Source: Alphaproteobacteria bacterium
GTDB taxonomy: Bacteria > Pseudomonadota > Alphaproteobacteria > Rhodobacterales > Rhodobacteraceae
Direction: 5' to 3'
Length of the DNA stretch: 37,065 bases
NCBI GenBank assembly: GCA_029289325.1
Contig: JARFTV010000029.1
Location: 1-37,065 of the forward strand
Both the position numbers and the translations under genes were made by a program. The notes beneath the pieces were generated by a model, which did no database searches, was not told the origin of the DNA, and saw nothing but the letters and a program-made list of their open reading frames with translations. Positions 1-37,065 of the stretch are shown here, in pieces. Every line of letters starts with the position of its first letter. Position 1 is the stretch's first letter.

Positions 1-6
1 CTGCCA

Positions 7-42
7 AAATATCCCGGGGAGCTCGAGGGGCAGCGCCCCTCG
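7..42 (-). repeat. Gene-end hairpin repeat, copy A
   Basis: Read on the minus strand this is an 8-bp hairpin (arms at 24-31 and 35-42, CGAGGGGC/GCCCCTCG) followed by CCCCGGGATATTTTGG. It lies about 80 nt past the stop codon of the polyphosphate kinase gene and in the same orientation. The tail GGGATATTT is shared with three more copies in the window (3961-4016, 4553-4611, 14430-14480), each just past a stop codon. A role as terminator or mRNA 3'-end stabiliser is inferred. Confidence 0.6.
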
Positions 43-119
43 TCAGCCGAGGAGGAGGCGAAGGCCGACGACGAGAGGAAGAATCCGCGCCGTGAGGCGC
101 TCCAGTCGGCAGCCGTCCC

Positions 120-1118
120 TCACCCGCGCTGCATCGCCGGATGGGTGGCCGCGTCATAGATCTCCGGTCCCATCCCCAGCACCTGCGCCGCCCGGCCCAC
201 GATCAGCGGATCGGGCTGGCCCACCACCGCGTGATCCTTGTTCGGGTAATCGATGGTCGACAGGAAATGCCGCATGCAGTTCAGCCGCGCCCGTTTCTTG
301 TCATCCGATTTCACGATCACCCAGGGCGCATCGGCGGTGTCGGTATAGAAGAACATCGCCTCCTTGGCCTCGGTATAGTCGTCCCACTTGTCCAGGGACG
401 CCTTGTCGATGGGCGAGAGCTTCCACATCTTCAGCGGATCGGTCTCGCGCGCCTTGAACCGGGCGCGCTGCTCGGCCCGCGTGACGCTGAACCAGTATTT
501 GTAAAGCCGGATCCCCGACCGGACGAGCATCCGCTCCAGCTCCGGCACCTGGCGCATGAATTCCAGATACTCCGTGGGCGTGCAGAAGCCCATCACCCGC
601 TCCACCCCGGCCCGATTGTACCAGGAGCGGTCGTAGAACACCATTTCCCCCGCGGTCGGCAGATGGGCGATATAGCGCTGGAAGAACCACTGACCCTTTT
701 CCACATCGCTGGGCTTGGTCAGCGCGCAGACGCGGGCATAGCGCGGGTTCAGATGCTCCATGAACCGCTTGATCGTGCCGCCCTTGCCGGCCGCGTCGCG
801 CCCCTCCATCAGGATCACGAACTTCTGCCCGGTCTCCTGCGCCCAGATCTGCACCTTCAGAAGCTCGGCCTGCAGCTTCGCCTTCTCCGCCTCATAGGTC
901 GACCGCCCCATCAGCCGCGCATAGGGATAGCGGCCGGATTCGAAAGCCTGATGCAGCGGGCTCGGCGCCGGGAAGGTCCGCGGGCCGGGACGGGCCTCGG
1001 CGACGGGCAGGGGGACCGGCTCCGCTGTCGTCTCGGCGCCCGCCTCCGTCTGTGCCTTGCCGGGTGCCGTGCCGACCGGCAGGGCGGCGGGGGTGTCGAT
1101 CGTCTGGCTGTCGTCCAT
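120..1118 (-). CDS. ppk2: Polyphosphate kinase 2 (PPK2 family)
   Basis: 332-residue PPK2-type kinase that transfers phosphate between polyphosphate and nucleoside diphosphates in the cytoplasm. The Walker A loop GRDAAGKGGT lies at about residues 106-115 and the Walker B/lid motif YDRSWYNRAG at 162-171; RARLNCMRHFLS near the C-terminus is also typical of the family. The first 50 residues are a Pro/Ala/Glu-rich tail with no family counterpart and probably disordered. I chose the ATG at 1118 because GGGAG lies 6 nt upstream; an ATG two codons earlier sits directly against that Shine-Dalgarno sequence. The open frame runs much further upstream but without coding character. A CRP/FNR-type box lies 64-77 bp upstream (1182-1195). 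The fold is certain; the nucleotide preference (ADP or GDP) cannot be read from sequence. Confidence 0.93.
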   Translation of the reverse strand: MDDSQTIDTPAALPVGTAPGKAQTEAGAETTAEPVPLPVAEARPGPRTFPAPSPLHQAFESGRYPYARLMGRSTYEAEKAKLQAELLKVQIWAQETGQKFVILMEGRDAAGKGGTIKRFMEHLNPRYARVCALTKPSDVEKGQWFFQRYIAHLPTAGEMVFYDRSWYNRAGVERVMGFCTPTEYLEFMRQVPELERMLVRSGIRLYKYWFSVTRAEQRARFKARETDPLKMWKLSPIDKASLDKWDDYTEAKEAMFFYTDTADAPWVIVKSDDKKRARLNCMRHFLSTIDYPNKDHAVVGQPDPLIVGRAAQVLGMGPEIYDAATHPAMQRG

Positions 1119-1181
1119 GGGCATCTCCCGGGCACCGTTTATTACGCCCATCCCTTCCAGCACGAATTGCCGCGCGACGCC

Positions 1182-1195
1182 TTGACGCGGATCAA
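1182..1195 (-). promoter_or_regulatory. FnrL/CRP-type operator upstream of ppk2
   Basis: On the minus strand the site reads TTGATCCGCGTCAA, that is TTGAT-N4-GTCAA, and the + strand context is CTTGACGCGGATCAAG. This matches the FnrL consensus of Rhodobacter (TTGAY-N4-RTCAA). Its centre is about 70 nt upstream of the ppk2 ATG, and an AT-rich TAATAA lies between them near 1138-1143. The site is seen; anaerobic activation by FnrL is inferred from the family. Confidence 0.6.
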
Positions 1196-1398
1196 GCCGG
1201 GACACGAATTCCGTGGGCCGGTTGGACGGCAGGCGCAGGTCTGCGGCAAGAGAAAGGGGCGGTCGGGTTCCAGATCCCGCCGCCCCGCAGATCAACAGCC
1301 TGTTCAATGCACCGCCGCAAATCCCGCGCGGCATGACCCTTTCTGGCGGCCCCGGGCATGTCGCGCATACTCCAGCTTGGGTAAGGGCCGCGAAAATC

Positions 1399-3174
1399 TC
1401 AGCGCGCCGCCTGTCCCCGGTCCGGCACGGCCGAGGCTGCATTGCCCAGCATCCGCGCCACCGCCTCCAGAACCTGCGGCCAGGCGGCAAAGAACAGAAG
1501 CTGCCCCGTCCCCGGCAGGAACTCCACCACCAGATGCGGATACTCCGCCGCCAGTTCCCGGATCGTCTGGACCGGGGACTGCGGGTCCTGATCGCCCTGA
1601 AGCAGCAGGACCGGCACCCGCACCGCGCGTACCACCGCCGACCAGTCCTTTTCCGACCCCAGACACTCCGCCGCAAAGGCCGCATGGGCCGACCATTTCG
1701 CGGTCATGCAGACCTCCGAACCCTCCAGCACCGCCGCCCGCACCTCTGGCTGCGCAAAGGCAGCCATATCCGCCGCGCTACCGCCGTTCACCTGCCGGAA
1801 GAAGCTCTCCTTCCCCAGCCGCCGCGCAAGGCTGAACCCCGCCTGCACCAGGAACGGCAGGACGCGCGGAGCATGGCGGGCATTGGCCAGGATGAAGCGC
1901 TGCCACTTGTCCATCCGCTCGTATTGGGCCGGGGTGCGGATCGGCAGCTGGCAGGCCGCGCCGACAATCCCGCGCACAAGGTCCGGGCGCCGGTTCGCCA
2001 GGTTCATCGCAAAGCGCAGATCCGCGCCCAGCGGGATCGCCACCGCGTCGCGCAGCCCCAGATGGTCGAGGACCGCGGCATAGTCCCGCGTCACCCCCTC
2101 CAGATGGTCCGCGCCCTTCGGCAGGGGATCGGTCCGGCCATAGCCCGCCCGGACCGGCACGATCACCCGCAGCCCCCGCGCCGCCGCCGCCCGCTCGGCC
2201 GCCGCGGGCCAGCGGATCAGGCCATAGTCCAGATGCATGTAAAGGATCGGCCGCCCGCCCGGATCGCCGAAGCTGATCCAGGTCAGCCGCCGCCCGTCCG
2301 GCCCGCGCATCTCATGCCAGGGCCGCGGCTCCAGCGCCCCGCGCGACGGCGGCCCAGCCTGTCCCGCAACCGGCGCCAGCGCCACATCCATCAGCCCCAG
2401 CACCACCCGCACCAGTTCCGCCTGGCTGTGCGTCTCGGTCTTGGCCAGCACCGACCGGACCTGGGTCCGCACCGTCTCCAGCGACCGCGCCCGCGCCTCG
2501 GCGATGTCGCGCAAGGGCAGGCCCAGCGTCACGCCCCGCACGATCTCGACCTCGGCCGCAGTCAGTCCGAACGCCTCCTGCACCGTGGTTGCAAAGCCCT
2601 CGGGCCAGACCAGCTCCGTCGACACCACCAGCGCCAGCGGCTTCGGCCCCTCGACCGGGCTCACCCGCAGGATCACCGGGCTTCCGGTCACGGTAGAGCG
2701 GATGCGGAGCACCACCACCTTCTCGGCCTTGCGCAGCGCCACCTTGCGGATCACGCCCTGCAGCAGCTCCCGGTCCTCGGCCTCGAAGGGCAGGGCGGCG
2801 AAGGGCCCGCCTTCGGCGATCCCGAAGGCCAGCGCCGCCGCCCGGTTGCAGCCCGCCACCTGCGCCCCGCCATCCGCAAGGAACGCGGCCGAGCGCGGGA
2901 TCTCCTCCAGCACCGACCGCTGCCCCTCGGCCCCCGCCGCCGCGTCGTATCTGTCCAGGAACACCACCGCCCGCGCCAGATGCGCCTCGATCTCGGGATC
3001 CTCCAGCGCCACGGCCCCGTCACGAAGCGGCGCGACCCGCCCCTCCCAGACCTCCAGCAGGTCCTCCAGCCGGATCGGATCCACCGCCACGTCGTAAAGC
3101 CGCGCGACGATCTCGGCCCGATGGTCCCGATCGGCAAGTGAGGCAGTCATCGGTTTCGGCCCGGTAGAGGTCAT
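1399..3174 (-). CDS. LuxR-type regulator fused to a catalytically degenerate alpha/beta-hydrolase domain
   Basis: About 591 residues in three parts. Residues 1-180 are a weak PAS-like region. A LuxR/FixJ helix-turn-helix follows at about 195-262 (FGLTAAEVEIVRGVTLGLP, then LETVRTQVRSVLAKT). An alpha/beta-hydrolase fold spans about 285-588. In the hydrolase the nucleophile elbow, normally G-x-S-x-G, reads P-L-G-A-D, so the serine is a glycine. The C-terminal GxGH reads G-T-G-Q, so the histidine is a glutamine. The acid is kept in LLLQGDQDPQSP. Ligand sensing rather than catalysis is inferred. The start is uncertain: a TTG at 3222 extends the frame by 16 residues and an ATG at 3150 shortens it by 8; none has a strong Shine-Dalgarno sequence. 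It diverges from the glutathione transferase gene across about 110 bp. Confidence 0.8.
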   Translation of the reverse strand: MTSTGPKPMTASLADRDHRAEIVARLYDVAVDPIRLEDLLEVWEGRVAPLRDGAVALEDPEIEAHLARAVVFLDRYDAAAGAEGQRSVLEEIPRSAAFLADGGAQVAGCNRAAALAFGIAEGGPFAALPFEAEDRELLQGVIRKVALRKAEKVVVLRIRSTVTGSPVILRVSPVEGPKPLALVVSTELVWPEGFATTVQEAFGLTAAEVEIVRGVTLGLPLRDIAEARARSLETVRTQVRSVLAKTETHSQAELVRVVLGLMDVALAPVAGQAGPPSRGALEPRPWHEMRGPDGRRLTWISFGDPGGRPILYMHLDYGLIRWPAAAERAAAARGLRVIVPVRAGYGRTDPLPKGADHLEGVTRDYAAVLDHLGLRDAVAIPLGADLRFAMNLANRRPDLVRGIVGAACQLPIRTPAQYERMDKWQRFILANARHAPRVLPFLVQAGFSLARRLGKESFFRQVNGGSAADMAAFAQPEVRAAVLEGSEVCMTAKWSAHAAFAAECLGSEKDWSAVVRAVRVPVLLLQGDQDPQSPVQTIRELAAEYPHLVVEFLPGTGQLLFFAAWPQVLEAVARMLGNAASAVPDRGQAAR

Positions 3175-3285
3175 GTCACCAAGAGACAGCGATCGGCCCA
3201 AAGGCCCTGCCACGCCAGGCAAGCGGCCCCTTTTTCTTGCTTTCTACACCGACTAGGCTGCATCCGTCACCACAGGAGTTTCCCG

Positions 3286-3945
3286 ATGGCCACCCTCTAC
3301 GGCGTCTTCCGCAGCCGCGCCTCACGCCCGATCTGGCTCCTTTACGAACTGGACGAGGGTTTCGAGCATGTGCCCGTCATCCAGGCCTACCGCCTGGCCC
3401 AGGCCAGCGCGCCCGACGCGCCGCTGAACACCGCCTCGCCGGCCTTCCTGCAGGTGAACCCGCTGGGTCAGGTCCCGGCCTATGTCGAGGGCGACCTGGT
3501 GCTGACCGAGTCGCTCTCCATCACCAACCACATCGCCCGCACCCGGGGCGGGATGCTCGGCCCGCAGACGCCCGCCGAACAGGCGCTGATCGACCAGTGG
3601 ACGCTTCTCGCCGTCACCGCCGTGGAGGGCCCCGCGCTCGAGATCCTGACCATCCAGGGCGCGGGCGGCGACAAGACCCCCGAAGGCCAGGCCGCCATCG
3701 CGATCTGCGCCGAGAAACTCCGCCGCCCGCTGAAGCGGCTTCAGAAGCATCTGGACGCGCATCCCTACCTGATCGCCGACCGCTTCACCGTCGCCGACCT
3801 GAACCTCGCCGAAACCCTGCGCTATGCCCAGGGCCACCCGACCCTTCTGGCCGAATTCCCGGCCGTGAAGGCCTGGCTGGAGCGTTGCCAGGCGCGCCCG
3901 GCCTTCCAGCGGATGTGGGCGGCAAGGATGGCAGAACCTGCGTAA
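3286..3945 (+). CDS. Glutathione S-transferase family protein
   Basis: 219 residues with the two-domain GST layout. The N-terminal thioredoxin-like half has the cis-proline segment GQVPAYVEGDLVLTES at about residues 64-79 (glutathione gamma-glutamyl binding E-S). The helical C-terminal half contains HPYLIADRFTVADLNLAETL, the conserved N-capping/hydrophobic-staple motif of GSTs. It probably conjugates or reduces electrophiles with glutathione in the cytosol; the substrate is unknown. A good Shine-Dalgarno sequence (AGGAG) lies upstream of the ATG. It diverges from the LuxR-hydrolase gene, so a shared control region at 3175-3285 is possible. It is followed directly by gene-end repeat copy B. 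Confidence 0.9.
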   Translation: MATLYGVFRSRASRPIWLLYELDEGFEHVPVIQAYRLAQASAPDAPLNTASPAFLQVNPLGQVPAYVEGDLVLTESLSITNHIARTRGGMLGPQTPAEQALIDQWTLLAVTAVEGPALEILTIQGAGGDKTPEGQAAIAICAEKLRRPLKRLQKHLDAHPYLIADRFTVADLNLAETLRYAQGHPTLLAEFPAVKAWLERCQARPAFQRMWAARMAEPA

Positions 3946-3960
3946 GCCGACCCGGCAGGA

Positions 3961-4016
3961 GCGGGGGGTTTCACACCCCCCGCACCCCCCGTGGGATATT
4001 TGTGGAAGAGAAAGCC
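3961..4016 (+). repeat. Gene-end hairpin repeat, copy B
   Basis: An 8-bp hairpin with arms GCGGGGGG (3961-3968) and CCCCCCGC (3976-3983) around the loop TTTCACA is followed by CACCCCCCGTGGGATATTT and GTGGAAGAGAAAGCC. It starts 15 nt after the glutathione transferase stop codon. It is nearly identical to copy C at 4553-4611, which is inverted relative to it. Probably a terminator or 3'-end element. Confidence 0.75.
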
Positions 4017-4552
4017 TTGCTTTCGGAAGTTCCCGGCCGCTTCGTGCCTTCCCCTACGACCGGCGTCAGCTGGGGGTCCTCGGCCGACCAAGGACGAGGC
4101 AATCAGGTCGCGTCTGCGCCGAGGTCAAACTGACGCCCAATCCGCTGCTTCATCGGCACCGGAGCGTGCCCAGAGTTGCTCCCCCAGATGGGGTACTCCG
4201 TGCCCAGTGCAGAGGGGCGCCACCGGCTTCTCCTTGCACGACGCATCCTGCCTTCTGCATGAGCTTTGCCCGCTGCGCCATGGCAGTCGGTGCGAACTGC
4301 CGACAGGGAGCGGCGACATGTCAACACCCCGCAGCCGACCAAGTCAGACCGCGGGGTGCCTTTCCCTTCGCGGTCATCGGCGTCCCCGCCTGTACCGCAC
4401 CTTCACTCTCACCCGATTCGGGTAAAGACCGGGTTAACATCAGCACGCCCGAAGGCGGGTTTGCTTCGAACAGCCTGAAAGACAACTGGCTTGGGGCAAT
4501 CCAGTGCCACCCCGATAACCCCGCATTAAAGTTAACGCGCGCCGTTTCGGTA
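4017..4552. other. Gene-free spacer between inverted copies of the gene-end repeat
   Basis: No open frame here shows coding character or a ribosome-binding site. The only structure I see is a potential hairpin with arms CACCCCGC (4325-4332) and GCGGGGTG (4351-4358) around an 18-nt loop, followed on the + strand by a pyrimidine run. Two GTTAAC sites (near 4433 and 4531) stand out in a GC-rich region. It could hold a small RNA, but nothing proves it. Confidence 0.4.
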
Positions 4553-4611
4553 AGCGGCTTTCTCTTCCTGAAATATCCCACGGGGGGTCCGGGGGGTGTG
4601 AAACCCCCCGG
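4553..4611 (-). repeat. Gene-end hairpin repeat, copy C
   Basis: On the minus strand: hairpin arms CCGGGGGG and CCCCCCGG (4604-4611 and 4589-4596) around TTTCACA, then ACCCCCCGTGGGATATTTC and AGGAAGAGAAAGCC. It begins 14 nt past the stop codon of the epimerase gene. With copy B it forms an inverted pair about 540 bp apart. Confidence 0.75.
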
Positions 4612-4624
4612 TCCTCCACCCGCC

Positions 4625-5509
4625 TCAGGGCACATACTTCTGCCAGGGATGCTCCTCCGCAAAGCCCAGCACGTCGCGGATCTTCCGGTTCGAGAGCAAC
4701 CCCTCCCGCTCCCCCACCGGCCGCGACAGGGGCACCTTGGGGAAGAAACGCGGCAAAAGCTCCGAGTTCGGCTGCGGCACCGCGTTCTCGTCGTTCACCG
4801 CGTTGAAGACCTGGAACCCCAGCCCGTCCTTCTTCAGGCACAGGTCCACGATCTGCCCAAGATCCCGCGCGTCGATATAGGAAAAGGTGATCCGCCGCCG
4901 CAGGCCGGGGTCACTGGCGAGGGGCGGGAACAGCGTCGCATATTCCTGCGGCTCGATCACATTGCCGATCCGCAAGCAATAGACATCCGCCCCGAAGCGC
5001 CGCTGGAAGCTGCGGGCCGTGACCTCGTTCACCTTCTTCGACATGCCGTAGCTGTCCATCGGATCGATGTCGTAATCCTCTTCCAGCGGCAGGACCTTGG
5101 GGTCCACCACTCCGTCAGAGAAGCAGACCCCATAGGTCGTCTCGCTGGATGCGATGATCACCTTGCGGATTCCCATCTTCAGCGCCGCCTCGATCACATT
5201 GTAGGTCCCGACCGTGTTCACCCGGAAGGTTTCGGTATCCGGCACCATCGCATAGCGCGGAACGGCGGCAAAATGCACCACGGCATCGAACAGCTGCGCC
5301 GCGCCCTGGTCCATCTCGTCATAGCCCGCATGGGTCCGCATCGCGGAATAGACCTGGCCCGCGTCGCAGATATCCCCCAGAAGGTCATGCACCCCCGGCA
5401 GCCCCAGCGGCACCCGGTCGAAGTTCAGCACCCGATGGCCCTTATCCACCAGATAGGGCACCACATGCCGCCCCGCCTTCCCCGACCCGCCCGTGAACAG
5501 TATCCGCAT
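4625..5509 (-). CDS. NAD-dependent epimerase/dehydratase (extended SDR)
   Basis: 294-residue extended short-chain dehydrogenase/reductase. The NAD-binding glycine motif GGSGKAG lies at residues 7-13, the family segment HFAAVPRY in the Rossmann half, SSETTYG supplies the active-site Ser/Thr, and the catalytic pair is Y154-x3-K158 (YGMSK). This is the fold of UDP-glucose 4-epimerase, sugar 4,6-dehydratases and some uronate dehydrogenases; the substrate cannot be told from sequence. I chose the ATG at 5509 because GAGGAGG lies 8 nt upstream; the ATG two codons earlier sits against that sequence. It diverges from parE across about 120 bp. No sugar-pathway gene lies beside it; the kps genes are about 4 kb away. 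Confidence 0.88.
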   Translation of the reverse strand: MRILFTGGSGKAGRHVVPYLVDKGHRVLNFDRVPLGLPGVHDLLGDICDAGQVYSAMRTHAGYDEMDQGAAQLFDAVVHFAAVPRYAMVPDTETFRVNTVGTYNVIEAALKMGIRKVIIASSETTYGVCFSDGVVDPKVLPLEEDYDIDPMDSYGMSKKVNEVTARSFQRRFGADVYCLRIGNVIEPQEYATLFPPLASDPGLRRRITFSYIDARDLGQIVDLCLKKDGLGFQVFNAVNDENAVPQPNSELLPRFFPKVPLSRPVGEREGLLSNRKIRDVLGFAEEHPWQKYVP

Positions 5510-5631
5510 CGCCATTCCCTCCTCTGTGCCGGATGAACCTAGGCCGCCCCCGCGGCCCGGACCAGACCCCACATCTTGCGCCTCTCCCCCGCAAGGTGAT
5601 CTAATGCCGCGACCCGAGGACAGGATACCCC

Positions 5632-7584
5632 ATGAACGACCTTCTCTCCCAGGCCGCCACGACCTATGACGCCTCCTCGATCGAGGTGCTCGAAGGCCTG
5701 GAGCCCGTCCGCAAGCGCCCCGGCATGTATATCGGCGGCACCGACGAACGGGCGCTGCACCACATGGTCGCCGAGATCCTCGACAACGCGATGGACGAGG
5801 CGGTCGCCGGCCACGCCAACCGGATCGAGGTCGAACTTCACGCTGACATGTCCGTCACCGTCCGCGACAACGGCCGCGGCATCCCCGTCGACCCCCACCC
5901 GAAGTTCCCCGGCAAGTCGGCGCTGGAGGTCATCCTCTGCACCCTCCACGCCGGGGGCAAGTTCTCGAACAAGGCCTATTCCACCTCCGGCGGGTTGAAC
6001 GGCGTCGGCTCCTCGGTGGTCAACGCGCTTTCCGACCGGATGACCGTCCAGGTTGCCCGCAACAGGGAGTTGTTCGAACAATCCTTCTCCCGCGGCATCC
6101 CCCAAGGGCCCATCCAGAAGCTCGGCCCCACCCCCAACCGGCGCGGCACCACCGTCACCTTCCACCCCGACCCCGAGATCTTCGGCCACCAGACCCTGAA
6201 GCCCGCGCGGCTCTACAAGATGACGCGGTCCAAGGCCTATCTCTTCTCGGGCGTCGAGATCCGCTGGAAATCCGCCATCCCCGACGGCGACACGCCGATG
6301 GAGGCGACCTTCCACTTCCCCGGCGGCCTTGCCGACTTCCTGAACGAGTCGCTCAGGAAGGTCACCACCTACTCCGAACGCCCCTTCGCCGGCCGCGTCA
6401 GCTTCGAGGAGAAATACCAGGTCCCCGGCTCGGTCGAATGGGCGATCAACTGGACGCCCGCCCAGGACGGCTACCTCCATTCCTACTGCAACACCGTGCC
6501 CACGCCGGAAGGCGGCACGCATGAGGCCGGGTTCTGGGCCGCGATCCTGAAGGGCATCCGCGCCTATGGCGAACGCGTCAAGAACCGCAAGGCCGAGCAG
6601 ATCACCCGCGACGACCTCCTCACCGGCGGCTGCGCGCTTCTGTCGATCTTCATCCGCGAGCCCAGCTTCGTCGGCCAGACCAAGGACCGGCTGTCCACCG
6701 AAGAAGCCGCGAAATGGGTCGAAAACGCCGTCCGCGACCATTTCGACACCTGGCTTGCCGCCGACCCGAAATCGGCCGGCGCCATCCTCGACTTCCTCGT
6801 CCTCCGCGCCGAAGAACGCCTCCGCCGCCGCGAGGAAAAGGAAACCCAGCGCAAGACCGCGACCAAGAAGCTGCGCCTGCCGGGGAAACTCACCGACTGC
6901 TCCGCCAAGAACCGTGAGGGGACCGAACTCTTCATCGTCGAAGGCGACAGCGCCGGCGGCTCCGCCAAGGGCGCCCGCAACCGCGAGACCCAGGCCCTCC
7001 TCCCGCTCAAGGGCAAGATCCTGAATGTCCTCGGCGCGGCCTCGGCCAAACTGAACGAAAACGCCGAAATCCGCGACCTGTGCGAGGCGCTCGGCACCGG
7101 CATGGGCACCAAGTTCCGCCTCGACGACCTGCGCTATGAAAAGATCATCATCATGACCGACGCCGACGTCGACGGCGCGCATATCGCCTCGCTCCTGATG
7201 ACCTTCTTCTTCACCCAGATGCGCCCCCTGATCGACAAGGGCCACCTGTATTTGGCCTGCCCGCCCCTCTACCGCCTGACCCAAGGCCCGCGCCGGATGT
7301 ACGTCGCCGACGACACCGAAAAAGAGCTCTGGCTCGCCAAGGGCCTGGGCGGAAAGGGAAAAATCGACGTCCAGCGCTTCAAGGGCCTGGGAGAGATGGA
7401 CGCCAAGGACCTGAAGGACACCACGATGAACCCCGAGACCCGCAAGCTGATCCGGGTGTCGATTGATGAGGACGAGCCGGGAGACACCTCCGACTTGGTG
7501 GAGCGCCTGATGGGCAAGAAGCCGGAATTGCGGTTTCAGTATATTCAGGAGAATGCGAGGTTCGTGGAGGAGTTGGATGTTTGA
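5632..7584 (+). CDS. parE: DNA topoisomerase IV subunit B
   Basis: 650 residues. The type II topoisomerase ATPase subunit pairs with ParC to decatenate daughter chromosomes. The N-terminal GHKL ATPase domain has RKRPGMYIG, EILDNAMDEA (Mg2+/ATP) and DNGRGIPV. A transducer domain with QTKDRLS follows. The TOPRIM domain carries FIVEGDSAGG (catalytic E437) and D510-A-D-V-D514. The C-terminal FKGLGEMDAKDL and LMGKKPELR are typical. The length fits ParE, and the protein lacks the insertion found in many proteobacterial GyrB proteins. The upstream GAGGACAGG serves as a ribosome-binding site. The last 8 nt overlap the start of the next gene, whose Shine-Dalgarno sequence lies inside parE. Confidence 0.96.
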   Translation: MNDLLSQAATTYDASSIEVLEGLEPVRKRPGMYIGGTDERALHHMVAEILDNAMDEAVAGHANRIEVELHADMSVTVRDNGRGIPVDPHPKFPGKSALEVILCTLHAGGKFSNKAYSTSGGLNGVGSSVVNALSDRMTVQVARNRELFEQSFSRGIPQGPIQKLGPTPNRRGTTVTFHPDPEIFGHQTLKPARLYKMTRSKAYLFSGVEIRWKSAIPDGDTPMEATFHFPGGLADFLNESLRKVTTYSERPFAGRVSFEEKYQVPGSVEWAINWTPAQDGYLHSYCNTVPTPEGGTHEAGFWAAILKGIRAYGERVKNRKAEQITRDDLLTGGCALLSIFIREPSFVGQTKDRLSTEEAAKWVENAVRDHFDTWLAADPKSAGAILDFLVLRAEERLRRREEKETQRKTATKKLRLPGKLTDCSAKNREGTELFIVEGDSAGGSAKGARNRETQALLPLKGKILNVLGAASAKLNENAEIRDLCEALGTGMGTKFRLDDLRYEKIIIMTDADVDGAHIASLLMTFFFTQMRPLIDKGHLYLACPPLYRLTQGPRRMYVADDTEKELWLAKGLGGKGKIDVQRFKGLGEMDAKDLKDTTMNPETRKLIRVSIDEDEPGDTSDLVERLMGKKPELRFQYIQENARFVEELDV

Positions 7585-8248
7585 TAAACTGAACGTTGGT
7601 GTTCCAATGGGATTGATTGACTTGCGCAAAGTATCTCTTCTCGCGGCGTTGGTGTTGCTTGCTGCCTGCAAGGCCGAAAAGGTCGAAGTTTCACTGGATT
7701 CTGCAATTATTCTCGCCGCTGCAGAGGGCAGTCCTGGCGAAGTCGCATTTGAAGCCACCGTCGGTGAGAAATACGCCACTGTCGATGCAGAAAAACGGGC
7801 GCTGATAGAATCCGTTAAGTCTCTGATCAAAAAATATTTCCCTGATGCCGATGTCGACGTGGATATCGGTTCGAACGAGTATGAGATCGAAGTCGAAGGC
7901 CTCTTGGCAGTATCAAACACAAGTCCGTCCTCGGGTGCGCCGTGGCATGTGTCAGCAACCCGCGCGAACGATGGTGAGGGTATCGTCGTCCAATTGCTCC
8001 CTGCAGCGTCCTTCGATGCCTTCGCGGCAGAGCTTCAGAAGGTGAACTTTATGCTTGGCCCCGACGAGTATCAGCCTGTGGAGTTTCGCTTTACCGCTCC
8101 TTCAGGGACCGTATTGGTGGGGGGTGCTATCGTGGATGGAATTCCCACTGGAATTGGACGAATTCCGATGACAGGCCAAACCATCAAGATGCTTTTTAAA
8201 GATGGTGTCTGGGACCAGACAGCGGGCGCTTTCCTCTATGTTCCCTAA
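7577..8248 (+). CDS. Low-GC lipoprotein of unknown function, coupled to parE
   Basis: 223 residues. An N-terminal signal with the lipobox LLAAC places an acylated Cys at residue 31 (21 if the ATG at 7607 is used), so it should be a membrane lipoprotein. The rest is soluble and acidic, with no motif I can assign. I chose the ATG at 7577 because GGAGG lies 6 nt upstream, inside the end of parE, and the frames overlap by 8 nt (translational coupling); the 7607 start gives a more usual signal-peptide length but has no Shine-Dalgarno sequence. Base composition is near 50% GC by eye with many A/T third positions, unlike all neighbours, which suggests recent acquisition. I do not recognise the family. 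Confidence 0.75.
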   Translation: MFDKLNVGVPMGLIDLRKVSLLAALVLLAACKAEKVEVSLDSAIILAAAEGSPGEVAFEATVGEKYATVDAEKRALIESVKSLIKKYFPDADVDVDIGSNEYEIEVEGLLAVSNTSPSSGAPWHVSATRANDGEGIVVQLLPAASFDAFAAELQKVNFMLGPDEYQPVEFRFTAPSGTVLVGGAIVDGIPTGIGRIPMTGQTIKMLFKDGVWDQTAGAFLYVP

Positions 8249-8255
8249 CCGCAAC

Positions 8256-8600
8256 GTAGGGTGCGTGCTCGCACGCACCGCCTAATCTCGGGGTTTCTCC
8301 TCGGCACTTAACGTTTCTTCGCAAGCCTCGGGCGTTCGACGCTGAAACCGGCCACTGGACCGTTTACGCCCCGGCAAGGCAGGGGCCGCCCCTCACCCCC
8401 ACGTGCCGGTCGCGGTCAGCTTTGCACCCAACCGTAGGGTGTGCATCCATGCGCATCTTGTAGGTCGGGGCCTGCCCCGGCTCAGCCCCCCCGGCCCTCG
8501 CAAGCGTGCTCGGGCGTTCGCGGCAGAAAACAGTTCACTGGACTGCTTTCGCGGGCCAAGGCCCGCCGCCCCTCACCCTTGCATTCCCGCTTCCGGGTAG
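8256..8600. repeat. Diverged tandem duplication of an intergenic palindromic unit
   Basis: Two related units about 180 bp apart. Each begins with GTAGGGTG (8256 and 8434), which in the first copy opens a 9-bp palindrome (GGTGCGTGC/GCACGCACC, 8260-8279). Each continues to a CTCGGGCGTTCG block (8327 and 8509) and a small inverted repeat around CACTGGAC (second copy: GAAAACAGTTCACTGGACTG). Both end in CCGCCCCTCACCC. No coding potential is seen. The start resembles the GTAGG palindromes at 21450-21477 and 36340-36367. Confidence 0.55.
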
Positions 8601-8715
8601 CCACCTTTCCCCTACAGGCTCCGTCCCCGCGCAAGCGGGTCGCCCCTGATGCCGCGCGCTGACGCCCGTCAGCCCAAGACGGCAGCGATCCTCCGGGCAG
8701 ACAAGGAACGCTCCG

Positions 8716-8847
8716 ATGTCCAAGGACAGAAGCAAAGGCAACAAAGAGGCCAAGAAGCCCAAGAAGGTGGTGCCCAAGGTGCTGGCCACCGCGAACTCGG
8801 CGCTGAACAAGGACGGCATGGTCATCGCGGGCAAGAAGATCAAATAG
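8716..8847 (+). CDS. 43-residue lysine-rich small protein
   Basis: The translation begins MSKDRSKGNKEAKKPKK and ends in VIAGKKIK, with about one residue in four Lys. AAGGA lies 8 nt upstream of the ATG. Short basic proteins opening M-S/A-K-x-R-S-K-G-N-x-E-x-K-K-P-K-K are, to my knowledge, common and unannotated in alphaproteobacteria. A nucleic-acid or ribosome partner is possible from charge alone; nothing shows it. It stands alone, on the far side of the repeat block from parE. Confidence 0.7.
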   Translation: MSKDRSKGNKEAKKPKKVVPKVLATANSALNKDGMVIAGKKIK

Positions 8848-9090
8848 CCCGCAGGGACGAGGCAGCGCCGGACGTCCCGCGCGCCGCGGTGGCCATTCCG
8901 GCCCCTGGCCGTCGGGGTTTCGGCCCCGCGCCGTGCCTCAAGCTGGTCCTGAAAACTGCGGGCCAGATGCCCGAGCAGATCCTCCCGGTCGCTGTCCCCG
9001 TAAGCACCGCTTGCCTCGGGGCGCCTCTTCCCCTCCGTGGATTGGGAAGGAGGGCGTTGCGGCCGGGTTAAGAAATCCCTAACAGAAACA

Positions 9091-9139
9091 CCCAAGCTAT
9101 TGAAAACATGGGTGGAACGCTGACTGTCCACCGTGGACA
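9091..9139 (+). repeat. Bipartite palindromic element, copy 1
   Basis: CCCAAGCTATTGAAAAC (9091-9107), exactly 17 nt, then the 15-bp palindrome TGTCCACCGTGGACA (9125-9139), which abuts the stop codon of kpsC. GGTTAAG lies upstream (9066-9072). The same architecture and spacing recur at 26971-27032 and, inverted, at 34326-34387. The 240 bp between the small basic protein and this element hold nothing else I can name. Confidence 0.6.
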
Positions 9140-11158
9140 CTAGCGCCAGATCCAGGCCCACCCGGCCAGAAGCCCCTGCAGCTTTGCCAGTCCCCGGTTG
9201 ACCGGCCCGGCCCCCAGCCCCTCGCCCGAGTCCAGCCGGTCCAGCACCACCTCCACCGGACAGGGCCTCCCCGAGACCGGGTCCCGATAGCGCGGATACT
9301 CGACCAGGGCCGCGTGGACCAGCCGCTCCAGCCCGACCTTCCCCCGCCGGCCCGGCACGGCCGCGAGGTCCCGCGTCAGCCCCCGCCCGGCATAGAAGGG
9401 CGTACCGAGGCAGGTGACCGGCACCCCCCGGACCAGCGCCTCGAAGCCCAGAAGCGAGGTCATGGTCCAGACCTCATCCACCGCCGCCAGCAGCGCCGCC
9501 GGGTCCGCCCGTTCGATCACCAGATCGGCGAGGCCCCCGTCCACGCCCCCCTCCCGCAGTCCCGCCACCACGTCCGGGTGCGGCTTGTAAAGGACCACCG
9601 CCCCCGGGTTCGCCTGCCTCACCGCCTGCAGGAGCCCCAGGTTCGTCCGCACCTTCCCCGCCCCCCGCCGGATCGACGCGTCGTCCTCGACCTGGCCGGG
9701 CACGAGGATGCGGTGACCGGGGGGCAGGGGCGGCAGGGGGGGCGCGGGCAGGTTGTATTTGGAAAAGCCCCCCTCCCGCAGCCGCCCGATCAGGGCCCGC
9801 GCCCGCTCCTCGCCCCCCGGCGGCATCGGCCGGGATAGAAGCCAGTCCAGCCGGGACGGCCGGGTCGGGTCGTAATAGATCCCGCGGTCGTCCGTCACCA
9901 GCGACAGGGGTGGGACCAGCTCGGCCCCCAGACCCCGTGAGCGGAGGAACCCGTCCTCGACGCGAAGGCAGGGGGCCGAGGGGCGAAACCCCTCCGGCTC
10001 CTTCCCTGCCCAGATCAGGAGACCCCGCCCCGAAGCCGCCGCCAGCCGGTCGGCCCGCTCTGCCTCGTTCCGGAAGCGGAGCGGTCCGAAGAACTGCTGC
10101 AGGTGCGGCCGCTTCCAGAGCCGCATCCCGGCTGCCACATGGCCGTTCCGGTCCTCCCGGAAGGCGCGGGTCTCGGCTTCCAGCTGGTCGATCACCTCCT
10201 CCACCTCGCAGAGCCGGTCGCGGCAGGGATCGTACCAGACCGGGGCAAGGATCATTGCCGCGGCGAAGAGCTGTTCGGCGGTCAGCTGGCGGGTACGGCG
10301 GGGCAGGGGGCGGGCGTCCTCGGTCAGGCCCCAGCCGGCATAGAATGGCTGGCCGAAAACCCGGGGGCGGTGGCCATGCAGGATCGCCTCGAACCCCAGT
10401 TGGGACGAGACGGTGTAGACCGCCGCCGCCCCGGCCAGAAGGTGATGCGGCGAGACCGGGTCGGTCAGGAGCCGCACTCGGCCACCGGCATCGGCGGCGG
10501 AGAAATGGCCGCGACGGAGGCCGGCCGAGGTTTCGGGATGGGCGCGGATCAGGATCGGGCGGTCGGGATGATCCTCCAAGGCGGCGGCGAGCATCCGGGG
10601 AAAATCGGCGGCGGTCGCGCCGGAATGGTGGATAGCGGCGTCGCCCTGGGTCTGGTCGACGACAAGGACATAGCCGCTGTCGGGGATAGGGAGGGCTGGA
10701 TCAAAATTGTTGTATTTTGAAAGATGAAGGTGCTTTAGGCGTGACATCGCGACGCTAGCACGATCAAGAATGTTCGAATTCTGCAAGCCGGCGGAGGCCA
10801 GGATCTCCTCCAGCCGCGATGGGGAGGCGCTGTCGAAATGCACGCCGACCGTATCGATCAGCAGGCCGAGCGGCCCCTCACCCGCGGCGCGGCCGGGGTG
10901 GATGGACCGGAGGAAGGCATCCTCGACCCGGATCAGCGGACATCCGCGCCGCGCGGCCACACGCTCGCCACGCCAGGCCGTGGGGCTGCGACCCCAGACG
11001 ACGACGCCATCGCCGGGACCGGGCAGGCCCAGGCGCAACTCATGTCCAAGAAGCTGGAAGATCCGTCGCACCCGCTGATCGCGCGCGAGCGACAGGTTCT
11101 GATGCCAGAGCCGCTGGGGTACTCCGGTCAGTCCGGGGCCCGACCGCTGACCGGACAC
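9140..11158 (-). CDS. kpsC: Capsular polysaccharide Kdo transferase KpsC (two-module)
   Basis: 672 residues. KpsC is a cytoplasmic-face beta-Kdo transferase that works with KpsS to build the poly-Kdo linker on phosphatidylglycerol, the lipid anchor of group 2-type capsules. The protein is an internal duplication: each half has WGRSP or WAGKEP, an RVEDxFLRS segment, a D-SRL segment, SKYN, RAHPE or YKPHPDV, and GxPFYAGxGLT. The open frame runs back to 11287 inside the upstream gene, but that stretch lacks family character. I place the start at GTG 11158, 8 nt past the preceding stop; the Shine-Dalgarno sequence is poor, so the start is uncertain. Third gene of the kpsS - wza-like - kpsC operon. 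Two half-modules of normal length suggest it is intact. Confidence 0.88.
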   Translation of the reverse strand: MSGQRSGPGLTGVPQRLWHQNLSLARDQRVRRIFQLLGHELRLGLPGPGDGVVVWGRSPTAWRGERVAARRGCPLIRVEDAFLRSIHPGRAAGEGPLGLLIDTVGVHFDSASPSRLEEILASAGLQNSNILDRASVAMSRLKHLHLSKYNNFDPALPIPDSGYVLVVDQTQGDAAIHHSGATAADFPRMLAAALEDHPDRPILIRAHPETSAGLRRGHFSAADAGGRVRLLTDPVSPHHLLAGAAAVYTVSSQLGFEAILHGHRPRVFGQPFYAGWGLTEDARPLPRRTRQLTAEQLFAAAMILAPVWYDPCRDRLCEVEEVIDQLEAETRAFREDRNGHVAAGMRLWKRPHLQQFFGPLRFRNEAERADRLAAASGRGLLIWAGKEPEGFRPSAPCLRVEDGFLRSRGLGAELVPPLSLVTDDRGIYYDPTRPSRLDWLLSRPMPPGGEERARALIGRLREGGFSKYNLPAPPLPPLPPGHRILVPGQVEDDASIRRGAGKVRTNLGLLQAVRQANPGAVVLYKPHPDVVAGLREGGVDGGLADLVIERADPAALLAAVDEVWTMTSLLGFEALVRGVPVTCLGTPFYAGRGLTRDLAAVPGRRGKVGLERLVHAALVEYPRYRDPVSGRPCPVEVVLDRLDSGEGLGAGPVNRGLAKLQGLLAGWAWIWR

Positions 11159-11165
11159 GGCGGCG

Positions 11166-12308
11166 TCAGGTGCCGGAATTGGTGGTCGAGGCCAGATTCG
11201 CCGCCGCCCCGGTCGTCCCGGTGATCGCGCCCAGCGTCTTCTGCCACTGCACGAAGGGTGCCTCGGTGACATAAAGTGTGTCGCCATCGCGGATCTGGAA
11301 GTCGCGCGCCTCGAACAGGCCGGTGGGTTCGGTCAAGTTGAGGACATAGACGATCCGCTGGTCGCCGACGAGATCGTTTCGGCCAAGGACAGCGCGGGCG
11401 ATGGCCTCGGTCTCGTCGCGCAGGATGAAGACGCCCTTGGGATCGGCGGAATAGGTCGACAGGCCGCCGACCGTCGCGATAGCCTCAAGCGCGGACATGC
11501 TGGCGCTCTTGAACGGGATCAGGTTCTGCGCCCGGGTGGCGCCGAGGGCCATGAAGCTGCGGCTGTCCGCCTCGATCACGATCTGGTCGCCGGGCCGCAG
11601 GGCGATGTCCAGTGCGGGGTTTTCGTAAAGGTCCTTCAGCCAGATCTTGCCGGTCTGACCGCCACGCGTGAGGCGGACGATGGCAACGGCGGGATCGACC
11701 GTGACGCCGCCGGATTTCGCCAGCATTGCGCCGAGGGTGCGGGTGCCCGGCTCGATCGGGTAGACGCCATTCGCGCCGGCCTGACCCGCGATGGACACGG
11801 TCGCGCCGTCCCCGGCAAGCCGGGTCACGGTGATCTGCGGGTTGGGGGTCTGGTCTTCCAGCTGGCGGGTGATCGCCTGGCGCAGGCCGTCCGGTGTCTG
11901 GCCGGCCGCCTTGATGCGCCCGGCATAGGGAATGTAAATGAAGCCCTGGCCGTCGACCTGGGTTTCCTGCAGCGGCGTGATCCTTTGGCCGGTATTGCCC
12001 AGCAGGGGATCGTCCTTCACGTTCTCGAAGACGGTGATGCCCAGCGTGTCGCCGGGGCTGATCACATCCGATCCGATGAGGCCGGCCTTGCGAAACGCCG
12101 CGCTGAAGCCGAAGACGGGTTGCGCCGCGGTTGCCCTGCTGACGGCGGGGGTCACGGGGACGATGAAGGCATCGCCCTTCTTGTCGACCGAGCCGGCCAT
12201 GATCTCGCGCTTGTTCGGTCCGCTGCGGGGCAGGCCGCAGGACGCCACCAAGGCGACCGAGGCCAGAATCATCATGGCCTTTGCCAGTTTACTGCCAAAC
12301 ACTCGCAC
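11166..12308 (-). CDS. Polysaccharide export outer-membrane lipoprotein (Wza/KpsD-like)
   Basis: 380 residues. A signal peptide with the lipobox LVASC gives an acylated Cys at residue 24. The polysaccharide export domain follows (ISPGDTLGITVFEN, then QVDGQGFIYIPYAGRIKAAG), with SLBB-type repeats (GGVTVDPA, LRPGDQIVIE, GGLSTYSADPKGVFILR, RDGDTLYV). Family members form the outer-membrane channel for capsule export. GTG start at 12308 with AGAGG 7-8 nt upstream. It lies between kpsS (87 bp upstream) and kpsC (7 bp downstream) in one operon. The inner-membrane ABC exporter (KpsMT/E) is not in this window. Confidence 0.88.
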   Translation of the reverse strand: MRVFGSKLAKAMMILASVALVASCGLPRSGPNKREIMAGSVDKKGDAFIVPVTPAVSRATAAQPVFGFSAAFRKAGLIGSDVISPGDTLGITVFENVKDDPLLGNTGQRITPLQETQVDGQGFIYIPYAGRIKAAGQTPDGLRQAITRQLEDQTPNPQITVTRLAGDGATVSIAGQAGANGVYPIEPGTRTLGAMLAKSGGVTVDPAVAIVRLTRGGQTGKIWLKDLYENPALDIALRPGDQIVIEADSRSFMALGATRAQNLIPFKSASMSALEAIATVGGLSTYSADPKGVFILRDETEAIARAVLGRNDLVGDQRIVYVLNLTEPTGLFEARDFQIRDGDTLYVTEAPFVQWQKTLGAITGTTGAAANLASTTNSGT

Positions 12309-12395
12309 TGCCCTACCTCTTGCCGGTTACGGCCTTTTTATCTGGTGGAATCTATCCAAGCTGACCGCGCATTGCCAACCGAGCATTAACGGAAT

Positions 12396-13670
12396 TCAAC
12401 GCACCAGCCGCAACTGTTGCCGCGGTGCCGCGTTGCCAGAAACCAGCGACTGGTATGGATCTTCGGGCGCCAGCATCAGGTCCACTACCTGTCGTAGGAG
12501 CGTCCTGCGCCCGCGCGAGGAATAGAAGCCGCCGACCAGTTGCGAGGTTTCCAGCAGGAACTGGCGATAATCGCGATAGGCGCGGGTATTGGGCCGGTCG
12601 GGGGCGGCAAAAAACTGCTCCAGCGGTTGCATCGACACGAATTCCGGCTTGGCATAGACAGCGTTGCCGAAAATCCGCAGCGGCAGGCCGCGCCACAGGG
12701 CCTGCTGACCGGCGGTCGAATTCACCGTCACGGCCGAGCGCGCGTCGTTCAGCAGCTCGGCCAGCTTGCCGCCGCGGACAAAATGGACCCGGTCGGAAAT
12801 CCCGTGCAGTCGGGCCAGCCGCCGAATCTCGGGCTTGAGCGGGACGCGTCCGTCCTCAAGCGGATGCGCCTTGAAGACCAGATGGTGGTGGCGCGGCGCG
12901 CCCTTGGCGAAGCCGTCGATCACCAGGGCAAGGAAGTCGGTCATGCTGGCGAAGGGCGAATGGTCGCGGAAGCTTGAATCATGTTCAAGCTGCAGGATCG
13001 CCAGATGGTAGGGGAAGCCGCCATGACGGATGCGGAAGGTGGCGAGCCTGCGCTCCAGCCGGTGGAGCGGCATCATCAGGAAGCGGGCAAGGTGCAGCCG
13101 GAACTCCTGCCAGACGGTCAGGGCGCGATGCGGGCGGAAGTTGCGATAGGCGAGGCCGCCCAACGCGACGAAACCGTGGTAAAGCGCGCCCCAGAACATG
13201 TGCTGGCGCATGTCGCCCCAGGTGCCGGGCGTGTCCGGGAGGTCACGGTCCACCCGCTTCAGCGCGTCCTGCATCACCGGCAGGGTGAGCTCCATGAGCC
13301 GGGAATGGCCGTTGGCCCCGCCGCGTTCATAGGTGACCCAATAGGGGCGGAGGTAGCCTTCCTCGAAGACATGCACCGTGATCCCCCGGGCACGGGCGAG
13401 GGCTATGGCCTGGGCATGGATCGGGCGGGTGTCGCCGTAAAGCACCAGATCGGTGATGCCGTGGCGGTCGAAGAGGGCGGCGCAGGTCTCGGGCCAGCGG
13501 TCGTGGCCGTGCTGGAAGGCGATATAGCCCGGCCCCCGCCAGAACATCCGGTCGCCGAGGTTGAAGCCGACCCGCCAGACCTGCGCGCCTGCCTGCCGCA
13601 GAAGCCGGGCCAGTTGGTGAAACCAGGGCCCATGCGGACCCTGCAGGAACAAAAAGCGGCGGTCGGTCAC
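12396..13670 (-). CDS. kpsS: Capsule Kdo-linker glycosyltransferase KpsS
   Basis: 424 residues. KpsS adds the first Kdo to phosphatidylglycerol for capsule assembly. It opens TDRRFLFLQGPHGPWFHQL, the family's typical N-terminus, and has VFEEGYLRPYWVTYE in the middle, then HLVFKAHPLEDGR and VTVNSTAGQQALWRGLP, which are conserved in KpsS/KpsC-type transferases. I chose GTG at 13670 because GAGGG lies 5 nt upstream and the family match begins there; the frame stays open upstream to 13892 without coding character. First gene of the capsule operon, divergent from ribE across 142 bp, where its promoter should lie. Confidence 0.88.
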   Translation of the reverse strand: MTDRRFLFLQGPHGPWFHQLARLLRQAGAQVWRVGFNLGDRMFWRGPGYIAFQHGHDRWPETCAALFDRHGITDLVLYGDTRPIHAQAIALARARGITVHVFEEGYLRPYWVTYERGGANGHSRLMELTLPVMQDALKRVDRDLPDTPGTWGDMRQHMFWGALYHGFVALGGLAYRNFRPHRALTVWQEFRLHLARFLMMPLHRLERRLATFRIRHGGFPYHLAILQLEHDSSFRDHSPFASMTDFLALVIDGFAKGAPRHHHLVFKAHPLEDGRVPLKPEIRRLARLHGISDRVHFVRGGKLAELLNDARSAVTVNSTAGQQALWRGLPLRIFGNAVYAKPEFVSMQPLEQFFAAPDRPNTRAYRDYRQFLLETSQLVGGFYSSRGRRTLLRQVVDLMLAPEDPYQSLVSGNAAPRQQLRLVR

Positions 13671-13812
13671 AAGGTCCCTCGTCACTCGCACTACACAGGC
13701 CGTTGGGCCAAAGAAATGGTCGCAAATTATGGAGAGATCATGACGCGAAGTCCGGCGGGCTTGCAAGGCGGTCGGGGCGGCTTTACCTCGGAGACAAAGA
13801 GGAGAGGCGCGG

Positions 13813-14409
13813 ATGTTCACGGGAATTGTCACCGATGTGGGGCGGATCATCGAGACGAAGGTCACGGGCGACCTGCGCGCGCGGATCGCCACGCGCTATG
13901 ACGTGGCGGGGATCGACATCGGCGCCTCGATCGCCTGCGACGGGGTCTGCCTGACGGTCGTGGCCCTGGGGTCCGAGCCGGAGAACTGGTTCGACGTCGA
14001 GATCAGCGCCGAGACGGTGTCGAAGACGAACCTTGGCGGCTGGGTCCCCGGCAAGCGGGTGAACCTGGAACGTGCGCTGAAGGTGGGGGACGAGCTGGGC
14101 GGCCATATCGTCTCGGGCCATGTCGACGGGCTGGCCGAGGTGGTGGCCGTGCGGTCCGAAGGCGGGTCGGTCCGCGTGACCTTCCGCGCGCCCGAGGCGC
14201 TGGCCCGGTTCATCGCGCCCAAGGGTTCGGTCGCGCTGAACGGCACCTCGCTGACCGTGAACGAGGTTGCGGGGGCCGAGTTCGGGGTGAATCTGATCCC
14301 GCATACGCAAGAGGTGACGACCTGGGGCGAGGTCGCGGTCGGGGACAAGGTGAACCTCGAAGTCGACACGATGGCCCGCTACGTCGCGCGTCTGCGCGAG
14401 TACGACTGA
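13813..14409 (+). CDS. ribE: Riboflavin synthase
   Basis: 198 residues. It dismutates two 6,7-dimethyl-8-ribityllumazine molecules into riboflavin and the pyrimidinedione. It has the N-terminal MFTGIV and two similar lumazine-binding barrels, marked by IACDGVCLTVV plus HIVSGHVDG in the first and VALNGTSLTVNEV plus NLIPHTQEVT in the second. AGAGGAGAGG precedes the ATG. It stands apart from the ribB-ribH-nusB cluster 9 kb away and diverges from kpsS. Gene-end repeat copy D follows 20 nt after the stop. I see no FMN riboswitch in its 140-bp upstream spacer. Confidence 0.96.
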   Translation: MFTGIVTDVGRIIETKVTGDLRARIATRYDVAGIDIGASIACDGVCLTVVALGSEPENWFDVEISAETVSKTNLGGWVPGKRVNLERALKVGDELGGHIVSGHVDGLAEVVAVRSEGGSVRVTFRAPEALARFIAPKGSVALNGTSLTVNEVAGAEFGVNLIPHTQEVTTWGEVAVGDKVNLEVDTMARYVARLREYD

Positions 14410-14429
14410 GGCCGCGCCTGGGGCTGGCC

Positions 14430-14480
14430 CCGGAGGGTTTCACACCCTCCGGACCTCCCGTGGGATATTTGTGCAAATGT
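14430..14480 (+). repeat. Gene-end hairpin repeat, copy D
   Basis: Arms CCGGAGGG (14430-14437) and CCCTCCGG (14445-14452) flank the same TTTCACA loop as copies B and C, followed by ACCTCCCGTGGGATATTTG. The arm changes relative to B and C are compensatory, so the hairpin itself is conserved. It lies just past ribE. A second small palindrome (TTTGAGTCAAA within 14485-14504) follows. Confidence 0.75.
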
Positions 14481-14591
14481 GAAAGGCAATTTGAGTCAAA
14501 TGCCACGGAGACAGCGAGATCGCGCTAACGGCGGGTCCTCGCTGCCGGGGTAAGCTGGCGGAAGCATTGCTGGTCCTCGGCCCGCGCGCGG

Positions 14592-15017
14592 TTGTTGCCC
14601 GCCCTGCCGATCGAGGTGGTGCGCCTGCGGGTCAAGCGGGCGCAGACCTTGGGGCCGGATTACCGGACCTATGCCGGGGTGCGGGCGACCACGGGGCATG
14701 ATGTGGTGGCGTTTCTGTTTTCCTCCAACGCGTTGCGGGTGTCGGTCTTTCGGCCTGCCTTGCCCTTGGATCGGGCGGCAAAGCTGGCGGAGGTCGCCTG
14801 CGGGCGGCTGGCGCTGGCCGCGGCCCCGCTGAGGCCGGAGATGCTGGAAGCGGCCAATCCGGTGCTGGATGGGCTCTGGCCGGCGCCCTATGCCTTGGCC
14901 GGCTTTGGCGCGATGCGGGATCGGGCGCGGGCGGCGCGGGGCAAGGTGCCCCCGATCCTGGTGGGCGATCTGGGGCTGGAGCGCGACTGGTGTGTGGCGG
15001 GGCGGCTGGCGGGTTAG
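14592..15017 (+). CDS. Unrecognised protein, possibly a real short gene
   Basis: 141 residues from a TTG at 14592; the frame is open back to 14529 with no ATG or GTG, so the start is unclear and the gene may be a 5'-truncated remnant. Third positions are G/C-rich and the translation is balanced (EVVRLRVKRAQTLGPDYRTY, then VVAFLFSSNALRVSVFRP), unlike the Arg/Pro-rich shadow frame opposite. A plausible terminator (15104-15140) follows on the same strand. There is no signal peptide, membrane segment or domain I recognise. Confidence 0.45.
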   Translation: MLPALPIEVVRLRVKRAQTLGPDYRTYAGVRATTGHDVVAFLFSSNALRVSVFRPALPLDRAAKLAEVACGRLALAAAPLRPEMLEAANPVLDGLWPAPYALAGFGAMRDRARAARGKVPPILVGDLGLERDWCVAGRLAG

Positions 15018-15103
15018 CTGCCGGCAGAGCGGTATTTCGGATGAAGCGAGATTTCGGGCTGCCGGTCCTGTAGGGGGCACTGGTGCTATCCGGCCTTTAA
15101 CCA

Positions 15104-15140
15104 CCCCGCGCTTGCGCTTGGCCTTGCGGCGGGGCTTTTC
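15104..15140 (+). terminator. Possible rho-independent terminator after the 14592 ORF
   Basis: Stem CCCCGC (15104-15109) with GCGGGG (15129-15134) around a 19-nt loop, followed by CTTTTC. The loop is long, so this is moderate evidence only. Confidence 0.4.
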
Positions 15141-15170
15141 TACCTGCGCCGCCTGTGGCCTGCTCGACAA

Positions 15171-15198
15171 TGAAGAAAGGCGGCCCCGAAGGACCGCC
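15171..15198 (-). terminator. Rho-independent terminator of carD
   Basis: On the minus strand: GGCGGTCC-TTCG-GGGCCGCC followed by TTTCTTC. This is an 8-bp stem (one U-G pair) closed by a C(UUCG)G tetraloop and followed by a U-rich tract, 25 nt past the carD stop codon. Confidence 0.85.
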
Positions 15199-15222
15199 GT
15201 TCTGTCGTCATTCGTCGTTTGT

Positions 15223-15735
15223 TCAGGCCGCGACGCGACCGACCAGCACCGAGTCGACCTGCTTCGCAGCCCCCGCCTCGTCCACGCCCGAGACGGCGGC
15301 GACTTCGCGGGTCAGGCGCTCCAGCGCGGCTTCGTAGAGCTGACGCTCGGAGTAGCTTTGTTCACGCTGGTCGTCGGCGCGGTGCAGGTCGCGGACGACC
15401 TCGGCGATGGACAGCAGGTCGCCCGAATTGATCTTCTGTTCATATTCCTGGGCGCGGCGCGACCACATCGCGCGCTTGACCTTGGCCTTGCCCTTCAGCG
15501 TGTCGAGCGCCTTGGTCACGACGTCGGGCGCCGACAGCGCGCGCATGCCGATGTCCAGCGCCTTGTGGGTGGGGACGCGCAGGGTCATCTTGTCCTTCTC
15601 GAAGGAGATGACGAAAAGCTCCAGCTGAATCCCGGCGATCTGCTGTTCCTCGATCGAGATGATCTTGCCCACGCCATGCGCGGGATACACCACGAAATCG
15701 TTCGGGCGGAATTCAGGCTTCTTCGATTTGGTCAT
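15223..15735 (-). CDS. carD: CarD family transcriptional regulator (CdnL type)
   Basis: 170 residues. The N-terminal RNA-polymerase-interaction domain (FRPNDFVVYPAHGVGKI, then ELFVISFEKDKMTLRVPTHKA) binds the beta subunit. The helical C-terminal half (AMWSRRAQEYEQKINSGD, SYSERQLYEAALERLTREVA) contacts DNA at the upstream edge of the transcription bubble. CdnL-type CarD stabilises open complexes at many promoters in Rhodobacteraceae, whose sigma-70 promoters often lack a good -10 T. The ATG at 15735 has GGGGA 8 nt upstream; an ATG three codons earlier sits directly against it. A UUCG terminator follows. Its roughly 290-bp upstream spacer is AT-rich for this genome. Confidence 0.94.
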   Translation of the reverse strand: MTKSKKPEFRPNDFVVYPAHGVGKIISIEEQQIAGIQLELFVISFEKDKMTLRVPTHKALDIGMRALSAPDVVTKALDTLKGKAKVKRAMWSRRAQEYEQKINSGDLLSIAEVVRDLHRADDQREQSYSERQLYEAALERLTREVAAVSGVDEAGAAKQVDSVLVGRVAA

Positions 15736-15878
15736 TCGGCACATTCCCCAGATCGGAGGCCCCTTCCGCAACAAACTCCGCCCACCCGGGCACCCCCGCC
15801 CTGGTGAATGGAGTTGGATTGTCACAAAAGTAGAAGGCCCAGGCGAGATGCGCTAAGCCGTCAGACAGGCTTCCATGC

Positions 15879-15892
15879 TTGTTTGTAAACAA
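15879..15892. promoter_or_regulatory. Small palindrome upstream of carD
   Basis: TTGTTT-GT-AAACAA, 6-bp arms, in the AT-rich spacer between fdxA and carD, about 144 bp upstream of the carD ATG. An operator is possible; no factor is recognised. Confidence 0.3.
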
Positions 15893-16023
15893 ACCATAAC
15901 ACAAATCGCGCCTGATTCCAATCGCCGCGAAATCGCGCGCTGAAGTCTTAACGCATTGTATTATTTGCTTTTTTCATGCCGTCACTGATTCGTGGTCCAA
16001 GCCCGGACCGAATCGGTCGGCGG

Positions 16024-16362
16024 TCAGCCGCCGGAACCGGGGGCTTCCGAGAAATATTTCTCGCGCTTGTTCGGCTCTCCGTCCCGGTCTTCATAACCGG
16101 GCATCGGGTCCTTCTTCGTCACGATCACCGGCCACTGCACGGCGTACTTCCTGTTGAAGGAAACCCATTCCTCCATGTCCGGTTCCGTGTCCGGCCGAAT
16201 TGCGTCGGCAGGGCATTCCGGTTCGCAGACGCCGCAGTCGATGCATTCATCCGGGTGGATGACCAGCATGTTCTCGCCTTCGTAGAAGCAGTCGACCGGG
16301 CAGACCTCGACGCAGTCGGTGTATTTGCAGGCGATGCAGTTGTCGATGACGACATAGGTCAT
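16024..16362 (-). CDS. fdxA: 7Fe ferredoxin FdxA
   Basis: 112 residues with nine cysteines in the pattern of seven-iron ferredoxins. C9, C17 and C50 should hold the [3Fe-4S] cluster and C21, C40, C43 and C46 the [4Fe-4S] cluster (CxxCxxxxCxxxCPxxC, then [12 protein letters not shown]). The tail [15 protein letters not shown] is typical of FdxA. It is a soluble low-potential electron carrier; the partner is not indicated. The start at 16362 is fixed by the family N-terminus MTYVVIDNC. It follows the S4 gene by 52 bp on the same strand, so it may be the last gene of the TPR-helicase-S4 transcription unit or have its own promoter. Confidence 0.95.
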
Positions 16363-16414
16363 GGGAGTGCCCCGAAGCGGATCGTTTGCATGCCAGTTAG
16401 GCCATGCGCGCGGA

Positions 16415-16735
16415 TCATTCAAGCGGCTCTGGCGTCGCGGGCGGGTCGAGGTCCAGATAAAGCCCCTGCGCCTCGGTCGCGGGGCCGCGTCGATGGCCAA
16501 GGGCGGTGATGCGGACCAGGCGGATCCGCTGGCCCTGCGGAAAGGTAAGGGTGTCGCCCTCGGCCACGTCGCGGCCGGGGCGCGAGATGCGGGTGCCGTT
16601 CACACGGACATGACCCGCCTCGATCACCTCGGCCGCAAGGCTGCGCGACTTGAAGAACCGCGCCTGCCAGAGCCATTTGTCCAGCCGCAGCCGAGGGGCG
16701 GCATTGGGGTCAGGCTTGCCGGAGGGCCCGCCCAA
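16415..16735 (-). CDS. S4-domain RNA-binding protein (Hsp15/RqcP-like)
   Basis: 106 residues. An S4 fold spans about residues 16-65: [20 protein letters not shown], then [19 protein letters not shown] and EGDTLTF. Hsp15 (HslR) binds 50S subunits with trapped peptidyl-tRNA, and the Gram-positive relative RqcP works in ribosome rescue. The start is TTG at 16735, directly after the TGA of the helicase gene, with AAGG 5 nt upstream; there is no ATG or GTG upstream of the conserved segment. The two genes are therefore coupled. Confidence 0.88.
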
Positions 16736-19576
16736 TCAGACCTTGCCCTTGAGCGCCAGCAGCGCGGCGAAGGGGTTGTCCGGGTCGATCGGCTTTTCCG
16801 CGCGGGGCGGGCGGGCCTCGAACGACTTCTGCCGGTCGTCGCGCGGAGGCTTGCCCTTGCCGTGGTCGCGGCGGTCGCCCTTGGGACGGTCGTGCTTCGG
16901 CCGGTCGCCCTGCGGAGCCTGGCCTTCGCGACGGGGACGGTCGCCGCGCGGGGTGCGGGCTTCGCCTTCCTTCCGCTCGGGCCGGGGGCCGCGCTCGGGC
17001 CGCTGGTGGCGCGGCTTCGGCGCCCAGGTGAAGGTGTAGAACACCTCCATCTCGGGCGCGGCGGCTTCTGCTTCCGGCTCGGGCGTCGGGGCGAGGATCG
17101 AGACTTCTTCGGGGATCGGCACGCCGGCGGCAATGGCGGCGGCGGCTTCCTCGGAGATTTCGGGGGCCTTCGGCGCCTCTACCGCCTTCACCTTGGGCCG
17201 TTCGCCCTTCTCGCCCTTGTAGCCGAGGCCGGCCATCAGATCGGCGAACTGGTCAAGCGTCATGCCGGTGATCGACAGCATGTCGGGCGTAGCCTCGAAC
17301 CCGGCGCGCGAATCCTTCTGGCGCAGGATGTCGGCAAGACGCTCCAGCATGTCGATGCGGATCGCCCGCGACCCGGCGGGGTGGTAGCCGGCCAGGGTGT
17401 AATGCTGTTTCGGCACGTCCTGGACGTTGGGGATCGTCACCAGGCCCGGCGGCGGGGATTCGGGGAATTCCTGCAGACCGTTCCACAGCGACCACAGCAC
17501 CAGCCGCAGACGGGTCGGCGCGGGCTTCAGAAGGGCGGGCAGGAAGATGGTGAACTGACCAAAGCGGACGCCATGCTTGCGCAGGGCGCCACGCGCGTCC
17601 TGATCCAGCTCCTTGACCTCGGTGGCCACGGCATCGCGGGGCAGGACCCCCATCGCCTCGCTCAGCCGGAAGGCGAAGCCGCGGGCAAGGCCGGTCAGGG
17701 TCTCGTCGCGGGACATGTTCAGCAGCGGCTCGAACTGGGCCGCGACCTTGCGGTCGATAAAGTGCTGCAGGCGGCGGCGGACCTTTTCGGCGACCTCCGG
17801 GCCGGCTTCCTCATCCACGAAAGCCTCGACGCCGGGTTTCGCGGGCTCGGATCCCTTGACCAGCTTGCCCACCGCATTGGTGCCCCACATCAGGCCACCC
17901 TGTTCGGTGAAGTCCAGCTCGGTGTCCGGCGCATTGTAGAAGCGGTCGGCGCGCAGGTGGAATTCAGGCTTCAGCGCCTGCAATGCCGCCTGAGCCAGCG
18001 TCCGCGCCGCATCGGGCGTGGCCGAGGCATCCTGGCGGAAGCGGAACCCCTCCAGCTTCCCGGCGAATTCGCCTTCGACCGTCACTTCGCCCTTGTCGTT
18101 CACTTCGGCCACCAGAGCCTCCTTCTGCTTCAACCGGCGAAGGAGGACGCTCGTCCGCCGGTCAACAAATCGTTGCGTCAGCGCCGCGTGAAGCGCGTCC
18201 GACAGGCGGTCTTCTACAGCGCGGGTTTCCTCGCGCCAATGGCTTTCGTCTTCGACCCAGTTTTTCCGCTGAGTGACATAGGTCCAGGTGCGGATATAGG
18301 CCAGGCGGCGCGAGAGCGTGTCGATGTCGCCCTCGGTCTTGTCGATGCGCTGGATGGCCTTGGCCAGCCAGTCCGAGGGAATCCGCCCTCCACCAAGGCC
18401 GCGGCCGACCAGAAACTCGAAGATCCGGGTCAAAAGCGTGGTATGTTCCGCCCCGGACGAGGACCGGAAATCGGGAATCCGGCACACGTCCCACAGCAGC
18501 TGGACCCGTTTCGGCTCGGTCAGGCGGTCCTGCACCTCGGGGAGCGCGGCCAGCGCCTTCAGCGCCAGAAGATCGTCGGCATCCCGCGCTCGGGTCAGCC
18601 ATTCGTTGGACGTCGGTTCTTCCAGACTGCGGATCAGCCGCTCGGCACTGCCAAAATCCAGCGATTCGTTGCGCCAGTGGAGCTTCTTCACCGGGGCGAA
18701 GCGGTGGGTCTCGATCGCTTCGACAAGATCCTCGTCAAAGGGCCGCGCCTCGCCGGTGACCCCGAAGGTCCCGTCCTCGGTGTGCCGCCCGGCGCGGCCG
18801 GCGATCTGGGCCAGTTCGTGCGGGAAAAGCGGGCGCATCCGGCGGCCGTCGAACTTGGCGGTGGCCGAAAACGCCGCGTGCTTGATGTCGAGGTTCAGCC
18901 CCATGCCGATGGCATCCGTCGCCACCAGATAATCCACGTCGCCGTTCTGATAGAGCGCGACCTGAGCGTTCCGGGTGCGCGGTGACAGCGCCCCCATCAC
19001 CACGGCGCAGCCGCCCTTCTGGCGGCGGATCAGTTCGGCGATGGCATATACATTTTCAACCGAAAAGCCGACGATCGCACTTCTGGGCGGCATCCGGCTT
19101 ATCTTTTTCGAACCTGTGTAGCTCAGCGTCGACATCCGGTCGCGCCGCAGGAAGGTGACATGCGGCACAAGGCCCGCGATGGCCCCCCGCATCGTGTCCG
19201 AACCGAGGAACAGCGTCTCATGCAGGCCCCGTGCCCGCAGCAGGCGGTCGGTGAAGACATGGCCACGGTCGGCGTCTGCGCAAAGCTGGATCTCGTCCAC
19301 CGCGACGAAATCGGCTCCGATCTCCAGCGGCATCGCTTCGGTCGTGCAGACCCAGTATTGCGTGCGGTCGGGCACGATCCGCTCTTCTCCGGTGACCAGC
19401 GCCACGACCGAGGGGCCGACACGGGCGACGATGCGGTCATAGACCTCGCGCGCAAGCAGGCGCAGCGGCAGGCCGATCACGCCAGTCCGGTGGGCGAGCA
19501 TCCGCTCGATCGCGTGGTGGGTCTTGCCCGTGTTCGTCGGTCCAAGGACCGCCGTCACCCGGCGCGGGGCGTCCAT
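16736..19576 (-). CDS. SUV3-type DExH helicase
   Basis: 946 residues. Motif I GPTNTGKTH lies at residues 12-20 and motif II VDEIQL at 93-98. The helicase C-terminal domain has VATDAIGMGLNLD and motif VI HELAQIAGRAGRH. This matches SUV3/MgpS-type superfamily 2 helicases, which are RNA or RNA/DNA helicases; mitochondrial SUV3 works with RNA decay enzymes. The C-terminal part from about residue 800 is acidic, then becomes a low-complexity Arg/Lys/Pro/Gly/Asp tail (repeats of the type PRGDRPRR, KHDRPKGDRRDHGKG), likely disordered and RNA-binding. AGGAG lies 7 nt upstream of the ATG, inside the end of the TPR gene (1-nt gap). It is coupled to the S4 gene downstream. Confidence 0.92.
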   Translation of the reverse strand: MDAPRRVTAVLGPTNTGKTHHAIERMLAHRTGVIGLPLRLLAREVYDRIVARVGPSVVALVTGEERIVPDRTQYWVCTTEAMPLEIGADFVAVDEIQLCADADRGHVFTDRLLRARGLHETLFLGSDTMRGAIAGLVPHVTFLRRDRMSTLSYTGSKKISRMPPRSAIVGFSVENVYAIAELIRRQKGGCAVVMGALSPRTRNAQVALYQNGDVDYLVATDAIGMGLNLDIKHAAFSATAKFDGRRMRPLFPHELAQIAGRAGRHTEDGTFGVTGEARPFDEDLVEAIETHRFAPVKKLHWRNESLDFGSAERLIRSLEEPTSNEWLTRARDADDLLALKALAALPEVQDRLTEPKRVQLLWDVCRIPDFRSSSGAEHTTLLTRIFEFLVGRGLGGGRIPSDWLAKAIQRIDKTEGDIDTLSRRLAYIRTWTYVTQRKNWVEDESHWREETRAVEDRLSDALHAALTQRFVDRRTSVLLRRLKQKEALVAEVNDKGEVTVEGEFAGKLEGFRFRQDASATPDAARTLAQAALQALKPEFHLRADRFYNAPDTELDFTEQGGLMWGTNAVGKLVKGSEPAKPGVEAFVDEEAGPEVAEKVRRRLQHFIDRKVAAQFEPLLNMSRDETLTGLARGFAFRLSEAMGVLPRDAVATEVKELDQDARGALRKHGVRFGQFTIFLPALLKPAPTRLRLVLWSLWNGLQEFPESPPPGLVTIPNVQDVPKQHYTLAGYHPAGSRAIRIDMLERLADILRQKDSRAGFEATPDMLSITGMTLDQFADLMAGLGYKGEKGERPKVKAVEAPKAPEISEEAAAAIAAGVPIPEEVSILAPTPEPEAEAAAPEMEVFYTFTWAPKPRHQRPERGPRPERKEGEARTPRGDRPRREGQAPQGDRPKHDRPKGDRRDHGKGKPPRDDRQKSFEARPPRAEKPIDPDNPFAALLALKGKV

Positions 19577-19577
19577 C

Positions 19578-20141
19578 TTAAAGCTCCTGACCCTTCTCCT
19601 GGGCCTCAAGCCGCTGAATGGCCTCGGCGACGCCGTTCAGATGCGGGTGAATCTGTTGCGCCGCCCGATAGGCCGCGAGCGCCTTTTGCGGGTTGCCGCT
19701 TTCCTCCAGCATCGCGGCCAACCCGACCAGCGCGCCGAAATGCCGGGGGTTCAGCGTCAGGACCTGACCGATATCGGCCAGCGAGGGGCCGAACTCTCCG
19801 GCCTGGTAATAGGCCGTGGCACGCGCGTTCCAGCCCTCGGCAAAGGCGGGGTCATGGTCGATCACCGCGGTGAAATGCGCGATGGCCTGCGCGGTATCGC
19901 CGAGACTCATCGCATCCCGACCGCGCTGCAGCAGCAGATCCAGCGCCGGAGAGCCGGATTTCGACCATTCGATCCAGATTTCCCGCTCGATCCTGCTGGC
20001 CTCACCCTCGCCAGCGGATCCAAGCCGTTCGAAAAGGCCATCCAGCTTGGCGGTATCCTCGGCCGCAGCAACCGCGCAAGTCAGGAAAAGCGGCAGAAGT
20101 GCCGCAACGATACGATTGAGAATGGCGGCCCGGATACCCAT
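19578..20141 (-). CDS. Exported TPR protein
   Basis: 187 residues. A signal peptide (about residues 1-27, ending AVAAAED) is followed by tetratricopeptide repeats (GDTAQAIAHFTAVIDHDPAFAEGWNARATAYYQAGEF, in the middle; LNPRHFGALVGLAAMLEESG). It is likely periplasmic, with a scaffolding or protein-interaction role. Its stop lies 1 nt before the helicase ATG, so the two are co-transcribed even though the helicase is cytosolic. It diverges from the SCP2 gene across 64 bp. Confidence 0.85.
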   Translation of the reverse strand: MGIRAAILNRIVAALLPLFLTCAVAAAEDTAKLDGLFERLGSAGEGEASRIEREIWIEWSKSGSPALDLLLQRGRDAMSLGDTAQAIAHFTAVIDHDPAFAEGWNARATAYYQAGEFGPSLADIGQVLTLNPRHFGALVGLAAMLEESGNPQKALAAYRAAQQIHPHLNGVAEAIQRLEAQEKGQEL

Positions 20142-20205
20142 AACAGGAAAGTAATCGATCCACGCCAGAATGCCAGTGGGCGAGGGTCACGAAGGAGAGA
20201 CTTGC

Positions 20206-20493
20206 ATGAGCGAAATGATTGATGCGGCGGTCAGGGCGCTGTCGGCCAAGCTGTCGGGCGGATATGACGGGGTGGCGAAGTTCGTCATCCCGGGGGAGGG
20301 CGCGATCATGCTGGACGGGCAGGGCGTCCGCGCCGGGGATGAAGAGGCCGAGGTGACGCTGACGGCCGAGGCCGATGTCTTCCGCGCGATCCTCGACGGC
20401 AACATGAACCCCACGATGGCCTTCATGACCGGCAAGCTGAAGGTCGACGGCTCGATGGGCCAGGCGATGAAGCTGGGCGCGGTCCTGGGGTGA
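20206..20493 (+). CDS. SCP2 sterol-binding domain protein
   Basis: 95 residues, a single SCP2 domain: VAKFVIPGEGAIMLDGQGV, then ADVFRAILDGNMNPTMAFMTGKLKVDGSMGQAMKLG. The MAFMTGKLKVDGxMGxAMKL segment is the family signature. These small proteins bind lipids or acyl-CoA-like ligands. AAGGAG lies 8 nt upstream of the ATG at 20206; the ATG at 20170 has no such site. Its TGA overlaps the GTG start of the next gene, so the two form an operon and may act together on lipids. Confidence 0.92.
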   Translation: MSEMIDAAVRALSAKLSGGYDGVAKFVIPGEGAIMLDGQGVRAGDEEAEVTLTAEADVFRAILDGNMNPTMAFMTGKLKVDGSMGQAMKLGAVLG

Positions 20494-21403
20494 CGCCGGC
20501 GCCGTTCCATGCCGCGCTTGCCGATGGCCCGGCGGGGCGCAATCGGGCAAGGCGCGGATCCGGCTGGCCTGGTGGCCGGAAGGGGCGAGGGGGACGGTGT
20601 TCCTCCTGCCCGGCCGCACCGAATGCGTGGAGAAATACGGCCGCGCGGCTGCGGATCTCGCGGCGCGGGGCTATGCCACGGCGACGATCGACTGGCGGGG
20701 CCAGGGTCTTGCCGACAGGGCCCTGCCGGACCGGATGGCGGGTCATGTCGAGGATTTCGCCGAATACCAGCAGGACCTGAACGTGATGGCGGACGCGGTC
20801 CGCCGGGCAGGCTTGCCGGAACCGTGGTATCTGATGGCCCATTCCATGGGCGGCTGCATCGGCCTGCGCGCCCTGATGCGCGGGCTGCCGTTCCGCGCGG
20901 CCGTGTTCTCGGCCCCGATGTGGGGGATCTCGATGGCGGCCTGGCTGCGGCCGGTGGCGACGGTGGTCGCGGCGCTTTCTGGCCCCTTCCGCTATGCGCA
21001 CCGCTATGCGCCGACCACGGGGGGTGAGGCCTATCTCCTGACCAACCCGTTCGAAGGCAATGTCCTGACCACCGATCGCGAAATGTGGGATTACATGGTC
21101 CGCCAGTTGCGCGAGGTGCCCGACCTTGCGCTGGCGGGGCCGTCGATCGCCTGGCTCCGGGCGGCGCTGCGGGAATGCACTGCGCTGGCGCGGCAGAAGG
21201 CCCCGGATGTCCCGGCGATCTGTGCGCTGGGGACGGCGGAGAAGGTGGTGGACGTGGCCCCGGTGCATCTGCGGATGGCGTCCTGGGCGAAGGGCGAGTT
21301 GGATCTCTATCCGGGGGCGGAGCACGAGATCATGATGGAAGGCCCGGCGGCGCGGAAAAGGTTCTTCGACCGGGCCGCCGCGCTTTACGACGCGCATCGC
21401 TGA
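20490..21403 (+). pseudogene. Lysophospholipase-type alpha/beta hydrolase with an apparent 5' frameshift
   Basis: The main frame (20597-21403, 268 residues) holds FLLPGRTECVEKYGRAAADL, the nucleophile elbow AHSMGG and the late His in PGAEHEIMMEG, as in PldB/monoglyceride-lipase-like enzymes. Coding similarity continues upstream in this frame (RIRLAWWPEGARGTV, from about 20555), but there is no ATG, GTG or TTG there before 20490. The proper start is GTG at 20490, overlapping the SCP2 stop, and reads VTPAPFHAALADGPAG in another frame. The two pieces join only with a frame change between about 20520 and 20550, where the protein also looks several residues short. Either a small deletion has broken the gene or the sequence has an error. 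If translated from GTG 20597 it would lack its first strands. Confidence 0.75.
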
Positions 21404-21415
21404 CCCTGCGGGGGT

Positions 21416-21478
21416 GGTGGGCGCATCGCCCACCCTACCGGGGCAGGGCGTAGGGTGGGCGATATCGCCCACCCTACC
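21416..21478. repeat. Double GTAGG-type palindrome between convergent genes
   Basis: First unit: GGTGGGCG-CAT-CGCCCACC (21416-21434). Second: a perfect 28-bp palindrome with 14-bp arms (GTAGGGTGGGCGAT and its complement) at 21450-21477. The 15-mer ATCGCCCACCCTACC occurs at both 21425 and 21464. It fills the 82-bp gap between the hydrolase and the channel gene and probably ends transcription from both sides. Confidence 0.7.
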
Positions 21479-21485
21479 CACACGC

Positions 21486-22259
21486 TCAGCCGCGGCCGTC
21501 CAGCTTGCGTTCGATCTCTGCCAGACGGGCCAGCACCTTGTCCTCGAACACCTGCGCCTCCCCGCGCGTTTCCTCCGAAGCCGCCTCCTGCATCGAATTG
21601 ACGATCAGGCCGACGATCAGGTTCATCACCGCGAAGGTCGTCATCAGGATGAAGGGCACGAAGAAGGCCCAGGCATGGGGATAGACCTCCATCACCGGGC
21701 GGACGATCCCCATCGACCAGCTTTCCAGCGTCATGATCTGGAACAGTGAATAGGCGCTGGCCCCAAGGCTGCCGAACCATTCCGGGAAGCTCACCGCGAA
21801 GAGCTTGGTCGCGATCACCGCCGCGATGTAATAGATCAGCAGGATAAGCAGGAAGACCGACCCCATCCCCGGCAGGGCGCGGCCCAGCCCGTCGACCACC
21901 CGTCGCAGGCTTGGCGTGACCGAGACCACGCGCAGCACCCGCAGGATGCGCAGCGCCCGCAGGACCGAAAAGCCCGCCCCTGCCGGGACCAGCGAGATGC
22001 CGACGATCACGAAATCAAAGACGTTCCAGCCATTGCGGAAGAAGCGCAGGCCCTGCGCGTAGAGCCGGGCAGTCAGTTCGACCACGAAGATCGCCAGACA
22101 GGCCCGGTCCACGACGCGCAGAAGGCCCCCCGCCTGCTCCATCGCCGGGGGGAAGGTCTCAAGCCCCAGGGTCACGGCATTGATCAGGATCACGGCGATC
22201 AGGAAGCGGGTGACGAGGGGGCGGTCCAGGAACAGTCCGACGGCGGGGCGGCTAAGCAT
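21486..22259 (-). CDS. Voltage-gated sodium channel (NaChBac/BacNav family)
   Basis: 257 residues, one six-helix subunit of a homotetrameric channel. S1-S3 fall in about residues 15-92. S4 has arginines every third position, R101, R104, R107 and R110 (LRALRILRVLRVV). S5 is at about 133-155, and the selectivity filter T177-L-E-S-W-S182 is the NavAb/NaChBac type. S6 is FILMTTFAVMNLIVGLIVNSM at about 203-223. A C-terminal coiled coil follows (VFEDKVLARLAEIERKL), as in BacNav channels. The start at 22259 (ATG, AGAAGG 5-8 nt upstream) is preferred over an in-frame TTG at 22274. No obvious partner gene is adjacent. Confidence 0.93.
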   Translation of the reverse strand: MLSRPAVGLFLDRPLVTRFLIAVILINAVTLGLETFPPAMEQAGGLLRVVDRACLAIFVVELTARLYAQGLRFFRNGWNVFDFVIVGISLVPAGAGFSVLRALRILRVLRVVSVTPSLRRVVDGLGRALPGMGSVFLLILLIYYIAAVIATKLFAVSFPEWFGSLGASAYSLFQIMTLESWSMGIVRPVMEVYPHAWAFFVPFILMTTFAVMNLIVGLIVNSMQEAASEETRGEAQVFEDKVLARLAEIERKLDGRG

Positions 22260-22370
22260 GATGGCCTTCTGCAAGGTTGCGTTCCGCCCGCATATGGCGC
22301 TTGCCCGGCCGGACGTCCAGCCCCGGTCCCCGGCGGAGATCGGTAAGATTGAAGCCTGCGGCGGGCCGCG

Positions 22371-22796
22371 CTAGTCGTCCGTCCGACAGGTCTTGCAGGG
22401 CACGTCTGCGGTCCGGTCGCGGACGAATTCCAGCGCCCGGCCCTCGGGCCCCGTCAGGATCAGGGTGTTCTCCCCGTCCATCTCGGTCCGGGTCATCAGC
22501 GCCAGGACCGAAAAGAAGGCCCGCTCCTCGGCCAGCCGGTCGCAGGCCATGCGGGTTGCGCGGATCCCCCGCAGGGTCAGGTCGGGCAGGGTCGCCGCAT
22601 TGCCGCTGGACCAGCTGTTGCACGGCGCCTTGCCGCCAAGGGTGCCGTCGGCCTCGATCCGCAGGCTGGCGGGATAGTCGACGACCGCTCCATCAACCGC
22701 CAGCAACTGCCAGTCGATCCCGACCGGATCGGGCGACACGGCGCAGGCCGAGGTCGTGGTCACGGCAAGCAGGGCGGCAAGGGACAAACGGCGCAT
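22371..22796 (-). CDS. META-domain lipoprotein (HslJ-like)
   Basis: 141 residues. A signal with the lipobox TTSAC puts Cys18 at the membrane anchor. The META/HslJ-type domain follows: W-x-L-x-A-V-D-G near the start, GTLGGKAPCNSWSSG (the usual G-x-x-G-C-N segment), RMACDRLAEERAFFSVL, and ENTLILTGPEGRALEFVR. HslJ relatives are linked to heat and novobiocin stress; the function here is unknown. Cys residues in PCN and RMAC, plus CKTC at the end, may form disulfides. It ends about 110 bp from the channel gene on the same strand. Confidence 0.85.
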   Translation of the reverse strand: MRRLSLAALLAVTTTSACAVSPDPVGIDWQLLAVDGAVVDYPASLRIEADGTLGGKAPCNSWSSGNAATLPDLTLRGIRATRMACDRLAEERAFFSVLALMTRTEMDGENTLILTGPEGRALEFVRDRTADVPCKTCRTDD

Positions 22797-22837
22797 GTCA
22801 GGGACTCCACTGGGTTGATCTCCCTGACTTGGACGCG

Positions 22838-23308
22838 TCAGAAGGCCTCGGGCTTGGCCTCGCGTGCCATATGATCAAGGACGGCGTTGACGAATTTCGG
22901 TTCCTTGCCCTCGGGGAAGAAGGCCTTGGCCACGTCGACATATTCGGTGATGGCGACCTTGGGAGGGGTCGGCAGGTCCACGAGCTCCGCGCCTGCCGCC
23001 CGGAAGAGCGCGCGCAGCACCGGGTCGATCCGGTCGATCGGCCAGGCCGCGACCAGCGCGCGGTCGGTCATCTGGTCGATCTTGGCCTGCCAGTTCACCG
23101 CAGCCCCGACCACCGAGCGGAAGTGATCGACGTCGCCCTCGGCGAATTCGCCTTCCTCATAGGTCGCGCCGAAGCGGTGCGTCTCGAATTCGCGCGTCAC
23201 ACCCTCGACCGTCTGGCCCGAGCTTTCCATCTGGAACAGCGCCTGCACCGCGTAAAGCCGCGCGGCGGATTTCATCTGGCGCTTTGCCTGTCCCTTGTCC
23301 GATGTCAT
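22838..23308 (-). CDS. nusB: Transcription antitermination factor NusB
   Basis: 156 residues, all-helical NusB fold: SAARLYAVQALFQME at the N-terminus, WPIDRIDPVLRALFRAAGAEL in the middle, and PPKVAITEYVDVAKAFFPEGKEPKFVNAVLD near the end. NusB with NusE (S10) binds boxA RNA in rRNA antitermination. The ATG overlaps the ribH stop by 4 nt (ATGA), so the ribB-ribH-nusB order is one operon, a common bacterial arrangement. The earlier in-frame start at 23344 lies inside ribH and is not needed. Confidence 0.95.
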   Translation of the reverse strand: MTSDKGQAKRQMKSAARLYAVQALFQMESSGQTVEGVTREFETHRFGATYEEGEFAEGDVDHFRSVVGAAVNWQAKIDQMTDRALVAAWPIDRIDPVLRALFRAAGAELVDLPTPPKVAITEYVDVAKAFFPEGKEPKFVNAVLDHMAREAKPEAF

Positions 23309-23805
23309 GCCCGGAAACCGATCCCCTTGGATTTCCCGGCCCATTTGCGCGAAAGCGCGATCAGGTGCAAGGCCGCCGCTGCGGCACCGCCGCCCTTGTT
23401 CTGCGCCGCGGGGTCCGCCCGCACCTCGGCCTGGGCGCGGTTTTCCACCGTCAGGATGCCATTGCCGATGCAGGCGCCCTGCAGGCCCAGCAGGCTGATC
23501 GCCCGGCTGGAATCATTGCAGACCGTGTCGTAATGCGTCGTCTCGCCCCGGATCACGCAGCCAAGCGCGACATAGCCGTCGTATTCCGCCAGCCGCTGGG
23601 CCATGGCGATGGCCGAGGGCACTTCCAGCGCGCCCGGCACCTCGACCAGATCGACTTCGGCTCCGCACTCGGCCGCCACCGCCCGCGCACCCGCGACCAG
23701 ATTGTCGGCGATGTCCTTGTAATAGGGCGCGACGACGATCAGCAACTTCACCGGCTTGTCGAAGCTTGGAAGCGGCAGGGTGTAGTGGCTTTCCGAACCG
23801 GCCAT
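23305..23805 (-). CDS. ribH: 6,7-dimethyl-8-ribityllumazine synthase
   Basis: 166 residues. It condenses 5-amino-6-ribitylaminouracil with 3,4-dihydroxy-2-butanone 4-phosphate. Signatures: VVAPYYKDIADNLVAGA, VPGALEVPSAI, and ALGCVIRGETTHYDTVCN with the catalytic His, then GILTVENRAQAEVRADP. AGGAG lies 7 nt upstream of the ATG, spanning the ribB stop 4 nt away. It feeds RibE, encoded 9 kb away in the window. Confidence 0.96.
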   Translation of the reverse strand: MAGSESHYTLPLPSFDKPVKLLIVVAPYYKDIADNLVAGARAVAAECGAEVDLVEVPGALEVPSAIAMAQRLAEYDGYVALGCVIRGETTHYDTVCNDSSRAISLLGLQGACIGNGILTVENRAQAEVRADPAAQNKGGGAAAAALHLIALSRKWAGKSKGIGFRA

Positions 23806-23809
23806 GGGC

Positions 23810-24892
23810 TTACTCCTTGATCGGGCGCGTGCCCGCGATGGTGAGGTCATAGCCTTCCAGCCCCACCAGCTTGGGCTGGACCGAGTTGGTGACCAGCGTG
23901 ATCGCCGACAGACCCAGCGCAGACAGGATCTGCGCCCCGATGCCGTACTGGCGCAGGGTCTGCGGCGACTGTTCGCCATCCTCGACCATCTTCATCGTCG
24001 TATCGCGCAGCAGCACCACCACCCCGCGCCCCTCGGCCGCGATGATCCGCATGGCGGCCGGCAGGTCGCTGCCCTCGCCCAGGCCCAGCACATCCTCCAG
24101 CGGGTTCAGCGCATGGACGCGCACCAGCACGGGGTCCGGCGTGGACAGGTCGCCCTTGGTCAGCACCACATGATCCGCGCCCTGCAGATCGTCGACAAAG
24201 ACCCGCATCAGCCAGTCGCCGCCATGGATCGAGGTCACGGCCTTCACCGACCGCTCCTGCACCAGATTGTCATGCTTGCGCCGATAGGCGATCAGGTCGC
24301 TGATCGTGCCGATCTTCAGCCCGTGCTTCTGGCCGAACTTGATCAGGTCGGGCAGTCGCGCCATCGTCCCGTCGTCGTTCATCACCTCGCAGATCACGCC
24401 CGACGGGTTCAGCCCCGCCAGCCGCGACACGTCCACCGCCGCTTCGGTATGCCCCGCCCGCACCAGCACGCCGCCGTCGCGGGCGCGCAGCGGGAAGATG
24501 TGACCGGGGCTGGCGATATCCGCCGCCCCCTTGGTGGGATCGGTCGCCACCGCCACGGTCCGCGCCCGGTCGGCGGCCGAGATGCCCGTGGCGATTCCCT
24601 CGACCGCCTCGATCGACAGGGTGAAGGCCGAGGAATGCCGGCTGGAGTTCTTCCGGTCCATCAGCGTCAGACCCAGCTGGTCCACGCGTTCCGCCGTCAG
24701 CGCCAGGCAGATCAGCCCGCGGCCATGGGTGGCCATGAAATTGATCGCCGAGGGCGTGCACATCTGCGCCGGGATCACAAGGTCGCCCTCGTTCTCGCGG
24801 TCCTCGTGATCGACCAGGATGAACATGCGCCCGTTGCGGGCGTCCTCGATGATGTCCTCGATCGAGGAGATGGCGTCGGAGAAGTCGGACAT
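23810..24892 (-). CDS. ribB: 3,4-dihydroxy-2-butanone 4-phosphate synthase with degenerate GTP cyclohydrolase II domain (RibBX type)
   Basis: 360 residues. The N-terminal half (about 1-205) is a complete DHBP synthase, making the four-carbon unit of riboflavin from ribulose 5-phosphate: VDHEDRENEGDLVIPAQ, NFMATHGRGLICLAL, DRKNSSRHSSAFT, and RAGHTEAAVDVSRLAG. The C-terminal half keeps the fold of GTP cyclohydrolase II (YGIGAQILSALGLSAITLVTN, VGLEGYDLTI) but contains no cysteine at all, so the zinc-binding C-x10-C-x-C is gone, and the R-Q-E-G-R-G loop is missing. It should therefore not open GTP; a true RibA must be elsewhere. First gene of the ribB-ribH-nusB operon. I see no FMN riboswitch in the 149-bp upstream spacer. 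Confidence 0.94.
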   Translation of the reverse strand: MSDFSDAISSIEDIIEDARNGRMFILVDHEDRENEGDLVIPAQMCTPSAINFMATHGRGLICLALTAERVDQLGLTLMDRKNSSRHSSAFTLSIEAVEGIATGISAADRARTVAVATDPTKGAADIASPGHIFPLRARDGGVLVRAGHTEAAVDVSRLAGLNPSGVICEVMNDDGTMARLPDLIKFGQKHGLKIGTISDLIAYRRKHDNLVQERSVKAVTSIHGGDWLMRVFVDDLQGADHVVLTKGDLSTPDPVLVRVHALNPLEDVLGLGEGSDLPAAMRIIAAEGRGVVVLLRDTTMKMVEDGEQSPQTLRQYGIGAQILSALGLSAITLVTNSVQPKLVGLEGYDLTIAGTRPIKE

Positions 24893-25041
24893 GGGTGGCC
24901 TCGCAAGCTGTCACGTCCGTCTAGCGCGGGCTGGACGCAAAGGCCAGAGCCTGCCCGTGCCGCGCTGCGCAGAGCCGATGTGCGGCAGCGGAATTCTTGC
25001 GCCCCCGGACGGTTTCCTGAACGAAAGCGCCTGCGGCGGGC

Positions 25042-25797
25042 CTACAGCCGGGCGGCCAGGACAGCCAGGCAGGCGGCCTCGGCCAGCTGCTGCGTGGCGC
25101 CAAGAATATCCCCGGTCTGCCCCCCGATCCGCTTCTGGGCCGACCGCGCCAGCCAAAGCGTGACCAGCGCCACCGCGACCACCATCGGCAGCACCGCCCC
25201 GCCCGCGAAGACCAGCCCCAGCGCCAGCGCGAGCCCCGCGCCAGCCAGCGCCACCACGGCCGAGGGGCGCCCCGTGGCATGGGCAAGCCCCGTCCCGCGT
25301 GCGTTCTTCAGGGCCGACATGACCAGCCCCATCGGCGCCCGCGACAGCGCCCCGACCGCGACCAGCGCCCAAAGCTCCCCGCCCGCCAGAAGCGCCTCCA
25401 GCGCGGACCAGCGCGCCAGCGTGACCAGCAGCAGCGCCAGAACGCCGTAGCTTCCCACCCGGCTGTCCTTCATGATCTCCAGCCGCCGCTCCCGCGTCCA
25501 GCCGCCGAAAAGCCCGTCCGCCGTGTCGGAAAGCCCGTCCTCGTGCAGCCCCCCGGTCAGGACCGCGCCCAGGACCAGCACCAGGACCGCGACAATGCCC
25601 GGCGTCAGACCCAGCCACAGCGCCAGACCCGCCAGCCCGGCCCCCAGCGCCCCGAGGGTCGCGCCGACCACAGGCCAGGCCCAGGCCGACCCCGCGCCGG
25701 TCCCCTTGTGGTCCGGCACCGGCAGCCGCGTCAGCAGTGCGAAGGCCGACCAGAGGTCGGGCAGGATCCGGGGGGCGATGTCGCGTCTGGTAGGCAA
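25042..25797 (-). CDS. cobS: Adenosylcobinamide-GDP ribazoletransferase
   Basis: 251 residues, an integral membrane enzyme joining adenosylcobinamide-GDP to alpha-ribazole (phosphate), the last step of cobalamin assembly (CobV in the Pseudomonas naming). Signatures: [11 protein letters not shown] near the N-terminus, [18 protein letters not shown] (the acidic metal-binding motif) at about 82-99, and [15 protein letters not shown]. Several hydrophobic helices follow. The only in-frame start before the conserved part is TTG at 25797, with a weak Shine-Dalgarno sequence. Divergent from cobT across 78 bp, so both share a control region; no cobalamin riboswitch fits in that space. Confidence 0.93.
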
Positions 25798-25875
25798 GGC
25801 GGCTTATCCCGGCTGGCAATCACAGGGGTCCTGGGGTAGCCCCAAGCGCATCAAGGATCAACAGCCGAGACGCCC

Positions 25876-26880
25876 ATGCCCTTCCAGTCCCTCGCCGACA
25901 TCCGCACGCTCCTCACCCGCCTTCCGGCACCCGACGCCAAGGCCATCGCCGCGGCCGAGGCGAGGAACGGCCAGCTGACCAAGCCGCCGGGGGCGCTGGG
26001 GCGTCTGGAGACCGTGGCGATCTGGCTCGCGGGCTGGCAGGGAACCGAAAAGCCCCGCGCCGATCGGCCGCAGATCGCGATCTTCGCCGGGAACCACGGG
26101 GTGACGGCCAAGGGCGTCTCTGCCTTCCCGGCCGAGGTGACGGTGCAGATGGTGGCGAACTTCGCCCATGGCGGGGCGGCGATCAACCAGCTTGCTCGGG
26201 CCTTCGGGGCCAAGCTCGATGTCCATTCCCTCGATCTCGACCGCCCGACGGCGGATTTCACCGAAGGCCCGGCGATGACCGAGGCCGAGGTCGTGGCGGC
26301 GATGCGGACCGGCTATGAGGCGGTCGATCCCTCGGCCGATCTTTTCGTCGCGGGCGAAATGGGCATCGGCAACACCACCGCCGCCGCAGCCATCGCCACC
26401 GCGCTCTATGGCGGCTTCGGCTGGGCCGGGCGTGGGACCGGGGTGGACGACGCGGGCCTGCGCCGGAAGGAGGCCGCCGTCGCCGCCGGGGTCGAGCGGC
26501 ATCAGGCGCTCCTCTCCGATCCTTTGGAGGTGCTGCGCTGCCTTGGCGGCCGCGAGATCGCGGCGATGGCGGGCGCGATCCTCGGCGCACGGATGGCGCG
26601 CGTTCCGGTGATCCTGGACGGGTTCATTGCCTGTTCCGCTGCCGCCGTGCTGGAGCAGACGGCGCCGGGGGCGTTGGACCATTGCGTCGCCGGGCACCAG
26701 AGCGCCGAGGGCGCCCATGCCCGGCTGCTGGAGAAGCTGGGGAAGGAGCCGCTTCTGGCGCTGGACCTGCGGCTGGGCGAAGGCTCGGGCGCGGCGCTGG
26801 CGATCGGGGTGGTTCAGGGCGCGGTCGCCTGCCATTCCGGGATGGCGACCTTCGCCGAGGCCGGGGTGGCCGCCGGATAG
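25876..26880 (+). CDS. cobT: Nicotinate-nucleotide--dimethylbenzimidazole phosphoribosyltransferase
   Basis: 334 residues (CobU in the Pseudomonas naming). It makes alpha-ribazole 5'-phosphate from 5,6-dimethylbenzimidazole and nicotinate mononucleotide. Signatures: [12 protein letters not shown] near residue 35, [43 protein letters not shown]-like [24 protein letters not shown], and [13 protein letters not shown] with the catalytic Glu. The length matches the family. Its product is a substrate for the divergent CobS. A 75-bp palindrome begins directly after its stop codon. Confidence 0.95.
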
Positions 26881-26955
26881 GCTCGTCGTGCAACTTCGTC
26901 CTCTCCTCGCGACCGGCCCCAGGCCGCGCGAGGAGTGAAGAAGTCCTCGACGAGC
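26881..26955. repeat. 75-bp imperfect palindrome after cobT
   Basis: Nested arms: GCTCGTCG (26881-26888) with CGACGAGC (26948-26955); ACTTC (26893-26897) with GAAGT (26940-26944); CTCCTCGCG (26903-26911) with CGCGAGGAG (26927-26935); a GGCC/GGCC pair near the tip. It starts at the base after the cobT TAG and has no U-tract on either side. It may be a bidirectional terminator or a structured 3' UTR. Confidence 0.7.
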
Positions 26956-26970
26956 AGATATTGCCCAAAG

Positions 26971-27032
26971 GTTAACGTCCGCGACCAAGGCGTTGATTTC
27001 GTTACGGAAGCCGAATTTGTCCACCGTGGACA
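26971..27032 (+). repeat. Bipartite palindromic element, copy 2
   Basis: GTTAACG, then CCGCGACCAAGGC, GTTGATTTC (26992-27000), exactly 17 nt, then TGTCCACCGTGGACA (27018-27032). It ends 9 nt before the stop codon of the next minus-strand gene. The first 30 bp match copy 3 at about 25 positions and the palindrome equals copy 1. Confidence 0.65.
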
Positions 27033-27041
27033 GATCCGGGA

Positions 27042-30000
27042 TCAGGCCTTCGGCATCTTCAGGCTCAGCAGCCGCCCGCCCTTCTGATAGCGCACCTCGG
27101 TCTCGGTGATCGCCTTGATCGTGCCCCCGTCGATCCGGTCGCCGACCTGCACCTTCTTGTAGCGTCCGTTCGACTGCCGGATCAGAGCATAGCGCCGCGA
27201 ATCCGTGCCATAGGTGCCGATCAGGTTGATCTTCGACAGGTTGATCGCATCCGCGAAGGTCGCCTGTTTGGCGACGTTGGCCCGGGTCGGGATCGAGGGC
27301 GCGGCACTGGCGACCTCGGGCTCGTCCACCTCGTCCAGTTCCTCGGGCTTCAGGTCGGGAACCGCGGCGGGGGCGGGTGCGGCAGCCGCGACTTCCTGGG
27401 GTTCGGGCGCGCGGACGGCGGCGGCGACCGCAGCTTCGACCGCCGAGCTGAAATCGCGGGGACGCGTCGCGGGGCGGCGCGAGATGGCGACGACCGAAGG
27501 GTTCCGGGCCTCCAGCGCCGCGGCTGCGGCCAGTTCTGCCTCGGCCTGAGCGGTCAGCGAGGCGGCCTGGGCCCCAAGGTTGGCCGGCTGGGCGGCGGCC
27601 GCAGCGGCCAGAACGGTCGCCGGCCGGGGCAGGGGGCGCTTGCCGGCAAATTCGGCGACCAGCGCGGGATCGGGGGTCAGGCTGGCCTCGTCATCGGCCG
27701 CATCATCGGCGGCGGGGACAGGGACGGCAAGCGTCTCGGGCCGCGCGCGGGGACGGAAGCCTGCCAGTGCAGGGTCGGCCGGGGCGGGTTCGGCGAGCGC
27801 CTCCGCGGCTGCGGTTTCGGCAGCCGCAATCAGCGAGGCCGCCGCAGCCGTCGCAGGCGCGGGCCCGTCAGCGGTTTCGGCGGCGGGGTCAACGGCCGCG
27901 ACCACCGGCTCGTCCGCCGGGTCCGCCGGGGCAGTCGCCGCGGCGGCCAAGGCGGCGGCAGCTTCGCTGCGCGAGGGCGGGACAAGCGGCGGCGGGCCGG
28001 AAATCAGCAGAACACCCTCCGGGCTGACGATTCCCTCGGGGGTCGGCATCAGAAGGCCGTTTGCATCGAAGCGGTAGACCGTGCCGAAGGCCGGAGGCGG
28101 CATCACCGGGCCGGGGGCGGCATCGGCGGTATCCAGCGGCGCGGGCAGGGCCAGCGCATCCAGCGCCGGGGGCGGGGCGTCCATCGCCGAGAGGAAGATC
28201 TCGTCCTGATCCTCGGCGGGGGCCTGCGCGGCCGTGAGGTCGGTCGAAACCTCGGTCGCGGGGGCAGGCTCGGTCGCGGCCACGGGCGCGGGTTCCACGG
28301 CGGCGAGCGCCACCGGCTCGGGCTCCGGCTCCGGCTCGACCGCTGCGAGATCGACCCCATCCGCGAGGGCCTCATCCTCGGGCAGAGGCTCGGCCGGGTC
28401 GTCGGGGGCCTGCATGTCGGCCAGCATCTCATCCTCGACGCCGGGCATCACGGTATCGGCGTTGAGGGTCCCGGCCAGCTCTGTCTCGGTCGTCGCGTCG
28501 TTCCGGGCGGAGAGATAGTAAGAGGACCACGCGGCGATCAGCGCGAGGAAAAGCAGAAGCAGCGCGACGAGAATGGTGAAGACCATCCCCCCGCGTCTGC
28601 GCGCCGGAGTCGCAGCGCCAAAGGTGCCGCCGGGCCGGGCCGGAGATTTGACGGTGGTCGGACCGGGGCCGACGGGCCGGGGGATCTCGGCGCCGGGCTT
28701 GGCCTTGGGCTTGCCGCGCGTGCCGGGGATCGACGGCGCAGTCACCATGCCCTTGGCGGCGACCGGGCGGGCCGTTGCAGGCGCGGCGGCGCCGAGCTTG
28801 GCGCGGGGCGTCACGTCAGGGCGGGCGACCGGGGGTGCGGCGACGGCGGGAGCGGAGCCTTGGGCGGCGCGGCGGCTGGCGAAGGCCACCATGGCGGCCG
28901 AGGGCGGCTGCGGCGGGATGTCATCGTCAAGTCCAAGCGCCGTGACACTGGTCTTGGGCTCCACCTTGGTCAGGTTGGGTGCCGTGGCCGCGGGGACCGG
29001 AGCCGGTGGGGCCTCATCCTCGGCCAGGCTGTCCGGGACATGGGCGAAGGGGGCTTCCTCGACCTCTTCCGACGCCGGTTCGGCGGCAGGTTCGGGCGCT
29101 TTCGGCGCGGGCGGCTGGGTAAAGAGCTTGCCGCCGGGAAGGTCGTCGCCGAGGTCGTCTTCGGCCGGGGCCGGTTCCTCGGGCTCCTGGGCCACCGGCG
29201 CGGCGGCCGGTTCAGGCGCGGGCAGGTCGGCGTTCAGGGCCTCTTCCAGACCGGGCAGCGTATCGTCCTCGGGCCTGATGGTCGCGACCGGCGCTGGATC
29301 GGTGGCGGTAGGCTGGGGGGCAGGCTCTGGTTCCAGCTCCGGTTCGGGTGCCGGTTCCGGCTCAGGCTCCAGTTCAGGCTCGGGGATGGACTGCGGCAGC
29401 GGTTCCGGCTCGGGGGGTGGCGCTTCGGCCGCGGGTTCCGGCAAGGGTTCGGGCACGGGTTCAGGCGCAGCCTCCACGACCGGAGGCGGCGCTGCGGCGG
29501 GCAGGTCGCGCTGCAGGATCGTGACCGGCTCGCGATCCTTTTCCATCGATTCGCCGGCGGCCAGAAGGGTGGCGGCGGCCTGGGTCGGGCCGAAGAAGGG
29601 TTCGCCCACGAAGGCCCCGCTTTCGGGCACGGCGACGAAACCCACCGGGTTCAGCTTGTGCTGGACGGCGAAGGCCTCGGCCTCATCCAGTGTTTCGCGC
29701 GCCACGACGGCGACCTTGACCGTCGCGCCCTTGCCGGACCAGTCGAAGACCAGATCGGACACGTCATAGGGCGTCTTGCCCTCCAGCGCCTCGGCGATCT
29801 GGCGGCGCTTGTCCTCGCGGCTGGGGCCGGGAGCATTCACTTCGGTGTATAGGATCTGGCTGTTCGGCAGCACGATCTTGCTGGCCAGCCCCTGAGGCGA
29901 AAGACCTAGCGCCGTCTTGCGCAGATAGGCCAGCGCCTCGTCCAGGTCGGGGGCGTCGAAAGCCACCTCTCCCAATGGGATCCAACCCTTCGGGGTCCGA

Positions 30001-30053
30001 TGCAGAAGCCCCACGACGTCGCGGGTCAGATCAAGTGCGAAAGTCGGTTTCAT
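27042..30053 (-). CDS. Large bitopic membrane protein: PilM/GspL-like N-terminus, PilP/GspC-like C-terminus
   Basis: 1003 residues. Residues 1-170 resemble the actin-like cytoplasmic part of PilM/GspL (FALDLTRDVVGLLHRTPKGW, SKIVLPNSQILYTEVNAPG, KTPYDVSDLVFDW). Residues about 185-480 are a Pro/Glu/Ala-rich linker with repeats of the type PEPEPEP, becoming basic just before the membrane (ARRRGG). One transmembrane helix lies at about 487-510 (MVFTILVALLLLFLALIAAW). A second Ala/Pro-rich linker runs to about 915. The last 75 residues form a small beta domain like PilP/GspC (INLIGTYGTDSRRYALIRQ, KVQVGDRIDGGTIKAITETEVRY). It spans the inner membrane with the C-terminus in the periplasm. No pilus or type II secretion genes adjoin. 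The domain likenesses are from pattern recognition and need a profile search. The opposite strand has long open frames that are shadows. Confidence 0.82.
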   Translation of the reverse strand: MKPTFALDLTRDVVGLLHRTPKGWIPLGEVAFDAPDLDEALAYLRKTALGLSPQGLASKIVLPNSQILYTEVNAPGPSREDKRRQIAEALEGKTPYDVSDLVFDWSGKGATVKVAVVARETLDEAEAFAVQHKLNPVGFVAVPESGAFVGEPFFGPTQAAATLLAAGESMEKDREPVTILQRDLPAAAPPPVVEAAPEPVPEPLPEPAAEAPPPEPEPLPQSIPEPELEPEPEPAPEPELEPEPAPQPTATDPAPVATIRPEDDTLPGLEEALNADLPAPEPAAAPVAQEPEEPAPAEDDLGDDLPGGKLFTQPPAPKAPEPAAEPASEEVEEAPFAHVPDSLAEDEAPPAPVPAATAPNLTKVEPKTSVTALGLDDDIPPQPPSAAMVAFASRRAAQGSAPAVAAPPVARPDVTPRAKLGAAAPATARPVAAKGMVTAPSIPGTRGKPKAKPGAEIPRPVGPGPTTVKSPARPGGTFGAATPARRRGGMVFTILVALLLLFLALIAAWSSYYLSARNDATTETELAGTLNADTVMPGVEDEMLADMQAPDDPAEPLPEDEALADGVDLAAVEPEPEPEPVALAAVEPAPVAATEPAPATEVSTDLTAAQAPAEDQDEIFLSAMDAPPPALDALALPAPLDTADAAPGPVMPPPAFGTVYRFDANGLLMPTPEGIVSPEGVLLISGPPPLVPPSRSEAAAALAAAATAPADPADEPVVAAVDPAAETADGPAPATAAAASLIAAAETAAAEALAEPAPADPALAGFRPRARPETLAVPVPAADDAADDEASLTPDPALVAEFAGKRPLPRPATVLAAAAAAQPANLGAQAASLTAQAEAELAAAAALEARNPSVVAISRRPATRPRDFSSAVEAAVAAAVRAPEPQEVAAAAPAPAAVPDLKPEELDEVDEPEVASAAPSIPTRANVAKQATFADAINLSKINLIGTYGTDSRRYALIRQSNGRYKKVQVGDRIDGGTIKAITETEVRYQKGGRLLSLKMPKA

Positions 30054-30214
30054 GTGGCGGGTCTAGCACGGAATGTAAAAGCGCGGGAACGTGGCGCGCG
30101 GGGCTGGCGCAGAACTACAGCAGCTTTTCGCCGAAGGGAAGAAAAACGGCCAAGGATCCGCTTGCGGCCTGCGTCACAACTCCGAAATCTGCCGCGCAAC
30201 CAAGGAGAAACCCG

Positions 30215-30928
30215 ATGCGTGTCCTTTCCGTCCCCGCCCTTGCCCCGGCCCTTGCCGTCGCCCTTGCCCTGACGCTGCCCATCGCCACGCCCGCCATCGC
30301 GCAAGAGGCCCCCGCCCCGCTGATGAGCGTCACCGGCGTCGGCTCGGTCGAGGCAGCGCCCGACATGGCAAGCCTGTCGATCGGCGTCACCACCCAGGGC
30401 GAAAGCGCGAGCGCTGCGTTGGCCGCGAATTCCGCCGCGATGGAGGCGGTGATGGCCCGGCTGACCGCTGCCGGGGTCGCGGCGCGGGACATGCAGACTT
30501 CGAACCTGTCGGTCAATCCGAACTGGACCGGCTATGAAAGCGGCAGCCCCACGATCTCGGGCTATGTGGCGGCGAACATGCTGACGGTGACGATCCGCGA
30601 TCTGGCGGGGCTGGGTCAGGTGCTGGACGCGGCTGTGCAGGACGGGGCCAACACGCTGAACGGGTTGAGCTTCGGCTTCACCGATCCCCGCCCGCTTGAG
30701 GATGAGGCCCGCAAGGAGGCGGTCGCCGACGCCCGCGCCAGGGCTGAGCTTCTGGCAACGGCGGCCGGGGTCACGCTGGGCCGGGTCGTCTCGATCAGCG
30801 AGGGGGCGCCGATGCAGGGGCCGATCCCGCTGTACAAGGCCGAGCTTGCGGCCGCGGCAGTCCCGCTGGCCGGGGGTGAGGTGAATGTCGGGGCCACGGT
30901 CACGATCTTCTACGAAATCGTCCAGTAA
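30215..30928 (+). CDS. SIMPL-domain (DUF541) periplasmic protein
   Basis: 237 residues. A signal peptide (cleavage after AIA at about residue 29) is followed by a SIMPL domain: MSVTGVGSVEAAPDMASLSIGV at the start, RDMQTSNLSVNPNW, GYVAANMLTVTIRDL, LNGLSFGFTDPRPLEDEAR, and NVGATVTIFYEI at the end. Family members such as E. coli YggE are periplasmic and linked to oxidative stress; the molecular role is not settled. AAGGAG lies upstream of the ATG at 30215; the open frame upstream lacks coding character. A terminator hairpin follows. It diverges from the 1003-residue gene across about 160 bp. Confidence 0.92.
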   Translation: MRVLSVPALAPALAVALALTLPIATPAIAQEAPAPLMSVTGVGSVEAAPDMASLSIGVTTQGESASAALAANSAAMEAVMARLTAAGVAARDMQTSNLSVNPNWTGYESGSPTISGYVAANMLTVTIRDLAGLGQVLDAAVQDGANTLNGLSFGFTDPRPLEDEARKEAVADARARAELLATAAGVTLGRVVSISEGAPMQGPIPLYKAELAAAAVPLAGGEVNVGATVTIFYEIVQ

Positions 30929-30947
30929 CGCTGCTAACCCAAGGGAA

Positions 30948-30990
30948 TCAGGCCGAAATCGCAACAGTTCCGCGGTTTCGGCCTGAATTT
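30948..30990 (+). terminator. Terminator hairpin after the SIMPL gene
   Basis: Perfect 11-bp arms TCAGGCCGAAA (30948-30958) and TTTCGGCCTGA (30976-30986) around a 17-nt loop, followed by ATTT. It starts 20 nt past the stop codon. The U-tract is short. Confidence 0.65.
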
Positions 30991-31037
30991 GCCCAAGTTG
31001 CCCAGGAAATGGGGGTAACGGTGGCAGGAGCAGGTGA

Positions 31038-32183
31038 ATGGTGCGCGGACCGATCAGCATGGCAATCGGCGCAGCCGTGGGCCTGGCCTCCGTCGCGCTG
31101 ATCCTCAGCGGCCCGCGCCTGTTGGAAGCAGTCCTGCCGGGCCAGGTTCTCGACATGGTTGCAGTATGGGCCCAGCCCAGCGACAGCGGCCGTCCGGTGG
31201 TGGCGGGCGATTCGCCGCAAGCCTTTCTGGTCGACGGGGCCGACGGTCTTGAGGCGGTGGGGCCGATCGCCGCCAGCGCGGGCAATACCCCGGTGTTCAT
31301 CGCCGATGTCATCTCGGGCTACACGACCCGGGCCAGCCGCGACATTCCGGCCGAAGTCACGACGATCCGCCAGATCATGGGGTGCCGCCCCACGCCGCCC
31401 CAGGCGGGCAGTGTCGTCGGGCATGTGACGGCGGGCGCGAGCGGGATCGACCTGGCGCTTTCGACCTACAACGACCGCCATCTCGCCGCCGGGGTGCAGC
31501 AGTTGGTGAACCTTTACCGCCAGACCGGCACGACCGTCCAGCTGGATGTCTCGGGCCCGGCCTATGAGGCCTATGACGTGGCCGTCACCGAGACCTCGGC
31601 CCCGGTCTATCTGGTGCTGGAAACGGGCGGCCGGAACCGGATGTGGAACCTTCACCTTGCCCCCGGCGCGCGGATCGAGCGGGTGGTGCTGCTTGGCGGG
31701 GCGCAGGCCGGGATCGCCAACCTTGACCCCGTGGTCCCGGTGGAAGTGATCCTGGACAGCGGCCTGCAATCCTGCGGCATCCAGCCGGCCTATGGGCTGA
31801 ACCAGGGCGTGTCCCTCCTGCGGTCGGCGGAAACCGGAGCGATCCCGGTCGCCGAGGTGGAGGAACGTCTGGCCCGGATCGGCGACCGCGCCGCTGCCTA
31901 TGACATCTGGTTCCGCGATTCCTTCGGGATCGAGGCATCGACCAGCCGGATCGGCTTTGACCGGGGCACGGTCTCGGTCGTGGGGCCGGTCCCCCGACCG
32001 GAAGAGCCGAAGGCGAGCTATGCCCCGATCAACGGCTCGAAGATCCGCATGACCCAGGACCGTTTCTTCGAGATCCGCGGCCAGGTCGCCGAGGGCGAGG
32101 ATTTCGGGGCGCGCGTCAAGGCCATCGCCCAGAGCTTTGCTTTCGGCGATCTGGAAAACCTCCGGCAGGGAGTGGACTTCTGA
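31038..32183 (+). CDS. Membrane-anchored protein of unknown function (first of a coupled pair)
   Basis: 381 residues. One N-terminal hydrophobic segment (about 5-25, SMAIGAAVGLASVALILSG) should anchor or export it; the rest is soluble and likely periplasmic. Cys residues in IMGCRPTPP and LQSCGIQPAYGLN could pair. The middle (PVYLVLETGGRNRMWNLHLAPGARIERVVLLGG) looks like beta-rich structure. I do not recognise the family. AGGAG lies 8 nt upstream of the ATG. Its TGA overlaps the ATG of the next gene (TGATG), so the two are coupled. Confidence 0.82.
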   Translation: MVRGPISMAIGAAVGLASVALILSGPRLLEAVLPGQVLDMVAVWAQPSDSGRPVVAGDSPQAFLVDGADGLEAVGPIAASAGNTPVFIADVISGYTTRASRDIPAEVTTIRQIMGCRPTPPQAGSVVGHVTAGASGIDLALSTYNDRHLAAGVQQLVNLYRQTGTTVQLDVSGPAYEAYDVAVTETSAPVYLVLETGGRNRMWNLHLAPGARIERVVLLGGAQAGIANLDPVVPVEVILDSGLQSCGIQPAYGLNQGVSLLRSAETGAIPVAEVEERLARIGDRAAAYDIWFRDSFGIEASTSRIGFDRGTVSVVGPVPRPEEPKASYAPINGSKIRMTQDRFFEIRGQVAEGEDFGARVKAIAQSFAFGDLENLRQGVDF

Positions 32184-32959
32184 TGCTGCGTTTGCTGATC
32201 GGGACCGGAGTGCTGCTGATGGCCGTCGGTTTCGGAGCGGCGGGCTGGCAATATTACCAGACGATGCCCGCAGGCACGGGAGATGTTGCCCAGCCCTCTG
32301 ACCCCGCCGCGCCGGTCCCAAGCCAGGACTGGCTGATCTCGCCCTCTGGGGGGCTTGTTCCGCAGGCCGAGGCGCTGGCCTACCTGCGGCAGGACCGCTT
32401 CCACCCCGACCGCAGCGCGACGATCCTGCGGACCGCCCGGCTGATCGAGCTGCTGACCCAGGGCGAGAAGCTCCCGGATGAGCCCTATCTGCAGGTTCTG
32501 GCGGACATCTGCGCGCCGAAACTTGCCGAAAACCTGTGCAAGGTCCTGACTGACAACCTCGCCGCCGAGTGCGCGGTCAACACTGCCCGGGTCGTTGAGG
32601 GCAGCGTCGATCCGGTGCAAGGCACGGCGCAGTTCCGGCTGGAGCTGGTCTATCGCCTGCCGCCCGAGGCCGAGCCGCTGCCTGACCTCGGCGCCCATGT
32701 GCTGAGCCAGACCAGCACGGTCTTCGAACTCGACCCCGGCGCCGAGGAGACCCGGACCGTGGAGGCCGCCCTTTCTACCGCTTTGGCGCAGGCGCGGGCG
32801 GCCTGTCCTGACAAGGGGCTGGCCTGCCGGGTCCAGACCCTGTCGGTGGAATGGACCCCCGACGCGCCGGTGCGCCTTGCGGCCCGGATTGCCTGGCTGG
32901 CGCCCCTGCCGAAAGGGGTCATCCCCGCCCCGCCGCTGGAGCCAGCCCCGGGGGGCTGA
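32183..32959 (+). CDS. Membrane-anchored protein of unknown function (second of a coupled pair)
   Basis: 258 residues. One N-terminal hydrophobic segment (about 3-22, RLLIGTGVLLMAVGFGAAGW), then a Pro-rich linker and a soluble, probably periplasmic, domain with five cysteines (DICAPKLAENLC, AECAVN, ARAACPDKGLACRV), which suggests disulfides. It ends in a Pro-rich tail. Family not recognised. The start is set by the TGATG overlap with the first gene. It converges on metY with a 15-bp gap. Confidence 0.82.
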   Translation: MLRLLIGTGVLLMAVGFGAAGWQYYQTMPAGTGDVAQPSDPAAPVPSQDWLISPSGGLVPQAEALAYLRQDRFHPDRSATILRTARLIELLTQGEKLPDEPYLQVLADICAPKLAENLCKVLTDNLAAECAVNTARVVEGSVDPVQGTAQFRLELVYRLPPEAEPLPDLGAHVLSQTSTVFELDPGAEETRTVEAALSTALAQARAACPDKGLACRVQTLSVEWTPDAPVRLAARIAWLAPLPKGVIPAPPLEPAPGG

Positions 32960-32974
32960 CCCCTGTTTGACGGC

Positions 32975-34264
32975 TCAGGCCGTGGCCTTCGCCAGCGCCT
33001 GGTCGAGATCGGCGATGATGTCGCGGACATCTTCGATCCCGATCGAGACGCGCACCGAATCCGGCGCTGCCCCTGCCTTGACCTGAGCGTCCTCCGACAG
33101 CTGCCGGTGGGTGGTGGAGGCCGGATGGATGATCAGCGACCGCGTGTCGCCGAGGTTCGCGACATGGGAGAAGAGCTTCACGTTGTCGATGAGCTTGACG
33201 CAGGACTCATAGCCGCCCTTCACCGTGAAGGTGAACAGCGCCCCCGGCCCCTTGGGCGTGATCATCTTGGCGAGGTTGTGGTAGGGCGAGGATTTGAGCC
33301 CCGGATAGGTGACCTTGCCGATCCGCGGATCCTGCTCCAGCCATTCCGCCACGATCTGCGCGTTCTCGACATGGCGCTGCATCCGCAGGGCCAGGGTCTC
33401 GATCCCCATCAGCGTGTAATGCGCGCCTTGGGGGTTCATCGTCATCCCAAGGTCGCGCAGCCCGATGGCGATGGAATGGAAGGTGAAAGCCATGTTGCCC
33501 AAGGTCGGGTGGAAGACGAGACCATGGTAGGCGGGTTCGGGCTGGCTGAGCGAGGGGAACTTGTCCGAGGCGGACCAATCGAAGGTGCCGGAATCGACCA
33601 CGATCCCGCCGGTGACGGTGCCGTTCCCGGTCAGGTATTTGGTGGCCGAATGGACGACGAGGGTCGCGCCATGTTCGATCGGGCGGCAGAGGTAGGGGCT
33701 GGCGGTCGTGTTGTCGACGATCAGCGGGATGCCGGCCTGGTTCGCCACGCGGGCGATGGCGGGCAGGTCGGAGAGTGCGCCGCCGGGGTTGCAGATCGTC
33801 TCGCAGAACAGCGCCCGGGTGTCGTCATCGATGGCGGCGGCGATGGCCTTGGGGTCGTCGAAATCGACGAACTTCGCCGACCAGCCGAACTTGCGGATCG
33901 TGTTCGAGAACTGCTGGATCGTGCCGCCGTAAAGCTTGGTCGAGGCCACGATGTTGCGTCCCGGCTGCATGAGCGGGAAGAGCGCCATGATCTGCGCCGC
34001 ATGGCCCGAGGAGCAGGCGATGCCGCCCGCGCCGCCTTCCAGCGCGACGACCCGGTTCGCGAGCGCGGATACGGTCGGGTTCGTCAGGCGGGAGTAGATG
34101 TAGCCCACCTCTTGCAGGTTGAAGAGCTTGGCGGCGTGGTCGGCGTCGCGGAAGACGAAGGCGGTCGACTGGTAGATCGGGATCTGCCGGGCGCCGGTGG
34201 CGGGGTCCGGTTCGGCACCGGCGTGGATGGCGAGCGTCTCGAAGCCGAGGGGTCTGTCGGTCAT
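32975..34264 (-). CDS. metY: O-acetylhomoserine sulfhydrylase (aminocarboxypropyltransferase)
   Basis: 429 residues, a PLP enzyme of the Cys/Met metabolism family that makes homocysteine from O-acetylhomoserine and sulfide. It opens GFETLAIHAGAEPDPATGAR, has YSRLTNPT, LVVHSATKYLTGNGTVTGG with the PLP lysine K209, and the C-terminal NLGDTRSLIIHPASTTH typical of MetY rather than MetB or MetZ proper. GGAGG lies 5 nt upstream of the ATG at 34264; the frame stays open to 34471 without coding character. Copy 3 of the bipartite element lies about 60-120 bp upstream and may be its operator. Confidence 0.93.
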   Translation of the reverse strand: MTDRPLGFETLAIHAGAEPDPATGARQIPIYQSTAFVFRDADHAAKLFNLQEVGYIYSRLTNPTVSALANRVVALEGGAGGIACSSGHAAQIMALFPLMQPGRNIVASTKLYGGTIQQFSNTIRKFGWSAKFVDFDDPKAIAAAIDDDTRALFCETICNPGGALSDLPAIARVANQAGIPLIVDNTTASPYLCRPIEHGATLVVHSATKYLTGNGTVTGGIVVDSGTFDWSASDKFPSLSQPEPAYHGLVFHPTLGNMAFTFHSIAIGLRDLGMTMNPQGAHYTLMGIETLALRMQRHVENAQIVAEWLEQDPRIGKVTYPGLKSSPYHNLAKMITPKGPGALFTFTVKGGYESCVKLIDNVKLFSHVANLGDTRSLIIHPASTTHRQLSEDAQVKAGAAPDSVRVSIGIEDVRDIIADLDQALAKATA

Positions 34265-34325
34265 GGGGTCCTCCGTTGTTCGCGCGGCAGGGTAGGAGGG
34301 AACCGCGCGGCTGGCAACGACGGAG

Positions 34326-34387
34326 TGTCCACGCTGGACACGCGGGCCAACGATAGGGAAATCAACAGCTTGGCCGCGGCCGTTTAC
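34326..34387 (-). repeat. Bipartite palindromic element, copy 3 (upstream of metY)
   Basis: On the minus strand: GTAAACG, then GCCGCGGCCAAGCT, GTTGATTTC (34366-34358), exactly 17 nt, then TGTCCAGCGTGGACA (34340-34326), flanked by G and C to make a 17-bp palindrome. The palindrome ends 61 nt upstream of the metY ATG, in the spacer metY shares with the divergent VOC gene, so it could act as an operator for either. Confidence 0.65.
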
Positions 34388-34487
34388 AGAATATTTATCC
34401 CTTCCGGCGGGGTTTCTGAGGAGGATCGTTGCGGGGCCAAGGGCTTGTGTGCTTGGATCAAGCGGTCTCAACCCGGAGCCCGAAGCG

Positions 34488-34901
34488 ATGCTGACCCCCT
34501 TCCACCTGGCCTATCACGTCACCAGCCTTGACGAGGCCCGCGGCTTCTATGGCGGAGTGCTGGGCTGCCGCGAGGGGCGCAGCACGGAAACCTGGGTCGA
34601 TTTCGACTTCTTCGGCCATCAGATCAGCCTGCATCTGGGGAAGCCCTTCGCCACCACAGACACGGGGAAGGTCGGCGACCATCTGGTGCCGATGCCGCAT
34701 CTGGGCCTGGTGCTGCACCTGCCGGACTGGCGGGCGCTGGCGGATCGGCTGACGGCGGCGGGGGTCGATTTTGTCCTGCCGCCGCAGGTCCGTTTCGCGG
34801 GCCAGCCGGGGGAACAATGGACGATGTTCTTCCGCGACCCGAGCGGCAACCCGATCGAGGTGAAGGGGTTTGCGGACCTTGCAGCGGTGTTCGCGGGTTA
34901 A
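34488..34901 (+). CDS. VOC-superfamily protein (glyoxalase/dioxygenase fold)
   Basis: 137 residues with two beta-alpha-beta-beta-beta modules. The first starts FHLAYHVTSLDEARGFYGGVLGC; the second ends WTMFFRDPSGNPIEVKGF, with the C-terminal Glu that is a usual metal ligand together with an N-terminal His. The substrate is unknown; family members include lactoylglutathione lyases and extradiol dioxygenases. The ATG at 34488 is preceded by GGAG about 10 nt upstream. Divergent from metY; the HEPN-like gene follows after 5 bp. Confidence 0.88.
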   Translation: MLTPFHLAYHVTSLDEARGFYGGVLGCREGRSTETWVDFDFFGHQISLHLGKPFATTDTGKVGDHLVPMPHLGLVLHLPDWRALADRLTAAGVDFVLPPQVRFAGQPGEQWTMFFRDPSGNPIEVKGFADLAAVFAG

Positions 34902-34906
34902 GTGCG

Positions 34907-35446
34907 ATGGCGACCCCCACCCGGATCAGCTGGGACCAGATCAACGGTGTGCCGGCCTCGCTTCTCCGGCTTTGGGTCGGGATTGAGGCCGAGGCGCAGC
35001 GTATCATCGGCGTGGCAAACGGCGCTGAGGCTGGCTGCGAGCATGGGGCCCGCGCGCTTCTGCGGCGATGGAACTATCTGCTGCAAGCGACGGCCGATCA
35101 GCGCCCTTGGGAAGCCGAACTGGCGCGGCGGCTGCATGCGCAACTGCAACCCGCCATCGATCTGCGGAACGGCATCTGTCATGGCCTGGCCGGAATGCAT
35201 GCCGAGACCGCTGACGCCCCTGCCGTGATCCGGTGGAGGTTGAAGGGACGCGCCTGCGAGGCTACCTGGGACGAGATCCAAGCCCATTTCGCCTGGCTCT
35301 CCAAGGTGGCGGGCGCGATGGGAATGATCTCGCACGCGATCGAGCGCCCCGCATCAGGCCAAAGCCTGCCCGGAAGAGACTGGTGGGTCGTCGAGTATGG
35401 TCTGCACCTAGACGATCCGGCGAGCCCAGGTTCCGTGCCCGGTTGA
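34907..35446 (+). CDS. HEPN-like protein of unknown function
   Basis: 179 residues, mostly helical. Residues 86-93 read LRNGICHG, the R-N-x3-H motif of HEPN-fold ribonucleases and toxins (R87, H92), followed by a tryptophan-rich C-terminal part (WRLKGRACEATWDEIQAHFAWL). No signal or membrane segment is seen. HEPN proteins include RNases of toxin-antitoxin and phage-defence systems and also non-catalytic RNA binders. No MNT nucleotidyltransferase or other antitoxin gene is adjacent; the closest neighbour is the VOC gene, 5 bp upstream. The start at 34907 is the only ATG near the intergenic boundary and has a weak ribosome site. Assignment rests on the motif and helical content only. Confidence 0.7.
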   Translation: MATPTRISWDQINGVPASLLRLWVGIEAEAQRIIGVANGAEAGCEHGARALLRRWNYLLQATADQRPWEAELARRLHAQLQPAIDLRNGICHGLAGMHAETADAPAVIRWRLKGRACEATWDEIQAHFAWLSKVAGAMGMISHAIERPASGQSLPGRDWWVVEYGLHLDDPASPGSVPG

Positions 35447-35456
35447 CCTGCGTCAA
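35443..35456 (+). promoter_or_regulatory. FnrL/CRP-type operator upstream of a 51-residue lipoprotein
   Basis: TTGACCTGCGTCAA, that is TTGAC-N4-GTCAA, a perfect inverted repeat of the FNR class. It overlaps the stop codon of the HEPN-like gene and lies 72-85 nt upstream of the small lipoprotein ATG, with TAATAG near 35491 as a possible -10. The regulator is inferred from family knowledge; Dnr/NnrR-type factors use the same sequence. Confidence 0.6.
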
Positions 35457-35527
35457 GGCAGTCTGTGGGCCACTGGTTCATCCAGGAGACTAATAGGGCA
35501 ATCCTGTCGGCAGCCGGAGGAACAGGG

Positions 35528-35683
35528 ATGACGCGTAGCCTGACAGTGGGTCTTGTGGCAATGTTGCTGGCCTTGGCCGGCTGCGCCGCCACTGGGGAAT
35601 ATCCGATGGGCGGGGGACAGTGTGGGCCGAACGATCCCGTGCAGAAGCTGGACGTGAAGGACTGCGTCGTGCCGGGCAGCTGA
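35528..35683 (+). CDS. 51-residue lipoprotein
   Basis: A signal peptide with the lipobox LAGC puts the acylated Cys at residue 20. The mature part is only about 32 residues, with two further cysteines (GQCGPNDP, VKDCVVPGS) that may form a disulfide. GGAGGAACAGGG precedes the ATG. Such tiny lipoproteins are, to my knowledge, seen in Rhodobacteraceae without a known function. The FNR-type box upstream suggests induction at low oxygen. Confidence 0.78.
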   Translation: MTRSLTVGLVAMLLALAGCAATGEYPMGGGQCGPNDPVQKLDVKDCVVPGS

Positions 35684-35743
35684 GGGCGAAAGGCGCGCAG
35701 TTGCGGCTTGCAGGGCCGGTGCGGCCAGTGCAGGCTGCGCCGC

Positions 35744-36343
35744 ATGTCAGAGGAGCTTCTGCTCGCCCTGCTGGGCTTTGCCTTCGTCACCTCGGTCACG
35801 CCGGGGCCGAACAACATGATGCTTCTGGCCAGCGGGGTGAACTTCGGCCTGCGCCGGACGGTGCCGCATATGCTTGGGATCTCGGTCGGCCATTCGGTGA
35901 TGGTCTTTCTGGTGGGGCTGGGGCTGGCGGGGATGTTCCGGGCCTGGCCGGGGGCGCTGGTGGGGCTGAAGCTCGCCTCGGTCGGCTATATGCTTTGGCT
36001 GGCGTGGAAGATCGCCCGGGCCGGTGAGCCGGGCGAGGGACGGGCACGGGCGGCACCGATGACCTTCCTGCAGGCGGCGGCCTTCCAATGGGTGAACCCC
36101 AAAGCCTGGGCGATGGCGCTGGGCGCCGTCTCGGCCTATGCGCCGGAGCCTTCGGCCCTGGCCTATGCGGCGGTGGCGGGGGTGTTCGCGCTGGTGAACC
36201 TGCCCTCGGTCGCGGTCTGGGCCGGGGCGGGGCAGGCGGTCCGGCGCTGGCTGGAGGCGCCGGGGCGGCTGCGGGCGTTCAACTGGACGATGGCGGGGTT
36301 GCTGGTCCTGTCGCTGTGGCCCGTGGGGATGCTGGCGATGTAG
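35744..36343 (+). CDS. LysE/RhtB family amino-acid exporter
   Basis: 199 residues, about six transmembrane helices. The N-terminal signature FAFVTSVTPGPNNMMLLASGVNFG and the mid-protein AAAFQWVNPKAWAMALGA are typical of LysE/RhtB exporters of amino acids or homoserine lactones. The substrate is unknown. The start at 35744 gives the normal N-terminus; the ribosome site (CAGG) is weak. Its stop codon lies inside a 28-bp palindrome that also holds the stop of the convergent gene. Confidence 0.92.
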   Translation: MSEELLLALLGFAFVTSVTPGPNNMMLLASGVNFGLRRTVPHMLGISVGHSVMVFLVGLGLAGMFRAWPGALVGLKLASVGYMLWLAWKIARAGEPGEGRARAAPMTFLQAAAFQWVNPKAWAMALGAVSAYAPEPSALAYAAVAGVFALVNLPSVAVWAGAGQAVRRWLEAPGRLRAFNWTMAGLLVLSLWPVGMLAM

Positions 36344-36367
36344 GCTGCGTGATTTCACGCAGCCTAC
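36340..36367. terminator. Palindrome containing both stop codons of two convergent genes
   Basis: Perfect 13-bp arms GTAGGCTGCGTGA (36340-36352) and TCACGCAGCCTAC (36355-36367) with TT between. The LysE TAG (36341-36343) and the glycosyltransferase TAG (36364-36366 on the minus strand) sit at mirror positions. Probably a shared bidirectional terminator of the GTAGG type. Confidence 0.7.
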
Positions 36368-37065
36368 CGCAGCCAGAGCCCTTCGCGTTTCAGCGTGTTG
36401 CGGATGACCTGTTCCCGGTGCGGGAGCCGCGCGCGGTCGAACAGCGCGCGCGCCTTGCGGCCCTTGTTCTGGTAGACCATCGCCTTGACCGGCGCCCAGT
36501 CGCGCAAGGTCGGGCGGAGGGCCTTGTCCTTGGCCACCGTCTCCAGCACCGCGACCGCGCGGTCGCTTTCGCGGGCATAGAGCAGCGGCAGGGTCCGGTA
36601 GTGGCAGGTCGCGCTGCCATCCAGCGCGTCGAGCTCCGGTCCCGGCCGTCCTCCGCCGAAGGAGTGGATCACCAGCGGCAGCGCGATCTGGTCGAGCCAG
36701 GGGAACAGTTCCTGGCAGACCAGTTCCGCGGGCGGGTCGTCGCGGATCTGTTTCGCCCAGGCGAGGAAGCGGTTGCCGAAGCGCGCGGGGCTTTCGTGGA
36801 AGAACCAGCCCGCGTTGAAATAGAGATGGCGCTGCCAGTAGTCCTGCGGCTGGCTGCGGTCGAGCGAGCTTTCGAAGTCGAGCCCGAAGCGGTCGTAGAG
36901 CGCTTTCCAGGTCTCGGTCAGGGTCGGGCCGTAGAGTTCGACCTTGGGCCAGGTGTTCTCGCGCCGCATGGAGGCGGAGGGGCGGGAGAAGTCGAAAGGG
37001 ATCTGGCTGAGGGGGCCGGTGATCAGCGTGTCGGTGTCGAGGAAGAGGAAGGGCTGGTCCGGCAG
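36364..37065 (-). CDS. Glycosyltransferase-like protein, 5' end beyond the window
   Basis: At least 233 residues; the frame is open through the window edge, so the start lies outside. The visible part begins LPDQPFLFLDTDTLITGPL, where D-T-D is the metal and nucleotide-sugar binding DxD motif of GT-A fold transferases. YFNAGWFFHESP and LPLVIHSFGGG are placed as in GT8-like enzymes. The C-terminus is basic. An ATG at 36969 follows the DxD motif and is not the start. The acceptor and sugar are unknown. Confidence 0.78.
   Translation of the reverse strand: MPDQPFLFLDTDTLITGPLSQIPFDFSRPSASMRRENTWPKVELYGPTLTETWKALYDRFGLDFESSLDRSQPQDYWQRHLYFNAGWFFHESPARFGNRFLAWAKQIRDDPPAELVCQELFPWLDQIALPLVIHSFGGGRPGPELDALDGSATCHYRTLPLLYARESDRAVAVLETVAKDKALRPTLRDWAPVKAMVYQNKGRKARALFDRARLPHREQVIRNTLKREGLWLR

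Follow-up and report, generated by a model that had tools for sequence, protein, structure and literature searches.

The 37,065-nucleotide stretch of Rhodobacteraceae DNA analysed here (the window) carries, on its minus strand, a Capsule_synth gene (9140-11287; PF05159; named kpsC by the earlier reader), a gene for a 1003-aa protein with a sub-threshold match to PilP (27042-30053), and metY (32975-34264), each of which has a copy of a repeated element beside it. An earlier note on this sequence had placed three copies of the element at 9091-9139 (+), 26971-27032 (+) and 34326-34387 (-), and they read as described: in all three, CCAAG-N2 and a 9-mer (ATTGAAAAC, GTTGATTTC and GTTGATTTC, respectively) are followed by exactly 17 nt and then by a palindrome, which is TGTCCACCGTGGACA in copies 1 and 2 and TGTCCAGCGTGGACA in copy 3. 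Their positions next to the genes also agree with that description, copy 1 abutting the stop codon of the Capsule_synth gene, copy 2 lying close to the stop codon of the 1003-aa reading frame, and copy 3 being located upstream of metY. The exact palindrome TGTCCAN3TGGACA is present in the window in these three copies only, and allowing up to two mismatches yields four matches against 0.77 expected. The outline drawn earlier was nevertheless too short, as the true unit measures approximately 77 bp and extends from -62 to +14 relative to the start of the palindrome; the 30 matching bases seen ahead of copies 2 and 3 are indeed alike, but are part of this unit rather than separate from the element. 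The features are as follows.

9063-9139, plus strand: copy 1, whole unit (scaffold and palindrome); match of model R1 at C86:9066-9140, E 2.5e-13
9068-9084, plus strand: left box TTAAGAAATCCCTAACA of copy 1, at matrix positions -57 to -41
9093-9105, plus strand: IHF-like core of copy 1, placed by eye, with one mismatch to WATCAANNNNTTR on the minus strand
9125-9139, no strand: palindrome TGTCCACCGTGGACA of copy 1, its last base directly before the stop codon of 9140-11287 (-)
26956-27032, plus strand: copy 2, whole unit; match of model R1 at C86:26955-27034, E 2.5e-17
26961-26977, plus strand: left box TTGCCCAAAGGTTAACG of copy 2, from the sequence and the matrix
26986-26998, minus strand: exact IHF consensus WATCAANNNNTTR in copy 2, from a consensus search of the window
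27018-27032, no strand: palindrome TGTCCACCGTGGACA of copy 2, 9 nt from the stop codon of 27042-30053 (-)
34326-34402, minus strand: copy 3, whole unit; match of model R1 at C86:34325-34399 (-), E 2.8e-12
34360-34372, plus strand: exact IHF consensus WATCAANNNNTTR in copy 3, from a consensus search of the window
34326-34340, no strand: palindrome TGTCCAGCGTGGACA of copy 3, as read on the minus strand in the sequence

The window also contains a second dispersed repeat, GGGTTTCACACCC...CCCGTGGGATATTTGTG, at 3957-4016, 4556-4615 and 14430-14476, the copies of which are 89-93% alike; two of them are inverted and 539 nt apart, and the third is 10 kb off. In addition, an Rfam V_AS9 match at 24678-24777 (L064:661-760, +) reached 48.2 bits, the gathering score being 50.

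The exact palindrome TGTCCAN3TGGACA occurs 73 times in the 4.17-Mb genome against 0.11 expected from base composition, while its backwards control is absent from the genome; read with the pyrimidine centre, 31 copies are on the plus strand and 42 on the minus strand. All 73 copies, with flanks of up to 3 kb, were lined up on the palindrome; there were 74 rows, two sites having been read twice, and a 65-row matrix was obtained by omitting nine rows whose score at the fixed offset did not reach 4. The scaffold is visible by eye in a slightly different register or orientation in L020, L039, L052, L053 and L073, L019 is cut by a contig end, and L076, which is among the 65 rows, is in the wrong orientation and slightly dilutes the sequence-only model R1 that was built from these aligned copies. 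R1 matched this genome 99 times at E<=0.01 and 93 times at E<=0.001, over many contigs, and the family is accordingly counted here as some 93 copies, including the 73 with the exact palindrome. In the 65 aligned copies the unit has sharp edges at -62 and +14, with little conservation beyond +15, and consists of TT(A/G/T)(A/C)(C/G)A at -57, (T/C)NAACG at -46, a CCCGCG-like stretch at -39, CAA at -32, TTGAWWT at -25, a weakly conserved spacer, and the palindrome at 0-14. The earlier note had argued from the constant spacing for a protein-binding site, and this proposal is strongly supported, the exact palindrome being far from chance frequency and the 17-nt spacing being kept in 65 copies within the fixed register used.

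Neighbouring genes were called with a home-made codon-score finder, which allowed 69 sites to be classed: 32 are located between convergent genes, 19 and 14 in tandem pairs of the two orientations, and 4 between divergent genes. The palindrome end lies at a median of 3 and 4 nt from a stop codon (51 sites), and at a median of 61.5 nt from a start codon in the 14 tandem sites of the other orientation, while the medians from the left end to the neighbouring gene are 86-130 nt. Orientation in tandem pairs is unbiased (19 vs 14, p 0.49), and the role of the element can therefore not simply be tied to transcription of the gene on its right. The occurrence of both orientations, together with the lack of any -10-like sequence by eye, leaves the antisense promoters that had been considered earlier unsupported, and a promoter reading of TTGATT-N17 was rejected likewise, as no -10 box could be recognised by eye. 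A left-hand terminator was rejected as a constant part of the unit, the median hairpin score being 16 vs 15 in controls; strong hairpins were found left of the element in 9% of cases vs 2% in controls. At locus L077 the stop codon of an efp-like gene is followed by the element and then by a hairpin that, with its runs of A and T, resembles an intrinsic terminator in both directions. Neighbour names such as efp and hisS are our own reading of the sequences.

The middle of the unit contains CAA-N4-TTGA, which is the reverse complement of the IHF core (consensus WATCAANNNNTTR). It is present in 36 of the 65 aligned copies, and the full YAAN4TTGATW in 23, whereas the exact consensus occurs in the window in copies 2 and 3 only (2 vs 0.10 expected). 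This middle module is therefore read as an IHF-like site, to which, judging from the match to the consensus, IHF is likely to bind. In some relatives (L120, L127, L308 and L307) the IHF-like core is itself half of a nearly perfect palindrome, for example CCAAGCCATTGAAATCAAAGGCTTGG, of which it makes up the left side; in this genome that left half alone is well kept. The left box resembles the CtrA consensus, TTAA-N7-TTAAC; a CtrA box was rejected, since the full consensus is found in 2 of the 65 copies and TTAA-N7-NTAAC in 20, and TTTCC and TTGCC variants are common. Across 230 distinct matches no helix-like covariation was detected in the left and middle parts, the largest Watson-Crick excess (0.15) belonging to a pair at the palindrome edge, and this speaks for sites that are bound by proteins as double-stranded DNA. 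An RNA element also appears improbable: structure prediction gave the palindrome hairpin alone, without covariation, the palindrome being fixed by the selection of copies.

Searches with R1 at E<=0.01 found the element in all 32 genomes of the genus, which is Tabrizicola judging by its named neighbours, with at least 39 copies in 26 of these and 1-28 in the other six; G022 has 121 copies at E<=1e-3. Several other genera of the Rhodobacteraceae also carry the element, scaffold matches being present in 8 of 148 other genera. Six genomes of the genus have no exact TGTCCAN3TGGACA, among them G001, G021, G012 and G007, which have 45-115 copies in which the left part is unchanged and the palindrome is different. 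The palindrome is GTCCC...GGGAC in all 7 copies read in G007 and GCGTCCGAGCTCGGACGC in all 6 read in G089, whereas those of G001 and G021 are mixed: GCGCCGCGCGCGGCGC accounts for 11 of 23 copies in G001, and among 15 in G021 this form was seen in 3 and TGNCCRCGCGYGGNCA in 8. Palindromes in other genera include GTCCCAYGCRTGGGAC (G095), GTCCCATCGTGGGAC (G203), GTGTCCCATCGTGGGACAC (G123), and both TGTCCCATCGTGGGACA and TGTCCCACCGTGGGACA (G102), besides others. The palindrome centre falls 6.5-8.0 from the scaffold zero in the measured copies of G089, G095 (2 of 3), G102, G203, G123, G103 and G077, the scaffolds at L176, L178 and L196 in this survey being low-scoring and possibly mis-registered and L191 and L186 giving no palindrome. 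G190, which has the candidate protein X described below, is an exception, with an apparent palindrome that is shorter and off-centre (3.5-4.5 from the scaffold point); a good palindrome was not found in one copy of G095 and one of G190.

Upstream of metY, the start of which was recovered in 11 of 30 loci, the element is present in 10 of the 11 genomes read (nine besides our own; G026 is without it), with a palindrome that varies by species. Outside the genus, inspection of 80 named loci by eye showed the whole element upstream of metY in L202 and L204, and its left part alone in L203 and L206. More generally, 33 of 69 sites of relatives fall at a place that also holds a site in our genome; in 26 cases the right flank establishes the correspondence, and the offset does not exceed 12 nt there. 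This count took 69 of 72 loci, the script having shown no site in the others, and some of the other 7 cases depend on short left-flank matches. Many copies are thus old. Between species, moreover, palindromes at unlinked sites have changed jointly and for the most part in step, for which a protein acting in trans, with a specificity that itself changes, is needed.

A candidate for such a factor, here called X, was found by searching the genus for the ParB N-terminal domain; it is a second such protein in addition to the canonical ParB, and is encoded outside the window.

C3:54953-55771 of this genome: 273-aa reading frame of X

X scored 30.5 bits with Pfam ParB_N (PF02195; cut-off 26.3) and 55.2 with NCBIfam parB_part, just below the cut-off of 58.45, and its closest sequences in the PDB are those of Noc (4e-7). 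An AlphaFold2 model of moderate quality (mean pLDDT 76, pTM 0.56) gave Noc (E 5.6e-8), ParB and KorB as best folds in Foldseek, with low TM-scores of 0.25-0.54 over long matches. The GxRR and ENxxR residues (G64, R66, R67, E99, N100 and R103) are invariant in 18 X orthologues. A ParA P-loop motif is found beside canonical parB in 29 of 29 loci and beside X in 0 of 29 (up to 1.5 kb on each side, less in three), so that X lacks the neighbouring parA of a ParABS partition system. The model leaves no room for an N-terminal membrane helix, as its first strand is at residues 4-8; in G005, G011, G001, G021 and G020 the open frame upstream of the X start could add no more than about 14 residues. Where this can be judged, X is located on chromosome-sized contigs (G007:C1, 4.19 Mb; G022:C1, 1.8 Mb), and in five genomes (G000, G005, G021, G022 and G024) its gene is approximately 2 kb from a copy of the element, which in this genome precedes the gene that we read as hisS. 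By its sequence and modelled fold, X is an orphan protein of the ParB/Noc/KorB superfamily with a ParB/Noc fold, and it is a candidate for binding the palindrome. Many plasmids of the Rhodobacteraceae also carry relatives of X; weaker relatives were found on 435 plasmid records, with at most 39.9% identity among the 15 matches listed, and several genomes of the genus (L411, L415, L416 and L417) encode another ParB_N protein of approximately 361-366 aa that is 31-37% identical to X.

X is present at full length in 19 of the 32 genomes of the genus. It is absent from all six site-poor genomes (G002, G026, G014, G027, G003 and G029) and present in 19 of the other 26 (Fisher p 0.0019); among genomes that are at least 90% complete it is found in 0 of 5 site-poor ones vs 16 of 20 others (p 0.0024), the cut of fewer than 39 sites having been chosen after the counts were known and both tests ignoring phylogeny. 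A rank test without a cut, which likewise ignores phylogeny and in which G018 was counted as X-bearing, gave p 0.003; in G018 the X start is at a contig end. The copy of X in G015 (L410) is broken by an internal deletion and a frame change, and that of G013 (L412) is a C-terminal fragment behind unrelated sequence, yet G013 has 26 exact palindromes and 39 model matches. No X was found in G006, G008, G012 and G017. Of these, G008 has 129 sites (79 exact) and G017 has 84 (63 exact), which contradicts a rule that couples X to sites, unless, as is possible, the assemblies miss the gene. The 11 copies read in G012 have mixed and badly paired palindromes, as expected after loss of X. Few exact strings were found despite X in G004 (3), G010 (1), G031 (8) and G019 (7), and none in G001, G007 and G021. 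Loss of the exact palindrome was accordingly rejected as a mark of X loss, X-bearing genomes with another or a mixed palindrome also having few, and the argument is applied to G012 alone, the copies of which were read.

Among the 148 other genera, relatives of X scoring at least 265 bits are found in five, four of which are among the eight scaffold genera (p 1.8e-5); at 230 bits there are ten such genera, with an overlap of four (p 7e-4), where both cut-offs were chosen after seeing the match list and both tests ignore phylogeny. The fifth strong-X genus, G102, has two copies of scaffold and palindrome in the 122 kb read, and G156, with a relative of X at 251 bits, has no element in the 200 kb read. 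G103 (99% complete) combines the scaffold and a good palindrome with a weak X homologue (116 bits), and G077, G083 and G123 (76-86% complete) have scaffold matches and no X match at E<=1e-10. Any X match at that threshold is found in 65 of the 148 genera, many of them of plasmid type, and in 5 of the 8 scaffold genera; it is therefore the strong matches that carry the genus-level link.

The helix region of X also varies with the palindrome. The form R-T-(T/S)-R-(S/T)-RIRNHVSV accompanies TGTCCACCGTGGACA, KSSHRRLRAHATV accompanies the GCGCC/TGNCC mixture of G001 and G021, and RQ(T/K/A)... accompanies GTCCC.. (G007, G102, G095 and G203) and GTCCG (G089). This link is suggestive and falls short of a code because G020 (RTSRLRLRAHVQV) and G023 (RSSRQRLRAYANV) keep TGTCCA-type sites, with 29 and 51 exact copies, respectively, despite other helix residues. 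The difference in specificity between ParB and Noc is described as involving four interface residues (PMC7383237).

Considering the co-occurrence and the accompanying changes, X very likely binds the palindrome. The reading that we favour, and consider probable as a whole, is that each copy is a composite DNA-protein site and that the copies together form an IHF-assisted, Noc-like network of loading sites for ParB-type clamps. X would nucleate on the palindrome, and IHF would bend the CAA-N4-TTGA core, so that the TTAA...AACG box and a factor presumed to bind it would approach, at a fixed distance, the palindrome occupied by X. If it behaves as Noc and ParB do, X would then quite plausibly load at the palindrome as a CTP-dependent sliding clamp, and the resulting hundred or so nucleoprotein complexes over the genome would serve nucleoid organisation or its coordination with division. 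The chromosome-organising site is also the one among the three options of the earlier note that fits best. The regularity of site spacing varies: the 38 exact sites on contig C1 of G016 are more even than expected by chance, with a cv of 0.52 that is lower than in any of 20,000 simulations, and evenness is seen in G024 (C1, p 0.03; C2, p 0.009), whereas C5 and C6 of G016 (p 0.53 and 0.10) and the full G022 set (p 0.10, 0.31 and 0.48) do not show it, and top-scoring subsets of G022 range from p 0.03 to 0.51. Even spacing is thus suggested in some contigs and absent from others. In G022 the longest stretches without a site measure 125-151 kb, and a signal for the direction of replication was set aside because the strands of the sites there look mixed on inspection.

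A role at the scale of the chromosome appears slightly favoured over local gene control. Under the latter, X with IHF would be a clamp of the KorB or VirB type with an effect on the neighbouring gene, be it silencing, insulation or a roadblock; although unlikely, this is the most probable of the alternatives. Both of those proteins are ParB-fold regulators, and the palindromes hug stop codons or sit some 60 nt before start codons; this hugging of stop codons and promoters on the palindrome side is left unaccounted for by the model of X and IHF. On the other hand, the promoter-side genes are by eye mixed housekeeping genes, most copies are at gene ends, and the unbiased tandem orientation does not suit local control either.

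Slightly less likely is the binding of the palindrome by another dimeric regulator, the presence of X being only a matter of shared lineage history, as could be argued from the good palindromes without strong X in G008, G017, G103 and G123 and from co-occurrence statistics that ignore phylogeny. The comparisons within the genus and between genera both point to X instead, and the copies of G012, which lacks X, are mixed, with pairing of the palindrome arms close to expectation (4, 8 and 7 vs 3.9, 6.8 and 6.7 in the 11 copies read). Moreover, ParB and Noc, members of the same family, are described as binding 16-bp palindromes (PMC7383237, PMC8429893).

It is improbable that the copies are functionless remnants of a MITE- or REP-like mobile repeat that spread in the distant past. 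Their number and mostly convergent or tandem intergenic placement, where classed, would suit such an origin, and like placement has been described for the RIB repeats of Escherichia coli (in a paper cited by PMC12306157), but the modules are conserved while the spacer is weakly so, nearly half of the relatives' sites compared are at orthologous places, and the unlinked palindromes of G089 and G007 agree among themselves and differ from those of our genome. The many orthologous places between species also make the recombination site that the earlier note had considered less likely.

Least probable is an RNA hairpin, a 3'-UTR stabiliser or a terminator, following the stop codon. The short distance to stop codons would be expected of it, arm pairing exceeds expectation over mixed-species rows (116, 140 and 126 vs 71, 99 and 86 in the 159 of 168 rows taken), and at L077 the efp-like transcript would traverse the element before reaching the terminator-like hairpin. 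The palindrome nevertheless faces a gene start in 14 + 4 sites, outside the 3' UTR of that gene, no T-run follows it in the copies read, G021 and G001 have hybrid half-sites, and within G012 there is little or no excess pairing. Within a genome, furthermore, the copies tend towards a common sequence, although pairing alone would not require this. Rfam searches found no family that reached its gathering score in the window, and in 10 loci nothing matched the element.

Returning to the X-bound, IHF-assisted sites, four exact palindrome strings matched no paper, and none of the papers listed in the literature searches appeared to describe the element; if this reading holds, the system would be a chromosome-organising one that is so far undescribed there. 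An orphan ParB paired with probable sites genome-wide makes the role of that protein testable at once. With so many unlinked palindromes differing from species to species, the family would offer a natural record of protein-site co-evolution on an unusually large scale, and the composite of an IHF site and a ParB-type palindrome raises the question whether IHF helps to load or to confine ParB-type clamps. It is conceivable, though speculative, that the Rhodobacteraceae possess a chromosome-wide network of ParB-type clamps, perhaps the first such system of nucleoid occlusion or layout in the Alphaproteobacteria, with about a hundred polar stations in which an X palindrome and an IHF bend are joined by a third box whose bound factor could block clamp sliding on one side, and that the specificity of the protein and of its unlinked sites has been re-coded jointly more than once.

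Among known systems, the RIBs of E. coli carry REP sequences. RIB/RIP elements (BIME-1), described as repeats that carry IHF sites and lie at the 3' end of transcription units (in a paper cited by PMC12306157), resemble the present family in being repeated and having IHF-type sites; the element described here, in contrast, has a palindrome of its own that varies by species and for which a ParB-fold protein is the candidate partner. KorB is among the fold matches of X, and KorB and VirB are described as ParB-fold, CTP-dependent proteins in gene regulation (PMC12704722), but KorB (RK2) and VirB (pINV) are plasmid-borne regulators, whereas X is on chromosome-sized contigs and has about a hundred sites. 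Canonical ParB shares its N-terminal domain and motif residues with X, and parS is a palindrome of similar size; the two differ in the ParA motif, beside parB in every locus and beside X in none, and in that parS is described as lying near the origin while the sites of X, approximately 93, are spread over many contigs. Orphan ParB proteins have been reported to be common and to occur in a wide range of taxa (PMC12704722), and Noc has been reported as restricted to Firmicutes (PMC7383237). Noc has an N-terminal amphipathic helix (PMC8429893) that X lacks, its binding sites (NBS), some 70 palindromes of 16 bp around the chromosome of Bacillus subtilis (PMC8429893, PMC4331003), differ in sequence from the sites of X, which change between species, and the descriptions of Noc consulted present NBS without a composite with an IHF-like site such as that seen here. 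With these differences, Noc and its sites are shared ground in three respects: the ParB fold, the best sequence and fold matches of X, and tens of palindromes dispersed over the genome (93 in our own, 121 in G022).
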